From an uncultured Bacteroidales bacterium (lineage in GTDB: Bacteria > Bacteroidota > Bacteroidia > Bacteroidales > Paludibacteraceae), in NCBI GenBank assembly GCA_902780495.1, contig CACZFM010000007.1, forward strand, positions 1 through 64,000: 64,000 bases of DNA, written 5' to 3'. A program made the position numbers and the translations under genes. The notes beneath the pieces were generated by a model, which saw only the letters and a program-made list of their open reading frames with translations, had not been told where the DNA came from and ran no database searches. Shown here one piece after another: positions 1 to 64,000 of the stretch (its first letter is position 1; each line of letters starts with the position of its first letter).

Positions 1-1205
1 GCATACCGTAAGTTATTTTCAACAGGCAGACCGGTGCAACCATAGAAAGCATCATATCCAATGCCGGTCACACTGTTGGGAATCGTGATACTCGTTAGAC
101 CGGTGCAACCATAGAAAGCACCACCTGCTATCTGCTTAATACCGTCAGGAATTGTATAAGCACCACTATAGGATTTAGGCATATAGGCAAAACAATGGGC
201 ATTATATACCGGAGAGGTCAGACCGGTGCAACCATTGAAAGCATCCCTTCCAATGCTGGTCACACTGTTGGGAATCGTGATACTCGTTAGACCGGTGCAT
301 TCATAGAAAGCCCTATCTCCAATGCCAGTCACACTGTTGGGAATCGTGATACTCGTCAGACCGGTGCAATGCAGGAAAGCATAATCATCAATGCTGGTCA
401 CACTGTTGGGAATCGTGATACTCGTCAGACCGGTGCAATAATAGAAAGCCCTCTCTCCAATGCGGGTCACACTGTTGGGAATGACCGTATTTTTGCAACC
501 TGCTATCAATGTGTTGGTGGCCGTTTCGATAATGGCATTACAATTATTGCGGCTGTCGTATTTCGTATTGCCACTATTGACCACAATAGATGTCAGATTG
601 GTGCAACCATAGAAAGCAGAGTTTCCAATGCCGGTCACACTGTTGCCTATCGTGATACTCGTCAGACCGGTGCAACCATAGAAAGCAGAGTTTCCAATGC
701 TGGTCACACTGTTGGGGATGGTGACACTCGTCAGACCGGTGCAACCATAGAAAGCAGACCTTTCAATGCTTGTCACACTGTTGGGAATGGTGACGCTCGT
801 CAGACCGGTGCAATCCCAGAAAGCATTATCTCCAATGATGGTCACACTGTTGGGAATGGTGACGCTCGTCAGACCGGTGCAACCATAGAAAGCCAGTTCT
901 CCAATGCTGGTCACACTGTTGGGAAGGGTGATACTCGTCAGACCGGTGCAATCACGGAAAGCATAAGTTCCAATGCCGGTCACCTTGTATGTATTATTAT
1001 TGTACGTAACAGAAGGAGGAATCGTCACAGCACCACTATATTCATTTGAATAAGAAAAAGGATAACTGCCTCTATACGTTACTGATGCCTCCTTTTTGTT
1101 ACTGTCGAAATCATACCAGATACCATTTACCTCTGTATCGGATGCCCATAATGTTCCTGCACTTGCTACTATCGCAAGGAGGATGGAAAAGATTTTTGTT
1201 TTCAT
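1..1205 (-). CDS. BspA-like leucine-rich repeat surface protein, 3' end outside window
   Basis: The frame is open for 401 codons from an ATG at 1205 to the window edge, so the C-terminus is missing. Residues 1-22 form a signal peptide (MKTKIFSILLAIVASAGTLW then AS). A short lead-in ([13 protein letters not shown]) is followed by many 23-residue repeats of the form [17 protein letters not shown]-x3-AF. This is the BspA/Treponema pallidum-type LRR (LRR_5 family), known from Bacteroidales cell-surface adhesins. The N-terminal ~80 residues are nearly the same as in the protein starting at 4065, so the two are tandem paralogues. A role in surface binding is inferred from the family; no ligand can be read. 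A non-LRR island ([18 protein letters not shown]) interrupts the repeats, as in the paralogue. Confidence 0.85.
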   Translation of the reverse strand, partial: MKTKIFSILLAIVASAGTLWASDTEVNGIWYDFDSNKKEASVTYRGSYPFSYSNEYSGAVTIPPSVTYNNNTYKVTGIGTYAFRDCTGLTSITLPNSVTSIGELAFYGCTGLTSVTIPNSVTIIGDNAFWDCTGLTSVTIPNSVTSIERSAFYGCTGLTSVTIPNSVTSIGNSAFYGCTGLTSITIGNSVTGIGNSAFYGCTNLTSIVVNSGNTKYDSRNNCNAIIETATNTLIAGCKNTVIPNSVTRIGERAFYYCTGLTSITIPNSVTSIDDYAFLHCTGLTSITIPNSVTGIGDRAFYECTGLTSITIPNSVTSIGRDAFNGCTGLTSPVYNAHCFAYMPKSYSGAYTIPDGIKQIAGGAFYGCTGLTSITIPNSVTGIGYDAFYGCTGLPVENNLRY

Positions 1206-1222
1206 ATTGTTAGTTGACTTTA

Positions 1223-1396
1223 TTATTTCTTTGGTTTATAATTATCGTGAATGGCACAACTTTGGAACATCTTATCTATGTCTGCTTCTGTATTTAGATG
1301 CCAGGTGCTAATATCTTTGTTAAAATCAGTATTGAAAAACATATATCTCATATCCATTACTTTTGAAACATTCCATTTGGATATTAGGCAGGAGGC
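1223..1396 (-). pseudogene. Remnant of a DUF285/BspA-type 26-residue repeat surface protein
   Basis: Between the two BspA-like genes the minus strand is open for 57 codons after an upstream in-frame stop and ends with TAA TAA. The translation contains KWNVSKVMDMRYMF, then DISTW, then DKMFQSCAI. This is the W-(D/N)-V-S-x-V-x-D-M-x-x-M-F signature of the DUF285 family of surface repeats (PARCEL/BspA-related). It lacks a signal peptide and any upstream repeats, so it looks like the 3' stump of a decayed gene rather than a working one. The first in-frame ATG would give only 44 residues. It belongs to a different repeat class from the neighbouring LRR_5 proteins. Confidence 0.6.
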
Positions 1397-1479
1397 TTAC
1401 TCCTTGTTATAATCGTTTTATTTTATTTTTTTATTGTTTGTTCTTTTAACCTGGGGTTACTTCTTACCTTACGGCACGA

Positions 1480-4065
1480 TTATTTCACTTCTGTTCCTGT
1501 GACAGTATAGGCTTTGCCGTCACGGAGGATGTAGAGTCTGCCGTTCTGCATCACTTTGCGGACAGAAGCGGAAGCGTCAGTATTCTTCATCACTTCTTCA
1601 ATGCCTAACGGGGAAGCGGACTGACCTACAATATTAAACTCGCTCCAGTATTGGTCGTTCTCGTACGCATCAACACAATTGTCAGGTACATATACAGGTA
1701 TCTGACGTTTGACATCAAAGAAGGTCTTAGCCTCAATCGTCGGAGGCGTGGTCGAGTTGACAGTAATCTTAGTCATCTTAGCGCAGAGAGCGAAGCAGTT
1801 GTCACCAATTGCCTGAACAGAAGAAGGAACCACCAAATCCTGCAAATATGTACAACCGTAGAATGCGCCATCTCCTATTTCTGTTACGCCTTCCGGAATA
1901 TCCAAGTGCTGCAATTGATGTGCGTTGTAGAAAGCCCAGTTTCCGATGCGCTTGAGTTGGCTGGTTGCCGCAGGAGCGAATGAGCGCCCAGGAGCAGCCA
2001 TGGCGGGGTCGCCTCCAAATGTGATGGTTTCTATACTACGGCAATCCTCAAAGGCACTCTGCTCTATTTCTACCACAGAGGCTGGGATGTCGATGGATTT
2101 CAAGTTCTTGCAACCCGCTACCATCATATAAGTTACTTTCTCAAGAGAAGAAGGCAACAGCAGTTGTTCCAAATTATAATAGTTCTTGAATGCCTCATCT
2201 GCAAACTCAACATTAGAGACTGCAGAAACATCGAGCGATTTAAGCGTTTTGTAAGAACGACCGATAACACCCAATGCATTATCATTCAGTTCACCTTTGT
2301 TAACAACCACAGTTTCCAAATATTTCGGACAGTTAGCCCAGTCTGTTTCCGTTACATTGAAGAATTCTGCTGGAGCTTCTACATATTTGAGGTTCTTAAT
2401 GTTCGTAATAACCCAATTACCAAGGCTTGTCACACTGTTGGAAATGGTGATGCTCGTCAGACCGGTGCAACCAGAGAAAGCATCCCCTCCAATGCTCGTC
2501 ACACTATTGGGAATAGTGATGGATGCAAGTTTGCTCATACCAGAGCAACATGATCCAGGAATGGATTCTACTTCATTGCCAAATACAAATGATTCAACCT
2601 GAGTGCCGAAACATCCGCTATTAGCGCAATTCTTCGCGTTCCATATAACAGATGTCAGACCGGTGCAATCCCGGAAAGCATAGTCTCCAATGCTTGTGAC
2701 ACTGTTACCAATCGTGATACTCGTCAGACCGGTGCAACCAGAGAAAGCATACCTTTCAATGCTTGTCACACTGTTGGGAATGGTGACGCTCGTCAGACCG
2801 GTGCAACCATAGAAAGCCAGTTCTCCAATGCTGGTCACACTGTTGCCAATCGTGATACTTGTCAGACCGGTACAATCCCTGAAAGCATCGGATTCAATGC
2901 TGGTCACACTGTTGGGAATGGTGACACTTGCCAGACTGGTGCAATTACAGAAAGCATAACCAGCAATACTTTCTATTCCATCAGGGATTGTATATGCCCC
3001 CGAATAGGAAGTTGGCATATAAGCAAATACATGTACATTAAAGACAGGACTCGTCAGACCGGTGCAATCCCAGAAAGCATAGTCTCCAATGCTTGTGACA
3101 CTGTTACCAATCGTGATACTCGTCAGACTAGTGCAACCATCGAAAGCATTACTTCCAATGCGGGTCACACTGTTGGGAATCGTGATACTCGTAAGACCGG
3201 TGCAACCATAGAAAGCATAGTTTCCAATGCCGGTCACGCTGTTGGGAAGCGTGATACTCGTCAGACCGGTGCAACCAGAGAAAGCAGAACCTCCAATGCC
3301 GGTCACGCTGTTGGGAATCGTGATACTTGTCAGACCGGTGCAACCAGAGAAAGCAGAACTTCCAATGCCGGTCACGCTGTTGGGAATCGTGATACTTGTA
3401 AGATCGGTGCAACCTTTGAAAGCAGAAGCGACAATACTTTCAATTCCATCAGGGATTGTATATGCCCCCGAATAGGAAGTTGGCATATAAGCAAATACAT
3501 GTACATTAAAGACAGGACTCGTCAGACCAGTGCAACCAGAGAAAGCAGAATTTCCAATGCTCGTCACAGTGTTGGGAATGGTGATAGAGGTTAAACTAGT
3601 GCAACCATCGAAAGCATTACTTCCAATGCGGGTCACACTGTTGGGAATGGTGATACTCGTCAGACCGGTACAACCATAGAAAACCATATATCCAATGCTG
3701 GTCACACTGTTGGGAATCGTGATACTCGTCAGACCGGTGCAACCAGAGAAAGCAGAAATTCCAATGCTGGTCACACTGTTGGGAATGGTGATACTCGTCA
3801 GACCGGTGCAATCATAGAAAGCATACTCTCCAATGCCGGTCACCTTGTATGTGACATTGTCGTACGTAACAGAAGGAGGAATCGTCACGGCACCACTATA
3901 TTCATCTGAATAAAAACCATAAACACGGCCTCTATATGTTACTGATGCCTCCTTTGTGTTGCTGTCGAAATCATACCAGATACCATTTACCCTCGTATCG
4001 GATGCCCACAATGCTCCTACACTTGCTGCAAGCGCAAGGAGGAGGGAAAAGATTTTTGTTTTCAT
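1480..4065 (-). CDS. BspA-like leucine-rich repeat secreted protein with C-terminal tail
   Basis: An 861-residue secreted protein. Residues 1-21 are a signal peptide ([20 protein letters not shown]). About twenty 23-residue LRR_5 units ([17 protein letters not shown]) fill residues ~75-560, followed by more diverged LRRs to ~790. The C-terminus carries the tail [18 protein letters not shown], a type shared with other secreted proteins in this window and probably a sorting signal. Two non-LRR islands ([20 protein letters not shown]), at about 2950-3060 and 3430-3535, are nearly identical at DNA level, showing internal segmental duplication. BspA-family proteins are surface adhesins; the binding partner here is unknown. 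The start lies 12 bp below the stop of the unknown gene 4078-4896, so the two are probably cotranscribed. Confidence 0.9.
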
Positions 4066-4077
4066 TGTTATTGAGTA

Positions 4078-4896
4078 TTAAAAGATTTTTTCATTACCAA
4101 TTTTATCTACAAGAATTCCTTCTTTAAAACCAGCTTCCTCAACTGCCTTTACAATGGATTTCCAATAGCGTTTCATATCCTGTGTATTGTTCATAGGAAT
4201 ATTTTCTAATGACCATCCATAAGATCCGTGTTTAGCCTTTTGACCAAATAGTGCATTGGTATCAAGGAATGGTTTGGCGAATCCTAAATTTGCGGCCTTT
4301 TTAAAATCACATTGAGGCAAACATGGAATAAAACTATAATACTTCTCTTCTGGAGAATATACAACTCCATCTACAAAATCAAATGGAGGATTTATCAAGG
4401 GATCAATTGATGCCAAGCGATACTGGTCGTTTGCAGGAATCCTATGACATGAAATTATTTCTTTTACGACAATAACTGTGTCAAACTCGAATATGGTACC
4501 TGATTGAAATGTACCGAAAATCAAGATATCTCCCTTTTGATATTTAGCTCTTCTTCTGCAGCATATATTACGAAAACATCCATATATGTATGGATCCGTA
4601 TTCAAGGCTTTGGGGGGCATAGATGCTAACAATTGTACTGGCCGCAGATCTGTATGAATAGCCTTCGGCTTTGTTTTTCTTATGATGGTTGCTTGTGAGT
4701 ATGGTTCGTATTCTCCCCAAAAACACAGAGACGAGGACTTCGGAGTTCCATTGTCTAAATACATTCCATCTCGCTGAATAAACTTTCGCCAATGCGAAAT
4801 AGTAGCATTCCATGAAAGATTGTTCACTGAGCCAATAGTCCTTTTGTGATATCCAGGTTCTGCATCTGGATGATTTAATAAAAATAGTCTAGCCAT
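4078..4896 (-). CDS. Hypothetical protein, unrecognised family
   Basis: A 272-residue soluble protein with no signal peptide or membrane segment. I do not recognise the family. The middle (KGDILIFGTFQSGTIFEFDT, residues ~119-138) has the small beta-rich look of PUA/EVE/ASCH-like domains, but that is only an impression. Four cysteines cluster loosely around residues 106-112 (CFRNICCRRR). The C-terminal third (MKRYWKSIVKAVEEAGFKEG) is predicted helical. The gene looks more AT-rich than its neighbours, which suggests acquisition. It ends 12 bp before the BspA-like gene at 4065, in the same direction, so it may be the first gene of a two-gene transcript. The start is ATG at 4896 and no promoter is obvious immediately upstream. 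Confidence 0.6.
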   Translation of the reverse strand: MARLFLLNHPDAEPGYHKRTIGSVNNLSWNATISHWRKFIQRDGMYLDNGTPKSSSLCFWGEYEPYSQATIIRKTKPKAIHTDLRPVQLLASMPPKALNTDPYIYGCFRNICCRRRAKYQKGDILIFGTFQSGTIFEFDTVIVVKEIISCHRIPANDQYRLASIDPLINPPFDFVDGVVYSPEEKYYSFIPCLPQCDFKKAANLGFAKPFLDTNALFGQKAKHGSYGWSLENIPMNNTQDMKRYWKSIVKAVEEAGFKEGILVDKIGNEKIF

Positions 4897-4988
4897 GGTA
4901 TTAAATTTTTAGTTTTGCCTACTCTTTGTCGGATTTTCGGCACACTCCGCGATATGTTTATTTTTTATGGTTTGTGCGTATGTACACA

Positions 4989-5020
4989 CAAAAAGCGTGA
5001 AGTTCATTTGTTCTTCACGC
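4989..5020 (-). terminator. Rho-independent terminator of the candidate small RNA
   Basis: On the minus strand GCGTGAAG (5013-5020) pairs perfectly with CTTCACGC (4995-5002) across a 10-nt loop, followed directly by five T residues. It ends the candidate small RNA and lies ~95 bp before the gene starting at 4896. Confidence 0.7.
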
Positions 5021-5175
5021 ATCTTGAGGGCTTCGCAATCCCTGTAACTAGTAGAAAAACAACCGAAGTCCACGCCCGATATGTATAACCCACCCAACCC
5101 TTTTAGGGGCGTTGGACATAGATATAACACACCACGAGGACATTCATTGTTGCTGCCACGACTAGTTACGAAATG
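4989..5175 (-). ncRNA. Candidate structured small RNA with 3' terminator (6S-like architecture)
   Basis: Read on the minus strand, a perfect 9-bp helix (5161-5169 with 5044-5052, GTAACTAGT/ACTAGTTAC) closes one long imperfect hairpin. Inside it are AACAA/UUGUU, GAA/UUC, GUCC/GGAC and UAUGU/ACAUA pairings. The apex is a CCAAcgCCC/GGGUUGG stem. A rho-independent terminator follows at once (4989-5020). One long rod with internal bubbles plus a terminator is the layout of 6S RNA, but I could not match conserved 6S bases, so identity is a guess. A -7-like box (AAATCTTCG) lies just upstream; the strong promoter at 5310-5340 could also make a longer precursor. The 100-codon ORF across it has no family features. 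Confidence 0.5.
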
Positions 5176-5309
5176 TTGCGAAGATTTCAAGATGTCGCAA
5201 ACAACGTTCAATAAACGCCTTTTATGTACTCACTTTTTTACACTGTTGAGCCCAGTGCCCTCATGTTTAACGTCCGTGAGAGAGGGACGAGAGTGTTTCA
5301 AATTCGCTG

Positions 5310-5340
5310 CAAAGGTAATGCTTTTTTTTGACATAACAAA
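5310..5340 (-). promoter_or_regulatory. Bacteroidota-type promoter
   Basis: On the minus strand a -33 TTTG (5337-5340) is 19 bp from a -7 TACCTTTG (5310-5317), the consensus of the Bacteroidota primary sigma factor. It points towards the candidate small RNA and the gene at 4896. No ORF of useful size lies between. Confidence 0.75.
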
Positions 5341-5369
5341 ATAAATCTGCATTTTCGTGCAGATTTATT
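5340..5369. promoter_or_regulatory. Perfect 12-bp inverted repeat next to promoter
   Basis: AATAAATCTGCA (5340-5351) and TGCAGATTTATT (5358-5369) are perfect arms around a 6-base spacer. The palindrome touches the -33 box of the promoter at 5310-5340, so it could be an operator. It could also be a terminator-like hairpin between the divergent regions, though there is no clear T-run for the minus strand. Confidence 0.5.
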
Positions 5370-5380
5370 GTTAAAGTAGT

Positions 5381-5427
5381 GTTGGACTAGTGAGACTAGT
5401 GGTCTAGTTTGACTAGTAGGACTAGTG
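5381..5427. repeat. Cluster of ACTAGT repeats
   Basis: ACTAGT occurs four times in 47 bp, with a fifth degenerate CTAG-containing unit, in an irregular array (GGACTAGTGAGACTAGTGG and similar). It lies between the palindrome and the minisatellite in a gene-free stretch. No function is evident. Confidence 0.6.
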
Positions 5428-5445
5428 TTTCTGTCCTTTAGCAGG

Positions 5446-5542
5446 CTTTCCTCTGCTTTTCGTTGGCTTAATAACCTAATAATAACCCAATAATAACCCA
5501 ATAATAACCCAATAATAGCCTAATAATTATCCGTGTATTGCT
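5446..5542. repeat. Dispersed intergenic repeat with 11-bp minisatellite (copy 1)
   Basis: A conserved lead (CTCTGCTTTT then GTTGGCTTAATAACC) is followed by five 11-bp units close to AATAACCCAAT (5470-5524) and ends with CGTGTATTGCT at the stop codon of the dipeptidase. The same three-part arrangement recurs at 23375-23470, so this is a dispersed element rather than a simple chance microsatellite. Confidence 0.7.
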
Positions 5543-7242
5543 TAGAAGCCGGCCCAGAATTTACGCCAGTAGCTGCGATACAACTCATCCCAACGGAGCA
5601 CAGTGGCACCGACAAAATCCGCCGTATAATCGTTCAGCAGGGCTGTTGCCTCCTTTTCGTTTTCTTCCGCCATCTGCTGATAGGTTGTTTCTATCAGTGG
5701 CAATTCCCGCAAACCTTTGTCCAAGAAATGATCACGCGCAGGCTCCAATGTCTTGCGGCAGATGCCCCAACGGACAGCCGCCAGTTTATTGGCTTGGCGG
5801 TAGTGCCACAACAGGCAATCGTCGCGATAGCGATGTTGGCCACAAATCTTCAGCATTGCCGGCAGTTCCGTTCCACCTGCGAAAATGGGGAAACGGGGTG
5901 ACTGCCCCGGATTGTCCAACGACATCCAACATACACCGCCCACTGCATCGGGCAACCAGCTGCGAACTTGAATCACCGTGGAATAGGCACATTGCGGCAC
6001 GGCTATCGTACGCACCCAATCCCAACGGCTGTCACCCGTCATCGCATAGTAGGCGGAAATCTCGTCAAAGCGCATCCAAGGATTGGCAAAATTGGATACG
6101 ATACTATCTTTGTCTTCCCATTTTTCGGTACTGAACAGCGTACGTCCTTTTTTCGGCACACGCATCATTTGGGTCAGGTCTTGTTCCGTTCCCTCGTAGT
6201 AGGAACCCAACAGCCGGCTCACTTCTTTCACCGAAAGCGGATGTTCGGGTTTCACACTTAATGGCAATTCGTCCATATCGGCATGCAACCCCAGTGAGGG
6301 CGCCAGTTGCTGCATGATGAACAACTCGCGGTTGGCATAGTTCTGCATTTTGCCAAAGAAGTTCTTTCCGCTATATGCGCGCCAGAACGAGAATTCTTCT
6401 TTTCCGTCCCAGAGTCCCAATTTCCGTGCGACGGCAAACACATTCTGCGATGCCATTATGTTGTCGCTCTCAAGGGGCTGATAGGCACTTTTCTTGCCTT
6501 TCTTCTGCTTTGCCGGTGCGGGTTCTTGCAGAGGTGCGAGACTGCCTATCCGGCTGATATTGGCCGACACACACACTTCGTCGTCAGGAATACGGCACGC
6601 CGCCCACACGGCACCGAGTTGGTCAGGACCTTCGCCCAGAATCTCAAATATCCACGCCTCTTTCGGGTCGGTGATAGTCAGGCATTCGCCGCCATCGCCA
6701 TAACCATATTCATACGCCAGTTCACCCATATACAATATGGCTTCGCGCGCGGAAGAACAGCGTTGAAGGGCAAGGCGGGCTAATTCTTCTATCATAAACA
6801 CGCCCTTGCTGTTACGCATCGTATCACGTCCGCCGAAGGTGGTCTCACCCATTGCCAGCTGTTTCTCGTTCAAGCAGGGGTAAGCCGTATCCAGCACACG
6901 ATAGGTGCGCCCCGCTTTCTGTTTCACTTTGCCTTTCACTTCCACCCCTTCTTTGCCTGCCGGATATTCCGTATGCATCTTTCCTGAATACACTTCCACA
7001 AGCGTATCGTTTTTGTATTCCACGGAAGGCAGCCACTGCATCCAGGTACGATACCATGAATCGCAGGTGTGACTGGTGATAGCCGAACCGTCTTCCGTAG
7101 CTTTCGGACCTACCAATATACTGGTGCAGTTATCCCCGAACGCCGGAGAAGACGTGAAATCTGTTTCGTTAGATTGCTGCGCCGACAGCATACCTGTCCA
7201 CATAACGGCAAGTATCAGGGTAAATAGGTGTTCTCTTTTCAT
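5542..7242 (-). CDS. Secreted C69-family dipeptidase (PepD-like)
   Basis: A peptidase family C69 N-terminal-nucleophile enzyme that hydrolyses dipeptides. With the ATG at 7242 the protein has 566 residues; a longer version would need a TTG at 7254. Residues 1-21 (MKREHLFTLILAVMWTGMLS) form a signal peptide. The predicted catalytic cysteine follows after a short propeptide in DNCTSILVGPKATEDGS (Cys39), matching the C-T-x-(I/L)-L-V-G-x-x-A-(T/S)-x-D-G start of mature C69 enzymes. The middle segment GGECLTITDPKEAWIFEILG is also typical. Periplasmic or outer-membrane location is inferred. tRNA-Gly lies 44 bp upstream in the same direction; no separate promoter is clear, so the gene may be read through from the tRNA promoter. 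Confidence 0.9.
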   Translation of the reverse strand: MKREHLFTLILAVMWTGMLSAQQSNETDFTSSPAFGDNCTSILVGPKATEDGSAITSHTCDSWYRTWMQWLPSVEYKNDTLVEVYSGKMHTEYPAGKEGVEVKGKVKQKAGRTYRVLDTAYPCLNEKQLAMGETTFGGRDTMRNSKGVFMIEELARLALQRCSSAREAILYMGELAYEYGYGDGGECLTITDPKEAWIFEILGEGPDQLGAVWAACRIPDDEVCVSANISRIGSLAPLQEPAPAKQKKGKKSAYQPLESDNIMASQNVFAVARKLGLWDGKEEFSFWRAYSGKNFFGKMQNYANRELFIMQQLAPSLGLHADMDELPLSVKPEHPLSVKEVSRLLGSYYEGTEQDLTQMMRVPKKGRTLFSTEKWEDKDSIVSNFANPWMRFDEISAYYAMTGDSRWDWVRTIAVPQCAYSTVIQVRSWLPDAVGGVCWMSLDNPGQSPRFPIFAGGTELPAMLKICGQHRYRDDCLLWHYRQANKLAAVRWGICRKTLEPARDHFLDKGLRELPLIETTYQQMAEENEKEATALLNDYTADFVGATVLRWDELYRSYWRKFWAGF

Positions 7243-7285
7243 AACTTCCCCCAAACGGGTTTCTTAAGAATTAGACATAAAAAGG

Positions 7286-7356
7286 AGCGGTATAAGGGAG
7301 TCGAACCCTCCTCCTCAGCTTGGGAAGCTGATGCACTACCGATGTGCTAATACCGC
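7286..7356 (-). tRNA. tRNA-Gly (anticodon CCC)
   Basis: The minus strand folds as a cloverleaf. The acceptor stem is GCGGTAT/ATACCGC (7 bp), the D-stem GCAC/GTGC, and the anticodon stem TCAGC/GCTGA with loop TTCCCAA (anticodon CCC). The T-arm is GAGGG TTCGACT CCCTT. The discriminator base is U, as expected for bacterial tRNA-Gly. The CCA end is not encoded. A clear promoter lies just upstream. Confidence 0.93.
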
Positions 7357-7389
7357 ATGCAGCCTATGCCGCTTTTCTAAAATACGCTG

Positions 7390-7421
7390 CAAAAGTACTG
7401 CTTTTTTTTGATATATGCAAA
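7390..7421 (-). promoter_or_regulatory. Promoter of tRNA-Gly
   Basis: On the minus strand TTTG (7418-7421) is 20 bp from TACTTTTG (7390-7397), 34 bp upstream of the tRNA 5' end. Confidence 0.8.
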
Positions 7422-7445
7422 TATTTTGGTTATTTTTGGTACTTT

Positions 7446-9257
7446 TTATTGCATTATCTTAACTATCAGTGTCGAAAGCGGTGCTGCTTTCAAGTCATGA
7501 CGGGCAAGGTCCACTTCTTCACCGGTCATCACATTCACACCTTTTGCTTTGTAGCGGGACAGGATTTCCGCATAATGTTCTGTCGGGATAGCGCGTTCTT
7601 CTTCCGCTGCGTTGGCAAAGACGAAAACGGCTTCCTTATTATTATAACGGAAGAACGCATAGGTATTGTCTCGTCCCAAGAAATGCATGGTTTTGCCGGT
7701 ATGGATAACCGGTTCGGCCTTACGCCATGTGTACAGGCGCGATACATAGTCAAACATATCCTTTTCTGCCGTTGTCAGGGTATCTGCCTTTGGCAAGGCA
7801 CGGCGAAGCGTTGAGTGTCCGCGGCTGCGGTCGGTGGAACGCATGGCATATTCGTCACCAGCAAAGATTTGCGGTATTCCGCGCAAAGTGGCAACAAGCG
7901 CATGACCCATCTTGATACGGCGAGGGTCGTTGTCTTTCACCACATCGGCAAAACGATCCATATCATGGTTTCCGACAAAGAGCAGCAAGTCATTGACATT
8001 GCCATAGAGATAGTCCATCGCCAGCACATCATATACTCTGGTCAGGCCACCGCCCCAGTAGTTTCCGTCGTTCTCCAAGGCTTGGCGGATGGCTTCTTCG
8101 GTCGGGAAATCCATCACAGTCTGCAAATGAGAATCAAATCCGTCGAAATTCTTGGCGCCGGATTGCCAATACGAGACAGCCGGCGTGGGACGCGTCCAGC
8201 ATTCCCCTACTATATTAAGGTGAGGATATTCTTTGCGGATAGCTGCCAGCCATTCTGCGCCCGGCACTTTTTCTATGTAAGGGTATGTATCCACGCGCAG
8301 ACCGTCCAAGTCGGCATATTCAATCCACCAGATAGCCCATTGCTGGAAATAACGCAGCAAATCGGGATTCTCCAGGTTCATATCCGGCATCGGATGGTCG
8401 AACCAACCGCGGTTGGAAAGTTTGCGGTCATAGTCCGATGCGTTAACATCGTAGTTGGCAGAGAACACATTATTGGTGTTGGTAAACTCATCGAATTGGT
8501 TAATCCAATCACGGTACGGCAGGTCCTTCATCCACCAATGGGCAGCACCGCAATGGTTCGGCACCATATCCATCAGTATTTTCAGGCCTTTCCGATGGGC
8601 GGTAGCCACCATCTCCTTATAACTCTCGTTCGTGCCATAGCGCGGGTCGATATGATAATAGTCGGAGCAAGCATATCCGTGATAGGACCAGGCAGCCTCA
8701 TCGTCCAGCAACAGCGGTGTCGGCCAGATGGCGGTTGCACCCGTGGCAAGGATATGGTCCATTTCATCCACAATGCCTTGTATATCTCCGCCCCAACGGC
8801 CGTCCACGTTCGTCTTGTCTGCTTTTTCACGGGTGGAAGGTGTTGAGTTGTTGGTCGGGTCACCGTCACGGAAGCGATCGGACATAATCAGATAGACGCA
8901 GTCGGCCGATGTGAACGACTTACGGTCTGCGCTGCCTTGGCGGCGAGGGGCTATCTGATAGTCGAAACCCGTCTTTTTCTTACCTTTGCACAGCGTAATA
9001 CGATAGGTGCCCGGTTCGTTGGCCTTCAAATCAAGAAACAGATAATTAGGCGATTCGGCATTATGTTGGCCGGTAAGCACCAGTCCTGTTGTTTCCTGCC
9101 GCATAGGGCGGCCGTTCTTCGTCGGCTGAATCAACACCCGGCTATCTGCCAAATCGTCTCCATGTACCATCACTGTGAGCGGTGTCTGCATATCGGTCCA
9201 CCAACTCAAGGGTTCCACTTGCGTGACTGCAAGCAATAAAACAAGTAAATAATGCAT
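7446..9257 (-). CDS. GH13 alpha-amylase family enzyme, SusA/neopullulanase-like
   Basis: A 603-residue glycoside hydrolase family 13 enzyme for alpha-glucan or maltodextrin cleavage. An N-terminal hydrophobic segment (MHYLLVLLLAVTQVEPLSWW) indicates export. Residues ~20-105 form a beta-rich domain like the N-domain of cyclomaltodextrinases. The catalytic barrel has all key residues: DGLRVDTYPY (nucleophile Asp323), NIVGECW (acid/base Glu352) and FVGNHDMDR (Asp432). Length and layout resemble periplasmic SusA-like neopullulanases. It starts 2 bp after the GNAT gene and is the last gene of the recR operon. No SusC/D pair is nearby, so it is not part of a local starch locus. Confidence 0.92.
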   Translation of the reverse strand: MHYLLVLLLAVTQVEPLSWWTDMQTPLTVMVHGDDLADSRVLIQPTKNGRPMRQETTGLVLTGQHNAESPNYLFLDLKANEPGTYRITLCKGKKKTGFDYQIAPRRQGSADRKSFTSADCVYLIMSDRFRDGDPTNNSTPSTREKADKTNVDGRWGGDIQGIVDEMDHILATGATAIWPTPLLLDDEAAWSYHGYACSDYYHIDPRYGTNESYKEMVATAHRKGLKILMDMVPNHCGAAHWWMKDLPYRDWINQFDEFTNTNNVFSANYDVNASDYDRKLSNRGWFDHPMPDMNLENPDLLRYFQQWAIWWIEYADLDGLRVDTYPYIEKVPGAEWLAAIRKEYPHLNIVGECWTRPTPAVSYWQSGAKNFDGFDSHLQTVMDFPTEEAIRQALENDGNYWGGGLTRVYDVLAMDYLYGNVNDLLLFVGNHDMDRFADVVKDNDPRRIKMGHALVATLRGIPQIFAGDEYAMRSTDRSRGHSTLRRALPKADTLTTAEKDMFDYVSRLYTWRKAEPVIHTGKTMHFLGRDNTYAFFRYNNKEAVFVFANAAEEERAIPTEHYAEILSRYKAKGVNVMTGEEVDLARHDLKAAPLSTLIVKIMQ

Positions 9258-9259
9258 TC

Positions 9260-9745
9260 TTATTGTGCGTTTTTAATCCACACCTTTGCATCGCCTTCCA
9301 ATGTCCAGTTATGCAGCGGTGAGGAGGGTTGATAATTAAGCGATTGATAGAGCCGCGAACAAGCTTCGTTGGAAACGGCTACCACGGCATAAAGGGTGCG
9401 GAGGTCAAGAAACGAGAACGCGTATTCTTCCATGGCGCCTACCATTTTCTTTCCCCACCCTTGTCCCCTGTGTGCGGGAACCACGTACAGCCCCATAGCG
9501 GCACGCCGGTTGCGCGGGTCAAGGTCAAACAGGTCGACACAACCTATCGTAACACCTTCGTCTTCCGCCATAAGGCGCAATTGCCCGTCGCGGTAAAGGT
9601 CACCGGTGGTGGAAGCGATATAGTCCCGCAAATCCTGTTGCGACAGCGGATTACGGGTGGAGCCGTCCGCCCATGCCGCTGCATCGTTCTCCCACTGATA
9701 GAGGAACGGAAGGTCTGCGGGTTCTATTTTGCGAAGGTGTATCAT
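9260..9745 (-). CDS. GNAT-family N-acetyltransferase (RimJ/RimL-like)
   Basis: A 161-residue acetyl-CoA-dependent acetyltransferase. The start IHLRKIEPADLPFLYQWEND is typical of RimJ/RimL-type GNATs. The acetyl-CoA site is visible as GLYVVPAHRGQGWGKKMV (motif A, R/Q-x-x-G-x-G/A). The substrate cannot be told. Its start overlaps the stop of the HAD gene by 4 bp (ATGA-type junction), and the GH13 gene follows after 2 bp, so it is translationally coupled in the recR operon. Confidence 0.88.
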   Translation of the reverse strand: MIHLRKIEPADLPFLYQWENDAAAWADGSTRNPLSQQDLRDYIASTTGDLYRDGQLRLMAEDEGVTIGCVDLFDLDPRNRRAAMGLYVVPAHRGQGWGKKMVGAMEEYAFSFLDLRTLYAVVAVSNEACSRLYQSLNYQPSSPLHNWTLEGDAKVWIKNAQ

Positions 9746-10158
9746 CCGAACAGGCGGTCAAGGAATGACTCTTTGCGTTTCTCCGGTTGTGCAGGCTGAT
9801 AAGGCGTGAAGCACTTGCCGGTATGAATCATGTTGTAGATGATTCCCCAATCGGGCAGGCCGCCCAAGTTACGGTCGTCGATAAACAAATCTGCCGTCAG
9901 TTTGTGGGCACCGCCACCGTCATTCGGGTCTTCTTCCGGGAAATTGCTATTCACCGCATAGAAATCCAAACCACGCTCATGGCAGTAGTCAAGGGCATCT
10001 TGCAGCAGTTGCCCTTCGCGGCAAGTCCAAAGAATCAGTTGGTGCTGATCCACCTTCTGCAGTTGTTTGAGACTTTCAATAGCAAAAGGTATCGGTTTGC
10101 CGATAGCGGGATAAGCATGGGTGACGATGGTTCCGTCAAAATCAACAGCAATAGTCAT
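9742..10158 (-). CDS. Small HAD-superfamily hydrolase
   Basis: A 138-residue HAD-fold protein. Motif I is the N-terminal TIAVDFDGTIVTHAYP (nucleophile Asp6, acid/base Asp8). Motif II is LILWTCREG with Thr in the middle. Motif III/IV is KLTADLFIDDRNLGG with paired aspartates. There is almost no cap, as in small phosphatase-like members common in Bacteroidales. The substrate is unknown. It is followed by the GNAT gene with a 4-bp overlap and preceded by the membrane-protein gene with a 21-bp gap. Confidence 0.85.
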   Translation of the reverse strand: MTIAVDFDGTIVTHAYPAIGKPIPFAIESLKQLQKVDQHQLILWTCREGQLLQDALDYCHERGLDFYAVNSNFPEEDPNDGGGAHKLTADLFIDDRNLGGLPDWGIIYNMIHTGKCFTPYQPAQPEKRKESFLDRLFG

Positions 10159-10179
10159 AATGAGGTGTTGTCTTGGGGG

Positions 10180-10638
10180 TTAATACTGGTCATTTTCCGA
10201 AGCGTGCAGTTCCAGGCGCACTTTCTGTTCGGTGGGTTTGGTAAAGTACCATCCGATAGCGGAAATGGCTGCCACCCAAAGCATGGACTGATAACCTCCC
10301 AACAGATAGTAGGCGGCTATGCCGAACACCATGGCGTTACTGACCGTCACAATGCGGGATGTAGCGGCTTTCACATAAGCATCCGCTTGCATTGTTTCAT
10401 CTTCTATTTTGGCAATCTTCAGCGAGCGGCGACGGAACAGATACAGTCCTGTAGGAATGGTGACAAGGGCATCCAGAATCACAAAGTACTGGATAACCAT
10501 ACCCCATGTGGAATTTCTGTCAACAGGGGCTATCATTCCTTTTACAAGCAAAAAGTATATTGCCGTGGCGGCCAATACGGCCAAGAGCATCATTGCGTAG
10601 TAGCAATAGTTCAGTCGTTTTACGATTTCTCTTTCCAT
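10180..10638 (-). CDS. Conserved four-helix inner membrane protein of unknown function
   Basis: A 152-residue protein with four hydrophobic segments: ~13-33 (YYAMMLLAVLAATAIYFLLV), ~45-65, ~98-115 and ~117-130. A short charged cytoplasmic loop (RRRSLKIAKIEDE) lies between helices 2 and 3. I recognise no catalytic motif. The gene lies 27 bp after recR and 21 bp before the HAD gene, so it is in the recR operon. Confidence 0.75.
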   Translation of the reverse strand: MEREIVKRLNYCYYAMMLLAVLAATAIYFLLVKGMIAPVDRNSTWGMVIQYFVILDALVTIPTGLYLFRRRSLKIAKIEDETMQADAYVKAATSRIVTVSNAMVFGIAAYYLLGGYQSMLWVAAISAIGWYFTKPTEQKVRLELHASENDQY

Positions 10639-10665
10639 AAGTTACAACAATTGTCGGGGGTTATA

Positions 10666-11274
10666 TTATCCTTTCATTTCTATGCGGTTGACGATGGAGC
10701 GCCCCAGTGTCACTTCATCGGTATATTCCAGTTCACCGCCTACCGCTATGCCACGCGATATCTGCGTAATGCGCACGCCTGTAGGCTGCAGTTTGCGGAA
10801 GATGAAGAAGTTGGTGGTATCTCCTTCCATCGTGGTAGGCAAGGCCATGATGACTTCGCGAATCTCTTCCGCTGCAATACGGTCAACCAACGAATCGATT
10901 TCCAAGTCTTTCGGGCCGACGTTCTCTATCGGCGCTATCACGCCGCCAAGTACATGATACAGGCCGTTGTATTGCCCTGTGTTCTCTATCAGCATGATAT
11001 CCTGAACGTTTTCCACCACGCACACCAAATGCTTATCACGGCTGTGGCTGGCACAGATAGGGCAAACATCCGTATCGGACAGACCGTGGCAGTAGCGGCA
11101 ATAATGCACTTCGTTCTTCAGGCGTGTCATAGCAGAGGAGAATGTTTCCACCTCTTCCGGAGAACGGCGCAACAAACCTAAGACATAGCGCAACGCCGTT
11201 TTTCTCCCCACACCGGGAAGGGACGACATCTGTGCCACGGCACGCTCTAACAACACACTCGGATACTCGTTCAT
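10666..11274 (-). CDS. recR: Recombination mediator protein RecR
   Basis: RecR works with RecO and RecF to load RecA on gapped DNA. With the start at ATG 11274 the protein has 202 residues, the usual length (MNEYPSVLLERAVAQMSSLPGVGRKTA: HhH DNA-binding motif at the N-terminus). The zinc finger is CRYCHGLSDTDVCPICAS (C-x2-C...C-x2-C). A Toprim domain starts at LVCVVENVQDIMLIE. The frame is open to an ATG at 11322, but the promoter -7 box (11300-11307) lies inside that extension, so the shorter start is right. recR is first in an operon with the membrane protein, HAD, GNAT and GH13 genes. Confidence 0.95.
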   Translation of the reverse strand: MNEYPSVLLERAVAQMSSLPGVGRKTALRYVLGLLRRSPEEVETFSSAMTRLKNEVHYCRYCHGLSDTDVCPICASHSRDKHLVCVVENVQDIMLIENTGQYNGLYHVLGGVIAPIENVGPKDLEIDSLVDRIAAEEIREVIMALPTTMEGDTTNFFIFRKLQPTGVRITQISRGIAVGGELEYTDEVTLGRSIVNRIEMKG

Positions 11275-11299
11275 TACCATCAAAACACAAATTACGGGA

Positions 11300-11330
11300 C
11301 AAAGGTACGCTTTTTTTTTCATTTATGCAA
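11300..11330 (-). promoter_or_regulatory. Promoter of the recR operon
   Basis: Minus-strand TTG (11328-11330), 20 bp, TACCTTTG (11300-11307), 26 bp upstream of the recR ATG. It is divergent from the promoter at 11369-11400. Confidence 0.8.
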
Positions 11331-11368
11331 GCCTATTCGCATTTTTTTGTCAAAAAGATGTAATTTCA

Positions 11369-11400
11369 TTTGTACATATCAAAAAAAAGCAGTATCTTTG
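11369..11400 (+). promoter_or_regulatory. Promoter of the gene at 11431
   Basis: Plus-strand TTTG (11369-11372), 20 bp, TATCTTTG (11393-11400). This excludes the longer ORF start at 11347, which lies upstream of the promoter. Confidence 0.8.
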
Positions 11401-11430
11401 CGGCCTGAAATAAATTATATCGTTAATAAT

Positions 11431-12186
11431 ATGGCACAGAAAATCATTATCCGCACCCTGTTGGCACTTGCCGTTGTTTATCTGGCATACTTGTGCATTG
11501 ACAGCGTAGTAACCCCCATCCGTTTTGAAGAAACGCGTCTTGAACGCGAGGCTAAAGTGACTGAACGTCTGATTGCTCTCCGCACGGCAGAAGCCGAGTT
11601 CAAGCTTGAAAAAGGTCGTTTCACCGCTGATTTGGATTCGTTGATCCTCTTCCTCAAGACCACTCCCAAGAAAGATGTGTTGAAAGAAGGCGCACTGACT
11701 GACAAACAACTTGAGAACGGATTGACCGAGCACAAAGCAACCGCTATCTTGGAGCGCGCACGCAAAGTGGCACAAGCAAAGATGAAGAACGCAAGCGACA
11801 GTGCCATCTACGCCTATATCTGGGAAAACAACACCGAAGTGAAGGCCAACGGACTGCAAGGGTTCCGCCGCGATACCATTTACAAGGACATGATTGAGGT
11901 TCTCTTCAAGGGCATGTACACGGCTGACAACATTGATGAAATCACGTATATCCCTTACACCGACCATCTGCGTTTTGAGGTGGAGGTGAACAACCACTAC
12001 ACCACATCCCAGGGTATCCGCGTGCCTATCATGGAAGCGCGCGCTCCGTTTGAGGCTTACCTGAAAGATCTGGACAAACAGGAATTGGTTAACCTCATTG
12101 ACAAAGAGCAAAAGCTTGACCACTATGCCGGTTTGAAGTTCGGTGCGATGGATGCACCTAACAACAATGCCGGTAACTGGGAGTAA
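11431..12186 (+). CDS. Conserved Bacteroidota membrane-anchored coiled-coil protein, function unknown
   Basis: With the start at ATG 11431 (30 bp after the -7 box) the protein has 251 residues. One transmembrane segment at ~6-22 (IRTLLALAVVYLAYLCIDSV) is followed by a charged, helical, probably coiled-coil stretch (ETRLEREAKVTERLIALR) and a soluble C-terminal domain. The arrangement of a short cytoplasmic end, one TM and a coiled coil is reminiscent of PilO/GspM-like or pilin-like envelope proteins, but I cannot name the family. It ends 12 bp before rsmD and is probably cotranscribed with it. Confidence 0.75.
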   Translation: MAQKIIIRTLLALAVVYLAYLCIDSVVTPIRFEETRLEREAKVTERLIALRTAEAEFKLEKGRFTADLDSLILFLKTTPKKDVLKEGALTDKQLENGLTEHKATAILERARKVAQAKMKNASDSAIYAYIWENNTEVKANGLQGFRRDTIYKDMIEVLFKGMYTADNIDEITYIPYTDHLRFEVEVNNHYTTSQGIRVPIMEARAPFEAYLKDLDKQELVNLIDKEQKLDHYAGLKFGAMDAPNNNAGNWE

Positions 12187-12198
12187 TCACTCGCACGT

Positions 12199-12723
12199 AT
12201 GCGCATTATTTCCGGAACATACAGGGGGCGTCGCTTGATGCCCCCTAAAAATATCACCGCAAGACCGACCACCGATTTTGCCAAGGAGAGCTTGTTCAAT
12301 CTACTCAACAACCGTATGGATTTCGAAGGGATTGATATGCTGGACCTCTTTGCCGGAACGGGAGGTATAGGGCTGGAGTTTGTCTCGCGTGGTGCCCGCG
12401 AAGTGACAGCGGTGGAGAATGCGCATGTGCAGCAGAATTTCATCATCTCTTGCTGCAAAAAGCTTGGTATCCGTAATCTGCACCTTGTCAGGGGGGATGT
12501 ATTCAAGTTTCTGAATGCCTGTGCGGTGCGTTATGACTTTATTTATGCTGATCCGCCTTATATGCTGGAGCGAATAGACCAACTTCCCGAACTCTGCCTA
12601 CCCCATTTGAAGGAAGACGGTTGGTTGGTGATTGAGCATGGCAAGCAGACGGATTTCAGTCAGCATCCGCGTTTTCAAGAGATGCGGGAATATGGCAGTG
12701 TCCATTTCTCTTTTTTCCATTAG
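12199..12723 (+). CDS. rsmD: 16S rRNA (guanine(966)-N2)-methyltransferase RsmD
   Basis: A 174-residue SAM-dependent methyltransferase that modifies G966 of 16S rRNA. The start MRIISGTYRGRRL and PTTDFAKESLFNLL are family signatures. The SAM-binding motif is MLDLFAGTGGIGLEF (residues ~48-61) and the catalytic motif IV is FIYADPPY. The C-terminal YGSVHFSFF is usual for the family. The last 68 bp overlap the 3' end of the convergent minus-strand gene 12656-13189. Confidence 0.93.
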   Translation: MRIISGTYRGRRLMPPKNITARPTTDFAKESLFNLLNNRMDFEGIDMLDLFAGTGGIGLEFVSRGAREVTAVENAHVQQNFIISCCKKLGIRNLHLVRGDVFKFLNACAVRYDFIYADPPYMLERIDQLPELCLPHLKEDGWLVIEHGKQTDFSQHPRFQEMREYGSVHFSFFH

Positions 12724-13189
12724 CCACCCCATACCTGCGATTTACGAGCGACATACGGGACAGATACGGGACGATAAGATGTAGAGAGCGGAAGGCTATG
12801 TAGCCGGCGAGGAGGATGATTATAAAGAGCCACGGCGTATCTCCAACAGGCGTTGTGTCATCCACTTCACCAAGAGGGTTACCCTCCTCAAAGTCTTCCC
12901 AAGAAGACGTTCTACGAGCACGATTCAAATCCATCATCATGCTACCATGATCATCGTTTAACGAATTGATGATGGGAGAAGTGGTGTGGAACCTATACGT
13001 AGGTGCAGAAGAAATGCCTGAAACGGGATTCAATGACTCAACGGAGGCGGACGAGCCACCTACCGGCTGATAGCCCCAGGACTCTGACTGTACATTCTTG
13101 TCGTAGCCGTAGGCGAAGGCTTCTATGGACCCGAAGCCACACAGAAGCACTATCGCCAATACACATATCTTAATTCTTTCTCCTACCAT
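12656..13189 (-). CDS. Small exported protein with C-terminal membrane anchor
   Basis: A 177-residue protein. It has a signal peptide (IKICVLAIVLLCGFGSIEAFA), then a low-complexity linker, then TPVGDTPWLFIIILLAGYIAF near residues 113-133. A G-D-x-x-W followed by one hydrophobic helix and basic residues is a common C-terminal anchor in short Bacteroidota exported proteins (from memory). The final ~40 residues are encoded over the convergent rsmD 3' end and look less protein-like, so the natural end may have been nearer 12740. It starts 3 bp after the giant gene, in the same operon, suggesting a role with the giant secreted protein. I cannot say what it does. Confidence 0.65.
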   Translation of the reverse strand: MVGERIKICVLAIVLLCGFGSIEAFAYGYDKNVQSESWGYQPVGGSSASVESLNPVSGISSAPTYRFHTTSPIINSLNDDHGSMMMDLNRARRTSSWEDFEEGNPLGEVDDTTPVGDTPWLFIIILLAGYIAFRSLHLIVPYLSRMSLVNRRYGVANGKKRNGHCHIPASLENADAD

Positions 13190-13192
13190 CTT

Positions 13193-16100
13193 TTATCTAA
13201 TTTTCTGGCCAAAGGCCGTATATACATGTCCATCGCGCAGGATGAACAGATGTCCGTCTTTGATTAGTTTTATCACATTCATATTATTCATTTCCCTATT
13301 CTCCAATCCGGTGGTTAGCGGATGGTCTCCTTCCGACTGCTCGGGGCTAAAGCCGGGACGGCGAATGAAATAGCGCATCTGATGGTTCATTTCCGGCGTT
13401 TCAATCTCCAGGCAGATACCATCAAGGATGGGTCGTTCGGTGCCGGTAAGGGCATCATAGAGCACAAGTTCGCCATCTATATTATTGACACCCGTGAACC
13501 ACAGATACGTTTGGGGGTCGAAGGGCAGATCACTATTGTAGAAAGCGACAGGCACATTGACGATGTCATCGCGCAGGTCAATACTGAGTCCGCTATTGCC
13601 CTCTACGGCATAGATATTAAAGGGTGTCGTAGGTGTAGCGGTGGCGGAATAATTATCAATATTGATGGTGGTCAACATCGCATCCTCGCCGCGTATGATT
13701 TCATCGCTAAAGCCTTGTCCGAGCAGCAGACGGGATGTGCAACGGGAAGAAACAGGGTTGATGGCCGTGACGGTCATGATACCCTTGCTTCGCGGTGAGC
13801 GATAGCGCGCAGGCGCAGGCGCCGGACGCACGATGTCGCTTGCATTGGTAATAATGCGGTTGGTATTAAGGGTTACCGTGAGAGAGGTGGCGGCATCCCC
13901 TTTCTTGGTCAGCACTATCGCATGCATCGGCGGCAGATAGCGGGACAAGGAGGTGATGGCATTCTCCGGCTCGGTAAGACTCTCCCCTGTGATCGTAGTA
14001 TATTCGCCGGCTGTATTTATATACCCTATTTCCGATTGGAGAAGCGAGGTGTTATCGGTAATGAAGCCCCAGATATCGATATATCCCATGGTGGGGTTAC
14101 CGAAGACGAAGGACGTAGCAGCCGTACCATTGGAGAGAGTATAATTCTTGCTTGTAGCCTCTTTGCCCGGATAGAACGCCAGTTTGCCCACTTTGTCTGC
14201 ACCACCGGCAATCTCTGCACGTTTGGCACGCAGACCCGACTCATAGAGGTCAAGCACTTTGTCACCGGATTTGGTGTAATAGTAATAGATATCGTCGTTC
14301 TTAGGCAGGCGCACCGCGGCATCCCGGCCTGAGCGGGTGCGGGAATACATCGCCCATCCTTGTGCAGGCGGGAGCGAGAGGGAAATGGCATTGGTCACTT
14401 TCGACCAAGTGGCGGCTGCCGTTGCAATCGTATCCACTTCCGTTCCATTCGTCTGATGAAGCGCATCACGGCTGTAGAGTGAGAACCAGAAGGAGGCATT
14501 ACCGGTATTGTAGTTACGTCCTGCTGCATCGAAGGGGCCTACCGCCCATGTCGGGGTTTGCCACGTCAGGTCAGCATTAGCCATGAATATATCTCCACTG
14601 AGCAAACCTTCCACAGGCGCTGAGCGGAGCGCCCACTTGTTGTACGGCGCACTCAGATCGGCAATTACGCTATCATACTCCAGGCGCTGCTGCTGATTAA
14701 GTGCTGCTCCTGAGAGGAAGCGGATGGAATGACAAGTATTGTACTGGAATCCTACCTGCCGGATGGAATCCGCTGACGTGATAGTTGCCGGCAATACAGG
14801 ATAGGGCTTGCCGTCCGTCATGGGAGGAATAACCACATAGGATGATGAGAGCGGTGCATAACGCGCCCCGTCGTGGATAGGTTTATTCTCCTGCGTGACA
14901 CCAATCCAGTTGTCGGGGTTGTTCCACCTATTGTCAGAACTCTGCGGGTCCCAGCGCAAGTAACTCGGTACGACATGCAATGTGAAGGGCACCGTACCTA
15001 CCGGACAGTCGCTCAATCCTCCCCAACCGGCACCTCCGGCAGCGGTCATCATCTCAATACCGAAGGTGTAGCTATATCCTTCGCGCATACGGTAGTTCGT
15101 AGCCGGTGAGGGAACAACGATAAGAGTGTCATTACCATTCTTGTAATAGCCGGTATTTTCACCTCCGACCAAGTCCCATGTTCTATCCGGCTCAAGCTCT
15201 ATGGTGTGAACACCCTCGCGATATTCCGGATCGTTGGTGGAGAGGAGTGTAATATGCCTCAATGCTACATTAGGCGAGTTACCGTCCGGTTTCATCATCA
15301 GTGAGTCAATCGGGATGGCGAATGATGTGTTCGCATGTTGCACATCGGTGAGTACATCAATCGGGTATTGCAATTCCTCTTCCATACGGTTCAAGCCACC
15401 GATAATCAAGGGCGCGCCACTTCCGAGGCTGGACTGAAGTTTGATTTGTACCGGCGTGGCACATACATCAACATTTAAATCCGTCAGTACTTCGGAACCC
15501 GTACCCGGAATCGGGAAAATGGTATAATAAATAGATGTATCCTTAGGCGTAACGATAGTCAGATCCGACTTATACAGCGTCAAGAAGCCTTCATTTACCA
15601 AATGCGTAAGAATATCGTATGGTTCATCGGGTGTGGAAAGGCTGATACCTAAATCATTCTGCACACGATGCATGATATTCTTGTTCACATCTACCAGCGA
15701 ACGGGCAAAATGGTTGGTGTTGCTCGTCTCATAAGTGTCATCCGCGCGGAGAATACTAATCATCTTCGCAATATCGGAATATTTATAGCCGTATCGCGCC
15801 TGACTGGATACCTCCGCGGTATCGCCGTATAGCAACCAGTCGTTGTAACAAGAACCTGTTACCTCAATCGGCGCCACACTATCGAGCAAGAGTGTACCCT
15901 TGACGAGGAGAGAGACATCATAGAGCGTATTGGCGCACATGGCCGTTACCTCTTTTTCAGGTTGTTCCTCTCCGTTGAGCGTGAGAATCATACGGTTTCG
16001 CACCTTTACTGCCCTGGTCAAGGCGCACTCGCTGGACAGCAATTGGTTGTAGGCACCCGCCATGTGTGCCACATAGGTATTCTGCGATGACATCTTTGCC

Positions 16101-19100
16101 GAATGGACGATATACAGGACGGGACGGATAGAGTCATCCAAATGCTCGAACACATATCCTTCACGTAATACCGGTACATCCTTATCAAGAGCATGGGCAT
16201 CCCAAGAATCCTCAAACTCCGTTATCAACTCTTGCAGGTTCGGGAAGATAGAGTCGCTTTCCGTCGGCTTGTAATCACGTCTCGGCAAGTCAATGCGACC
16301 ATAGACGGTATCCACCGTAGAGGGAGGTATCGCCGTTTTCTTGACTTCATTATAGTATCCGTCTTCCAACTTCACGAAGGAGGAGTCTTTGGTTTTCGTG
16401 ATTTGCTGAATGGTATAATACTGGTGTCCCAAGTCATATACATCGCTGGAGAAGCCCTGATAGTCTATACGTAGCACGATATGAGTAAGGGAGTCATTTT
16501 CGTTACCGCTCTTACAGGTTGTGTTCGCCTGATAAACCATCAACGGCGGTTTGGTAGCGAAGATACACATATCATCAATGACAAAGTCGTTACCGCTATC
16601 GTCCGACGCCATATTATATACGCGCACGCGGAAATTCTGATATTCCTCGCTCTGCTCAATCGGGAAATAAATCTGATACCATTTGTTGGATGCCGGAACA
16701 TTTCCTGTCATGTATGAGGTAATATCGTGCCACGTGTTCCCATCCGCCGAACCTTGTACGGAGAAGAGGAAGTTCGGGCAGGAGCGTCCTCCCTGACTAT
16801 TCGGGTTTCCGACGAAGCCGGAGAAGTACATTTTCTGTCCTTCGCAGAGGGTGGTATCGAGTCGAAGTGCGGCAACTTGTCCGGCCGATGACATACCGTC
16901 GCAATAAATCATATATCCGTTCTCGGCACCGCCGTGTTGCTCCATCTTATACCAGAACTCACCATATTCGGGAATGCGGTTGATGAGGTTGTACTCACCC
17001 ATGTTCGCCAAATTGGTAAGACCGGTTGCATTATGCGGACGGTTGTCGGGCAGAGAATCCGTCATCGGGTACGCGAAACCGTAGGAGGCATCCGCCCATG
17101 GAAGCGGGTGCGGATAGACCGTATATTCCTCGCCGGGTTTGTTATAATCGAAATTCAGGCGCTCCAGTACTTCGAAGTTCTGCTCAATCTCATCATTGGT
17201 GATAATGGCTTTACCATTCTCTTCCAGCTTCGGACCATATTTGTTCGGGCGATGGTAGATAATCGTATAACGGCAGATATTGAACCAATACGCGCCATCC
17301 ACTGTTTTTTCATTTGCGGCTCCCACATTGGTAGTAGCCTTACTCTGTGCACGGAGACAGTAAATTATGGTATCGGCTTCTTTTCCGGCAGTAATATTGG
17401 TTCTGGCCGGTACGGAAAGGAAATCATTCGCCTCCGTGACGGTATGGGGACAGGCAGTGTATGTCTTGGTCTTAGGATCGTATGTGTACCAATTGCAATC
17501 GGCATCCCAACCGCCGCACCAAATCATAGAGTCTTGTTGTTCGGTGGTAAATGTACTCCAGTTGTCGTCACGCATATAGTAGCCCAAGAGTGATTCAGAG
17601 TGGTGGCCTTTTTCAAGATTGTCATAGCGATAGCGTTGCTCAGTATTGAGGAGCAAAGGTGCTTTAATGGGCGCCATGACGGTATGGTCCTCCATATACC
17701 GGAGATTGCGTGTTCCGGATTCAATCGTGTCTTTATATTCCTCCAAGCGTTCCGCCATTTCCGTCCAGGGGTGCAGTTCGAATATCTCACGCAGCGAGAG
17801 CGTAGGTTCGATGATTTGCTGAATGGTATCCAAGATGGCTGTATCCACTTGGTTGACAGCCTTCATGGACAAAGGCAGGTTGTCGTAATAGACACTGAGA
17901 TCCACCGCATAGACAACGGTATCCTTGTTTTGAGGGGGATAGACCATAGGCGCCTTGGCAGGCGGGTCTTTTCGTGCTCCATAGTCATTCGAAGGCACAT
18001 GGAAGACGGTGTATCGTCCTTGAGTCACGAGTTTCTTTCCCTTGGAATGGTCCGCCTCATCTTTCCAAACCGAGTCACCAATGATACGGTACGGGAAGGG
18101 GTATCTACCGAGGTTCATCGGGGGTGTTTGCCATTTCTCGGCAGGAATATCCGTATCTTCTTTACCCTTTTCGAGCGAATACCAGCGCCACCAGCCATAG
18201 AAGTTACGCTCACGGATTGGCAATTCGACATTTTGGTCAGCAGATTGCGGTGCATTAGATGCATTGTAATAATAGAGAATCGTCCTATTTTCATGCACTT
18301 GCTGTATGCCATCCATCAAATCGTCCCCTGATGCGCCTTTGGAGTGAACGAGGTTCTGGTTTCCTGTATACTGGAAGCGGCTGGCCTGCGATACCTGAAT
18401 ACGGAAGTTGATATAACGCCATTTTTCATGTACCTGCATCGTATAAGCGAGGTAGATATTCGATGAACGTGGTGACCGGATACCGTCTTCTTTACAACGG
18501 ATTGTGACGGTATGCGCTTCGATGTTGCTTATCTCGCACCAATCCGGTGTATTACCATACTCATCAATCAGACGGATTTCCGCCAGCGCAGGATTAGTGA
18601 AGTCCATCGCAGCTGTATGGTCATCTATATCGCCGGAATAGGATACAACGCGGCCATCTGCATCAAAGGTATTGGTACCCGTATGGTGTTCAGTTCGCAA
18701 GTTAAAGGTATGGGTATCATTCACAGCCTCAGTGATTTCAGGGGGGAAGATGAAGTGATAGTCATCTTTTGCCACCATACAAATGAGGGAGTCATACTCT
18801 GCTTCATGGTAGGTCTTCCGCACCAGCGGAATCTTCAAATGTGCATCATCGACGGAGGTAAAGTCGCTCCATTGGTCTTTGAAACGATAGTTCGGTGCGT
18901 TTGTCAACAAAGAAAGCTGCACATCCAGTGTATCAACGATATTGACATAGGGGCCTGTGCTTGCGGGATACTGTACATCCATAGGGCTATCGCCGGAAGG
19001 TGTGACGGTGGTGATGAGCGTTGCAGGGTCTGTTGAAACACTCAGTCCGCTGGCTCCCGAAGAGAAGCGGCTGTCAGGGATGTGTCGGATTGCATAGTCA

Positions 19101-20479
19101 ACCAGCCAATTTTTCTCTGCGTCTTTCAGATTGGCTATCGTGCTTTCCTCATCACGGCCAAAAAGGGTCAGTACATTATCGACTAACATTGAGTGAACCA
19201 TGTAAGCCTTATAGCGCGTCTGAACAGCAGCACCACTCGTGCTATTGTAACCAAACTCCAGATGGTCTTTATCCGGATATTCTCCGTTGTTCATCAGGTA
19301 GTAATCATGCTTAGGATAGGTCCACGAGAATGTAGCCGCCTGCTCTGCTTTATCGGTCAATGAGAGATACACCGTATCGGCGGTGGCTGTAAACTTCAGC
19401 CATTTGGAATCACCATACTTGAGTTTGACCTGTTCCTCGAAATTGGCGTTGTCGTTAATGTTCTCCGCCACATATTCAAACGTAAGCAAGGAAATAGCTC
19501 CCCCTCTGTCCGCCAAAGCGGGTTGTGAGGAGGCGTTAATCACGAAGTCTTTGTCAACCCCATCCTCTGTCCATAAGTTCAGCTGCTGCACCGCATGATC
19601 CGGTATATTAAAGTGCCAAGGCGTGATATACTGTGTCTGACTGTTGGCTGCGTTCGCAGAACCTTCAATCAGTTGGGTCATACCGTCTTCCTTCTTATAG
19701 AGCGTACCGCCTTTGAGTTCGAACTGACGGAAGATGAGTCCTTCGGACCCCGCCATGATGTAATAGCGCTTTCCGTTACCTTCGACAGACCAAACAATCT
19801 TTTCCCGTTTCATTGCGGTCTGCATCAAGGGCACGCGTGCCGACACCGCATAGTCCTTACCATCCACCCTGGCAGTAGTATTGACGACCAGTGTATCATA
19901 GTCCACATCGGCATTGTTTTCCAATTTGGTCACCACGGTTACCGTGGAGTCAATGGCAGAACTAACCCTGAAATAGGTATTGCCGCCCGTGAAGGTGCAT
20001 TGCCCTGAAACCAAGTGAAGCGATTGGGTTTCTTTCACTGAACTCAAGATTTCCTCTCCCAAGACCTTATCATTTATATCGTACAACTCGCGTACCCGCA
20101 CTTTCGAGAGGGTGAAGTTGATTTTTTTGTCTGACCCGTCCAAGGGAGGGAAGCTATAGCTCGGTTGCTCCGGCGTGAGCACCAATTCATCCACGATGGG
20201 TCCATAGTGGATGGTTTTGGTAATCACTAATATATCTCTATATCGGGAGCCGTCGGGACGTACATGCAGTCCGGGTGCGCCAGTTTTCCAGATACCGTAA
20301 TACTCCTTGATTCTACTCTCCCCCACATGAAGGGTGACACGGATGGTATCAACAATATCAATATATTCACCATTATACTCCACATTCATAGGAGTATTCA
20401 GGCCGCTGGTGATGAGGCGACTGAAATCATTGGTGGATTCGGTCATGTGCGGCAGGTCCACCTCATTAACGGTGCCCAA
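13193..20479 (-). CDS. Giant secreted protein, C-terminal portion (probably split from 20485-23187 by a frameshift)
   Basis: At least 2428 residues. There is no signal peptide, and the listed start is a TTG. The same frame stays open up to 20677, inside the upstream ORF, and reads plausibly there (NEIIYFHPNNDK, QLWLSHDYRLSQTFDFIRDA). It therefore looks like the larger part of one ~3330-residue secreted protein. Visible modules are repeated beta-rich domains, a jelly-roll/MAM-like segment (YFSGFVGNPNSQGGRSCPNF ... NDFVIDDMCIFA, roughly residues 1155-1270), and a C-terminal region with LRWDPQSSDNRWNNPDNW. The protein ends in the tail LIKDGHLFILRDGHVYTAFG, shared with other secreted proteins here. 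Surface or secreted location is inferred; enzyme motifs were not seen. Confidence 0.75.
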   Translation of the reverse strand: MGTVNEVDLPHMTESTNDFSRLITSGLNTPMNVEYNGEYIDIVDTIRVTLHVGESRIKEYYGIWKTGAPGLHVRPDGSRYRDILVITKTIHYGPIVDELVLTPEQPSYSFPPLDGSDKKINFTLSKVRVRELYDINDKVLGEEILSSVKETQSLHLVSGQCTFTGGNTYFRVSSAIDSTVTVVTKLENNADVDYDTLVVNTTARVDGKDYAVSARVPLMQTAMKREKIVWSVEGNGKRYYIMAGSEGLIFRQFELKGGTLYKKEDGMTQLIEGSANAANSQTQYITPWHFNIPDHAVQQLNLWTEDGVDKDFVINASSQPALADRGGAISLLTFEYVAENINDNANFEEQVKLKYGDSKWLKFTATADTVYLSLTDKAEQAATFSWTYPKHDYYLMNNGEYPDKDHLEFGYNSTSGAAVQTRYKAYMVHSMLVDNVLTLFGRDEESTIANLKDAEKNWLVDYAIRHIPDSRFSSGASGLSVSTDPATLITTVTPSGDSPMDVQYPASTGPYVNIVDTLDVQLSLLTNAPNYRFKDQWSDFTSVDDAHLKIPLVRKTYHEAEYDSLICMVAKDDYHFIFPPEITEAVNDTHTFNLRTEHHTGTNTFDADGRVVSYSGDIDDHTAAMDFTNPALAEIRLIDEYGNTPDWCEISNIEAHTVTIRCKEDGIRSPRSSNIYLAYTMQVHEKWRYINFRIQVSQASRFQYTGNQNLVHSKGASGDDLMDGIQQVHENRTILYYYNASNAPQSADQNVELPIRERNFYGWWRWYSLEKGKEDTDIPAEKWQTPPMNLGRYPFPYRIIGDSVWKDEADHSKGKKLVTQGRYTVFHVPSNDYGARKDPPAKAPMVYPPQNKDTVVYAVDLSVYYDNLPLSMKAVNQVDTAILDTIQQIIEPTLSLREIFELHPWTEMAERLEEYKDTIESGTRNLRYMEDHTVMAPIKAPLLLNTEQRYRYDNLEKGHHSESLLGYYMRDDNWSTFTTEQQDSMIWCGGWDADCNWYTYDPKTKTYTACPHTVTEANDFLSVPARTNITAGKEADTIIYCLRAQSKATTNVGAANEKTVDGAYWFNICRYTIIYHRPNKYGPKLEENGKAIITNDEIEQNFEVLERLNFDYNKPGEEYTVYPHPLPWADASYGFAYPMTDSLPDNRPHNATGLTNLANMGEYNLINRIPEYGEFWYKMEQHGGAENGYMIYCDGMSSAGQVAALRLDTTLCEGQKMYFSGFVGNPNSQGGRSCPNFLFSVQGSADGNTWHDITSYMTGNVPASNKWYQIYFPIEQSEEYQNFRVRVYNMASDDSGNDFVIDDMCIFATKPPLMVYQANTTCKSGNENDSLTHIVLRIDYQGFSSDVYDLGHQYYTIQQITKTKDSSFVKLEDGYYNEVKKTAIPPSTVDTVYGRIDLPRRDYKPTESDSIFPNLQELITEFEDSWDAHALDKDVPVLREGYVFEHLDDSIRPVLYIVHSAKMSSQNTYVAHMAGAYNQLLSSECALTRAVKVRNRMILTLNGEEQPEKEVTAMCANTLYDVSLLVKGTLLLDSVAPIEVTGSCYNDWLLYGDTAEVSSQARYGYKYSDIAKMISILRADDTYETSNTNHFARSLVDVNKNIMHRVQNDLGISLSTPDEPYDILTHLVNEGFLTLYKSDLTIVTPKDTSIYYTIFPIPGTGSEVLTDLNVDVCATPVQIKLQSSLGSGAPLIIGGLNRMEEELQYPIDVLTDVQHANTSFAIPIDSLMMKPDGNSPNVALRHITLLSTNDPEYREGVHTIELEPDRTWDLVGGENTGYYKNGNDTLIVVPSPATNYRMREGYSYTFGIEMMTAAGGAGWGGLSDCPVGTVPFTLHVVPSYLRWDPQSSDNRWNNPDNWIGVTQENKPIHDGARYAPLSSSYVVIPPMTDGKPYPVLPATITSADSIRQVGFQYNTCHSIRFLSGAALNQQQRLEYDSVIADLSAPYNKWALRSAPVEGLLSGDIFMANADLTWQTPTWAVGPFDAAGRNYNTGNASFWFSLYSRDALHQTNGTEVDTIATAAATWSKVTNAISLSLPPAQGWAMYSRTRSGRDAAVRLPKNDDIYYYYTKSGDKVLDLYESGLRAKRAEIAGGADKVGKLAFYPGKEATSKNYTLSNGTAATSFVFGNPTMGYIDIWGFITDNTSLLQSEIGYINTAGEYTTITGESLTEPENAITSLSRYLPPMHAIVLTKKGDAATSLTVTLNTNRIITNASDIVRPAPAPARYRSPRSKGIMTVTAINPVSSRCTSRLLLGQGFSDEIIRGEDAMLTTINIDNYSATATPTTPFNIYAVEGNSGLSIDLRDDIVNVPVAFYNSDLPFDPQTYLWFTGVNNIDGELVLYDALTGTERPILDGICLEIETPEMNHQMRYFIRRPGFSPEQSEGDHPLTTGLENREMNNMNVIKLIKDGHLFILRDGHVYTAFGQKIR

Positions 20480-20484
20480 AGACT

Positions 20485-23187
20485 CTACACGCGCATCGCG
20501 GATAAAATCGAAGGTTTGCGAGAGGCGATAGTCATGCGAGAGCCACAGTTGGCTAGCCGTTGTGCAAGTCTTGTCGTTATTGGGATGGAAATAGATAATC
20601 TCATTCCTAACATCATCTGCATCATGAGCTGCTTGCCGATGAGTTTGGACCAGACTTGTTTCTTGATGGTTTTGTCGTTATGCAGGTCAAAGACCACTTG
20701 GTCGGTCCATCGCTGCTCCGGGCGAAGGGTATCCGGCAGAAGGATATAATGCCCATCTACGACACCTACACCGGAGAGAGTGAAATTCGTTGCCTCACCC
20801 GTTGTTGCCACGCCATTGAAGGTTTGTTCGGATGTATCATACTTGATATATGACTTGGCACTATTGGGGCGCTCGTCACGTGTGATATTCCCTGCTACAC
20901 GATGCAGATAGTGTGTGGATGAAAGCTTGGTATTCTCAATACAAGGATGCATGGGTTCCGGCCATCCTCCTCCGGATTGGAACAGCCCCGCCCAAGTGTT
21001 ATTGGAAATAACGGTATTCGGGTCTGCGTAATACAAGCCGAGATACTCCTCCGTTTCCGGCATAAAGTGTTCGTAGAAGGTGACCGAGTCTTCGGCTCCT
21101 TTCATGGTTTCCCTATGCGGGTCGAGGACATACTCTCCATCCTCACATTTCTCGCAGACACTATTATTGCCTGTTATCAGATAGGTACTCATATAGTTCG
21201 GGTCAACGTTCTCAACATTCGCCATACCCTGCCAAGTATTGGTCCAGTCGTCAAAATGGCGTGCACGGGCAAAACGCGGGGCCGTACCCGGATGGGTCAG
21301 GAAATAGCGTTTCCCGTCCACGGGATGAATAAAGGAGACCGCGACACGGATATTACCCTTGTAATCTCCTATGGCATAGAGAGTAAGGTGACCTCCTTCT
21401 ATAGTGTCTAACTTTACCGTGTCTCCCGGGTGATACATAGTGCCGCTACCATCCTGGGCAGTGTTCCATCCTGTGAAATCATAGTCCTCCAACAAACGGT
21501 CTTCTTGGATTACAACTTTCGTTTGTCCCAACATCGGATAGCTTGTGGGGATGGGATCCCCGAAGTGGTCGTTGTTGTTATAGCGCACCCACTTGGTGGT
21601 ATCAGCAGGCACAAATTCCAATCCTCCGTTGGGAGTGCTCTTGTTGACATAGACACGGCACCATCCGCTGCACCCGACAATATTTTCTCCTCCGACTACA
21701 GGCACGGAAGTTCCGAGTACCGGCACGCTCCAACCTTTCATATCAAATCCGGGGTCATTAGGACTGAACTTCGGCATGGAGTAAAGCATTGCTTTGTATG
21801 TGAAGCCTGCGTATTGCTCGGTGACATGCCACATCTCGTTCGATATCCAGGATGTGTCGCCCGGTTCCGGATGCATCTCGACATTACGCCCCGTACTTAT
21901 TACTCTGAGGAACACACCGGCAGGACGGAAGAAAACATCAAGGTTATTTTTGTCCGTCCGGGTGGTATCCACAATCATGCGTCCGAGGGCACCTTGAGGC
22001 GCATTCATATCACGCATGTATTGCAAGGGCAGGCTGTCAATAGGCGTGAACCTTCCCTCAAAGGGTGCTCCGTCTTTTTTTTGAGGGAATTGATTTTGGT
22101 ATCCCACATAGTAACGACAGCTATCCAACTCCGGCACCGTCATCCAGTCCGTCTGGTAATACTTGGTACCCGGAAGACTGTCCATACACCTCAAACGGTC
22201 CATCGTCAGGAAGCTTGCCTTGTCGGTACTATCGGCTATGGTCAACTGTGGCTTGACATTCGGGTTGGGTCCCTTTCGGTATCTTCCCCAGAACCGTTGG
22301 CTGTAGGCAAAGTAGTAATTGGACTCCGGACAAGAAGATACCGTCGGTTCATCCAACACATACAAACGGAAAAGCGTTCGCTTGGTAGGCTTGTGCTTGT
22401 TATCTGCAAACGCATACAAGGCTTGACCCGGTTTAGCCGTTTGTTTAGTCCCCGTACTCGGGTATTTATAATCCGACAAGGTCGTATTAAATCCCACAAG
22501 CGAAGCATTCGTATAGGATATAGGGATATTGTTTCGGGGGATATCGAGCCAATATACTTCTCGATAAGACATTCCCAAGAAACCGATACCTTTCTCCGCG
22601 CTGAACTTCCCTGTTGGATCTCTACCCAATGTATTGTTCGGGTCAAACGAGGTCGTGGCACGGCCCGTTGGTACCACAAACACCACATCCACCGTGTTGG
22701 TATGGTTCTTATTGTTCGTCATCGCACCCTGGGTCATATAGTTACCGTTCAATTGGAGCGTATAACCATCGTTACTCCACATGGTATAACAAATAGCCGG
22801 ATACCTTGGATCAGCACTCATCTGCTCATTGAGCGGACGCACCAAAGCGGTGTCAATTGTCCAGATGGAAGTGGCGGATGGTTCGGTGGCATCGGCACTT
22901 TGTGGAATCAATTTGAGCGTATTTCCCATTGCCTTTGTGTATCCAAACCAGCCACCCGTGTAACTACTATAGTGGCTGACAAAAAACTCTTCGCCCGGTT
23001 CTTCTATTCCATTATCGTTTATATCCAGCCACACGGACAAGAGGATTCGGTCGCCAGGTTTCAGATTAACCACCAGACCACCATCCGTGGGCGTGAACCC
23101 GACACCATACATTCCAACGGACATCAAAACTGCCGCAATAAAGAGCGGAATGCGTACCCTAAACTTTTTAAAACAAATGTTGTTCAT
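20485..23187 (-). CDS. Giant secreted protein, N-terminal portion (frame probably lost near 20,630)
   Basis: The start is ATG at 23187, 27 bp after the -7 box; the longer frame to 23244 would begin upstream of the promoter. The signal peptide is FRVRIPLFIAAVLMSVGMYG. Residues ~25-60 contain a D-x-N-x-N-G calcium-site-like loop (WLDINDNGIEEPGEEFF). An InlB/Listeria-Bacteroides repeat is seen at GWNTAQDGSGTMYHPGDTV. The last ~45 residues (LMMQMMLGMRLSISIPITTR) lose protein character, while the -1 frame continues sensibly into the downstream 2428-residue ORF. There is no C-terminal tail of its own. Treat this as the 5' part of one gene unless programmed frameshifting is shown. Confidence 0.75.
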   Translation of the reverse strand: MNNICFKKFRVRIPLFIAAVLMSVGMYGVGFTPTDGGLVVNLKPGDRILLSVWLDINDNGIEEPGEEFFVSHYSSYTGGWFGYTKAMGNTLKLIPQSADATEPSATSIWTIDTALVRPLNEQMSADPRYPAICYTMWSNDGYTLQLNGNYMTQGAMTNNKNHTNTVDVVFVVPTGRATTSFDPNNTLGRDPTGKFSAEKGIGFLGMSYREVYWLDIPRNNIPISYTNASLVGFNTTLSDYKYPSTGTKQTAKPGQALYAFADNKHKPTKRTLFRLYVLDEPTVSSCPESNYYFAYSQRFWGRYRKGPNPNVKPQLTIADSTDKASFLTMDRLRCMDSLPGTKYYQTDWMTVPELDSCRYYVGYQNQFPQKKDGAPFEGRFTPIDSLPLQYMRDMNAPQGALGRMIVDTTRTDKNNLDVFFRPAGVFLRVISTGRNVEMHPEPGDTSWISNEMWHVTEQYAGFTYKAMLYSMPKFSPNDPGFDMKGWSVPVLGTSVPVVGGENIVGCSGWCRVYVNKSTPNGGLEFVPADTTKWVRYNNNDHFGDPIPTSYPMLGQTKVVIQEDRLLEDYDFTGWNTAQDGSGTMYHPGDTVKLDTIEGGHLTLYAIGDYKGNIRVAVSFIHPVDGKRYFLTHPGTAPRFARARHFDDWTNTWQGMANVENVDPNYMSTYLITGNNSVCEKCEDGEYVLDPHRETMKGAEDSVTFYEHFMPETEEYLGLYYADPNTVISNNTWAGLFQSGGGWPEPMHPCIENTKLSSTHYLHRVAGNITRDERPNSAKSYIKYDTSEQTFNGVATTGEATNFTLSGVGVVDGHYILLPDTLRPEQRWTDQVVFDLHNDKTIKKQVWSKLIGKQLMMQMMLGMRLSISIPITTRLAQRLANCGSRMTIASRKPSILSAMRV

Positions 23188-23213
23188 TATCTTATATTTC
23201 GCAAAAAATCTTG

Positions 23214-23244
23214 CAAAGGTATAAAAATCCCCACACGTACGCAA
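23214..23244 (-). promoter_or_regulatory. Promoter of the giant secreted protein operon
   Basis: Minus-strand TTG (23242-23244), 20 bp, TACCTTTG (23214-23221), 27 bp upstream of the ATG at 23187. Three 17-bp direct repeats begin 16 bp upstream of the -33 box. Confidence 0.78.
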
Positions 23245-23260
23245 TAGGTAAATGCAGATT

Positions 23261-23340
23261 TTTACGCAGAGTTGAGAAAATACGCAAAAAATTTACGCAG
23301 AGTTGAGAGTTGGCAAGGAAAATTTACGCAGAGTCGAGAG
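23261..23340. repeat. Three 17-bp direct repeats with a 31-bp period
   Basis: TTTACGCAGAGTTGAGA begins at 23261 and 23292, and with one mismatch (GTCGAGA) at 23323. The spacing is exactly 31 bp each time, about three helical turns, placing the copies on one face of the DNA just upstream of the giant-gene promoter. They could be regulator binding sites. Confidence 0.65.
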
Positions 23341-23374
23341 CAAGGAGATAAAAAGAGTCGTGATTTGGTCGGGC

Positions 23375-23470
23375 TTTTCTCTGCTTTTTGTTGGCTTTTT
23401 GTTGGCTTAATAACCCAATAATCACCCAATAATAACCCAATAATAACGCAATATATATACGTGTATTGCT
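23375..23470. repeat. Dispersed intergenic repeat with 11-bp minisatellite (copy 2)
   Basis: The layout matches 5446-5542: CTCTGCTTTTTGTTGGC, then GTTGGCTTAATAACC, four 11-bp units near AATAACCCAAT (23409-23452), then CGTGTATTGCT (23460-23470). It sits between the divergent promoters at 23214 and 23544. Confidence 0.7.
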
Positions 23471-23512
23471 CGCGGATACGGGCGGTTTATAAACCATTTT
23501 TTTGCAAAAACA

Positions 23513-23544
23513 TTTGCATATTCGGAAAAAATGTATTACCTTTG
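23513..23544 (+). promoter_or_regulatory. Promoter of the acid phosphatase gene
   Basis: Plus-strand TTTG (23513-23516), 20 bp, TACCTTTG (23537-23544), 39 bp upstream of the ATG at 23584. Confidence 0.82.
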
Positions 23545-23583
23545 CAGTCTCTAAAAAAAGTGTAACCCAAATCTTATTGTCTT

Positions 23584-24294
23584 ATGAAACGAATCCTAAT
23601 TATCAGTCTGCTGGTGGGCAGTATGTGTGTCAGCGCCCAAGAATCCCACCCCTATTTCAGTTCGCCGGAAATGCCCAATGCCCTTCACTACCTTCCGGGT
23701 CCACCCCAAGAAAATGAAATGCGTTTCGCATACGACACAGCCCAATACGCCAAAGGCAAACGCCTGCGCAATACCCCACGAGGCGAAAAAGCACAAAAAG
23801 ATGCGACCTACAGCATCGGACGTATGAGCGAGATATTCTCCCCTATCATGGGCGTAAAGATAAGTCCCGCCAATACGCCCGAACTATGGCAACTGTTGAC
23901 CGATGCCAACGTGACCGCTCACTATGCGTGCGACAGCGCCAAAATAATCTATATGCGCACCCGCCCGTATGTGTACTTCCACGAACCGACACCCGTTCCC
24001 GACGATGAAGGCCCCCTCAGCCATAACGGTTCGTACCCCTCCGGGCATACCACCCTGGGCTGGACAACCGCCCTCATCCTATGCGAGATAAATCCCGAAG
24101 CTGAAGATGCCATCCTGAAAGAAGGCTTCGAATACGGGCAAAGCCGCGTGATAGTAGGTTTTCACTGGCAAAGCGATGTGGATGCCGCGCGCGTTGTTGC
24201 CAGCGCCGCTTTCGCCCGCCTGCATACCAGCCCCGCCTATATGGAACAACTGCAGAAAGCCAAAGACGAATACTACCGGATGAGGCGCCAATGA
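23584..24294 (+). CDS. Class A non-specific acid phosphatase (PAP2 superfamily)
   Basis: A 236-residue secreted phosphatase of the PAP2/vanadium-haloperoxidase fold. The signal peptide is MKRILIISLLVGSMCVSAQ. All three catalytic motifs are present: K-x6-R-P as AKIIYMRTRP (residues ~118-127), P-S-G-H as GSYPSGHTTLGW (~150), and S-R-x5-H-x3-D as SRVIVGFHWQSDVD. This is the PhoN-type pattern, so it should release phosphate from organic phosphomonoesters in the periplasm. It has its own promoter. Its last 22 bp overlap the end of the convergent MMPL gene, so it is not part of the polyene operon, although adjacent. Confidence 0.93.
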   Translation: MKRILIISLLVGSMCVSAQESHPYFSSPEMPNALHYLPGPPQENEMRFAYDTAQYAKGKRLRNTPRGEKAQKDATYSIGRMSEIFSPIMGVKISPANTPELWQLLTDANVTAHYACDSAKIIYMRTRPYVYFHEPTPVPDDEGPLSHNGSYPSGHTTLGWTTALILCEINPEAEDAILKEGFEYGQSRVIVGFHWQSDVDAARVVASAAFARLHTSPAYMEQLQKAKDEYYRMRRQ

Positions 24295-26459
24295 CACGCC
24301 AAACGGAACAAGAGCGGCGGAACGGTGTAGGCCACAAACAAAACAGATGACATGCCAACAAACGTGACAGCCCCCAACGACACCATCGCCGGATGACGGG
24401 CAAACACCAAAACACCAATCGCCATCAACATAATAAGCGCAGACAGCAAAATAGACCGGCTGAACTGCGGCAACAAACGCTTGCCCGTACGATGCTGCGC
24501 CAACAAACCCTCGACCACAAAAATGGTGTAATCATCCCCCTGCCCGAAAATGAACGTAGCGAGGATGACATTGACGATATTGAACTGCAAGCCGAACAAG
24601 TGCATCAAAGCCACAATAATCAGCCAACTGAACAGCATCGGCACAAAAGCAATCAAGCCCAACACCAGACTGCGGAAACAAAGACACAGGAACACCAAGA
24701 CAATGAGCGAACAAACAAGACCCAAATAGTCGAAATTATCACTCAAGATGGTTGTCATCCTGCGATTGAGCGCCGCCACATCAAAGCGCCACTGCCACAA
24801 AGCCGCCATCTCGGCCGGTGAGAAAGCATTGACATCGCCCCCTGCAAAGGGTTCGGAGATACGCCGGCAGAACGGTGCAAAGAGTTCGGGCCTCAAACCC
24901 GCCTCCTGCGCAGCCGCAGAGACAGCCGCAGCCACCGAATCGGCATCGTGCGTGCGCCAGAAATCCCGCCAAAGCGTTTCCCTGCGTTGCAGTTCCGAAC
25001 GCGCCTGAGACAAGGTATAAGCCTCCCCGTAGGTATCGGCACGCAAGCCCTCGAAGAAAGCAAAATCAGCACGCTGGCGGGCAGTCATATAATTAAGGTG
25101 CGAGACATCGGGGTCAAAAAGCGGCCGCTGGCGGTAAGCCACCATGACCACCGCCGAACCCGCCAACAAGACAGCCAACAAAAGCGGTGCGAAATAGTGT
25201 CGCCCAGGCAAACGATGCACCCAAGCCGGCAAACAGATGTCACGGACAGGCGAGGTATGGACACGCATCAAGTGCGGCAAAAAGAGTACACAGAAAACAA
25301 TCGTCCCCACGAGATTGGCGGCAGCAAACAAGCCCAACTGGCGCAATGCCGATGCCTGCAACGGCAAAAGAGCAAGGAAAGCGCCGACAGTGGTGATATT
25401 GCCGATAACCAACGGCGAGACAACTTCCTGCAAGGTCTGCGCCACCGAAAGGGTGTAACGCTGATGGACCAACAGATGCAAGGGATAGTTGACCGCTATA
25501 CCCAACAAGACAGCCCCGATACCCAGCACGATAGCGGAAACCTCGTGGAAAGCCATTGCCAGTGCCGCCATGCCGAACAACCAGCCAAAGCCGACGGACA
25601 AGAAAATAAGGGCTATATCGCGCTTGACAGGAAAAGCATACCACAAGAGGGCACCAATCAGCAAAAGCGACAAGAGGATGGCCCAGAGGGTGTCACGCTT
25701 GATGCAATCGGCATTCCCGACCGCAATAACAGGCGCGCCCAATATACGCACCGAGACAGAAGGAACATCAGCCTGCACCTGCTTACAGACAGAGGCTAAC
25801 GAACGGACAAGGTCACCGTTACGCGCAGACTCGGTGCTGCCATAAGGCGAATCGACAAAAGCAAAAGCCAGGCGATGGTCGGCCGTCATCATATAGCCGT
25901 CGTAGGAAGTGAACAAAGACTGCGCACCCGCATACCGGCCCGACACCCCTTTGGACAGAGGCACAAGGCGCAAAGGGTCATTCGCCACAGCCGGCAATAA
26001 GAACGAAGTGCCGGGCGATGCCACCAAGGCCTTCGCCTGCAAGAGAGAGGCTCGCAACGAATCAGGCGCAAGACGACGATGGAAAACAGCATAGTCGCTA
26101 TCGGACAAGAAATAAGGCAAATGCGCATACACAAAGTCCAGGCGCGACAAAAAACCATCAATATCCACCTGCGTCACCGCCTCCGGATAATAATCCGCCA
26201 AGGCATCAATGGCACGACAGAGCGAATCCGGATGGTCGCCCTCGAAAATAACAACGATACGGGAAGCCTCGCTGAGATGGGTAAAGACCTGCATGGACTC
26301 GCTGTAATCGCTGTCAGAAGGCAAGAAATCGAAGATATCTTCCTTGTAACGCAACGAGAGAGCAAGGCACAGCAAGCAAACAGTAAGCGCCCCTAACAAC
26401 CCGAACAACCAACGTTTGCGGGATGCGAAAAAGACATATAAACGACTAATGACGCTCAT
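24273..26459 (-). CDS. MMPL/RND-family exporter of the aryl-polyene cluster
   Basis: A 728-residue inner membrane transporter in two homologous halves. Each half has one TM, a large periplasmic loop, then about five TMs (for example LFGLLGALTVCLLCLALSL near 18-36 and the block from IALIFLSVGFGWLFGMAALA). The second-half core LATFIFGQGDDYTIFVVEGL carries the acidic residues expected in RND/MMPL proton relays. Predicted exporters of this kind are standard in aryl-polyene and flexirubin clusters, where they are thought to move the lipid pigment towards the outer membrane. This is the last gene of the operon and overlaps the ligase gene by 14 bp. Confidence 0.88.
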   Translation of the reverse strand: MSVISRLYVFFASRKRWLFGLLGALTVCLLCLALSLRYKEDIFDFLPSDSDYSESMQVFTHLSEASRIVVIFEGDHPDSLCRAIDALADYYPEAVTQVDIDGFLSRLDFVYAHLPYFLSDSDYAVFHRRLAPDSLRASLLQAKALVASPGTSFLLPAVANDPLRLVPLSKGVSGRYAGAQSLFTSYDGYMMTADHRLAFAFVDSPYGSTESARNGDLVRSLASVCKQVQADVPSVSVRILGAPVIAVGNADCIKRDTLWAILLSLLLIGALLWYAFPVKRDIALIFLSVGFGWLFGMAALAMAFHEVSAIVLGIGAVLLGIAVNYPLHLLVHQRYTLSVAQTLQEVVSPLVIGNITTVGAFLALLPLQASALRQLGLFAAANLVGTIVFCVLFLPHLMRVHTSPVRDICLPAWVHRLPGRHYFAPLLLAVLLAGSAVVMVAYRQRPLFDPDVSHLNYMTARQRADFAFFEGLRADTYGEAYTLSQARSELQRRETLWRDFWRTHDADSVAAAVSAAAQEAGLRPELFAPFCRRISEPFAGGDVNAFSPAEMAALWQWRFDVAALNRRMTTILSDNFDYLGLVCSLIVLVFLCLCFRSLVLGLIAFVPMLFSWLIIVALMHLFGLQFNIVNVILATFIFGQGDDYTIFVVEGLLAQHRTGKRLLPQFSRSILLSALIMLMAIGVLVFARHPAMVSLGAVTFVGMSSVLFVAYTVPPLLFRLACHWRLIR

Positions 26460-27765
26460 CTATGAATTTGACCGGTTTACGGGACTTGGCAGGAAAATTG
26501 ATTTGCTGAATGACATCGGCAGGCAATATCTCCACCTCCGGCGCCACACGCAGACGCGCACGGAAACGGTCTTTCAGATTATGAATAAGCGACGCATGGT
26601 CTGCCGACACATCCGGCCGCAAACCTATACGCACTAACACATCGTCCGTGCCCGAAGAAGACGTGCGCGCAACCACTACATAGTTCAGGACAAAAGGCGT
26701 GTTGTCCAAAACATCGTTGATGGCAGGCGGATAGATGGTGGTTCCTTTGAGCTTGAGCATATTGTTTTTCCGTCCGAGCAAAGGCGTAAGGCGGTAGGAA
26801 TGACGTCCGCAACGGCAGGGCTCCACCACCTTGGCAGCAATATCACCCGTGCGGAAACGCAGCAACGGCATAGCCTCCACGCCTAAAGTGGTGATAACCA
26901 CCTCGCCCGGCATACCGTCCGGGACAGGCATACCGTCATCGCCGATAATCTCAACAATGATAAGTTCGGGATGAACATGTCCGCCGCAGCCGAACTCACA
27001 CTCCGAGAAAGTGGCAGACATCTCCGTAGAAGAATAGGTGGCAAAAAGATGCACTTCAGGCCATTTCTCGTGAATCCGCTGTCCGAGCAAATTGAGGGAG
27101 AAATCCTGATTACGCAGGCCTTCGCCGATACCGATAATCTTGCGAATGGAGGAATGGCGATAGTCTATGCCGTTCTGCTCCGCATATTCGATGAGACGGA
27201 GAATGAAAGAAGGCACACACATAATGGCCGTCGGATGCAGCCGCATAATGGTATCCCATTGCAACTCCGGCACACCATTCCCCACACGGATAATACCCGC
27301 ACCCAGGTCACGGATGCCCAACCAATAGGCCAGCCCCGCCATAAAGCGTTTGTCAATGGTGGTCATGAGCTGCAACACATCGCCCTTACCAAGGCCTGCA
27401 CAAGCAAACGACTTATGCTCATTAAACGCCAAGCGCTGCAAATCCCGTTCGGAACAACCAAAGGTGACAGGGTCACCCAAGGTGCCGGAAGTGGTGATAT
27501 AATCAATAATCTGCTCACGCGGGATACAGAGAAAATCCCAGTTACGACGCTGCAAATCGGCTTTCTCGGTGAAAGGCAGACGCGCCAAATCCTCGAGATG
27601 CGTAACAGAGGAGATGTCAATCCGATTACGGGAGAAGAGTTCCCGATAGTAAGGAGAATGCTCGGCCAAATACTCCAACTGACGGGCAAGGAGTTCCTCC
27701 TGATAGGCCTTGATACGTTCTACAGATTCAAATTCAATATCCATTGTAAAAACTCGTTTTTCCAT
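26446..27765 (-). CDS. PaaK-type AMP-dependent acyl/aryl-CoA (or ACP) ligase
   Basis: A 439-residue ANL-superfamily ligase close to phenylacetate-CoA ligase. Visible motifs are the phosphate loop TTSGTLGDPVTFGCS, the metal-site-like cysteine/histidine segment FSECEFGCGGHVHPELI, the hinge region LLRFRTGDIAAKVVEPCRCG and LLGRKNNMLKLKGTTIYPPA. In this context it should activate the aryl carboxylic acid starter made by the ammonia-lyase at 40571-42088 for transfer to CoA or an ACP. The start at 27765 has a purine-rich GGAAGAA upstream; ATG 27744 is the alternative. It overlaps the hydrolase gene upstream and the MMPL gene downstream. Confidence 0.88.
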   Translation of the reverse strand: MEKRVFTMDIEFESVERIKAYQEELLARQLEYLAEHSPYYRELFSRNRIDISSVTHLEDLARLPFTEKADLQRRNWDFLCIPREQIIDYITTSGTLGDPVTFGCSERDLQRLAFNEHKSFACAGLGKGDVLQLMTTIDKRFMAGLAYWLGIRDLGAGIIRVGNGVPELQWDTIMRLHPTAIMCVPSFILRLIEYAEQNGIDYRHSSIRKIIGIGEGLRNQDFSLNLLGQRIHEKWPEVHLFATYSSTEMSATFSECEFGCGGHVHPELIIVEIIGDDGMPVPDGMPGEVVITTLGVEAMPLLRFRTGDIAAKVVEPCRCGRHSYRLTPLLGRKNNMLKLKGTTIYPPAINDVLDNTPFVLNYVVVARTSSSGTDDVLVRIGLRPDVSADHASLIHNLKDRFRARLRVAPEVEILPADVIQQINFPAKSRKPVKFIDERH

Positions 27766-28538
27766 TGTCTTGATTCTTCCGTTCCTTTCGTTTCCGATGC
27801 GCCGAAGCCATGCCCGCCCGTGCGGTAACGCAGATAGCGGTGAGGAACCGCATTGGCGGTCAGTGCCGAGTCAAGCAACACCGAATTCTGATATCGCACA
27901 ACAGGGTCATCCTCACAATTGACGAGGAAAACCGGCGGACAATCGGCCGTGATATGTTTTTCGACGGACAGCGAATCGCGCATCGTGTCCGAGAACTGCC
28001 CCCATACACCCAACGCCCCACGCCGGCTGCGACGGTGCGTGAACACAGGGTGAGACATCGTTACAACAGGATAAACCGGACAGAGAAAAGCGGGACGATA
28101 AACGGTGCGATTATAGGCATACGCACTCATCGTGAGATGCCCTCCCGCCGAGAAGCCCATTACGCCTATTTTGCGCGGGTCAACATGGTCCTGCTCCGCG
28201 TGCTCGTACACATAACGAAGCGCATCCTCCACATCATCCAACATATCCGGATACTTCGGCCCCGTGCCCAAAACGCGAAAGCCCGTGATATAAGCGGCGA
28301 CCGTTGCCACATGATAACGGAGGACATAGGCATTGATGCCATTACTCTGCAACCACTTGGCAACTCCGACCCCTTCGGTCTTCATATCAAGCCACGAATA
28401 ACTGCCTCCGGGACAAACGACAACGGCAATCCCCGTATTATGGGCCGAATCCGCCAAGAAAGGCGTGATACGACTCGCGGCACACAAAACCGATGAAAGC
28501 GAAAGCAATATCAAAACAAATCTTATTCGCATATCCAA
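27720..28538 (-). CDS. Exported alpha/beta-hydrolase (esterase/lipase-like)
   Basis: A 272-residue serine hydrolase with an N-terminal signal peptide (MRIRFVLILLSLSSVLCAA; ATG at 28532 or 28538). The oxyanion segment is VVVCPGGSYSWLDMKTEG. The nucleophile elbow is GVMGFSAGGHL, the acid lies in VNCEDDPVVRYQNS, and the catalytic histidine is in RTGGHGFGAS. This resembles the acetyl-xylan-esterase/BD-FAE group of carbohydrate or acyl esterases. In the polyene operon it may trim or release acyl groups in the periplasm; that is inference. It overlaps the genes on both sides, so it is an integral member of the operon. Confidence 0.85.
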   Translation of the reverse strand: MDMRIRFVLILLSLSSVLCAASRITPFLADSAHNTGIAVVVCPGGSYSWLDMKTEGVGVAKWLQSNGINAYVLRYHVATVAAYITGFRVLGTGPKYPDMLDDVEDALRYVYEHAEQDHVDPRKIGVMGFSAGGHLTMSAYAYNRTVYRPAFLCPVYPVVTMSHPVFTHRRSRRGALGVWGQFSDTMRDSLSVEKHITADCPPVFLVNCEDDPVVRYQNSVLLDSALTANAVPHRYLRYRTGGHGFGASETKGTEESRQWKNEFLQWILNLNL

Positions 28539-29935
28539 TCTTTGTAACAGTTATATATTTTCTTTGTCCGTTCGCGATACCCCACCCCATAAGACACATC
28601 ATCCTGACGAATGAGAGGTTTGACGGTAACAGACAACTCCTTGGGAACACCGACCAAGAAAGGAGACTTACTCAACGCCGCCAAAAAGCCACGGAGGACA
28701 ATAGGACGTATGGGCAGGTGCAACTGCTCTGCCACATAAAAAGCCCCTCTATGGAAACGCAGCAAATCACCGGTCAACGAACGTGTACCCTCCGGGAAGA
28801 TGACAATGGAATACCCCTTGCGGACATACTGCTGCAACTGCGGAAGCATGGTATCTATTCCCTCCCCGACCGCAATGACACCCAACATACGGGCTGCCAG
28901 GCCAAAGAAGGGATTGTTCAGCACCGAATCCTTTCCGACAAGCACCATTTTGTCGTGCAAAGACAAAACGACCAAAGTATCCAACAACGAGGTATGGTTG
29001 GCAATATAAATCGCAGGCTCGGAAAGATTGATCGGCTCGGCATCCGGATCGGTGTATACATTATACGGCGCACCGGGGAAAGAATGCAGGTAACGAAGTG
29101 CCGTGGCAGACAAATGGGCACGCACCTTGGCTTGTGCATCCTGCTTGACAAACAAAAGGTAGAACGGCACATAGATATGCTCCGCCAAGACATACAGAAT
29201 AAACAATGTCCCCCAATAAGCAGTCCTGATATAACGACGAGGCAGTCCGTACACAACGGCCAGTACGCAAAGAATCGTATTCATGACAGAGATACGCGTA
29301 AAGTCTATCCCCGGACGGAAGAAAGATACCCGTTCCTCTTGGGGCGGATAGTAGACACGCACCGGCACAGGAATGGCCGGCGTCAACGCCCAGACAGAAA
29401 GCACCAGTAACAGCAATTCCGCCTCGTAACGCGGCGGAAGGCACCAAAGGCCATGAATACCATCCAGCGGATAAACACGAAAACCAGTCTGCGTATCCGG
29501 CAAACGGAGTCCGGTTTGCAGCGCAAACCAAAAGTTGGAGAAACGATTGGCAAACGTATTCTTGCGCGGCATATTAGCCTGCTGCAAACGACGGCTTCCC
29601 ACAATAATCGCATCCGGACGGACACGGGACATACGCAAAAGCAAGGGGATATCCTCCGGATAGTGCTGCCCATCGGCATCCAAGGTAACCACATGGGTAT
29701 ATCCCAATTCCTTCGCTTTCAAAAAGCCCTGCTTGAGGGCATAACCTTTGCCCCGATTGACCGGATATGAAACGATTGTCAGATTCGCATCCGACATACC
29801 CTGTACCACTTCAAGCGTGCCATCCGAAGAGCCATCCGCCACGACAATCACAGGCAGATAGGCCAATGTGCGAGAGACAACATCACGAATGGTGCTGACA
29901 TTATTATACGTAGGTATGAGGGCACAAGTCTTCAT
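28523..29935 (-). CDS. Fusion of GT2 glycosyltransferase and PlsC-type acyltransferase
   Basis: 470 residues, two enzymes in one chain. Residues 1-~225 are a family 2 glycosyltransferase (CALIPTYNNVSTIRDVV; VVADGSSDGT; THVVTLDADGQH; DTQTGFRVYPLDG) with dolichol-phosphate-mannose-synthase-like order. Two TM helices follow (~240-285). Residues ~300-470 are an LPLAT acyltransferase with NHTSLLD (H-x4-D catalytic dyad) and FPEGTRS. The fusion suggests sugar and acyl transfer to the same lipid carrier or headgroup at the inner membrane, anchoring the polyene chain. Glycosyl- and acyltransferases are usual in aryl-polyene clusters. The start overlaps the FabG gene by 4 bp. Confidence 0.9.
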   Translation of the reverse strand: MKTCALIPTYNNVSTIRDVVSRTLAYLPVIVVADGSSDGTLEVVQGMSDANLTIVSYPVNRGKGYALKQGFLKAKELGYTHVVTLDADGQHYPEDIPLLLRMSRVRPDAIIVGSRRLQQANMPRKNTFANRFSNFWFALQTGLRLPDTQTGFRVYPLDGIHGLWCLPPRYEAELLLLVLSVWALTPAIPVPVRVYYPPQEERVSFFRPGIDFTRISVMNTILCVLAVVYGLPRRYIRTAYWGTLFILYVLAEHIYVPFYLLFVKQDAQAKVRAHLSATALRYLHSFPGAPYNVYTDPDAEPINLSEPAIYIANHTSLLDTLVVLSLHDKMVLVGKDSVLNNPFFGLAARMLGVIAVGEGIDTMLPQLQQYVRKGYSIVIFPEGTRSLTGDLLRFHRGAFYVAEQLHLPIRPIVLRGFLAALSKSPFLVGVPKELSVTVKPLIRQDDVSYGVGYRERTKKIYNCYKDWICE

Positions 29936-30660
29936 GTATATAATCCGCCGTTAATACTGATACATTCACCCGTGATATAGGATGCGTCCTTCGAAACCAA
30001 GAAAGCCACTACAGATGCCACTTCCTCCGGTTCCGCAAAACGCTGCATAGGTATCTGTTTTGCAAGCGCCACTTCGTCCAAACCATCTACCATATCGGTA
30101 CGGACAAAGCCCGGCGCAACGGCATTAACCGTTATCTTGCGTTTTGCCACCTCCTGCGCAAGCGCTTTGGTGGCGGCAATAAGTCCGCCTTTAGAGGCTG
30201 AATAATTGACCTGCCCAGGCAAGCCTTTCAGTCCGGACAGCGAAGCCACATTGACAATACGTCCATACCGGCGACGAATCATATCCGGCAACAATGCACG
30301 AGTGACATAAAAGAAAGAGAACAGATTGGTTTGCAGCACATTCTCGAAAGATGACTGCTCCATAAACACCATCAATTCGTCTTTGCGAACACCCGCATTA
30401 TTCACCAGCACCGAGATGGTATCATCCGGATGCCCTTGCTTCCACACCTCCAATGCATTCGCAACCTCTTCGGCATTGGATATGTCAAAACGCAACAATT
30501 CTCCATGTCCCCCTGCTTCCTCAATGGAGCGAAGGGTAACGGCCGCCTCTTGGTCATTCCGACGATAATTGACAAGCACCGGAAAGCCATCTTGCGCCAA
30601 ACGCTGTGCAATGGCCCGACCTATACCACGACTTGCGCCCGTAATAAGTGCATATTCCAT
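29932..30660 (-). CDS. 3-oxoacyl-ACP reductase (FabG-like SDR) of the polyene cluster
   Basis: A 242-residue short-chain dehydrogenase that should reduce the 3-keto group after each chain extension. The nucleotide motif is ALITGASRGIGRAIA, followed by NNAG in VSVLVNNAGVRKDEL. The catalytic Ser-Tyr-Lys are in NVASLSGLKGLPGQVNYSASKGG. The C-terminus ITGECISINGGLYT is FabG-like. It is translationally coupled to the GT2-PlsC gene (4-bp overlap) and follows the FAD oxidoreductase after a 19-bp gap. It matches the ketoreductase (ApeQ-type) step of aryl-polyene synthesis. Confidence 0.93.
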   Translation of the reverse strand: MEYALITGASRGIGRAIAQRLAQDGFPVLVNYRRNDQEAAVTLRSIEEAGGHGELLRFDISNAEEVANALEVWKQGHPDDTISVLVNNAGVRKDELMVFMEQSSFENVLQTNLFSFFYVTRALLPDMIRRRYGRIVNVASLSGLKGLPGQVNYSASKGGLIAATKALAQEVAKRKITVNAVAPGFVRTDMVDGLDEVALAKQIPMQRFAEPEEVASVVAFLVSKDASYITGECISINGGLYT

Positions 30661-30679
30661 AGTTTCTATATTTACGATA

Positions 30680-32059
30680 TTACAAATACTTCATTGTTTC
30701 GAATGCAGCCATCGTTGTTCCCATTATGCCGTGCAATGCCAGCGACTGTCCCGTGAGAAACAGACCGTCCAGCGGCGTACGGGGAAGCAAAAGGGAGGTA
30801 TCAATAGTGCGATAATCCTTACGCGTGCCAAACGCCGCGCCTTCAGGGGAGGCAGTATAAGACAGCCAGGAAAGAGGAGTGGATGTCCAATATTCCACTA
30901 TCGCTTCATGAAGATGTGGTTCCACCTCGCACGCCAAGGAAATACACTCTTCTGCAAGACACTGCTTCAAATACAAATAGTCTTCTCCACGCTGCCCCTG
31001 TTTTGTTCCCTGCCAAGCAGAAACCTTTTGCCAAGCAAGAGGAGTCAAGATGTCCAATGCTTCACCATCCGGATAAAAATACAGCATGACATGGTCAATG
31101 GATGGAGTCGAAGTCTGCCAGCAATCGGTGCCCTCCCGATGGACATATACGGGACACGAAGGCGCTTGCAAGATACCGCTGCGCAAACGAATATTGACCG
31201 TGAAGATACCCTGTGTGTTCTTAAGTCCCGACAGTCGACGACGGTACACTGAACGCATCGTTGTATTGTCAGCCAACAAACTCATTGTAGCAGCCGGATG
31301 AAGCGAAGAAATCACTTCGTCAGCCCCAACATTCTCTCCCGAAGCCAACTGCACTCCTATCACATGGCGCTCTTGCTCCAAAATAGCCGTTACAGGCAGG
31401 TTGCAAAGCACCCTGCCCCCCATCTGCTCAATACCTGAAACGAGATGATTCACCAAAGTCTTTCCCCCTCCGGCCAAACGATGAACCGAACAGATAAAGC
31501 CATACATGATTTCGGCATACTCAAAAAGAGAAAGACTATCCTTGTCCATCTCCATAAGCAAAGATGCCGAAGAAAGCAGTTTCCGAAGCACAGGGTCGCC
31601 AATAGTCCGAAGAAGCCACTCGTAAGCTGATTGTTGCCAATAAGGGACGGCTGTTTCTCCGGAAGAAAGGGCTATCTCCTTTATCGCACACATATATGCA
31701 GCGATTTCTTGCTCCGATTGGGGAAAATAACCATTCAATGCCCGCAGAAACGCCACCTCTCCACATGGCAAAACATAATGGTCTCTCCCTAAGAAAACCT
31801 CCTGACCGGCCACTTGCTGCCAAGGAAGACTCAACATATCCAACTCTGCAAAGCGATGGTACAAGACCGAACCTTGTGTCAATCCTCCAACGATGTGAAA
31901 TCCCGTCTCAAAGGATTGCCCTGCCCGACAAAATGTCTGCAGACATCCACCGGGCTGCAGTCCACGCTCAAAGACAGTTACTTTGTCACCACGTTTGGCA
32001 CAAAGGTAAGCCACCTCCAATCCGCCAAGTCCTGCTCCTATGACAACGATATGCTTCAT
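30680..32059 (-). CDS. FAD-dependent oxidoreductase (phytoene desaturase/CrtI-like)
   Basis: A 459-residue flavoprotein. The N-terminal dinucleotide-binding motif is IVVIGAGLGGLEVAYLCAKR, followed by VFERGLQPGGCLQTF, the pattern of CrtI-type desaturases and retinol saturases. The C-terminal flavin segment is LFLTGQSLALHGIMGTTMAA. Homologues sit in Bacteroidota flexirubin/aryl-polyene clusters; the exact reaction (chain desaturation, isomerisation or ring modification) is not established from sequence. It shares one base with the dehydratase gene upstream, so the two are coupled. Confidence 0.85.
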   Translation of the reverse strand: MKHIVVIGAGLGGLEVAYLCAKRGDKVTVFERGLQPGGCLQTFCRAGQSFETGFHIVGGLTQGSVLYHRFAELDMLSLPWQQVAGQEVFLGRDHYVLPCGEVAFLRALNGYFPQSEQEIAAYMCAIKEIALSSGETAVPYWQQSAYEWLLRTIGDPVLRKLLSSASLLMEMDKDSLSLFEYAEIMYGFICSVHRLAGGGKTLVNHLVSGIEQMGGRVLCNLPVTAILEQERHVIGVQLASGENVGADEVISSLHPAATMSLLADNTTMRSVYRRRLSGLKNTQGIFTVNIRLRSGILQAPSCPVYVHREGTDCWQTSTPSIDHVMLYFYPDGEALDILTPLAWQKVSAWQGTKQGQRGEDYLYLKQCLAEECISLACEVEPHLHEAIVEYWTSTPLSWLSYTASPEGAAFGTRKDYRTIDTSLLLPRTPLDGLFLTGQSLALHGIMGTTMAAFETMKYL

Positions 32060-32397
32060 CAGATATTCATCTTAAGTTGTATCGCCATATCCGTTCCGGA
32101 CATGACGGCAGCGCTCAACGTGTCATCTTGCCACGACAATTGCAGGGTTAATGGTTCCGAAGTACCGGGGCGCAACAATTTCATGAACTTACAGAGCCGA
32201 ATGCCTGCAATCCGCACTTCGCGTTGCAAGGCTATGGATGCGCACTGACGAACCATTTCGATATTGCAAGCCCCCGGAGCAATAGGATTACCGGGAAAGT
32301 GACCGGCATAAACAGGACAGGATGGCAACAATTCGATGTGGAAGACGGCCTGTTGCCCTTGAATATTTTCTGATATGATGCGAAAATAACCGTGCAT
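32059..32397 (-). CDS. Small hot-dog 3-hydroxyacyl-ACP dehydratase, ApeI-type
   Basis: A 112-residue single hot-dog domain. The FabA/FabZ active-site motif is visible as YAGHFPGNPIAPGACNIEM, with the catalytic histidine in HFPG. This is short for FabZ (~145 residues) and matches the small dehydratase partner of aryl-polyene clusters. ApeI and ApeP are known to work as a pair in the proteobacterial system; here the ApeP-like gene lies 5 bp upstream. It should remove water to give each trans double bond of the polyene. Confidence 0.85.
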   Translation of the reverse strand: MHGYFRIISENIQGQQAVFHIELLPSCPVYAGHFPGNPIAPGACNIEMVRQCASIALQREVRIAGIRLCKFMKLLRPGTSEPLTLQLSWQDDTLSAAVMSGTDMAIQLKMNI

Positions 32398-32402
32398 AAC
32401 CC

Positions 32403-32819
32403 CTATTCTGCCAAAAAGACTTTCATTCGTGCCGTAGCAACAAGTTCATTATCTATCTTCGATTCGGCTTCCACCATGGTAACAGACTCCAATTGAGCAA
32501 TTACCGTTACCCTACTCCGGATGAGTTCTCCGAGACGAGGTAGACGAGAAACCGTAAAATTCTTTATGTCACCGATATATCCCACTTTCGGAGCCCCCTC
32601 GTTTTTCAGTCCCATCATAGCCGCTGCGGACTGGGCAATATGCTCCACCAATCCCGCCTCCAGCAAATGTCCGTCAGAAAAGAACCAATTAGTGTCCTGC
32701 ACCGATAAGGCAGTCTGTACGATGAGATTATCCACCGAGACAACACTATCAATCATCTTGATTGGCGCACGTTGCGGAATCAGTTGCTCTATTTGCTCAT
32801 GTGTGTACTGTCTATTCAT
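32403..32819 (-). CDS. Hot-dog dehydratase, ApeP-type
   Basis: A 138-residue hot-dog protein starting HEQIEQLIPQRAPIKMIDSV, as FabZ/ApeP proteins do. The motif region is FFSDGHLLEAGLVEHIAQSA: the histidine of the FabZ H-F-P-G-x-P-x-x-P-G site is absent and an acidic residue sits on the helix (E-A-G-L-x-E-H), the pattern I associate with ApeP-like partners. It probably forms a heteromeric dehydratase with the 112-residue protein encoded next to it. Its start overlaps the stop of the ketosynthase gene by 4 bp. Confidence 0.85.
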   Translation of the reverse strand: MNRQYTHEQIEQLIPQRAPIKMIDSVVSVDNLIVQTALSVQDTNWFFSDGHLLEAGLVEHIAQSAAAMMGLKNEGAPKVGYIGDIKNFTVSRLPRLGELIRSRVTVIAQLESVTMVEAESKIDNELVATARMKVFLAE

Positions 32820-34033
32820 AAAGCGCGAATAACCAAGGTGGAGTTGGTTCCTCCAAAGCCAAAAGAGTTGGTTAGGAAAGTGTTAAACTCTCGTTCTATC
32901 CTGGTAGCGGGAATGTGCAGTTTGGCACTATCCTCATCCGGATTCTCAAAATTAAGGTTGGGAGCAATAAAACCATGTTTCATCATCAGCAATGAATAGA
33001 TGACCTCACTGGCTCCCGCCATCCACATCTCGTGTCCTGTTTGGGACTTGGTGGAAGTAACCGGTATCGGGCTATCGCCAAAAACGCGATAAAGAGCCTT
33101 CGCTTCGTTGGCATCGCCCACCGGTGTGGAAGTGGCATGGGCATTGATGTAACCTATCTCATCCAAACGAACACCCGCAGCGCGGATAGACATTTCCAAA
33201 GAACAAGCGGGACCATCTACATTCGGGATGGAAATATGCTCGCCATTGGACGAGAATCCATAGCCAATCACTTCGGCAAGAATAGGTGCTCCGCGACGGA
33301 CGGCATGTTCATACTCCTCCAAAATAACCGTAGCGGCTCCACCCGAAGGCACCAGTCCATCCCTGTCACGGTCAAACGGACGCGATGCTTTCGTCGGTTC
33401 TGTTTCGCGCACGGAGAATGCGGATATACCATCAAACGAGGCCACTCCCAGCATATTCACCTCTTGCGCACCACCTGTTACCACCATATCCTGCAATCCA
33501 TTACGGATAAGGAGAGCCCCCAGACCGATGGCATGACTTCCACTGGCACAAGCCGCAGAGAGGGTCAGGTTGATACCCCGCAAATGAAAAAGGCAACCGA
33601 GATTCATCGTAACCGTTGAGTTCATTGATTGGAAAATGGCGCCTGCCCCGCAGAGCGTAGTGTCTTTCATTTCCCGAACGCGGTCTATCGACTTGACCGT
33701 GGGTTCCGCAGAAGAATCATTCCCATAGATGAGTCCCACCATTTCGTTCTTCAGGAGATCCTCATCTACATGTGCGTGCCGAAAAGCATCACGCGTGGCA
33801 CAATAGGCATACTTTGCCTGTTCCGGCATCATCGCACGGTCGTGCCGACTGAGTTCGTTTTTCAAATCCGGCATAGGCAACACTCCCGTCAATGCACTGC
33901 GAAAACCAAACTCTTTCCGAGCAATATCCACACCTATGCCGGAACGTCCCTCGTATAATGATTGAGTCACCTCATCCAAAGTCTGTCCAAGACAGGAATA
34001 AATACCTAATCCCGTTATAACCACCCGCCTCAT
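32816..34033 (-). CDS. Beta-ketoacyl-ACP synthase (FabF-like), third of the cluster
   Basis: A 405-residue ketosynthase with a complete Cys-His-His triad: SAACASGSH (Cys162), YINAHATSTPVGD (His299) and SQTGHEMWMAGA (His334). The C-terminal NSFGFGGTNSTLVI is the KAS II signature. It can carry out decarboxylative malonyl-ACP condensation. With two other ketosynthase genes in the operon, one may prime with the aryl starter and others elongate; sequence alone does not assign the roles. 4-bp overlaps on both sides (LolA-like and ApeP-like genes) indicate translational coupling. Confidence 0.93.
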   Translation of the reverse strand: MRRVVITGLGIYSCLGQTLDEVTQSLYEGRSGIGVDIARKEFGFRSALTGVLPMPDLKNELSRHDRAMMPEQAKYAYCATRDAFRHAHVDEDLLKNEMVGLIYGNDSSAEPTVKSIDRVREMKDTTLCGAGAIFQSMNSTVTMNLGCLFHLRGINLTLSAACASGSHAIGLGALLIRNGLQDMVVTGGAQEVNMLGVASFDGISAFSVRETEPTKASRPFDRDRDGLVPSGGAATVILEEYEHAVRRGAPILAEVIGYGFSSNGEHISIPNVDGPACSLEMSIRAAGVRLDEIGYINAHATSTPVGDANEAKALYRVFGDSPIPVTSTKSQTGHEMWMAGASEVIYSLLMMKHGFIAPNLNFENPDEDSAKLHIPATRIEREFNTFLTNSFGFGGTNSTLVIRAL

Positions 34034-34503
34034 AATAGTTCGTATTTCATGTTTGTAAACTCTATTTCCGTTTTATCCCCATTCGGTTCAACTAATTCCA
34101 CCGTTTTCGCCACACCGGCAGGTGTAAACTCAATTCGTATGAGCCGGAAAAAACGCTGTATTTGTTTCTTGGAAGGCCGGAGAGTTAACTTACATCCCTC
34201 CCACTCCATTTGAAAGTTGCGTTGTATCGCCATCACATCTCCACTCACCGACTGACGAATAAGTTGCAACATTTGTTGGGGAATACGAATCGCTGCATTT
34301 TCTTGATACTGCCAAGAGATGCTATCAGGAGCTATATAGCCAAACAGACCCGTCACCTGCTGAGGAGTCAGCAACATCGCAGAGGTACGCGTTTGACGGA
34401 AAGGAGACTCGGCTGAACGAATTCGTGCAATCTCCACCTGAGCCGGCAAACAAGTGGAACAAATCAGCAATATGGTGACTACAATATATCGCATAGGCAT
34501 CAT
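34030..34503 (-). CDS. LolA-like periplasmic lipid carrier of the polyene cluster
   Basis: A 157-residue exported protein. The signal peptide is MRYIVVTILLICSTCLPAQ (three possible starts at 34503, 34500 and 34494). The remainder is beta-rich with RQTRTSAMLLTPQQVTG early and RFFRLIRIEFTPAGVAKTVE late. The latter resembles the strand pattern of the LolA/LppX fold, where a half-barrel binds lipid. Such proteins are regular members of aryl-polyene/flexirubin clusters and presumably carry the pigment lipid from the MMPL exporter to the outer membrane. The similarity is to fold pattern, not to strong motifs, hence moderate confidence in the name. Confidence 0.75.
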   Translation of the reverse strand: MMPMRYIVVTILLICSTCLPAQVEIARIRSAESPFRQTRTSAMLLTPQQVTGLFGYIAPDSISWQYQENAAIRIPQQMLQLIRQSVSGDVMAIQRNFQMEWEGCKLTLRPSKKQIQRFFRLIRIEFTPAGVAKTVELVEPNGDKTEIEFTNMKYELL

Positions 34504-34860
34504 TTATTTGGCAACTAAAAAACAACCTGCTAAAATGAATACTATTCCCAGCCAATGCTGCCAATGCACTGCTTCGTGAAAAAACCACATAGCTCCCAAT
34601 GTTCCAAAAACGAAACTAAGGGCTGTCAACGGATAAGCACTGGCAAAAGGAAAATGACGAAGAATATACATCCACAACAAACCGGCACCTGTCATCAGGG
34701 CACCACATCCCAACAACCACCCATTCATTAACACAGAACGGACAAAGAACGCACCCCATGACAAGGTTTTATCCATGTGGAGTACAGCAACCTTCAATAG
34801 CATTTGGCCACCGCAAAGCAGCAAACTCTGAATGAGAGAAAGAAGTATCAGTCGAACCAT
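34504..34860 (-). CDS. Small EamA/SMR-like four-TM membrane protein
   Basis: 118 residues, almost entirely four transmembrane helices (~2-24, ~39-62, ~66-88, ~97-115). The loop RHFPFASAYPLTALSFVFG, with proline-flanked helix 3, is the pattern of SMR/EamA drug/metabolite transporters, as in ArnE/ArnF undecaprenyl-linked flippases (P-x-S-x-A-Y-P-x-x-x-L). It may flip a lipid-linked intermediate or form a dimeric transporter within the cluster; that is inference. It overlaps the ketosynthase-fusion gene by 13 bp, and the LolA-like gene starts at the next base after its stop. Confidence 0.8.
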   Translation of the reverse strand: MVRLILLSLIQSLLLCGGQMLLKVAVLHMDKTLSWGAFFVRSVLMNGWLLGCGALMTGAGLLWMYILRHFPFASAYPLTALSFVFGTLGAMWFFHEAVHWQHWLGIVFILAGCFLVAK

Positions 34861-36503
34861 ATCACTTGTGCTTTTACGTTGTTTGTAACCGAAATCTGTT
34901 CAGCCTCCAAGAGTTGCCTCCATGTGTCGCCAATCTCGTCAATAGAGCACACCAGCATAGACTTTGCCGTACCTGTCCGGAGCATCAGCATTGCATCGTT
35001 TTTTGCCTCGGCAAAGGTGTCGGAAGAAGACACGACCGTTGTGTTATACCCACGGCATTGCAAACTGCGGGCCAAGGTTCCTGCTGCGCAGTTGTGCGTA
35101 GAATTCATAAACTGCGCAGGGCTGAAATCATGTTCACCCGTCTCCACCAGTTGCGACAACAGCTGTTCTGTGGGAACCATACCACCAAAGCGAGTCCCCA
35201 CCACGATACCATCCGGCGTGCTGATACCTGCTTCCGAAAGCGCCTCGTGCGCAACAACAAGCAACTGACGGAGAAGCGGTGTCATACGCCGCGCCTGCAT
35301 AGCCGGTATCACAGTCTTATACTCTTTTTCGCCTTCACTTGTGTACAGGTTCGTAGTATGGAGGCCTCCATCCTGATTGTTCTCCGGCAAATCAACCGCA
35401 TGACGGCTCAAGAGCACGCTGCTATCGTTTCCGCCAAAGCCAAACGCATTGGAAAGAGCAAACTCATATTGCTTTTGCTCCATCCTGAACAGAGAAAATA
35501 CAACTTCTATACTGCCACTGGCGGAAGTGGTATGCCCCGTCAGCGGTTTGGTTGACTCCACTACGGGAAGTTTTGTCCCGAAAAGCCGTTCAATCGCGCG
35601 CCACTCACTGGCATCGTTATTCGGAGTGGCTGTACCATGGGCGTTGACATACGGGATCTGCGAAGGCATTACACCTGCCATATCCAGCGTTGCGGACATT
35701 GCCGCATAAGCCCCGTCACCCTCAGGAGAAGAGGCCGTCTGGTGGTAGGCATCACAGCGATTGGCATATCCCGCTATGTACCCATAGATATGTGCTCCGC
35801 GATGGCGGGCACATTCTGCCTCCTCCAACACCAGATAAGCCGCCCCTTCGCCCAAATTGATACCATCACGGTCCTCTGCAAACGGGCGACATATATGCTC
35901 GGACAGAATACCCAACGAGGCAAAGCCATTCAGATGGAATATTGTCATTGCCTCCGTGCCGCCAACCACCACTTGCCTAACTGCGCCCATGCGCAGCATA
36001 GCCGCACCGTGAATGAGGGCATTGAGTGCGGAAGAACAAGCTGTAGATATGGTGACGGCTCTGTCAAGTCCGGTCTCCTGTGCCAACAATCGGGATGTTT
36101 CAGCCGCTTCATGCTGACGTATCCAATGCAGTGTGTCCGTATTGCCACGCAGCCAATCAGCATAATGCTGTTCGGTGATATCCATTCCTCCGACCGTGGT
36201 TCCATTGATGAGCGGCATTATTTTCTTATCCTCCTCGTCTATTTCAGCAGAAACCAATGCCTGCTGAAGTGCCACGAGTCCAAGCAACACATTACGGCAA
36301 TAGGCTTTATCCTGCACTCCCGCAAGTTGCGCCAGTTCCGCATTGGTCATCGGGACCTCCCCCACCGGCCATTCCCCATGTATGGTGGACAAGATTGCCG
36401 GTCGGGACAATGCCGAACCGCCCGCAAACAAACGCTTGCGATTAGCCTCTGCGCCTATACCCAAAGCCGAAACAATCCCTATGCCGGTGATGGCTATCTG
36501 CAT
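34848..36503 (-). CDS. Ketosynthase fused to a second KAS-like domain
   Basis: 551 residues. Residues 1-~368 are a complete ketosynthase: TISTACSSALN (Cys156), YVNAHGTATPNND (His289), PLTGHTTSASG (His324), NAFGFGGNDSS. After a polar linker, residues ~395-551 form an extra domain: ARRMTPLLRQLLVVAHEAL, GIVVGTRFGGM, FMNSTHNCAAGTLA. This matches the ketoacyl-synt_2 (KAS N-terminal domain 2) proteins that occur as separate genes in other aryl-polyene clusters. It may act as a chain-length-factor-like or auxiliary subunit fused to its partner. The start shares one base with the stop of the first ACP gene. Confidence 0.88.
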   Translation of the reverse strand: MQIAITGIGIVSALGIGAEANRKRLFAGGSALSRPAILSTIHGEWPVGEVPMTNAELAQLAGVQDKAYCRNVLLGLVALQQALVSAEIDEEDKKIMPLINGTTVGGMDITEQHYADWLRGNTDTLHWIRQHEAAETSRLLAQETGLDRAVTISTACSSALNALIHGAAMLRMGAVRQVVVGGTEAMTIFHLNGFASLGILSEHICRPFAEDRDGINLGEGAAYLVLEEAECARHRGAHIYGYIAGYANRCDAYHQTASSPEGDGAYAAMSATLDMAGVMPSQIPYVNAHGTATPNNDASEWRAIERLFGTKLPVVESTKPLTGHTTSASGSIEVVFSLFRMEQKQYEFALSNAFGFGGNDSSVLLSRHAVDLPENNQDGGLHTTNLYTSEGEKEYKTVIPAMQARRMTPLLRQLLVVAHEALSEAGISTPDGIVVGTRFGGMVPTEQLLSQLVETGEHDFSPAQFMNSTHNCAAGTLARSLQCRGYNTTVVSSSDTFAEAKNDAMLMLRTGTAKSMLVCSIDEIGDTWRQLLEAEQISVTNNVKAQVIWFD

Positions 36504-36760
36504 TACTTGGTACGGTATTCTTGGATGTATGCAGCCATCGTATCAATGCTTGCCAAAGCGGCTTTCGATTCCTCTTTGTTTTGGAATTTGATGCCATACT
36601 GCTTATCCATAATCATAATAAGCTCAAGTGCATCTATGGAATCCAATCCCAGCCCTTCCCCGAACAGGGGTGCAGCATCATCTATATCGGACGGCTGCAA
36701 ATCCTCCAAATTAAGGACATCGATGATTTGCCGTTTTAATTCTAACTTCAGATCTTCCAT
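36503..36760 (-). CDS. Acyl carrier protein 1 of the polyene cluster
   Basis: 85 residues, the size of an ACP. The phosphopantetheine serine is Ser41 in GEGLGLDSIDALELIMIMD (the family's D-S-L/I motif). Acidic helix 2 follows. It should carry the growing polyketide or aryl starter as a thioester. It lies 4 bp after one ketosynthase and overlaps the next by one base. No phosphopantetheinyl transferase is in the window, so a gene elsewhere must activate it. Confidence 0.93.
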   Translation of the reverse strand: MEDLKLELKRQIIDVLNLEDLQPSDIDDAAPLFGEGLGLDSIDALELIMIMDKQYGIKFQNKEESKAALASIDTMAAYIQEYRTK

Positions 36761-36764
36761 ACGT

Positions 36765-38351
36765 TTATTTTTTAATCAGTAATCGAATATGTGCGTTATA
36801 TTTTTCAGCGGTCTCACATTCCACCCATGCCACGAGCAGTTGGTGAGCCTTTGTTGTAGAGACGAAAGAATGAATGACAGGTTCCAGCGCCTGCTCTTCG
36901 GGCAAGACATAGCAAGCTGTCTCACCCATGAGATGATGCCGGATAGCTATTTCCCCTGCAACGATGTTCGGCAAAGTGTACACAAAGAGCGATGGGGACG
37001 GGAAATAGTTTTCTTTGTCACGTATTGTACACTGATAATCCGTATCGTTCTTCAGGGATGCCGAACGGCTGGCCACTATCAGTGCCGCCTGCTCCGTATC
37101 CAAGGTGAAGCTGGGTTCTTGCTCCCTGACTTTCCCCAATAGACACTCTACTCCCATAAAACCGAGTTTAGACATCAAATCCATCTTGAAGAACTTCGGA
37201 TAATTCCCTACCGTCTGCCGATAGAGGCTTGTCAGATCGGCAGGCGCCTCGATTGTTATCTCTGCCACCGATTGCCAGGTCTTTTGCTTGGTCCATGCCA
37301 CAGCCGCATTGACTCCGCCAAAACCGCTTAAGAGTTTGATGAAGGCCGCTTGGGTGGTGTGGCGCACCTGATTGGACACAGCCACAGGCCAAGTGGTGCC
37401 TTGTTGGTGATACCCTTTCGTGGGCAGAACGATGCCTTGTTCCAACGCATATAGGGTCAGCAGCGTTTCCAATAATCCCGCAGCCCCCATAGTGTGCCCA
37501 TAGTTGCCCTTCAGTGCCGTCACGGGCACATTGTCCACCCCTGCACGATGCAGGGCAAGAGACTCCATCTCATCGTTATAGATGGTGCCTGTACCATGTA
37601 CGGAAATGACTGCCAAATCACTTACAGGCACCCGCTCCAAGGCATCGTTCAGACAACGCAGACTTCCTTCGGCTGTACGGCTGGGACCGGAAATATGGTT
37701 GGCATCGTTGTGTATGCTACCGCCCAACAACGTCCAGCCTGCTGCAGAAGGTCGGGAGGAAAGAATCATACATGCCGCAGCTTCACCGGCATTGAGACCG
37801 TCCCTACCTTTGTCAAACGGTGCACACATAGCATTGCTCAAGGCATGAAAACTCTGAAAGCCGCTGACAATAAATTCGCTTTGTACGTCACAGCCCACCA
37901 CCACGGCACTGCTATACAGGCCATCTTCCAGCAACCGCCATGCCGTCAGTTGGGCAGAGACACCAGACGTACAAGCCGTGGATACCACTATGGGCTGGTT
38001 GGGATTGCCAAACCAACTGCTTATCTTTTTCGCGGATTCCGCCATAGAGACCCATATATCGCCTTTGGTGGATGAGAGGATAAACACACAACGTTCGTCC
38101 TGAAGATTGACAGTCGCAGATGCTTTGGCTCCGTTGATGGCATGAATACACAGACTCTCAAAGAGCGAAAAGCCGTCTATTTTGTACCGTTCTTCATCCA
38201 GCAGCGATGCCATAACAGGCTCCACCAGCCTTTCTCCATGCACGTCAGTATGCATACACAGACGTGTTTCGCCGTCCTGAACAGCTTTCAGGTTGGCAGC
38301 AACGCCTTCACCCAAAGGGGTAATCATATAACCTGTATGCAAATATACCAT
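36765..38351 (-). CDS. Ketosynthase with long C-terminal extension
   Basis: 528 residues from ATG 38351; a TTG 15 bp upstream is less likely because the acyltransferase gene ends at 38357. Residues 1-~350 form a ketosynthase with VVSTACTSGVSAQL (Cys127), ISVHGTGTIYND (His252), GNYGHTMGAAG (His286) and KLLSGFGGVNAAVAW. The ~175-residue C-terminal extension (ADLTSLYRQTVGNYPKFFKM ... AALIVASRSASLKNDTD) resembles the start of a second KAS-like domain without active-site residues. It probably acts in starter loading or early elongation, but this cannot be read from sequence. It is followed by ACP 1 after 4 bp. Confidence 0.88.
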   Translation of the reverse strand: MVYLHTGYMITPLGEGVAANLKAVQDGETRLCMHTDVHGERLVEPVMASLLDEERYKIDGFSLFESLCIHAINGAKASATVNLQDERCVFILSSTKGDIWVSMAESAKKISSWFGNPNQPIVVSTACTSGVSAQLTAWRLLEDGLYSSAVVVGCDVQSEFIVSGFQSFHALSNAMCAPFDKGRDGLNAGEAAACMILSSRPSAAGWTLLGGSIHNDANHISGPSRTAEGSLRCLNDALERVPVSDLAVISVHGTGTIYNDEMESLALHRAGVDNVPVTALKGNYGHTMGAAGLLETLLTLYALEQGIVLPTKGYHQQGTTWPVAVSNQVRHTTQAAFIKLLSGFGGVNAAVAWTKQKTWQSVAEITIEAPADLTSLYRQTVGNYPKFFKMDLMSKLGFMGVECLLGKVREQEPSFTLDTEQAALIVASRSASLKNDTDYQCTIRDKENYFPSPSLFVYTLPNIVAGEIAIRHHLMGETACYVLPEEQALEPVIHSFVSTTKAHQLLVAWVECETAEKYNAHIRLLIKK

Positions 38352-38356
38352 CCGTC

Positions 38357-39238
38357 CTATTTCCAAAATTCATAAAAGTGGAACCACTGACGAGGATACT
38401 TTCTGAGCATCTCTTCATTGGCCGCTATATAACGTTGCAACAGTGTTCGCGCCTGTTCCCGTTGCGTTTCACCTTCCCAATTCCCGTCCGAAAGTTGCCT
38501 TACATAGAGCGTGTAGGTATCAGCCCCTTCGCGCATCATAAAGAGCGAGACCACCGGCACCGCTTCCGCTACAGCAATACGGAACGGTCCTTCCGGATAG
38601 GCCGCTTCCTGCCCCAATATGGGCGCATAGACAGCTTTGGACCCGTAGAACAGGCGGTCGGCATGAACGGAAAGGATATTGCCGTCACTCAACGCATTGT
38701 GCATATCCAGCACATGACTTCCGTCCGGCTTCATGGGAATGATGTGCAGGTGCATCTCTTCGAACTTCCTGCGACGGTTGTCGTTCACCGTTTCCGTATC
38801 ACCCAGATAGCTGAGCACATACATCGGCTTGGGAGCATGGAAGGAATAGCCTGCCAGTTCCTGATTGCCGATATGCGTACTTAGGACAATGACACCGCTG
38901 TTGCCGTTCATCACGCGGTCCAGCACTTCCTGTCCTTCCACGCGGATGGTGATATGTCTGCCCGCATAGGCGGCAAAGCGGTCCATGATTACTTTTCCGA
39001 ACTCCAGATAGTTAAGGTAGAGATTCACCACTGATGACCAGCAGCCGTAGCCCAGCCGATGATGCCAGTAGTGCCATATACCGCGCCTGCCCGCATGCGC
39101 GAAAAGGATATAGAAACAAACCCATATCCATACTATCGGGTACACCACCCATGGTGGGAAGTGCCGGAAGATGCGAATGAGACTCCTCTGCATCCGGCGT
39201 GTACCGCCTGTCCGTCCTGACCAAGCCTTATCCGACAT
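38357..39238 (-). CDS. LpxL/HtrB-like lysophospholipid acyltransferase
   Basis: A 293-residue membrane acyltransferase of the bacterial lipid A acyltransferase family. One N-terminal TM (WVVYPIVWIWVCFYILFAHA) is followed by the catalytic H-x4-E motif in VIVLSTHIGNQELAGY, and the C-terminal YPRQWFHFYEFW is a typical LpxL-family ending. It likely transfers the polyene acyl chain, or a fatty acid, from an ACP to a lipid acceptor in the inner membrane, fitting models in which aryl polyenes are esterified to a lipid anchor. The start overlaps ACP 2 by 11 bp. Confidence 0.9.
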   Translation of the reverse strand: MSDKAWSGRTGGTRRMQRSLIRIFRHFPPWVVYPIVWIWVCFYILFAHAGRRGIWHYWHHRLGYGCWSSVVNLYLNYLEFGKVIMDRFAAYAGRHITIRVEGQEVLDRVMNGNSGVIVLSTHIGNQELAGYSFHAPKPMYVLSYLGDTETVNDNRRRKFEEMHLHIIPMKPDGSHVLDMHNALSDGNILSVHADRLFYGSKAVYAPILGQEAAYPEGPFRIAVAEAVPVVSLFMMREGADTYTLYVRQLSDGNWEGETQREQARTLLQRYIAANEEMLRKYPRQWFHFYEFWK

Positions 39239-39470
39239 GCTTCAGCAGAAGGTCGTAGAATTCGCCTAAAGTCTTAACGGTTGCCAGTTCCTGTTTCTCC
39301 AGTTTGAAACCGAACTCCTCGTTCACACGAACGATGATATCCACCATATCCAGGCTGTCGATACCTATGTCCTGTTTGATGGTGTTGGTTTCCACCAGCA
39401 GTTCGGGAGCAATCTCGAAATCTTCCACCAGAAACTGATTGACTTTCTCTATTACTTCTTTTCTATCCAT
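39228..39470 (-). CDS. Acyl carrier protein 2 of the polyene cluster
   Basis: 80 residues. The phosphopantetheine attachment serine is Ser39 in KQDIGIDSLDMVDIIVRVN. Helix 2 is acidic and a typical helix 4 (TLGEFYDLLLKH) ends the protein. Two ACPs, one for the starter and one for extension, are also found in characterised aryl-polyene systems. It lies 6 bp after the methyltransferase and overlaps the LpxL-like gene by 11 bp. Confidence 0.93.
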   Translation of the reverse strand: MDRKEVIEKVNQFLVEDFEIAPELLVETNTIKQDIGIDSLDMVDIIVRVNEEFGFKLEKQELATVKTLGEFYDLLLKHVG

Positions 39471-39476
39471 ATTGTT

Positions 39477-40574
39477 TTATTTTTTTACGATTAGAATACT
39501 ATGTCCGCCCATACCGACGTTGTCGCAAATGGTCTCGATGGTCAGCCCTGCCTGTCGGATAAGACGGGAGAGGTCATCGGTGTTATACATCTTGCTATTG
39601 CCGTTTGCCATCGCCGTGAAGTAGAGGCTTGTCATGGTCAGGCAGAACGCTGCCGGTGCATACTTCTGTCTGTCCCACGAGGTTTCCATGATATACAGAC
39701 GGTTGCTATCGTCCAGTATGGCAGCGGCACGGCGAAGGATATCCGTTATTTCCTGTTCACTGAAACAATCGAGGAACTGGCTCATCCATACGGCATCATA
39801 CCGCCGGTCTGTGGGGAAAGCCGCCGTAGGGTCCAACAGATTCATCCCATGTCCGTGGATACGGGTCTCGCCCGTATGCCCTGCACATTCGGTGCGCATC
39901 ATCTCCAACTGCTGAGGCAAATCGCAAATCGTCACTTCCGCATCCGGCACACGTTCCGTCACAAAGCGTGCGAACTTGCCCGTGTTGCCTCCCACATCCA
40001 GTATCTGCCTGCTATTGCGGGCAAGAAGTATCTGCAGGGCTTCGGCAAAGGAATGGTCGGAATAGTAATGGTCGAATGCGAACCACGACCGCTTCACGTC
40101 TTCGGGCAGGCGGCTCAGTCCCTCATACAGGGTCGGCCAGTCGCCGAAGTGCTTCAGTCCGGCAGGTGTACCGGTCTCCAATGCTTTGTCCAGCAGATAA
40201 AAGCCTTCATAGTTCACATCGTGATTGAAATCGATATTCACAGACACCATGTCATCTTTCAGCAGGAACCATCCCACTTTGGACAGCCGGTAGCGGTCGG
40301 TCTTGGCGTCTATCAGCACCGCTTGCATAGTCAGCGAAGCTTCCATCAGGCACTTCACCGCATACTCGCTCAAGCGGGTCTTTTCGGCTATTTCGCCTAT
40401 CGTCAGTCCCTCATTCGCCGTGTCCAACAAGGCAAAGATGCCGTATTTGCGCATCAGCCTTGCCACTTGGAACACTATCGGTCCCCACGAATAAACGTGC
40501 GCCAACTGTTGTGCCTCGGCGGCGGAGAACTGCTCGGCCGTATAACGTTTTTCTATGTCAGGGAACAAGGTCAT
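39477..40574 (-). CDS. SAM-dependent O-methyltransferase
   Basis: 365 residues in two domains. Residues ~20-110 form a winged-helix dimerisation domain (KYGIFALLDTANEGLTIGEI). Residues ~170-360 form a Rossmann methyltransferase with the SAM motif QILDVGGNTGKFARFV (E/D-V-G-G-x-x-G), VTICDLPQQLEMM and the catalytic region DAVWMSQFLDCFSEQE. This is the small-molecule O-methyltransferase family (plant COMT-like). It probably methylates a ring hydroxyl of the aryl head group. The start overlaps the ammonia-lyase stop by 4 bp, which ties the two reactions together. Confidence 0.9.
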   Translation of the reverse strand: MTLFPDIEKRYTAEQFSAAEAQQLAHVYSWGPIVFQVARLMRKYGIFALLDTANEGLTIGEIAEKTRLSEYAVKCLMEASLTMQAVLIDAKTDRYRLSKVGWFLLKDDMVSVNIDFNHDVNYEGFYLLDKALETGTPAGLKHFGDWPTLYEGLSRLPEDVKRSWFAFDHYYSDHSFAEALQILLARNSRQILDVGGNTGKFARFVTERVPDAEVTICDLPQQLEMMRTECAGHTGETRIHGHGMNLLDPTAAFPTDRRYDAVWMSQFLDCFSEQEITDILRRAAAILDDSNRLYIMETSWDRQKYAPAAFCLTMTSLYFTAMANGNSKMYNTDDLSRLIRQAGLTIETICDNVGMGGHSILIVKK

Positions 40575-42088
40575 TTCAGCAGGGCTTGTTGCAAGTAATG
40601 TTCCACTTTCGCGATATCCTCATAGAAGGGCGTATCTTCCCGGACGGTAGGTGTCAGGCGGCGTATGCTGTCATACACGGCTCCTGTGCTTTCGCTCAGG
40701 CGGGGGCGCAGATTGAGGCAGTCGGTGGCTTGTGCCAGTGCCATGGTCAGTATCGCCATCACCTGATAAGCGTTCTCCACCACATGTCTGCACAGCAGGG
40801 CCGAGTTGGTGCCCATAGAGACAATATCCTGGTTGTCGTTGTTGTTCGGAATGGAGTGTACGTAGTTCGGCATCGCCAATGTCTGGCTTTCCGCCGTTGT
40901 ACTGGTGGCAGTGAACTGACACGCCTGCATACCATAGTTCAGTCCCAGCGTGCCCATGTTCAGGAACGGAGGAAGGATGCCGTTGATACGGTCGTGGAAG
41001 AGGTAATTCAGTTGGCGTTCCGCCGTCATCGTCAGCCGCACAAGGGCTATCTTCACTTTGTCTTCTTCCAGCGATATATAGTCGCCGTGGAAATTGCCTC
41101 CATGAAAGACGTTTTGGTTTTCGGGGTCCACTATCGGATTGTCGGAAGCCGAGTTCAGTTCTTCTTCGATGATGCGGCGTGCGTTCTGCAGGGTCTCATA
41201 CACCGGTCCCAGTATTTGCGGCGTGCAGCGCAGCGAATAGTAGGCCTGCACTTTGTCGCGGAACACTGTTACATCGCTGTGCCCGCTGTCATAGAGCGCA
41301 TGTTCGCGCTTTTTCAGGCAGCGGCTGGTGGCGGCTATGCGGCGCATCTCACCGGCGATGTACTGCTGTCCGTAATGACGGCGGCAGGCGTTCAGCGGCT
41401 CGGATATGCAGTCGTCATACGACTCGGCTATCTCGTTCATCCATACACTGGTCAGCACCGCCCACTGCAGCAGGTTCTCGGCATGAAGTTGGTTGATGGC
41501 ACCTATGCCGGTCATGACACTCGTTCCGTTGGTGGCGCTCAGACCTTCACGGATATGGATGGCGGCGGGTTTCAGTCCGCACTGCTCCATCACTTGCCCT
41601 GTGGGCAACCACTCGCCTTTGTAATGTACCTTGCCTTCGCCGATAAGGCACAGGGCGATATGTGCCAGTTGCACCAAGTCACCGCTTGCTCCTACGCTGC
41701 CATGCTCCGGAATAAAGGGAATGATGTTGCGGTTGATAAACTCCGTCAGCAGTTCCACCAGTTCCGGATGAACGCCGCTACGGCATTGCACGAAACTGCC
41801 CAGACGGGCTATCATGGCGGCCTTGACGTATTCGTCGCCGAGCGCAGGGCCGGCACCCGTGGAATGACTGCGTATGATATTGAACTGCAAATCGGTCAAG
41901 TAGCGGTCGTCCACGCGCCATTGCGCCATCGGTCCGAAACCGGTATTGATGCCGTAGATGACTTTGTCGCTTGCAAATGCCGAGAGGAAGCGGTGGCATT
42001 CCGCCACGTTCTTTGTGTCCTCGGCGGACAGGCGTATGGGTTCGTCCGCATAAACCGCTTTGCGCAACTGTTCCAGAGATAGAGTCAT
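40571..42088 (-). CDS. Aromatic amino acid ammonia-lyase (HAL/TAL/PAL family)
   Basis: 505 residues. The MIO cofactor triad Ala-Ser-Gly is present in HGSVGASGDLVQLAHIA (134-136), and the active-site tyrosine is in VIYGINTGFGPM (Tyr45). The later loop QDIVSMGTNSALL is also typical. These enzymes eliminate ammonia from histidine, tyrosine or phenylalanine. In flexirubin/aryl-polyene clusters the homologue is a tyrosine ammonia-lyase that makes 4-coumarate as starter, and that is the likely role here. The substrate-selectivity position reads Ser74-His75 (NIIRSHSTG), superficially histidase-like, so tyrosine use needs testing. No other hut genes are nearby. Confidence 0.92.
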   Translation of the reverse strand: MTLSLEQLRKAVYADEPIRLSAEDTKNVAECHRFLSAFASDKVIYGINTGFGPMAQWRVDDRYLTDLQFNIIRSHSTGAGPALGDEYVKAAMIARLGSFVQCRSGVHPELVELLTEFINRNIIPFIPEHGSVGASGDLVQLAHIALCLIGEGKVHYKGEWLPTGQVMEQCGLKPAAIHIREGLSATNGTSVMTGIGAINQLHAENLLQWAVLTSVWMNEIAESYDDCISEPLNACRRHYGQQYIAGEMRRIAATSRCLKKREHALYDSGHSDVTVFRDKVQAYYSLRCTPQILGPVYETLQNARRIIEEELNSASDNPIVDPENQNVFHGGNFHGDYISLEEDKVKIALVRLTMTAERQLNYLFHDRINGILPPFLNMGTLGLNYGMQACQFTATSTTAESQTLAMPNYVHSIPNNNDNQDIVSMGTNSALLCRHVVENAYQVMAILTMALAQATDCLNLRPRLSESTGAVYDSIRRLTPTVREDTPFYEDIAKVEHYLQQALLK

Positions 42089-42936
42089 TGTGTTATATCG
42101 TTTTTATTGTCTATTGCATTTCTGAATTCGCTCATCAGCCGTCCGGTGAGCATGGTGTGTGAGAATCCTCCGTCGTTGTAGATGGTCTGCATTGTGACCT
42201 TGCGCGTCAGGTCAGAGAAGAGGGAAACGCACAAATCGGCACACGCATCCGCATCGGCAGAGCCGAGCGGCGACAGGTCATCCACGTAGCGTGCAAAACA
42301 GGCTTGTTCGTCCCACTGCGTACCGGCTTTGGTGCTGGTGGCAGACTGGCTGACGGCATTCACGCGCACGCCGTGAGCGGTGCCGTAGATGGCTCCCATT
42401 TGGCGAACGACTGACTCAAGCATGGCTTTGGCATCCGCCATATCGTTGTAGCCGTAGAGGTAGCGTTCCGAGGCCAGATAGGTCAGGGTCACTACACTGC
42501 CTCCGTCGCTGATGGCATTCATTTCAAGGGCCGTCTGCAAAATCTTGTGCAGGCTGAGGGCAGATATATCCAGCGTCTTGAGAAAATAGTCGTAATTGAC
42601 TTTTTCGTACGTCCTATGCCGGCGCAGGTTCAGACTCTGCGCCACGGAATGCAGCACAAAGTCGATGGGGCCGCCCAAGAGCGTCTGTGCTTCGCCTAAC
42701 AGATGACGGATATCATCTATGTCGGTGGCATCGCAGGGGACGACGGGCCAACCGGCTTCCTTTGCCAGTTGGGGCAAGGTGCCCAGTTGCAGGGCTTGGG
42801 GTGTATTGGTCAGCACGATGTCCGCACCACATTCCACGCAGCGTGTGGCGACATGCCACGCCAGCGAACGTTCGTCCAACGCCCCAAAGACAAGGCCTCT
42901 TTTGCCTTGCAATATGTTGCAATTCTGCACCGCCAT
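42085..42936 (-). CDS. FabI-like enoyl-ACP reductase, first gene of the polyene operon
   Basis: The ATG at 42936 follows the -7 box by 24 bp; the longer frame starts with a TTG inside the promoter. 283 residues, SDR fold of the FabI type: GLVFGALDERSLAWHVA (nucleotide binding), LHSVAQS, and the full FabI catalytic set, Tyr153 in TLTYLASER and Tyr163/Lys170 in YNDMADAKAMLES. FabI reduces enoyl-ACP with NADH. An enoyl reductase is unexpected in a pathway whose product keeps its double bonds; it may set saturated carbons at one step or serve fatty acid supply. It overlaps the ammonia-lyase gene by 4 bp. Confidence 0.88.
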   Translation of the reverse strand: MAVQNCNILQGKRGLVFGALDERSLAWHVATRCVECGADIVLTNTPQALQLGTLPQLAKEAGWPVVPCDATDIDDIRHLLGEAQTLLGGPIDFVLHSVAQSLNLRRHRTYEKVNYDYFLKTLDISALSLHKILQTALEMNAISDGGSVVTLTYLASERYLYGYNDMADAKAMLESVVRQMGAIYGTAHGVRVNAVSQSATSTKAGTQWDEQACFARYVDDLSPLGSADADACADLCVSLFSDLTRKVTMQTIYNDGGFSHTMLTGRLMSEFRNAIDNKNDITQ

Positions 42937-42960
42937 TTTACAGTCATTAAAAAACCGCCG

Positions 42961-42992
42961 CAAAGATACTATATTTTTTTCGAATATACAAA
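42961..42992 (-). promoter_or_regulatory. Promoter of the aryl-polyene operon
   Basis: Minus-strand TTTG (42989-42992), 20 bp, TATCTTTG (42961-42968). It is the only consensus promoter I see for the 18.7-kb run of genes down to 24273. The -33 box lies one base beyond the hipA stop codon (42994-42996), and no terminator separates the two transcription units. Confidence 0.82.
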
Positions 42993-42993
42993 T

Positions 42994-44085
42994 TTATGTT
43001 TCCTTTAGCTTATAAAAAATTTCGTCGAAGATTCGTGTTGCCTGTTTTGTATCTATTCCCACCTGCTCCGCCAGCCGGATACAATCTTCGCGTTTGGGTA
43101 GCGGATTGTCGTTCACGGAGGTGGTATGATAATCACCGGCAGTGCCACAAGGAAGTAAGTCATACGCCGGAGAGAAGCGCCATCCGTTATCATAGATGAA
43201 GGCAAAATTTCGTGCGTGGTCGTCCCTATTGCCAATGAGCACATTGAAACACATCAAGCGGTATATCTTCCTTATTTCCCCGATGGAGTGCGTCAGTTGA
43301 TTCGCTATGGCGAATATATGCCGATAGTCCATGCAAGGGATGGTATAGTCTGCCTGCAGCAACCCACCGGCTGTGACTACATGGATTTTAGAGCCATCCG
43401 GCTTACGGTCAAAGCGCTGGGTGGCGAACCACCTATCTTCAAAGAGCCGTGTCTCCGGCATCTCTATTCCGCACTGCCGGGCAAGTTGCGAATACCGGTA
43501 CTCTTCCCGGCCGATGGTTTTCTTATCGCCTTTGGCGCGGAACTTAACCAGCCACTCGACGCCATCCTGCTTCAGGAAGATTTTGGGTCTCGCCCCTCCC
43601 GGTGACCCGCCTCGTTGCACCAACTCTTCCAGATGTTCTCCCATATAGGCATCATCCGCCAGAATGGAATCCGCCTCCGCAGCCACGCGTTCAAAATCCA
43701 AGAACTCCGGCATGTTGCACAGACTTTTGTCCGGCCGGAACTCCAATGCTCCCCGTCCGTTTTGTCCAACGAGACAGAGTCGCTCCAAGATATTGAGATT
43801 ATTGCCATTGATGCCTTTTTGCATCAAATAGCGATGGAGGACCAATTGCCCCCATCCGTCCGGCAATGCATCCGCAAACACGCCAAATGCGCCTTCAAAC
43901 GGATGATAAGGTGCTATTTTCAGTCCGGGCGTCAGCGGCAGTTCAAAAGGTGAGATGCTAAATCCGTTCTGAAGCCATTCGGCAGTATATTCGAACGCGC
44001 ATGTCTGTGGTTTATCGGGAGTCAGTCCCAACCGCCCCACTTGCATATCATGCATCCAGACCTCTATGTATGCCAACTCCGCCAT
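42994..44085 (-). CDS. hipA: HipA-like serine/threonine kinase toxin
   Basis: 363 residues, type II toxin of the HipA family (kinases that phosphorylate targets such as glutamyl-tRNA synthetase in E. coli). The N-terminal subdomain (GFSISPFELPLTP; FEGAFGVFADALPDGWG) is followed by the nucleotide segment RGGSPGGARPKIFL. The catalytic loop is NVLIGNRDDHARNFAFI and the metal-binding motif is FSPAYDLLP, so kinase residues are intact. It is shorter than E. coli HipA (440) but normal for Bacteroidota. It overlaps hipB by one base (TGATG) and is followed directly by the polyene promoter. Confidence 0.92.
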   Translation of the reverse strand: MAELAYIEVWMHDMQVGRLGLTPDKPQTCAFEYTAEWLQNGFSISPFELPLTPGLKIAPYHPFEGAFGVFADALPDGWGQLVLHRYLMQKGINGNNLNILERLCLVGQNGRGALEFRPDKSLCNMPEFLDFERVAAEADSILADDAYMGEHLEELVQRGGSPGGARPKIFLKQDGVEWLVKFRAKGDKKTIGREEYRYSQLARQCGIEMPETRLFEDRWFATQRFDRKPDGSKIHVVTAGGLLQADYTIPCMDYRHIFAIANQLTHSIGEIRKIYRLMCFNVLIGNRDDHARNFAFIYDNGWRFSPAYDLLPCGTAGDYHTTSVNDNPLPKREDCIRLAEQVGIDTKQATRIFDEIFYKLKET

Positions 44086-44378
44086 CAGTGCGTAGGTTTA
44101 TTATGTGACTGAGCCAACATCTCGTCCATTGTGCCCCATATATTGGACGCGAAGAGAGAATGGAAATCATCCAAGGCGTTGAGTGCAGCCGCCACGGACA
44201 AGAGCCCCTGTAGCGATATTTGTGCCGTTTGCTCAAAACGCCGGTACGTGGGCAGTGGCATACCGGCCCGTTGAGCCAGTTCGGCTTGTGTCATCTTCAA
44301 TGCCAGACGACGCTTCTTGACGCGGTTCGCCAACTCTCTTGCCTCCGCAGCAGGGGTATTCATCGTAAGCTCAATCAT
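44085..44378 (-). CDS. hipB: HipB-like XRE antitoxin/repressor
   Basis: 97 residues with one helix-turn-helix domain (LALKMTQAELAQRAGMPLPTYRRFEQT, about residues 31-57, of the XRE/Cro type). It is encoded directly upstream of hipA with TGATG coupling, as expected for an antitoxin that also represses its own operon. A second in-frame ATG at 44363 gives a shorter form. Two direct repeats upstream (44381-44440) are candidate operators. Confidence 0.88.
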   Translation of the reverse strand: MIELTMNTPAAEARELANRVKKRRLALKMTQAELAQRAGMPLPTYRRFEQTAQISLQGLLSVAAALNALDDFHSLFASNIWGTMDEMLAQSHNKPTH

Positions 44379-44380
44379 AC

Positions 44381-44440
44381 CAGTAATAAAATATTATCAT
44401 TTTATGTGGTTTTTGCACAAAAAGTAATAATATATTGTTC
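44381..44440. promoter_or_regulatory. Candidate HipB operator repeats
   Basis: AGTAATAAAATATT (from 44383) and AGTAATAATATATT (from 44423) are direct repeats 40 bp apart between the hipB promoter and start codon. Their position fits autorepression by the XRE antitoxin; the AT-rich content makes chance similarity possible. Confidence 0.4.
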
Positions 44441-44457
44441 GTTTTTTATTTCGGCGG

Positions 44458-44489
44458 CAAAGGTACTACTTTTTTTTGACATGTGCAAA
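44458..44489 (-). promoter_or_regulatory. Promoter of hipBA
   Basis: Minus-strand TTTG (44486-44489), 20 bp, TACCTTTG (44458-44465), about 80 bp upstream of the hipB start. Confidence 0.8.
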
Positions 44490-44637
44490 TATTTTTCATA
44501 AAATAATGACATTATACATATACCCTCCCATTATATAGTCAAAAAAATGGTGAAATCTATCACCTGAAAAGCAACTTTTTTTCAATATAAATGCATTTTC
44601 TTTGTAATGCACAGATAATCAGGTGCTGTTTACGAAC

Positions 44638-44747
44638 GGGATACGAGAGAGATAGGAGAGGATAGCAAGACGAGCGCAGGAGGCTCTTTCGGAGTCTCCT
44701 GCAGGATGCAGGTTATGCGCATAGCCTTGCTATATCCTTAGTATCCC
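44638..44747. repeat. 110-bp imperfect palindrome with inverted terminal repeats
   Basis: Three nested inverted pairs: GGGATAC (44638-44644) with GTATCCC (44741-44747), ATAGCAAG (44662-44669) with CTTGCTAT (44726-44733), and GCAGGAG (44676-44682) with CTCCTGC (44696-44702). The outer ends match over 10 bp with one mismatch (AACGGGATAC/AATGGGATAC). It could be a MITE-like element or a long RNA hairpin downstream of the small ORF 44783-44944. It has no T-run, so it is not a standard terminator. The rest of 44490-44637 holds nothing I can identify. Confidence 0.55.
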
Positions 44748-44782
44748 ATTCGGCGGGCTATCCGCCAGTCCATCGGGCGCTA

Positions 44783-44944
44783 TCAGAATTGAGGATAACG
44801 GGCAGGTGCATCGCCTACGCCACCGCTGTTCTGATCTTGAGTGGGCTGCTGGGCACTGCCGGAGACTGTGCCCTCCATGATTACACACATGGATTCAATC
44901 TCTGCAACCTCGGTGATGGGATGGTTATACATTTTCTTTTCCAT
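44783..44944 (-). CDS. 53-residue small protein, Bacteroidales short-peptide type
   Basis: An ATG at 44944 opens a 53-codon frame ending in TGA, too short for most gene callers. It begins MEKKMYNHPITEVAEIESM and ends GGVGDAPARYPQF. The N-terminal pattern M-(E/K)-K-x-Y-x-x-P-x-x-E-V-x-E-I-E is one I recall from many short Bacteroidales ORFs of unknown function; that is memory, not a search result. It has no signal peptide. The gene lies 213 bp downstream of the InlB-repeat gene on the same strand, with a purine-free AATACC upstream, so translation signals are weak as is usual in this phylum. Confidence 0.55.
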   Translation of the reverse strand: MEKKMYNHPITEVAEIESMCVIMEGTVSGSAQQPTQDQNSGGVGDAPARYPQF

Positions 44945-45009
44945 TGGTATTATAAGTTTTTATATCGTTCATTTTATAGTTGTTCTTTCGGGTTCTATTT
45001 TTTCTTCGG

Positions 45010-45142
45010 GATATATGCCCGCTCTGCGACTGCCCGTCCCATCGGGCACCTCCAGTGTTCCACGCCCCATGCGCGGAATCCACTGTCGCTTCGGAGCATA
45101 TATCCAACGCCCTGACGGGAGAACCCGAAAGGAACGTTGGAT
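45010..45142 (-). other. Hairpin-rich segment after the InlB-repeat gene
   Basis: GATATATGC (45010-45018) pairs with GCATATATC (45096-45104) around a perfect inner hairpin TGCCCG/CGGGCA (45031-45048). A competing stem ATCCAACG (45102-45109)/CGTTGGAT (45135-45142) shares bases 45102-45104, so the two cannot fully form together. It lies between the secreted-protein gene and the 53-codon ORF and could be a 3' end structure or a leader for the small ORF. Confidence 0.45.
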
Positions 45143-45157
45143 AACCTGAGAGGGACA

Positions 45158-48100
45158 TTACTTTATAATGTGTCCTTGGGCGTCATACTTGATGCCGGCG
45201 CGCTCGATGACAAGGATGCCGTTCTCGATATACTTCTTCACCTCTGCAGAAGTTTCTTCCGATGCTTCCGGCAAGGTCTCGATGGTTTCACCTTCTTCAT
45301 TCACCAGACGTACGCGGGCGGGGGAATATTGTATCTGACCTTCTGCGATGTTCAGGTAGAAGTAGCCACGGAACGGATAGATCCACGATGATGCTTCCGG
45401 TGCGAGATTTGGATAATACAAGCGGTTGCCACTCAGATAGATGACACGTTTGTCCTTTTCCAATGTCTCACGCTCGATGGTATTGCGGAATATAACGCCA
45501 TTACCGATACCATCCACGTTAGGAGCCGTGTAGTACTTGTGTTCCAATCTTTTCATCTTTGCGCCCTTGAAGGTCGGGTTCACGATATTCTCGTCTTCCT
45601 CTCCCAGAATGAGGATATACGCTTTGTTCGCCTCTATACCGGTGGTGACAGGCATACAGTTCAAGGTCAGATAACCGCCTGCCGTGTAGTTCGCACTAAT
45701 CAGATAGTAAAGCTTTCCATCGAAGGGGTTAATGTTGGTACGGAAGCTGTAAGCGAACGGCAGAGAGAGCGTAGACCAACGACCTTTGGGGAATGTTCGT
45801 TTGTACTTCACATCCAGGGTCTTTCCCGCTTGTGCAGCAAGCGCACCGTAATATGCATCGTTGTTTTCTTTGTCATCACGGATAAGGAAATACGGCTCGT
45901 ATTGTGCGGTATAGGTGACTTCTGCCGTGGCGACAGGCAGATTGGCCGTAGTATATACATTCTCATCTGCGCTGCTCTTCCAACCGATGAAGGAGTAAGC
46001 GATATTGTTTTCCTCATCGTCTGCACGTGTCGGGTCTGTTTCACCGTTATAGGTAGGCGTTGCGCCGTAAGGAACGTTAGCATCCGTTTCCAGTGTGGTC
46101 TCGCCGTTCTTCCAAGTGATGGTGAAGAGATTGCGGTTGTAATAGATACTTACTACCGTTGTTCCGTCAGCAGCAATCGTGCCTTGTGAGAAGGATTGTG
46201 CTGTAAATCCGGTGTAGGATTTGGCTTCTGCTGCTGTGGAAGCGGCTGTAGTGCCAGTGAGGTTCTGCCTGTCACCCTCCACTTCGGTATATCCATCCAA
46301 AGTCAGGTTCTGCTGATAGTGCTTCACCGTGTAGGCTGTGTTGGTATTCGGAGTCCAGTTGGCGGTGATGGTCTTGTCACCGGTGGAACCGAGTGTTATC
46401 TGCGTAATGGCATCGCCGCCGCAAGTCCAATTATTGAAGGTATAACCTGTGCGTGTACCCGGATCGGCAAGAGCGAATGTCGCCGTCTCGATGGTGTACG
46501 ATGTCGGGTTGTTGGTGTTGGTTGCACCTTCAAGACCTTCGTAGGAGATGTCGTAGGTGATGGCCTGGAACGTGGCTTGTACGTTGTAGGTGGTGTTGTG
46601 CGTGCCGTTGGCCGGGAACGTGAACACGTTGTTGCTTATCTTTGCCGCATCATCACCTGCCCAAGCAAGGAACTCATAACCGTTAGCCGCTGTGGGAGTG
46701 AGGGTGACGGTGTTGCCCGCACGTTTCACGGTCAGGTTGTTGCCGTTGTCGTTGCGTGTCACGCTTGCTCCGCCTGCGCCGTAGGTGGCGTTGAGGAAGT
46801 AGTCGTTCTGCGCGAAGGTGGCACCGATGGTCTTGTCACCGTTCACAGTTACAGAAGCCGCGCCGTTGCCCGTCCAAGCACCGAAATGATAGTCGTCAGC
46901 CGGAGTGGTGGTAACGGTCAGAACCGTGCCGTCCGCGATGTCGCGGCTGCCCGAAGTGAACGACTGCGCACTGCCATCATTGTAGGAAACGGTAATGGTG
47001 CCGTTGGTCGGAGCAGTAATAGAAACGGTGTGATTGGTAATAGCCTGTTCGAATACGGCGGCAAGGGTCTGTGTAGCGCCAGAACCTACTGTGTAGGAAT
47101 AGGTGTCTTGCAATTCCGAGCCGTCAATCTTAACGCCCCCGAGTGTCCAATAGGCAACTTGGTAGCCGCTTGCAGGAGTGGCTTGCAAAGAGATAGTCTG
47201 ACCTTGGAAGAACTTGTGTGCTGTACCCGAAGCATAATCTATCACTTTATTGTTCCAATTGGTAGCTGTAAACTGAATCTGTGCCGTACCATTGGCAGCA
47301 GGTGTGGTCAATGTCACATCCTTCGGGGCAGTACCGATGGTGAAAGTCATATTGTTATCGCGAGCACTCAATAGTGTTGTTCCTTGTGTGATATAATATG
47401 TCTCGTTCAGGTTGAAGACTTCAACAGTACCAAAACGTAGTAACCACCAATAACTGCTTTGCTGACCTCTTGAGTCAAGCAAACCTGAAGAGTATGTTCC
47501 TACATAGACTGTATTATCTTTTTTAGTAGCTCGAACATCGTATGTCCCTGATGGTACTACACCATCTTTTGTATCGTCTGTATAGAAAGTGAGGTACATA
47601 CTCTGTGAACCATTATTCACGGAGAAATGTGCTTTTTCGGCATCGTGGTCAGCAGGCGTTGCGGCATCGAAAGTGGCACTGAATGCTTCGTTTCTTTCAC
47701 CGCTAAAGTAGAATTTGTTCCAACTACTGGAATTATTAACCTGACTTGTAATGGTGTGGATATAGTAGAATGTACCACTATTCAAATATGCACTGGTCAG
47801 TTCTGCCACTTGATATGTTTTGTCATAATTGACGACAGCGACACCTTGGGACATTACATACTTTGTTCCGTTTTTGGTAATATAACTACTTGAAGCATAG
47901 TCACCATTCTGGTCAGGTCCAAAGAATGCTGCAAATTTCTGTGAAGAGGTAAAGTTACTTGCTTGTGTAAATGGCATATAGATATTAATCTTGTCATTAC
48001 TTTGTGAGCTGGATACCAAAAATGGAGAATAGTTTGTATCATCATATCCGCTTATTTTTCCTTCACTCAAATTAACAGCCGTAAAGGTCTTGTTGGGAGT

Positions 48101-49198
48101 TTTAGACGAAATGGTAAGGTTCATATCAAAATCACCGCCGGAGGATGTACCCTTCAATGAAGCAGTAGTCATTGAGAGGTTATTGCTGCTTTTTGAAATA
48201 GTAATCTTACCGCTCTTGAACATCCATCGCGTGTAACCGTCATTATCGGTACATCCGCCCCAAACATCTGTACCAACGGTATATTGTTTTGCGGGTATAC
48301 CGATATTCGCGTCAGCAGTTGTGATATTAAACACAAGCGTCAGTGTATTGGTGCCATCGTACGCTTGTAAGACAGCCTTACCATTCTCCTCATCCGTAGC
48401 CACACGGCATGAAGTGTAAGTGGTTGTAAGATGACGCGAATCGCCGATGGTGACATTGTATGTATTGCTTCCACTAGTTAGGTTAGTTGAGTATACATAT
48501 GGATATCCATGACGACCTGCTGTAAAAGTCAAACTACCACTGGTAAAATTTGCACCTCCCGCCGTAACGGATGTAGCAAATATTTTAGAATTCGGGGTAT
48601 TATTACCATACAAAAGATTACCATTATCATCCTGAAAGCAGTTATAATAATTCCATTGGACGCAATTCCCCCACCTATTTTTAGAAGCACATTCATCTGA
48701 TGCAGATAAGGAACCATAATCGACTATATTACATAATGCCGCGCTATATGAGGATGTTTGTACTGTATACGTAGCCTGTGAAGGGAGTGTTTCTGCTCCA
48801 TAATCCATCAAACCGTTACTGGCAGAATAAGTAAGATACAATGTAATCGCAGGTTTTGCTGTATTTATACTATTATTATTTGCTTTGTATCCATCCGCTA
48901 TCATAATTGTTTTCGTATAAAACATATCTCGCGTATACTGTCCATAATAGGAACTATAGTATTTAGGACCCAAAAATGTATAGCGAGTCCCGTGTCCAGC
49001 AGAAGGTGCAACATCTTTCCAATCGAAATGATTAGTGTAAATTGCCTGCGGTGCATTATGTCTTCCGCTGACTTGTACTTCATCCGTGAAGAGAGTTTCC
49101 CCTTCGGGCGTATCGTTAATGGCGCTGAGGAGTTGCGCTTGCATTGCCATACTCATTGAGAGAATGAATAGGGTAAATAGTGTAAAGATTTTTTTCAT
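45158..49198 (-). CDS. Large secreted protein with InlB-type repeats and C-terminal tail
   Basis: 1346 residues. The signal peptide is KKIFTLFTLFILSMSMAMQA. Residues ~25-640 contain beta-rich sequence of unknown type. From ~660 a series of InlB/Listeria-Bacteroides and Big-like repeats follows (GYQVAYWTLGG, YHFGAWTGNG, YEFLAWAGDD, GYTFNNWTCGG, YSFIGWKSS). The C-terminus carries KYIENGILVIERAGIKYDA, the same class of tail as the BspA-like and giant proteins here, presumed to direct surface sorting. Function is probably adhesion or binding. It has its own promoter at 49661-49692 and an unusually long (~455 nt) leader. Confidence 0.88.
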   Translation of the reverse strand: MKKIFTLFTLFILSMSMAMQAQLLSAINDTPEGETLFTDEVQVSGRHNAPQAIYTNHFDWKDVAPSAGHGTRYTFLGPKYYSSYYGQYTRDMFYTKTIMIADGYKANNNSINTAKPAITLYLTYSASNGLMDYGAETLPSQATYTVQTSSYSAALCNIVDYGSLSASDECASKNRWGNCVQWNYYNCFQDDNGNLLYGNNTPNSKIFATSVTAGGANFTSGSLTFTAGRHGYPYVYSTNLTSGSNTYNVTIGDSRHLTTTYTSCRVATDEENGKAVLQAYDGTNTLTLVFNITTADANIGIPAKQYTVGTDVWGGCTDNDGYTRWMFKSGKITISKSSNNLSMTTASLKGTSSGGDFDMNLTISSKTPNKTFTAVNLSEGKISGYDDTNYSPFLVSSSQSNDKINIYMPFTQASNFTSSQKFAAFFGPDQNGDYASSSYITKNGTKYVMSQGVAVVNYDKTYQVAELTSAYLNSGTFYYIHTITSQVNNSSSWNKFYFSGERNEAFSATFDAATPADHDAEKAHFSVNNGSQSMYLTFYTDDTKDGVVPSGTYDVRATKKDNTVYVGTYSSGLLDSRGQQSSYWWLLRFGTVEVFNLNETYYITQGTTLLSARDNNMTFTIGTAPKDVTLTTPAANGTAQIQFTATNWNNKVIDYASGTAHKFFQGQTISLQATPASGYQVAYWTLGGVKIDGSELQDTYSYTVGSGATQTLAAVFEQAITNHTVSITAPTNGTITVSYNDGSAQSFTSGSRDIADGTVLTVTTTPADDYHFGAWTGNGAASVTVNGDKTIGATFAQNDYFLNATYGAGGASVTRNDNGNNLTVKRAGNTVTLTPTAANGYEFLAWAGDDAAKISNNVFTFPANGTHNTTYNVQATFQAITYDISYEGLEGATNTNNPTSYTIETATFALADPGTRTGYTFNNWTCGGDAITQITLGSTGDKTITANWTPNTNTAYTVKHYQQNLTLDGYTEVEGDRQNLTGTTAASTAAEAKSYTGFTAQSFSQGTIAADGTTVVSIYYNRNLFTITWKNGETTLETDANVPYGATPTYNGETDPTRADDEENNIAYSFIGWKSSADENVYTTANLPVATAEVTYTAQYEPYFLIRDDKENNDAYYGALAAQAGKTLDVKYKRTFPKGRWSTLSLPFAYSFRTNINPFDGKLYYLISANYTAGGYLTLNCMPVTTGIEANKAYILILGEEDENIVNPTFKGAKMKRLEHKYYTAPNVDGIGNGVIFRNTIERETLEKDKRVIYLSGNRLYYPNLAPEASSWIYPFRGYFYLNIAEGQIQYSPARVRLVNEEGETIETLPEASEETSAEVKKYIENGILVIERAGIKYDAQGHIIK

Positions 49199-49326
49199 AA
49201 TGATTTGATTTTTTAGTTAAACTTTATGTTAATTATTTGGTTGTTGTTTTTAGATGTTGTAGTGCTCTAGTGTTCTAGTGGTCTATGATGACCCAGGTCT
49301 TACTAGGAGGGGATAGGATAAACCAG

Positions 49327-49366
49327 GATAGACTAAGATAGACTAAGATGGACTAAGATGGACTAA
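49327..49366. repeat. Four tandem 10-bp repeats
   Basis: GATAGACTAA twice followed by GATGGACTAA twice, head to tail, in the leader of the InlB-repeat gene. No function is evident. Confidence 0.7.
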
Positions 49367-49401
49367 TGCTAACCCTTCGGTAAGGGTATGCTATCCCTAT
49401 G

Positions 49402-49491
49402 GTGCGGCTCAATCGCTTCTCGGTCATCTCGGCCTTAAGGATTTCTATGTCCTTGCAGCAGTGAAGGCTGCTTCGGACTCGCGCGCCGCAC
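49402..49491 (-). ncRNA. Cloverleaf-like structured element in the leader of the InlB-repeat gene
   Basis: On the minus strand a perfect 7-bp stem GTGCGGC/GCCGCAC (49485-49491 with 49402-49408) encloses two perfect 5-bp hairpins: GCAGC/GCTGC with a 7-base loop (49455-49471) and AAGGA/TCCTT with an 8-base loop (49437-49454). A further hairpin ACCCTT-ACCG-AAGGGT follows downstream, near 49373-49388. It resembles a tRNA-like or multi-branch regulatory RNA but has no T-loop and no recognisable anticodon arm, so it is not a tRNA. It lies ~170-255 nt after the predicted transcription start. Confidence 0.45.
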
Positions 49492-49523
49492 TTACTCCTC
49501 AAATGTCCACCGGACATTCTTCG

Positions 49524-49567
49524 GTATGAGCACCCGATGAGCATACGATGAGCATCCGATGAGAGCC
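49524..49567. repeat. Tandem 11-bp repeats (CGATGAGCATC)
   Basis: Two close 11-bp units (CGATGAGCATA, CGATGAGCATC) are flanked by two degenerate ones. They lie within a 36-codon minus-strand ORF (49499-49609, ATG to TGA) in the leader of the InlB-repeat gene; that ORF has no other sign of being real. Confidence 0.55.
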
Positions 49568-49660
49568 TATGGGGAACCTATGGGTTTCACGCACATTTTC
49601 AATGTTCATTGTTCGGTGAAAAGGTTAGCAAAAGATACAAACAGTTTCACTTTTCGGCCG

Positions 49661-49692
49661 CAAAAGTAATACAATTATTTTAATTGTGCAAA
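49661..49692 (-). promoter_or_regulatory. Promoter of the InlB-repeat gene with palindrome in the spacer
   Basis: Minus-strand TTTG (49689-49692), 20 bp, TACTTTTG (49661-49668). The spacer contains a perfect palindrome ACAATTA-TTT-TAATTGT (49671-49687), well placed for a repressor site. The start codon is ~460 bp downstream. Confidence 0.72.
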
Positions 49693-49835
49693 TATTTTGG
49701 CGAAAAAATTTAACAAAAGTGCAATTTTTGCGAAAAAAGTTACAGAAAAGTAAACGAATTATACAATAAAATCACCAAATGAGGGGCATATTTTCTATGT
49801 TGAACTATGACAAACTATGTAGGGCTAGGATGAAG

Positions 49836-49876
49836 AAAAAGTGCTGAAATTGGTTAATTTTTCTTTGATTTCAGCA
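49836..49876 (-). terminator. Terminator after mfd
   Basis: On the minus strand TGCTGAAAT (49868-49876) pairs perfectly with ATTTCAGCA (49842-49850) and is followed by CTTTTTC. It lies 40 bp after the mfd stop codon. Confidence 0.78.
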
Positions 49877-49916
49877 GTTTTTACACAAACGGTAGGACCA
49901 ATTATCCCATTCAAAG

Positions 49917-52900
49917 CTATTGTTGCAATATCTTGGAAAGCAGGTGGATGGCGCCGGAGACGGTGCGAACCTGCTGCACAATGGCATAACGGCGGCCGGT
50001 GGGTTGGCCTGTCTTGCGGTCCTTCTCCTCCACCAGACGGCACCGATCACCGCGCGAATAGACATACTGCACAATCCTACCAAAGACATCGCTCTGGAAA
50101 TAACCCGCTTGAGAAGTAACGAAATACAGAGTGAGATGCTCCTGCTTCAAGAACACCTTTTCGATGCCCAGTTCACAGCATAACCACCGCAAGCGCACCA
50201 CATTCATCAGTTCTTCCGCCTCTTGCGGCAAAGGACCGAAACGGTCGATGAGGCGTTTCTGATACGCCGTCAGTTCGTCTTCGCTGCGCAAAGAATCCAG
50301 TTCGCGGTAAAGGGTGATGCGTTCGGAGATATTCTCAATATACGTATTGGGGAAAGACAGCGGCAGGTCACTTTCCAACTGGGAGTCGCTGCACCAATAT
50401 CTGCCAGCGGTTGTCCGTGCGCCCGATGCGGCATCCTCGCCAAAAGGCAAAGCACCATCGGACAAAGCAAACTCCGCCTTCAGTTCTTCCACGGCATCGT
50501 TGAGAATCTTCTGGTAGGTTTCATAGCCCAAATCGGCGATAAAGCCCGACTGTTCGGCGCCCAAGAGGTTGCCGGCTCCTCGGATATCCAAGTCCTGCAT
50601 GGCAATATGGAAACCGCTGCCCAGTTCGGCAAAGGTAGAGAGGGCATCCAATCGCCGTCGGGCATCTTCGGTGAGCAGTTCGCGTTCCGGCGCCACGAGA
50701 TAGCAATAGGCCTTTCGGTTGCTTCGCCCTACCCTTCCGCGCAACTGGTGCAAATCGCTGAGTCCGTAATGCTGGGCGGAGAAAACAATCATAGTATTCA
50801 CATTCGGGATATCCACGCCCGATTCGATGATAGTGGTGGAGACAAGGATATCATAATCGTAATTGATGAAGGCCTCCAGCCGTTCCTCCATTTCATCGGA
50901 CGGCATCTGTCCGTGTGCCGTGACAATACGCGCTTCGGGACAAAGGGAATGCAGGCGATGCTCAATGCGCGGCAACATCTCAATGCGGTTGCTGACGACA
51001 AAAATCTGTCCGTTACGCTGCATCTCCAGTTCCAACGCCTCTTTGATGATATCGTCATCTTCGGGCGTTATGACTTCGGTCTGAACGGGATAACGGTTCT
51101 GGGGCGGCGTGTTCATGACGCTCAGGTCGCGCGCGCCCAGGAGCGAAAATTGTAAGGTACGCGGGATAGGTGTGGCTGTGAGCGTGAGCACATCCACATT
51201 GGTGCGAAGGGCCTTGAGTTTATCCTTTACCGCCACGCCGAACTTCTGCTCCTCATCAATAATAAGCAGACCCAAATCATGCCACTTGACGGACTTGCCG
51301 ACCAGTTTATGCGTGCCGATAAGGATGTCAATCTTGCCTTCCTCCAGTTCGCGGAGGATATCTTTGGTCTGCGCCGCCGACTTACCACGGCTGAGATACT
51401 CTACGCGAACAGGGAAGTTGCGGAAGCGTTCGCTGAACGTGTTGTAATGCTGCAAAGCAAGCACTGTAGTAGGAACAAGCACCGCCACCTGCTTGCCGTC
51501 CGTAGCCGCTTTGAAGGCCGCCCGCATTGCCAGTTCGGTTTTGCCAAAGCCCACATCGCCGCAGATGAGGCGATCCATCGGCAAGGGCGACTCCATATCA
51601 CGCTTGATATCCAGCGTGGCTTTCGCCTGGTCGGGCGTATCTTCATAGAGGAAAGAGGCTTCCAACTCCTGCTGCATATATCCGTCGGGCGTATAGGCAA
51701 AGCCTTTCTGCTGCTTGCGTGCGGCATAGAGACGGATGAGGTCACGAGCAATATCCTTGAGTTTATCCTTGGTGCGCTCTTTGAGTTTGTCCCAAGCACT
51801 GCTGCCAATCTTACTGATGGTGGGCGGCGTGCCCTCTTTGCCCTTGTATTTGGCAATACGATGGAGGTTGTGAATAGAGACAAAGATAGTATCCCCGTCG
51901 CGGTAGTTCAGGCGAATCATCTCCTGCGGCCGTCCGTTGACGGAAGTGGTGACCAGTCCGCCAAACTGCCCAATGCCATGGTCGGAATGCACGACATAAT
52001 CCCCTACCCGCAACTGATTGATTTCCTTCAGCGTAAGGATAGCCTTGCCACGGCGGGCATTCTCGCTCTTGAGTTGAACGCGATGGTAGCGCTCAAAGAT
52101 TTCATGGTCGGTGTAACAGCAGATTTTCGCCTCGTGATCCACCCAGCCGGCATGTAAAGTGTGGTCAACCGGCGTGAAGACATCGGGCGGCAAGTGCAGT
52201 TCTTCAAAAATAGCCTGCAGGCGGTCGGTCTGCTTTTTCTGGTCCGCTAATATATATAGGTGATAGTTTTCGTCCAGATGTTGCTTGATATCATCGGTCA
52301 GAAGGTCAAAGTTCTTATGGAAAACGGGTTGCGGAGCCGTTCGGAAAGCAATTTCTTCGCACGGCATAAGGGTGGATTGGTCGCGCAGTTCAATGGTGGC
52401 AGCCTGCTCAATCCGAGTCCACGGCAACAGTCCTTCCAACTTGAAACGAACCATGGAGAAGTCGTTGGAGACAAAAACAATGTCGGAATCCAGATAATCC
52501 AGCAAAGTACACACTTTGCCGGCATCCTCCTCCGCCTGCGGGGCAACAATCTGAATGGAATCGACTTTGTCCTGACTAAGTTGCGTTTCCAGTTCAAACG
52601 TACGGATGGAATCCACCTCATCGCCAAAGAAATCAATGCGATAGGGGTCCTCATGGCTATAGGAATAGACATCCACAATGCTGCCACGCACGGCATACTG
52701 ACCGGGCTCATAGACAAAATCTACCCGCGTAAAGCCCAAATCTGCCAATTGTTCGCCCAAGCGGGAAATCTGCAACGCATCGCCTGTTTTCAGGAGCAAT
52801 GTTCTGTCGGAAAGCCTCTCCGGCGCAGGCACAGGCTCAATGATTGCTTCGGGATAGGTGACCACGACAAAAGAACCGCTTGAGAACCGCTTGAGAACCG

Positions 52901-53225
52901 CTGATAAGACTTCCGTTCGTTGGATGGCCATCGCTTCGTCTTCGCCCTGCCGCCTGCGATGCGACACAGGAAAGAAAAAGACCTGCTGACCCGTCGTATC
53001 GTTTTCCATCAAAAGCGTACGCAAATCACCAAAGAGGTACTGCGCCTCATCGGCACTATCCATCACCACCAACATGCGCGCATCCGCCAATCCCGCCAGA
53101 ACCACAGAACGCGCAGAAGCATACAGACCACTCAGCAAAAAATGCTTTTTGCCTTTCATCCGCTCCGCCAACACGCCAAGCGCAGGATGACGGTGCAAGA
53201 GGGAAAATAAATCTCCAATCTGCAT
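49917..53225 (-). CDS. mfd: Transcription-repair coupling factor Mfd
   Basis: 1102 residues, a usual length for Mfd. It removes RNA polymerase stalled at DNA lesions and recruits UvrA. The UvrB-like N-terminal region includes FFPVSHRRRQGEDEAMAIQR. The RNA-polymerase interaction domain follows (LRVGDYVVHSDHGIGQFGGL, residues ~400-420). The RecG-like translocase has Walker A GDVGFGKTELAMRAA, DEEQ-box LLIIDEEQKFGV, TATPIPRTL and QLRGRVGRS. The C-terminal D7 domain is present. It has its own promoter 31 bp upstream of the ATG, and a terminator follows. Confidence 0.97.
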   Translation of the reverse strand: MQIGDLFSLLHRHPALGVLAERMKGKKHFLLSGLYASARSVVLAGLADARMLVVMDSADEAQYLFGDLRTLLMENDTTGQQVFFFPVSHRRRQGEDEAMAIQRTEVLSAVLKRFSSGSFVVVTYPEAIIEPVPAPERLSDRTLLLKTGDALQISRLGEQLADLGFTRVDFVYEPGQYAVRGSIVDVYSYSHEDPYRIDFFGDEVDSIRTFELETQLSQDKVDSIQIVAPQAEEDAGKVCTLLDYLDSDIVFVSNDFSMVRFKLEGLLPWTRIEQAATIELRDQSTLMPCEEIAFRTAPQPVFHKNFDLLTDDIKQHLDENYHLYILADQKKQTDRLQAIFEELHLPPDVFTPVDHTLHAGWVDHEAKICCYTDHEIFERYHRVQLKSENARRGKAILTLKEINQLRVGDYVVHSDHGIGQFGGLVTTSVNGRPQEMIRLNYRDGDTIFVSIHNLHRIAKYKGKEGTPPTISKIGSSAWDKLKERTKDKLKDIARDLIRLYAARKQQKGFAYTPDGYMQQELEASFLYEDTPDQAKATLDIKRDMESPLPMDRLICGDVGFGKTELAMRAAFKAATDGKQVAVLVPTTVLALQHYNTFSERFRNFPVRVEYLSRGKSAAQTKDILRELEEGKIDILIGTHKLVGKSVKWHDLGLLIIDEEQKFGVAVKDKLKALRTNVDVLTLTATPIPRTLQFSLLGARDLSVMNTPPQNRYPVQTEVITPEDDDIIKEALELEMQRNGQIFVVSNRIEMLPRIEHRLHSLCPEARIVTAHGQMPSDEMEERLEAFINYDYDILVSTTIIESGVDIPNVNTMIVFSAQHYGLSDLHQLRGRVGRSNRKAYCYLVAPERELLTEDARRRLDALSTFAELGSGFHIAMQDLDIRGAGNLLGAEQSGFIADLGYETYQKILNDAVEELKAEFALSDGALPFGEDAASGARTTAGRYWCSDSQLESDLPLSFPNTYIENISERITLYRELDSLRSEDELTAYQKRLIDRFGPLPQEAEELMNVVRLRWLCCELGIEKVFLKQEHLTLYFVTSQAGYFQSDVFGRIVQYVYSRGDRCRLVEEKDRKTGQPTGRRYAIVQQVRTVSGAIHLLSKILQQ

Positions 53226-53256
53226 ACTTTGGGTCGTTTTGTTGTAAAAAATCGCA

Positions 53257-53288
53257 CAAAAGTACTACTTTTTCCGCATATAACCAAA
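53257..53288 (-). promoter_or_regulatory. Promoter of mfd
   Basis: Minus-strand TTTG (53285-53288), 20 bp, TACTTTTG (53257-53264), divergent from the nuclease promoter at 53313-53344. Confidence 0.8.
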
Positions 53289-53312
53289 TAATCAGAAAAA
53301 AATCGGAATAAA

Positions 53313-53344
53313 TTTGGTAATATCAAAAAAAAGAATTATCTTTG
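53313..53344 (+). promoter_or_regulatory. Promoter of the first endonuclease I gene
   Basis: Plus-strand TTTG (53313-53316), 20 bp, TATCTTTG (53337-53344), 46 bp before the ATG at 53391. Confidence 0.82.
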
Positions 53345-53390
53345 CAGGCTTTTTAGTTATTATGCTATTACAAACCAAAAAACAAGCGAT

Positions 53391-54362
53391 ATGAAGAAAA
53401 TTTTACTTGTAGTTCTCGCTCTCGGCACCGGCCTTTCGCTGTGGGCGGATGATGATTGTCTGTACCCCACCCTGAACGGCCTGAAAGGCGATGCCATTCT
53501 TGACGAACTGCACGAACTGATTAAAGATCACACTGTGCTCGATTACTTTAGGATACGTGCGGATCAATCGCGCGTGGACGTGGTAGACGGCAAAGTGATT
53601 GACATGTATTCGAACTGCAACTTTAGTGCATCAGACGACTACTGTAAAGATGTGGAAGCGGACGATGACTGCATCTGCTACAACCGCGAACATACGCTTC
53701 CCAAATCTTGGTGGGGACACGACGAGAACAACCCCGAACCGATGTACACCGATTTGTACCACGTTGTACCGACATGTGCTTATGCCAACTATTCGCGCTC
53801 CAACCTTCCGTACGGCGAACTAGACGGCGATGCAGCATGGGAGAACGGTTTCAGCAAAGTGGGCAAGGGAAGTTCGTTGGGCAATATAACTGATGTGTTC
53901 GAACCTAACGCACGCTACAAAGGCGACATCGCGCGCATCTATATGTATATGGTGGCATGCTACCGCGACAAGAATTTCACCAATTATGGAGGTGCTTGGT
54001 TCTTCAAGTACTCCAGCAAAGATACTGCCGCCGACTTCAAGAATAAGAAAGTGAGAGAACTGATGATGAAATGGCACCGCAACGATGCTGTATCGGAGGA
54101 AGAGCGTCGTCGTGCGCAGCGTGTGGCCGCTATACAAGGGAACCACAATCCGTTTGTGGAGTATCCTGAACTGGCAGAATATATCTGGGGTGACAACACA
54201 GAAGACACCTACTACTGCGGCGGCACACCGCTATACGAGGTACAGGAAGACGATGCCGTTCTGGACACCGAGCAGCCGATGTATAACGCTGTGGGTCAGA
54301 AAGTTGATGCGTCGTATCACGGAATTGTTATCCAAAACGGACACAAATTCCTGCTGCAATAA
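53391..54362 (+). CDS. Secreted endonuclease I family nuclease with C-terminal tail (copy 1)
   Basis: 323 residues of the EndA/endonuclease I family (beta-beta-alpha-metal nucleases that cut DNA and often RNA). The signal peptide is KKILLVVLALGTGLSLWA. The active-site motif is ICYNREHTLPKSWWG with the general-base histidine at 101. TDLYHVVPTCAYANYSRSN and GNHNPFVEYPELAEYIWG are further family signatures. The C-terminus reads MYNAVGQKVDASYHGIVI then NGHKFLL, a Prevotella/Bacteroides-type secretion tail. A role in degrading extracellular DNA is inferred. The transporter gene begins 15 bp after its stop. Confidence 0.93.
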   Translation: MKKILLVVLALGTGLSLWADDDCLYPTLNGLKGDAILDELHELIKDHTVLDYFRIRADQSRVDVVDGKVIDMYSNCNFSASDDYCKDVEADDDCICYNREHTLPKSWWGHDENNPEPMYTDLYHVVPTCAYANYSRSNLPYGELDGDAAWENGFSKVGKGSSLGNITDVFEPNARYKGDIARIYMYMVACYRDKNFTNYGGAWFFKYSSKDTAADFKNKKVRELMMKWHRNDAVSEEERRRAQRVAAIQGNHNPFVEYPELAEYIWGDNTEDTYYCGGTPLYEVQEDDAVLDTEQPMYNAVGQKVDASYHGIVIQNGHKFLLQ

Positions 54363-54377
54363 AGCGCACAGGGGAGC

Positions 54378-56045
54378 ATGGAGTATCTGCATGATATATT
54401 TCTCGTGCCCGGTGTCAGCCAATCGCTGCTGATACTGACCATAGTGGTGGCACTCGGTATCTTTCTTGCCGGACGGCTGACCATACGCGGCATGGGACTC
54501 GGCGTGACATGGATACTCTTCTGCGGCATCCTCTTTTCCGCATTGGGCATACAGATTGACCCGACCGTGGAACAGTTTGCAAAAGACTTCGGGCTGGTGC
54601 TGTTCGTTTACAGTCTGGGTCTGCAAGCCGGTCCGTCGTTCTTCTCATCCTTCTCGCACGGCGGACTGAGACTCAACCTGCTGGCCACCGCCATCGTTGT
54701 TTTGGGCGTTGGCGGCACACTGGCTATCGCATTTATTTCGCATGAAGACATGGCATCCATGGTGGGCGTAATGACAGGTGCCGTGACCAACACATCTTCC
54801 ATGGGTGCCGCCCAACAAGCCTATGCCGACCTGCACCACACGGCACATCCGTATATCGCCACCGGCTATGCACTCGCCTACCCGTTCTCGGTGCTGGGCG
54901 TAATCGTTTCGATGGTGCTGCTGCAAAAAATATGCCGCATCCGACCTCAAGAGGAAGAAAAAGCACTGCTTGCCGAAGCGGAACAACAATCCCAACAACC
55001 CGTATGCGTGGATATACGCCTGACAAACACAGAAATACTGAACAAACGCCTGACCGTGCTGCACAATTCCTGCAAAGCGGAAATGGTGGTGTCGCGCATC
55101 ATCCACAGTGACGGACAGGACGAAGTGGCTCACAGCAAGACCGTTCTCCGCGAAGGTGACACAATCCGCGTACTGACCGACCATGCGCATTTGCAAGAAC
55201 TGCAAACACTCGGCGAAGTGTCGGTGTTCAAGACCATCCCCAACGGCGACACCCCGCATCTGGTATCACGCCGCATCGTCGTGACCAAACCCGAATGGAA
55301 CGGACAGAAAATAGGCAAAGTGTCCTTGCGTGCGCATTATAATGTCAATATCACGCGCGTCATCCGTGCCGGCGTGGGACTGCTGGCCACACCAATGCTG
55401 CGTCTGCAATTGGGCGACCGCATCATCGTTGTGGGCGAACAAGACGACGTGCGCAAAGTGGGCGAACTGTTCGGCAACGAACTCAAACGTCTGGATGCGC
55501 CCAATCTAATACCCATCTTCGTGGGAATAGCACTCGGCGTTATTGTCGGCACCCTGCCTATCGCCTTGCCCGGACTGGGACAGAGTTTCCGCCTCGGACT
55601 GGCAGGAGGCACCCTGGTGGTGGCACTGCTGATGGGACGCTTCGGCCCTACCTATAAAATAGTGACATTCTCCACAACATCCGCCAACCACATGCTGCGC
55701 GAAGTCGGTTTGGCACTGTTTCTTGCGGCGGTAGGTCTGGGAGCAGGCGAAGTGTTCTTATCTGCCCTCACATCCGGCGGATATATGTGGATTGTTTATA
55801 GCATCCTGATTGCCGTACTGCCCCTGCTGATTGTCGGCATCATCGCTTACCGCGCGATGCATATCAACTATTTCACCGTCATCGGCCTCTTTACCGGCGC
55901 GATGAACGATGCTCCCGCACTGGGCTATGCCATGTCCATATCGCCCAACAACGACCAGGCATCGGTGACCTACGCTACCGTTTATCCGCTGACCATGTTC
56001 CTGCGCATTCTGGCGGCACAACTGATGATTATACTGCTATGCTAA
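54378..56045 (+). CDS. AspT/YidE-YbjL-type transporter with RCK_C domains
   Basis: A 555-residue membrane protein of the aspartate:alanine exchanger family. The N-terminal half has five or six TMs (FGLVLFVYSLGLQAGPSFFS; MTGAVTNTSSMGAAQQAYAD). Two TrkA-C/RCK_C-like regulatory domains fill residues ~205-370 (VDIRLTNTEILNKRLTVLHN; IIVVGEQDDVRKVGELFG). A second membrane half holds the duplicated motif LFTGAMNDAPALGYAMS. The anion substrate is unknown. The gene lies 15 bp after the nuclease gene and is probably cotranscribed with it. Confidence 0.9.
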   Translation: MEYLHDIFLVPGVSQSLLILTIVVALGIFLAGRLTIRGMGLGVTWILFCGILFSALGIQIDPTVEQFAKDFGLVLFVYSLGLQAGPSFFSSFSHGGLRLNLLATAIVVLGVGGTLAIAFISHEDMASMVGVMTGAVTNTSSMGAAQQAYADLHHTAHPYIATGYALAYPFSVLGVIVSMVLLQKICRIRPQEEEKALLAEAEQQSQQPVCVDIRLTNTEILNKRLTVLHNSCKAEMVVSRIIHSDGQDEVAHSKTVLREGDTIRVLTDHAHLQELQTLGEVSVFKTIPNGDTPHLVSRRIVVTKPEWNGQKIGKVSLRAHYNVNITRVIRAGVGLLATPMLRLQLGDRIIVVGEQDDVRKVGELFGNELKRLDAPNLIPIFVGIALGVIVGTLPIALPGLGQSFRLGLAGGTLVVALLMGRFGPTYKIVTFSTTSANHMLREVGLALFLAAVGLGAGEVFLSALTSGGYMWIVYSILIAVLPLLIVGIIAYRAMHINYFTVIGLFTGAMNDAPALGYAMSISPNNDQASVTYATVYPLTMFLRILAAQLMIILLC

Positions 56046-56065
56046 TAAAAAAAACACTATCGAAT

Positions 56066-56740
56066 ATGAAACGTATCACTCTTTTCCTTCTGCTGGCCGT
56101 CGGACTGATGGCTTGCGAGAAATCCGAAAAAAAGAACAACGCCCTGCAAGTAAATCCGACAAGCATTACCTGCAATAGCGGCGAAAGCGCACTTATCACC
56201 GTTGATGACGGCGCAGACTTTACCATTACCACTGCCGATTCATGCGTGGCGCAACCGCTGGAGGACGGAACCGGCATCAGAGGTTTTATGGTGGGACAGA
56301 CCGTTGTAACCGTCACATCCAACGGCAAAAGCGCACAAATACCTGTGACGGTGGCACCCAAGATTACCGAATTCCAAGACCCCGCATTGCTGTTCGGAGG
56401 CACCATGCAAGATGTGAAAGATGTGTTGGGCGAACCCAAACAAACGGCAAACAATAACCTGTATTACAATGTGACAGAAGACGGCAGTATTTACGCCGCC
56501 TATAAGTTTGAAAACGGCAAACTGACACGTATCTATGTGTATCCGACGAACGAGAAGATTGGGTCGTTCTACAAATATCTCAACGAGCGTTACTTTATTG
56601 AGCCGGTGGATGAGCAGACTGCACATTATTACAACCATTTTAATCTGAACTTTGCCACCCTGAAAGTACATCTCGGACACGATGGCACCGGTTGGTTCGC
56701 TGAATATCGCGCCTTCGACCCGGCACATCCGTATGATTAA
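56066..56740 (+). CDS. Lipoprotein, unknown function
   Basis: The ATG at 56066 gives a 224-residue protein with a clear lipoprotein signal (MKRITLFLLLAVGLMACEKS; lipobox L-M-A-C). The earlier start at 56039 lies inside the transporter gene. Residues ~28-95 look like a single Ig/BIG2-like domain (NPTSITCNSGESALITVDDG, then VGQTVVTVTSNGKSAQIPVT). The C-terminal part (DVKDVLGEPKQTANNNLYYN) has a SmpA/OmlA-like V-x-x-x-L-G-x-P pattern. The outer membrane lipoprotein assignment is firm; the function is not known. Confidence 0.82.
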   Translation: MKRITLFLLLAVGLMACEKSEKKNNALQVNPTSITCNSGESALITVDDGADFTITTADSCVAQPLEDGTGIRGFMVGQTVVTVTSNGKSAQIPVTVAPKITEFQDPALLFGGTMQDVKDVLGEPKQTANNNLYYNVTEDGSIYAAYKFENGKLTRIYVYPTNEKIGSFYKYLNERYFIEPVDEQTAHYYNHFNLNFATLKVHLGHDGTGWFAEYRAFDPAHPYD

Positions 56741-56775
56741 AACCAATTAAGACAGTTAAACGTTCTGTTTTACCC

Positions 56776-57780
56776 ATGAAAAAGTATATTCTGACACTGC
56801 TGGCATCCATTTGGGTTATTTCCGCCATGTGGGCGGAACCTGTTCCTGCAGGCTACTACAGCCGCTTGGAAGGATTGTCCGATGAGGCTCTGAAAAGCAC
56901 ACTGAAAGAGATTATCCGTCCGCATCACGCTGTTCCTTACGGCGATTCGACATGGATTGTATTTTACTACTCCGACCGCAACGAAGACGGACTTTGTATG
57001 GATATGTACTGCGATGAATGGAAACCCTTTACTTCGAAGGGAAGCATACCCACGAACTGTAATATCGAGCACTCTTTTGCCAATTCTTGGTGGGGAGGAA
57101 CAAAAGGGGATGCATATAAAGACTGTTTCCACCTCAATCCTTCCAACAAAACAGCCAATAGTGCACGCGGCAGTTACGCGTTAGGAGTACCGGAAAAGGA
57201 TATCAAAATCGCCGGTTCGCTCCGCATCGGCAAAATGCACCATGAAGAGAAGAATACCGATTTCTGGGTGTTTGAACCGAAGGACGAATATAAAGGTGAT
57301 TTTGCCCGTGCATACTTTTATGTAGCGACATGTTACGGTCGTGACAAAGACGGTGGCTATTCCGATCTTCCCGCTGTCCCGAATAAAAAACCCAATATCG
57401 GTTGGCGCATGAAGGATGTGGAGTCCATGTATACCATGCAGAACGACAACTATCTGGAGTTCCAGCCATGGGCAGCGGCGCTATTGCTACAATGGCACCG
57501 CCAAGACCCTGTCAGCGAAAAAGAGCGCAAACGTGCCGATGCAGTCAGCGACTTCCAGCATAACCACAACCCGTTCATCGATTATCCCGAACTGGTGGAA
57601 TATATCTGGGGCGACCATGCGCATCAAGCTTTCTACTTCGGCGGCACAACCGATTTGTCCGAAATGCAAGAAAACGTACCGTCTCGGCAAAAAGTGTTCC
57701 GAAACGGACAAATCTATATCGTCTGTGGAGATGTCACCTACGACCTACTGGGCAACAAGGTCGCTGTGGAAACCCATTAA
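56776..57780 (+). CDS. Secreted endonuclease I family nuclease with C-terminal tail (copy 2)
   Basis: 334 residues. The signal peptide is KKYILTLLASIWVISAMWA. The family active site is TNCNIEHSFANSWWGG (His99), with CFHLNPSNKTANSARGS and HNHNPFIDYPELVEYIWGD as further matches. It is only distantly alike to the first copy in the N-terminal half but shares the whole domain plan. The C-terminus has the tail FRNGQIYIVCGDVTYDLLG, a different tail type from copy 1. It follows the lipoprotein by 35 bp. The two nucleases, transporter and lipoprotein may form one transcription unit from the promoter at 53313. Confidence 0.9.
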   Translation: MKKYILTLLASIWVISAMWAEPVPAGYYSRLEGLSDEALKSTLKEIIRPHHAVPYGDSTWIVFYYSDRNEDGLCMDMYCDEWKPFTSKGSIPTNCNIEHSFANSWWGGTKGDAYKDCFHLNPSNKTANSARGSYALGVPEKDIKIAGSLRIGKMHHEEKNTDFWVFEPKDEYKGDFARAYFYVATCYGRDKDGGYSDLPAVPNKKPNIGWRMKDVESMYTMQNDNYLEFQPWAAALLLQWHRQDPVSEKERKRADAVSDFQHNHNPFIDYPELVEYIWGDHAHQAFYFGGTTDLSEMQENVPSRQKVFRNGQIYIVCGDVTYDLLGNKVAVETH

Positions 57781-57854
57781 ACGGCACGAAAAAGCCTTGC
57801 CAAAAGCATGAAAATAAACTTTTTCAAGAAAAAGTGACCATTTTTGCACTTTTT

Positions 57855-57886
57855 TTTGCTCATGTCAGAAAAAAGATGTAACTTTG
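57855..57886 (+). promoter_or_regulatory. Promoter of mutAB
   Basis: Plus-strand TTTG (57855-57858), 20 bp, TAACTTTG (57879-57886). The mutA ATG at 57962 is 75 bp downstream; the longer frame from 57884 starts inside the -7 box and is not the gene start. Confidence 0.8.
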
Positions 57887-57961
57887 CCGCGAATTATGGG
57901 CATGACCAAAATAATGCCCGAAAGAACAGCTATTATTAAACAACCAAAAATACAAAAAATC

Positions 57962-59893
57962 ATGGCAGAAGAAAAATTGAACTTGTTGGCTGATTTCCCC
58001 GCCATTTCCACCAAAACGTGGAAGGAGAAAATCATTACCGACCTCAAAGGCGCCGACTTTGACAAGAAACTTGTCTGGCGCACGACGGAAGGTTTCAACG
58101 TACAGCCTTTCTATCGTCAGGAAGACCTCAAAGGTCTGAAAACCACTGTCTCTGCTCCCGGACAGTTTCCCTATGTGCGCGGCACAAAAGAGAACAACGA
58201 GTGGGCTATTCGTCAGAACATCTGCGCTTGCAAAAACGCCCGCAAAGCCAATGCAAAAGCGCTGGAAGTGCTGAACAAAGGTATCACTTCGCTCGGTTTC
58301 TGCTTGGACAGCGACAAACTTACCTATCGTTTCATCAAAACCCTGCTGCAAGACATCCAAGCAGATGCTATCGCTATCAACTTCAGCATCTGCCCGTGCG
58401 CAGCACCCAAACTGGCTAATATCCTCGTCCGTTACTATGGACGTATGGGCTATGACTTCAAGGCCATTATCGGTTCCATCAATCTGGACCCGATGAGCAA
58501 GATGCTCCTCAAAGGCAAACCACTCACGCGCGAAGAGGTAGCAGAAAAGCTGGTGGCTACGGTCAAGGCTGCCAAGTCGCTGGTTAACTACCGCGTTGTG
58601 ACGGTTAACAGCGTTCTCCTTAACAACTCCGGCGCTTACTGCGCACAGGAACTGGCGTACGCACTCGCTTGGGGCGTAGAGTATATGAACATGCTCACCG
58701 AAGGCGGTATTCCAAACTACCTTGCTGCACGCAACATCCGCTTCAATATGGGTATCGGCGGCAACTATTTCATGGAACTCGCCAAGTTCCGTGCCGCCCG
58801 TCTCCTCTGGGCAAAGATTGTTGAGGCCTACAAAGCACCTGTCTTCACCGCTGCCCTCAAAGAGGCTGCCAAGATGAACGTCAGTGCCGCAACAAGCCGT
58901 TTCAACATGACCATCTTTGATGCTTATGTCAACCTCCTTCGCTCGCAGACGGAGACCATGTCGGCCGCATTGGCAGGTGTGGACGAAATCACCGTCACTC
59001 CTTTTGACGTGACATATGAGAAACCCACCGACTTTGCAGAGCGTATCGCCCGTAACCAACAGTTGCTGTTGAAAGAAGAGGCACACTTCGACAAAGTTGT
59101 TGACCCCGCTGCAGGTTCCTACTATATTGAGAACCTCACCGCCTCTATCGCTGCCGAAGCATGGAAGCAGTTCCTCGCTATTCAGGAGCAAGGCGGTATG
59201 TACGCCATGATTATGGCGGGCAAGGTACAGGCCGCTATGGCAGAAACCTTGAAAGCCCGTCTCGGCGATGTTGCCAAACGCAAAGAAGTGCTGCTGGGTT
59301 CTAACCAGTTCCCGAACTTCAACGAGAAAGCCGCCAAGAAAATCAAAATCAATGCCGGTGCCTGCAGTTCCATCTGCACATGCAAAGACAAACCCGCTGA
59401 AACCAACCACTGCGGCTGTGACTGCAAGTGCGAGAACGCGCTGCCTACCCTGCCTGTGGCTCGTGCTGCCGAAGAGTTCGAGACACTCCGTCTGGAAACC
59501 GAAGGTGCCAAGCATCAGCCCGTTGCTTTCATGCTCACCATCGGTAACCTCGCTATGCGTATCGCACGTGCACAGTTCTCGTGCAACTTCCTCGCTTGCG
59601 CAGGCTACAAAGTGATTGACAACAACGGATTCAAGACCGTCAAGGAAGGTATCAAAGCCGCACGCAAAGCCAAAGCGGACATTATCGTCCTCTGCTCCAG
59701 CGATGATGAATACGCCACCTACGCTCCCGAAGCATGGAAAGTGCTGCAAGGACAAAAGGAAATCTTCATCGTGGCAGGTGCACCCGCTTGCATGGAAGAC
59801 CTCCAGAAACTGGGCATCCAGAACTTCATCCATGTGCGTTGCAACGTGCTCGACACCCTTAAGAAATTTAATGCTCAACTCCTTAATAAGTAA
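57962..59893 (+). CDS. mutA: Methylmalonyl-CoA mutase small subunit
   Basis: 643 residues from ATG 57962 ([20 protein letters not shown]). It is the non-catalytic partner of MutB, with a TIM barrel domain ([35 protein letters not shown]) and a C-terminal flavodoxin-like domain. That domain lacks the cobalamin-binding D-x-H-x-x-G, as normal for small subunits. The linker at residues ~466-489 holds seven cysteines (CSSICTC then CGCDCKC), an unusual insertion that could bind metal. With MutB it interconverts succinyl-CoA and methylmalonyl-CoA for propionate formation. mutB starts 5 bp after its stop. Confidence 0.94.
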
Positions 59894-59898
59894 TCGTT

Positions 59899-62046
59899 AT
59901 GACTCCTAATTTCAAAGATATTGATATCACCAAAGTTGCTGCTTCGCATGTAGAAGGAGCCAACGAAGCCAATTGGCAAACGCCGGAGCTCATCGACGTT
60001 AAGCCCGTTTATACCAAGGAAGACCTGGAAGGTATGGAGCATCTCAACTATGCTTCGGGTATTCCGCCATTCCTGCGTGGCCCGTACAGCGCCATGTATC
60101 CCTTGCGTCCATGGACTATCCGTCAGTACGCAGGTTTCTCCACGGCTGCCGAGTCCAACGCTTTCTATCGCCGTAACCTCGCTTCGGGTCAGAAAGGTCT
60201 GTCTGTCGCATTCGACCTGCCTACCCACCGCGGTTACAATGCAGATAACATGCGTGTTGTCGGCGATGTCGGAAAAGCAGGCGTGAGCATCTGCTCCCTG
60301 GAAGATATGAAAGTGCTCTTCGCAGGTATTCCTTTGAACAAGATGTCCGTGTCAATGACCATGAACGGTGCCGTACTGCCTATCCTCGCTTTCTATATCA
60401 ACGCAGGTCTGGAGCAGGGTGCTAAACTTGAAGAAATGGCCGGTACGATTCAGAACGATATCCTGAAGGAGTTCATGGTGCGTAACACCTATATCTATCC
60501 GCCTAAGTTCTCCATGAAGATTATCGCTGATATCTTCGAATATACTTCGCAGAACATGCCTAAGTTTAACTCTATCTCCATCTCCGGTTACCACATGCAG
60601 GAAGCAGGTGCCACCGCTGATATCGAGTTGGCTTACACCCTCGCCGATGGTATGGAATACCTCCGTGCAGGTGTCAATGCAGGCATGTCGGTTGATACGT
60701 TCGCACCGCGTCTGTCCTTCTTCTGGGCCATCGGTATGAACCACTTCATGGAGATTGCCAAGATGCGTGCAGGACGTATGCTGTGGGCGAAGATTGTGAA
60801 GTCTTTCGGTGCCAAGAACCCCAAATCCATGGCGCTGCGTACCCACTGCCAGACTTCCGGTTGGTCACTCACCGAGCAAGACCCCTTCAACAATGTAGGA
60901 CGTACCTGTATCGAAGCTATGGGTGCTGCGCTGGGTCACACACAGTCCCTTCACACCAACGCTTTGGACGAGGCTATCGCACTGCCGACCGATTTCTCCG
61001 CACGTATCGCGCGTAACACGCAGATTTACATCCAGGAAGAAACCAAAGTCTGCAAGGCTATTGACCCGTGGGCTGGCTCGTACTACGTGGAGTCTCTCAC
61101 CAAGGAAATCATGGACAAAGCTTGGGCACATATCCAGGAGATTGAAAAACTCGGCGGTATGGCGGCTGCTATCGAAACCGGTATTCCTAAAATGCGTATC
61201 GAGGAAGCCGCAGCACGTACACAAGCGCGTATTGACTCCGGCACACAGAAGATTATCGGCGTGAACGAGTATCGCCTTGAGCACGAAGACCCGATTGATA
61301 TTCTTGAGATTGACAACACCGCCGTTCGTACCGAACAGGTGGAGCGCCTCAAAGAATTGCGTGCACATCGTGACGAGAAAGCAGTACAGGCTGCTCTCGC
61401 TGAAATCACCAAGTCCGTACAGGCATGGGCAGACGGCAAGAAGGGAGAAAACCTCCTCGCACTGGCTGTCAAGGCTGCAGGTTTGCGGGCATCTCTCGGT
61501 GAAATCTCCGACGCATGTGAGAAAGTTGTCGGACGTTATAAAGCAACCATTAGAACTATTTCAGGAGTGTATAAAGCAGGAACAACCAACGACGAGGAGT
61601 TCAAAGAGGCTTGTCGTCTCACGGCAGAGTTTGCCAAGAAAGAAGGTCGTCAACCCCGTATCATGATTGCCAAGATGGGTCAGGACGGACATGACCGTGG
61701 CGCTAAAGTGGTGGCCACAGGATATGCCGACTGCGGTTTCGACGTAGATATGGGTCCTTTGTTCCAAACGCCGGAAGAGGCTGCAAAACAAGCAGTTGAG
61801 AATGACGTACATACATTGGGCGTTTCCTCGCTGGCTGCAGGTCACAAGACCCTTATCCCGCAGGTGATTGCCGAGTTGAAACGTCTCGGTCGTCCGGATA
61901 TCATGGTCACCGCCGGTGGCGTTATCCCTGCTCAGGACTATGACTTCCTCTATAAGGCAGGTGTAGCCGCTATCTTCGGCCCCGGTACTTCCGTAGCCCA
62001 CTCTGCAAAAGTCGTAATGCAATTGCTAATGAACGAGCAAAAGTAA
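59899..62046 (+). CDS. mutB: Methylmalonyl-CoA mutase large (catalytic) subunit
   Basis: 715 residues. The catalytic TIM barrel is complete: [70 protein letters not shown]. The C-terminal cobalamin-binding domain has the base-off motif [13 protein letters not shown] (D-x-H-x-x-G near residue 598), then [12 protein letters not shown] and the GG of [11 protein letters not shown]. It catalyses the B12-dependent isomerisation of succinyl-CoA and methylmalonyl-CoA, central to succinate-propionate fermentation in Bacteroidales. A terminator follows at 62069. Confidence 0.96.
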
Positions 62047-62068
62047 GAAACTGAATGTTTATACAGAA

Positions 62069-62097
62069 AGAGAACGTCCCAACGGGCGTTCTCTTTT
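62069..62097 (+). terminator. Terminator of mutAB
   Basis: AGAGAACG-T-CCC (62069-62080) pairs with GGG-CGTTCTCT (62084-62094) across an AAC loop and is followed by TTT. It lies 22 bp after the mutB stop. Confidence 0.85.
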
Positions 62098-62120
62098 GCA
62101 AAAATAACCATATATAGGGA

Positions 62121-62151
62121 TTGTGTATGTGACGGGAAAGCAGTACCTTTG
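62121..62151 (+). promoter_or_regulatory. Promoter of the DUF4491 gene
   Basis: Plus-strand TTG (62121-62123), 20 bp, TACCTTTG (62144-62151), 14 bp before the ATG at 62166, so the leader is very short. Confidence 0.75.
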
Positions 62152-62165
62152 CAGGCAAATTTAGA

Positions 62166-62471
62166 ATGAATATGAATTACGAAGGATTGATTTTAGGCGC
62201 CGGTGCTTTTTTGTGTATCGGACTTTTTCATCCGTTGGTCATTAAAGCGGAGTATTATTTCGGAGTTAAGTCCTGGTGGGCTTTTCTGTTTATCGGACTC
62301 CTCACGGCCGCAGGGTCGCTGTTTGTGGAGAATACGTATGTTTCCATCTTCTTGGGAATCTTTGCTTTCTCGGCTTTTTGGGGCATCGGAGAAGTGTTTC
62401 ATCAGCGCGAACGTGTCCGCAAAGGCTGGTTCCCGATGAACCCCAAACGCAAGGACGAATATACGGACTAA
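62166..62471 (+). CDS. DUF4491 family small membrane protein
   Basis: 101 residues with three TM helices (LILGAGAFLCIGLFHPLVI; WWAFLFIGLLTAAGSLFV; VSIFLGIFAFSAFWGIGEV) and the C-terminal EVFHQRERVRKGWFPMNPKR typical of the DUF4491 family, which is widespread in Bacteroidota and Firmicutes. The function is unknown. A second ATG at codon 3 is an equally possible start. It is monocistronic; a tandem repeat follows the stop. Confidence 0.88.
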   Translation: MNMNYEGLILGAGAFLCIGLFHPLVIKAEYYFGVKSWWAFLFIGLLTAAGSLFVENTYVSIFLGIFAFSAFWGIGEVFHQRERVRKGWFPMNPKRKDEYTD

Positions 62472-62485
62472 CATCAGGCTAAACA

Positions 62486-62573
62486 CGATAGATATACGAT
62501 AGATACACGATAGATACACGATAGATATACGATAGATACACGATAGATATACGTTAGATATACGATAGATAAC
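62486..62573. repeat. Eight tandem 11-bp repeats (CGATAGATAYA)
   Basis: Eight head-to-tail 11-bp units alternating CGATAGATATA and CGATAGATACA, with one variant starting CGTTAG and a final CGATAGATAAC. They lie between the DUF4491 gene and the promoter of the lipoprotein gene. An ORF across them on the minus strand is only periodic sequence. Confidence 0.85.
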
Positions 62574-62636
62574 AGGGCCATCACCGGTCTTTCATCCCTA
62601 AACGTTAAACGTTCAACCAAAAATCTACGATTTTTC

Positions 62637-62667
62637 TTGCATATTCGAAAAAAAAGCACTACCTTTG
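62637..62667 (+). promoter_or_regulatory. Promoter of the lipoprotein gene at 62692
   Basis: Plus-strand TTG (62637-62639), 20 bp, TACCTTTG (62660-62667), 24 bp before the ATG. Confidence 0.8.
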
Positions 62668-62691
62668 CAGCCGAATTTCTGACATTCAACG

Positions 62692-63612
62692 ATGAAAAGC
62701 CCTACCCTCCTTATCCTTTGCGCAGCCGCACTGTTAATCGGCTGCAACACATCGGAACAGCAATTGCGCGAACGAACGGCAGAATTGTGTCAATATATCC
62801 CTGACCATGAATTGTTGGAGCGGTCGGAACACTTCATGACTCCCGATTTCTATGCCGTCTTGGACACTATGTTTTACCGCCTGCCGGCGCACGAAGCGAT
62901 GGACCATGAGTGGCTGTACTATTTCGTCACAAGCAACGGAGGTACTATAGCGGATTACGAAGTCGCCTCCGTGGAGCAAACGGATCGCACACACGCCGTT
63001 GCTGTCATCAACGTAAGGCAGAAGTGGGAGGACGGCTCGTTTGCCCCTGACAACGATATCGAAGAACACCGGCTTTCGATGGAGTATGTCAATGGTCAGT
63101 GGTTGATGTCCGATTTCGATGGGCACAAAGCCGACTGCATACGCTATATCGCTATCAATCGTCGGGAACAGGCGGTCCGTCAGGCAGTCAGCGATTATCT
63201 GATACGCAAAATAGGCACACACTACCTGCAAGGCGAGTTGTGCATTCCGACACTGATGATGGTGGCGGAGACCGATTCATGCATCTGGGGTGACTTCTGG
63301 GTGTTCTGGTATAACGTATCCGGTGACACACTTCTAACAGTCTCCGGCGGCAACCATGCAGGACGGATGACCTTGCGTTACGAGAACGGCAAACCACAAG
63401 TGACGGACTTCGAACAAACCGAGGATGGTGCAGGCAATGAAGCCGGTGCCAAACGTATCTTTGGCGACCATTATGATATTTATTGGAATATGCATTCCAA
63501 CGAACGGGTACGCGAAGCCGTTCGTCAGGAGCAATTAGGTGAATACATCCGCTGTCACGGCTTGAATATACGTTATTATCAGGACTATGGTTGGCCTGCC
63601 GTGGAATTATAA
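62692..63612 (+). CDS. Hypothetical lipoprotein
   Basis: 306 residues. The lipoprotein signal is clear (MKSPTLLILCAAALLIGCNT; lipobox L-I-G-C). The rest is soluble with two similar halves in outline: a region that could be an NTF2-like or DUF-type domain (GTIADYEVASVEQTDRTHAV, QKWEDGSFAPDND, HRLSMEYVNGQWLMSDFDGH) and a second one (GDFWVFWYNVSGDTLLTVSG, GRMTLRYENGKPQVTDFEQT). I do not recognise a named family. It is probably an outer membrane lipoprotein. The DUF4105 gene starts 9 bp after its stop, so the two are likely cotranscribed. Confidence 0.8.
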   Translation: MKSPTLLILCAAALLIGCNTSEQQLRERTAELCQYIPDHELLERSEHFMTPDFYAVLDTMFYRLPAHEAMDHEWLYYFVTSNGGTIADYEVASVEQTDRTHAVAVINVRQKWEDGSFAPDNDIEEHRLSMEYVNGQWLMSDFDGHKADCIRYIAINRREQAVRQAVSDYLIRKIGTHYLQGELCIPTLMMVAETDSCIWGDFWVFWYNVSGDTLLTVSGGNHAGRMTLRYENGKPQVTDFEQTEDGAGNEAGAKRIFGDHYDIYWNMHSNERVREAVRQEQLGEYIRCHGLNIRYYQDYGWPAVEL

Positions 63613-63621
63613 GTTATTGTC

Positions 63622-64000
63622 ATGTCAGCATCTTTTCGCACATATTGTCTCTTGATTGTCTCGACGTTCTCGCTGTGCCTTTGGGGACAGGAGTCTGTTC
63701 CTAAAGAGGAGAAAGCTCTTACCGTCGCCGAACGCAACGCCCTTCAGGGCTTCAACGACACCATCGACCGCCTCGCCGACGACTTCGTGGAAGCCTATGT
63801 GTCTATTGCCGAGCCAGGAGACTATTTATATACCACCTTGGGGCACGCAGCGTATCACATGAAGTGCCCGAAATTCGGTCTAGATTACTATTTTACCATG
63901 GAAGGGGAAAGTAGTAAAAATGCCCTTTTGCGTTTTTTGGCAGGAGATTTGAAGATGGGACTACTTGCCCTTTCTCCAGAAGAGTATTTGTCCTTTTATA
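63622..64000 (+). CDS. DUF4105/Lnb-domain protein, 3' end outside window
   Basis: 126 codons are visible from ATG 63622 to the window edge. A signal peptide or TM is present (TYCLLIVSTFSLCLWG). After a helical stretch (AERNALQGFNDTIDRLADDF) comes SIAEPGDYLYTTLGHAAYHM, which matches the DUF4105 (Lnb N-terminal, lipoprotein N-acyltransferase-like) pattern P-G-(D/E)-x-(L/I)-Y-x-x-x-G-H-x-A. Members of this family are membrane proteins linked to lipoprotein N-acylation. The match is to the first part of the domain only, since the catalytic remainder lies outside the window. Confidence 0.7.
   Translation, partial: MSASFRTYCLLIVSTFSLCLWGQESVPKEEKALTVAERNALQGFNDTIDRLADDFVEAYVSIAEPGDYLYTTLGHAAYHMKCPKFGLDYYFTMEGESSKNALLRFLAGDLKMGLLALSPEEYLSFY

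What the first reader, a model, noticed from the sequence alone, without database searches (positions are those of the whole stretch)
4989..5340. Probable structured small RNA with strong promoter and terminator
A 9-bp closing helix, nested helices, a stable apex hairpin and a perfect terminator lie in a 640-bp gene-free gap, downstream of a near-consensus promoter. The layout resembles 6S RNA, but conserved 6S bases were not verified. Alternatively it is an attenuating leader for the unknown gene at 4896.
Basis: partly seen in the sequence, partly recalled or inferred. Interest (0 to 1): 0.6.

Follow-up and report, generated by a model that had tools for sequence, protein, structure and literature searches.

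The report
Uncatalogued switch-like RNA leading accessory genes
Just in front of an unknown gene, this gut bacterium appears to make a large, precisely folded RNA that ends in a transcription stop signal; at least twelve copies of this uncatalogued RNA sit in the genome, and relatives across the order Bacteroidales sit in front of many unrelated genes, so it looks like a widespread on/off switch that the Rfam database does not list.

Summary
On the minus strand a Bacteroidales promoter (TTTTG-N19-TACCTTTG, 5341-5310) leads into two tandem H-type pseudoknots (5289-5228) and a core of about 240 nt (5231-4990) ending in an intrinsic terminator, 94 nt before a 272-aa gene. No Rfam 15 family matches; 6S and Bacteroidales-1 do not. 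A covariance model finds the RNA in 29 of 247 Bacteroidales genomes (25 of 173 genera), often several copies each, at least 12 here, and on Phocaeicola plasmids.

The next gene runs the same way in 86/91 close copies and 32/33 distant ones. The gap to it rarely holds a promoter (4/74, against 37/74 upstream of the RNA). One core strand can pair upstream (P4) or with the terminator's 3' arm; both pairings covary and exclude each other. Best reading: a new class of cis-acting leader (conditional terminator) for diverse accessory genes. Transcription, switching and signal are inferred, not shown.

Unexplained: stems P1 and P3 differ about 11 times more than the rest between close copies, yet stay paired.

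The parts
5310..5341 (-). Bacteroidales-type promoter: TTTTG (5341-5337), 19-nt spacer, TACCTTTG (5317-5310); transcription start expected near 5303
   Evidence: Sequence; 37 of 74 copies have a full promoter of this type within 190 nt upstream of the RNA
5258..5289 (-). 5' module 1, H-type pseudoknot: stem CGUCC/GGACG, loop CUCUCUCAC, linker UUAAACA, 3' strand UGAGGG pairing with the loop
   Evidence: Module scan; loop/3'-strand pairing is cognate-specific over 61 distinct modules, -5.09 against -2.52 kcal/mol shuffled, 0/300
5228..5257 (-). 5' module 2, H-type pseudoknot: stem CACUG/CAGUG, loop GGCUCAA, linker UAAAAAA, 3' strand GUGAGU
4990..5231 (-). Conserved core RNA of the new class (model match 5231-4978)
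   Evidence: 95 full-length homologues; model R1, of which this copy is a training member
5203..5219 (-). P0 hairpin; its loop UUUAUUG (5215-5209) pairs with CAAUGAA (5149-5143)
   Evidence: Loop/strand pairing cognate-specific, z -5.4, 0/300 shuffles
5187..5194 (-). P1 5' arm (hypervariable)
   Evidence: Covariation z up to 28.6; all four Watson-Crick pair types seen
5020..5027 (-). P1 3' arm
   Evidence: As P1 5' arm
5170..5188 (-). H1 hairpin GAAAU-loop-AUUUC; loop CUUCGCAA (5183-5176) is complementary to the H2 loop (kissing pair)
   Evidence: H1 x H2 loop pairing cognate-specific, z -11.8; helix 3
5028..5042 (-). H2 hairpin GGG-AUUGCGAAG-CCC; loop UUGCGAAG (5038-5031)
   Evidence: As H1
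5161..5169 (-).
   Evidence: Covariation z up to 24.8
5044..5052 (-).
   Evidence: As P3 5' arm
5054..5077 (-). Switch strand X GGGCGUGGACUUCGGUUGUUUUUC: pairs upstream in P4 (GUCC 5141-5138 with GGAC 5071-5068) or with the terminator's 3' arm
   Evidence: P4 x X z -6.9; X x 3' arm z -8.1 and -16.2 against -13.3 kcal/mol, 0/200
4990..5020 (-). Intrinsic terminator: GCGUGAAG (5020-5013), CUUCACGC (5002-4995), U-tract (4994-4990)
   Evidence: Sequence; near-invariant in the alignment
4916..4950 (-). DUF805b motif (Rfam RF02914, cis-regulatory), between terminator and gene
   Evidence: 38.4 bits, gathering score 35.6
4078..4896 (-). First gene of the presumed unit, 272 aa, no Pfam or PADLOC match; its homologue in L143 also follows this RNA
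   Evidence: no homologue in 40 relatives searched
1480..4065 (-). Second gene, 13 nt further on: 861-aa BspA-type leucine-rich repeat protein, presumed same operon
   Evidence: PF13306, E 5.7e-173

Best explanation
A new class of structured 5' leader RNA that works in cis as a conditional transcription terminator. Transcription starts at the TACCTTTG promoter, passes the 5' pseudoknot modules and the core, and reaches a terminator just before the gene. Strand X in the core can pair upstream (P4) or with the arm that precedes the U-tract. Which pairing wins, presumably set by a ligand, protein or condition read by the junction P1/H1/P3/H2 with its kissing loops, decides whether polymerase stops or reads on into the gene. 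Shown by sequence comparison: the fold, the competing pairings, the terminator, the gene orientation and the lack of a second promoter. Inferred: transcription, termination efficiency, switching, and which state is ON. Unknown: the signal.
For: Next gene co-directional in 86/91 close copies (median 92 nt after the core) and 32/33 distant copies (median about 56 nt). Full promoter in the RNA-gene gap in only 4/74 against 37/74 upstream of the RNA. Whole-fold covariation score 0.574 against 0.08 or less when partners are slid, 67 of 71 pairs with double changes, 0/500 shuffles. P4 x X z -6.9 and X x 3' arm z -8.1 share the same nucleotides. A DUF805b cis-regulatory motif lies between RNA and gene at 4 of 6 sites above cut-off in this genome.
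Against: No expression data. Downstream genes share no pathway (about 40 unrelated families among 86), unusual for a metabolite riboswitch. In compact members without a local terminator hairpin (for example L202) the U-tract follows the long-range X pairing, so it is unclear which pairing terminates. The shuffles do not correct for relatedness, and A2 was fitted to the model. Many copies lack a recognisable own promoter and follow an upstream gene closely.
Confidence: 0.6

Rival explanations
1. A mobile or cassette-type element: the RNA or its DNA marks and moves accessory genes, and the leader position is a by-product of how cassettes are joined.
For: Diverse accessory cargo; near-identical copies in different species; the same upstream gene followed by different RNA and different cargo in L101, L139 and L070, with the change near the stop codon; copies on plasmids; toxin-antitoxin-like neighbours; this cargo absent from 40 relatives.
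Against: No integron integrase above cut-off in any genome of the genus searched; promoter, U-tract and G-U bias point to a functional RNA; copies with intact competing pairings occur across 25 genera. No empty site was found: the window locus is not syntenic in relatives.
Confidence: 0.2
2. A free-standing trans-acting small RNA that happens to lie before genes.
For: Own promoter and terminator give a discrete transcript of about 315 nt.
Against: 86/91 and 32/33 co-direction at short spacing and the near absence of promoters in the gap; the cargo would then usually lack a promoter.
Confidence: 0.1
3. A 6S RNA homologue.
For: Long imperfect hairpin outline, closing helix, terminator.
Against: No 6S, 6S-Flavo or Bacteroidales-1 match up to E 10; at least 12 copies; always beside genes; a four-way junction with kissing loops and a pseudoknot instead of one open bubble.
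Confidence: 0.01
4. An RNA antitoxin of type III toxin-antitoxin form (promoter, RNA pseudoknots, terminator, toxin gene).
For: Same order of parts as ToxIN, and tandem pseudoknots.
Against: The downstream proteins are not one toxin family: many are secreted BspA-type or outer-membrane proteins.
Confidence: 0.03

Closest known systems
Orphan riboswitch or attenuator leaders ending in an intrinsic terminator
   Same: 5' position, same strand as the gene, conserved junction with variable helices, terminator facing a competing pairing
   Different: No Rfam match, no shared pathway downstream, tandem pseudoknot modules in front, unusually fast-changing P1 and P3
DUF805b RNA (RF02914)
   Same: Bacteroidales, 5' untranslated regions of diverse genes, often in the same leader
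   Different: A separate 35-nt motif downstream of the terminator; also found without this RNA (L219, L225)
ToxIN-type (type III) antitoxin loci
   Same: Promoter, pseudoknotted RNA, terminator, gene
   Different: Cargo is not a toxin family; the core is not a repeat array
Integron cassette arrays
   Same: Co-directional accessory genes, toxin-antitoxin-like neighbours, variable inverted-repeat stems
   Different: No IntI above cut-off; the element has an RNA promoter and terminator and precedes the gene
6S RNA
   Same: Size class and a long stem
   Different: Sequence, fold, copy number and context all differ

Membership tests
6S RNA (RF00013, RF01685) | Match to a family covariance model | tested here: not met
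   No match at gathering score or E<=10
6S RNA (RF00013, RF01685) | Binds RNA polymerase and templates product RNA | not testable with these tools
   Needs biochemistry
Any described RNA family (Rfam 15) | Gathering-score match over the core | tested here: not met
   Window and 20 further loci; one compact member tested permissively, L202
DUF805b RNA (RF02914) | Gathering-score match (35 nt, 4950-4916) | tested here: met
   38.4 bits against 35.6; a neighbour of the RNA, not the RNA itself
Cis-acting transcription attenuator | Same strand as, and just upstream of, the gene | tested here: met
   86/91 and 32/33
Cis-acting transcription attenuator | No separate promoter between terminator and gene | tested here: met
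   4/74 gaps with a full promoter
Cis-acting transcription attenuator | Two mutually exclusive pairings, one involving the terminator arm | tested here: met
   P4 x X and X x 3' arm both cognate-specific and overlapping
Cis-acting transcription attenuator | Condition-dependent read-through | not testable with these tools
   No expression data
Metabolite riboswitch | Downstream genes share a pathway that names the ligand | tested here: not met
   About 40 unrelated families
Integron attC cassette | IntI integrase in the genome | tested here: not met
   TIGR02249: none above cut-off in the genus
Type III toxin-antitoxin | Downstream gene is a ToxN-like endoribonuclease | tested here: not met
   Cargo families

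The most novel reading that the evidence does not exclude
The RNA is an individually addressed leader system for mobile accessory genes: P1 and P3 act as replaceable 'address' helices that are exchanged or diversified much faster than the rest of the molecule, so that each copy responds to its own cue or is kept from acting on its paralogues. That would be a kind of RNA control not yet described.
Probability: 0.15. Interest if true: 0.9.

Novelty: new variant of a known kind. Interest (0 to 1): 0.74.

Why it matters
If right, Bacteroidales, major gut and rumen bacteria, carry a multi-copy class of regulatory RNA that Rfam does not list, placed in front of surface proteins, phage-resistance-like genes (an AbiGi homologue, methyltransferases) and orphan genes. 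It would give a handle on how accessory genes are kept silent or switched on, and a new orphan switch whose ligand or protein partner can be sought in cultured strains (Phocaeicola dorei CL06T03C03, P. vulgatus CL10T00C06). The fast but always-paired stems P1 and P3 raise a testable question about how RNA helices diversify.

Tried and rejected
6S, tmRNA and known Rfam families. Integron attC: no IntI. Type III antitoxin: cargo is not one toxin family. IS110 bridge RNA: considered from memory only; no recombinase among the cargo seen, and the two arms of each variable stem are fully complementary to each other, which guide loops are not. P1 or P3 arms guiding to neighbouring DNA: arm occurrences within 1.5 kb equal the permuted expectation (32 against 29.2; 2 against 1.8). 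Within-genome 'barcode' avoidance: 0 of 23 paralogue pairs share P1 or P3, but about 1 was expected, so not significant. Empty-site test at the window: orthologues of the 5542-7254 gene have unrelated downstream DNA, no result. An idea that the P0 5' arm forms an antiterminator with the U-tract was left aside: nearly invariant, so covariation cannot test it. The own-genome 6S-Flavo search found nothing, but it found nothing in the controls either, so it says nothing about whether 6S is present elsewhere. Literature searches found no description; the held library lacks most subscription journals.

Full report
OBSERVATION. The region was read directly. On the minus strand it holds a Bacteroidales promoter (TTTTG 5341-5337, 19 nt, TACCTTTG 5317-5310), a structured stretch, a terminator (stem 5020-5013/5002-4995, U-tract 4994-4990), and a gene starting at 4896 (for coordinates). 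The minus strand folds at -109.8 kcal/mol, z -5.2. The only Rfam match near it is DUF805b at 4950-4916, 38.4 bits against a gathering score of 35.6. No 6S, tmRNA or other known RNA is there.

HOMOLOGUES. A DNA search found 77-86% identical copies in most genomes of the same genus, several with more than one copy. A pattern scan of named genomes gave 81 stretches, all in ruminant-associated Paludibacteraceae or Bacteroidales MAGs. Merging these gave 95 full-length distinct cores. A covariance model (R1, 31 sequences; the window copy is a training member, so its own score is by construction) found the RNA in 29 of 247 genomes sampled over the order, 25 of 173 genera, with E down to 7.7e-26 outside the family. 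A class-level sample gave only Bacteroidales genomes plus one weak 75-nt match. Only 8 candidates per genome are scored, so copy numbers are lower bounds. In the window's own genome at least 12 copies are known: eight from the model search, plus C11 (L071 and L075), C6 (L081) and a compact one on C12 (L220). Named carriers are plasmids of Phocaeicola dorei CL06T03C03 and P. vulgatus CL10T00C06, with a partial match on a Bacteroides finegoldii plasmid.

FOLD. On 41 diverse members (A2, an alignment fitted to the model, which leans towards it) 91.1% of cells pair, 67 of 71 pairs show changes on both sides, and the covariation score is 0.574 against at most 0.08 when partners are slid. Reading the distant members gives this picture. 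P0 is a hairpin whose loop pairs with a strand before P4 (z -5.4). P1 closes a junction of hairpin H1, helix P3 and hairpin H2. The loops of H1 and H2 are complementary and change together (z -11.8). Inside P3 lies strand X. X pairs upstream in P4 (z -6.9) and also with the arm that precedes the U-tract (z -8.1); these use the same nucleotides. These z-scores compare cognate with shuffled partners and do not correct for relatedness. In the closest subgroup the 5' end carries one to three H-type pseudoknots; over 61 distinct modules the loop/3'-strand pairing is cognate-specific (-5.09 against -2.52 kcal/mol, 0 of 300 shuffles). More distant members carry other 5' structures there.

CONTEXT. 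The next gene is co-directional in 86 of 91 close copies, median 92 nt beyond the core, and in 32 of 33 distant copies, median about 56 nt. A full promoter lies in the gap in 4 of 74 cases but upstream of the RNA in 37 of 74. Many of the others follow a co-directional upstream gene within a few tens of nt. Downstream proteins fall into about 40 unrelated families: a large set of BspA-type and other secreted proteins, outer-membrane barrels, AbiGi, methyltransferase-like and orphan proteins. The window's gene has no family match and no homologue in 40 relatives, yet a homologue in L143 also sits behind this RNA. Four of the six DUF805b sites above cut-off in this genome lie between this RNA and its gene, which independently marks the stretch as 5' untranslated leader.

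MECHANISM. The favoured reading is a conditional terminator. Orientation, spacing, terminator and competing pairings were tested; transcription, switching and direction of control are inferred. The signal is unknown, and the variety of cargo argues against a pathway-specific metabolite. In compact members without a local terminator hairpin it is not clear which pairing terminates.

THE ODD PART. Within subgroups of near-identical copies, P1 and P3 differ far more than everything else (mean pairwise difference 0.50 and 0.26 against 0.034; about 11-fold) while staying complementary. In one genome two copies (L101, L143) are 99% identical outside P1 and P3 yet differ in both; L143 has also lost 22 nt including the P3 5' arm, so only its P1 is intact. 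No link to neighbouring sequence was found, and avoidance of shared alleles within a genome was not significant. Recombination between copies in the conserved H1/H2 segments, or template-switch repair of inverted repeats, could help explain it; neither was tested.

LIMITS. Almost all genomes are MAGs. E-values of the model are rough. The literature library lacks most subscription journals, so a published description outside Rfam cannot be excluded.

Noticed in passing
window 5345-5296 (and 7423-7380, 62648-62678, 53312-53347, 44482-44454, 57850-57895): A near-identical block, hairpin AATAAATCTGCA...TGCAGATTTATT plus promoter TTTTG-N19-TACCTTTGCAGC, recurs in the window and gave up to 190 first-look candidates in this genome: a repeated promoter cassette whose hairpin may end the upstream transcript.
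   Followed up: partly
L067 7561-, L086 4919+, L097 4640-, L136 2547+, L159 2562-, L163 2863-: H-type pseudoknots of the same design are followed by GATCTTTGACATATTG, reminiscent of a boxA-like sequence, and then by a promoter and a small toxin-antitoxin-like gene.
   Followed up: partly
gaps after the RNA in L031, L101, L128, L130, L134 and others: Between RNA and gene several further recurring motifs appear besides DUF805b: CCAATCCCCGAAGGCGTTAGAGGGG; GTTGCGCCCGACACGGATT; TGGCAGGGTGCATAGGTGTGG...CCACACCTATGCCGCCACGTGA.
   Followed up: no
L136 2023-2277 and 2287-2518: Two copies of the RNA lie in tandem before one gene.
   Followed up: no
L143 2815-2590: A copy with a 22-nt deletion between GCAA repeats that removes the P3 5' arm, otherwise 99% identical to L101 outside P1 and P3.
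   Followed up: partly
L058 both ends, L057 end, L061 start: Contigs of one genome (G008) break inside the apical part of the RNA, with shared sequence at the breaks, suggesting a repeated insert there.
   Followed up: no
L184 and L206, just downstream of the RNA: Short HTH-like proteins that look alike by eye follow the RNA in genomes of two different families; in L206 a later automatic ORF call picked another frame.
   Followed up: no
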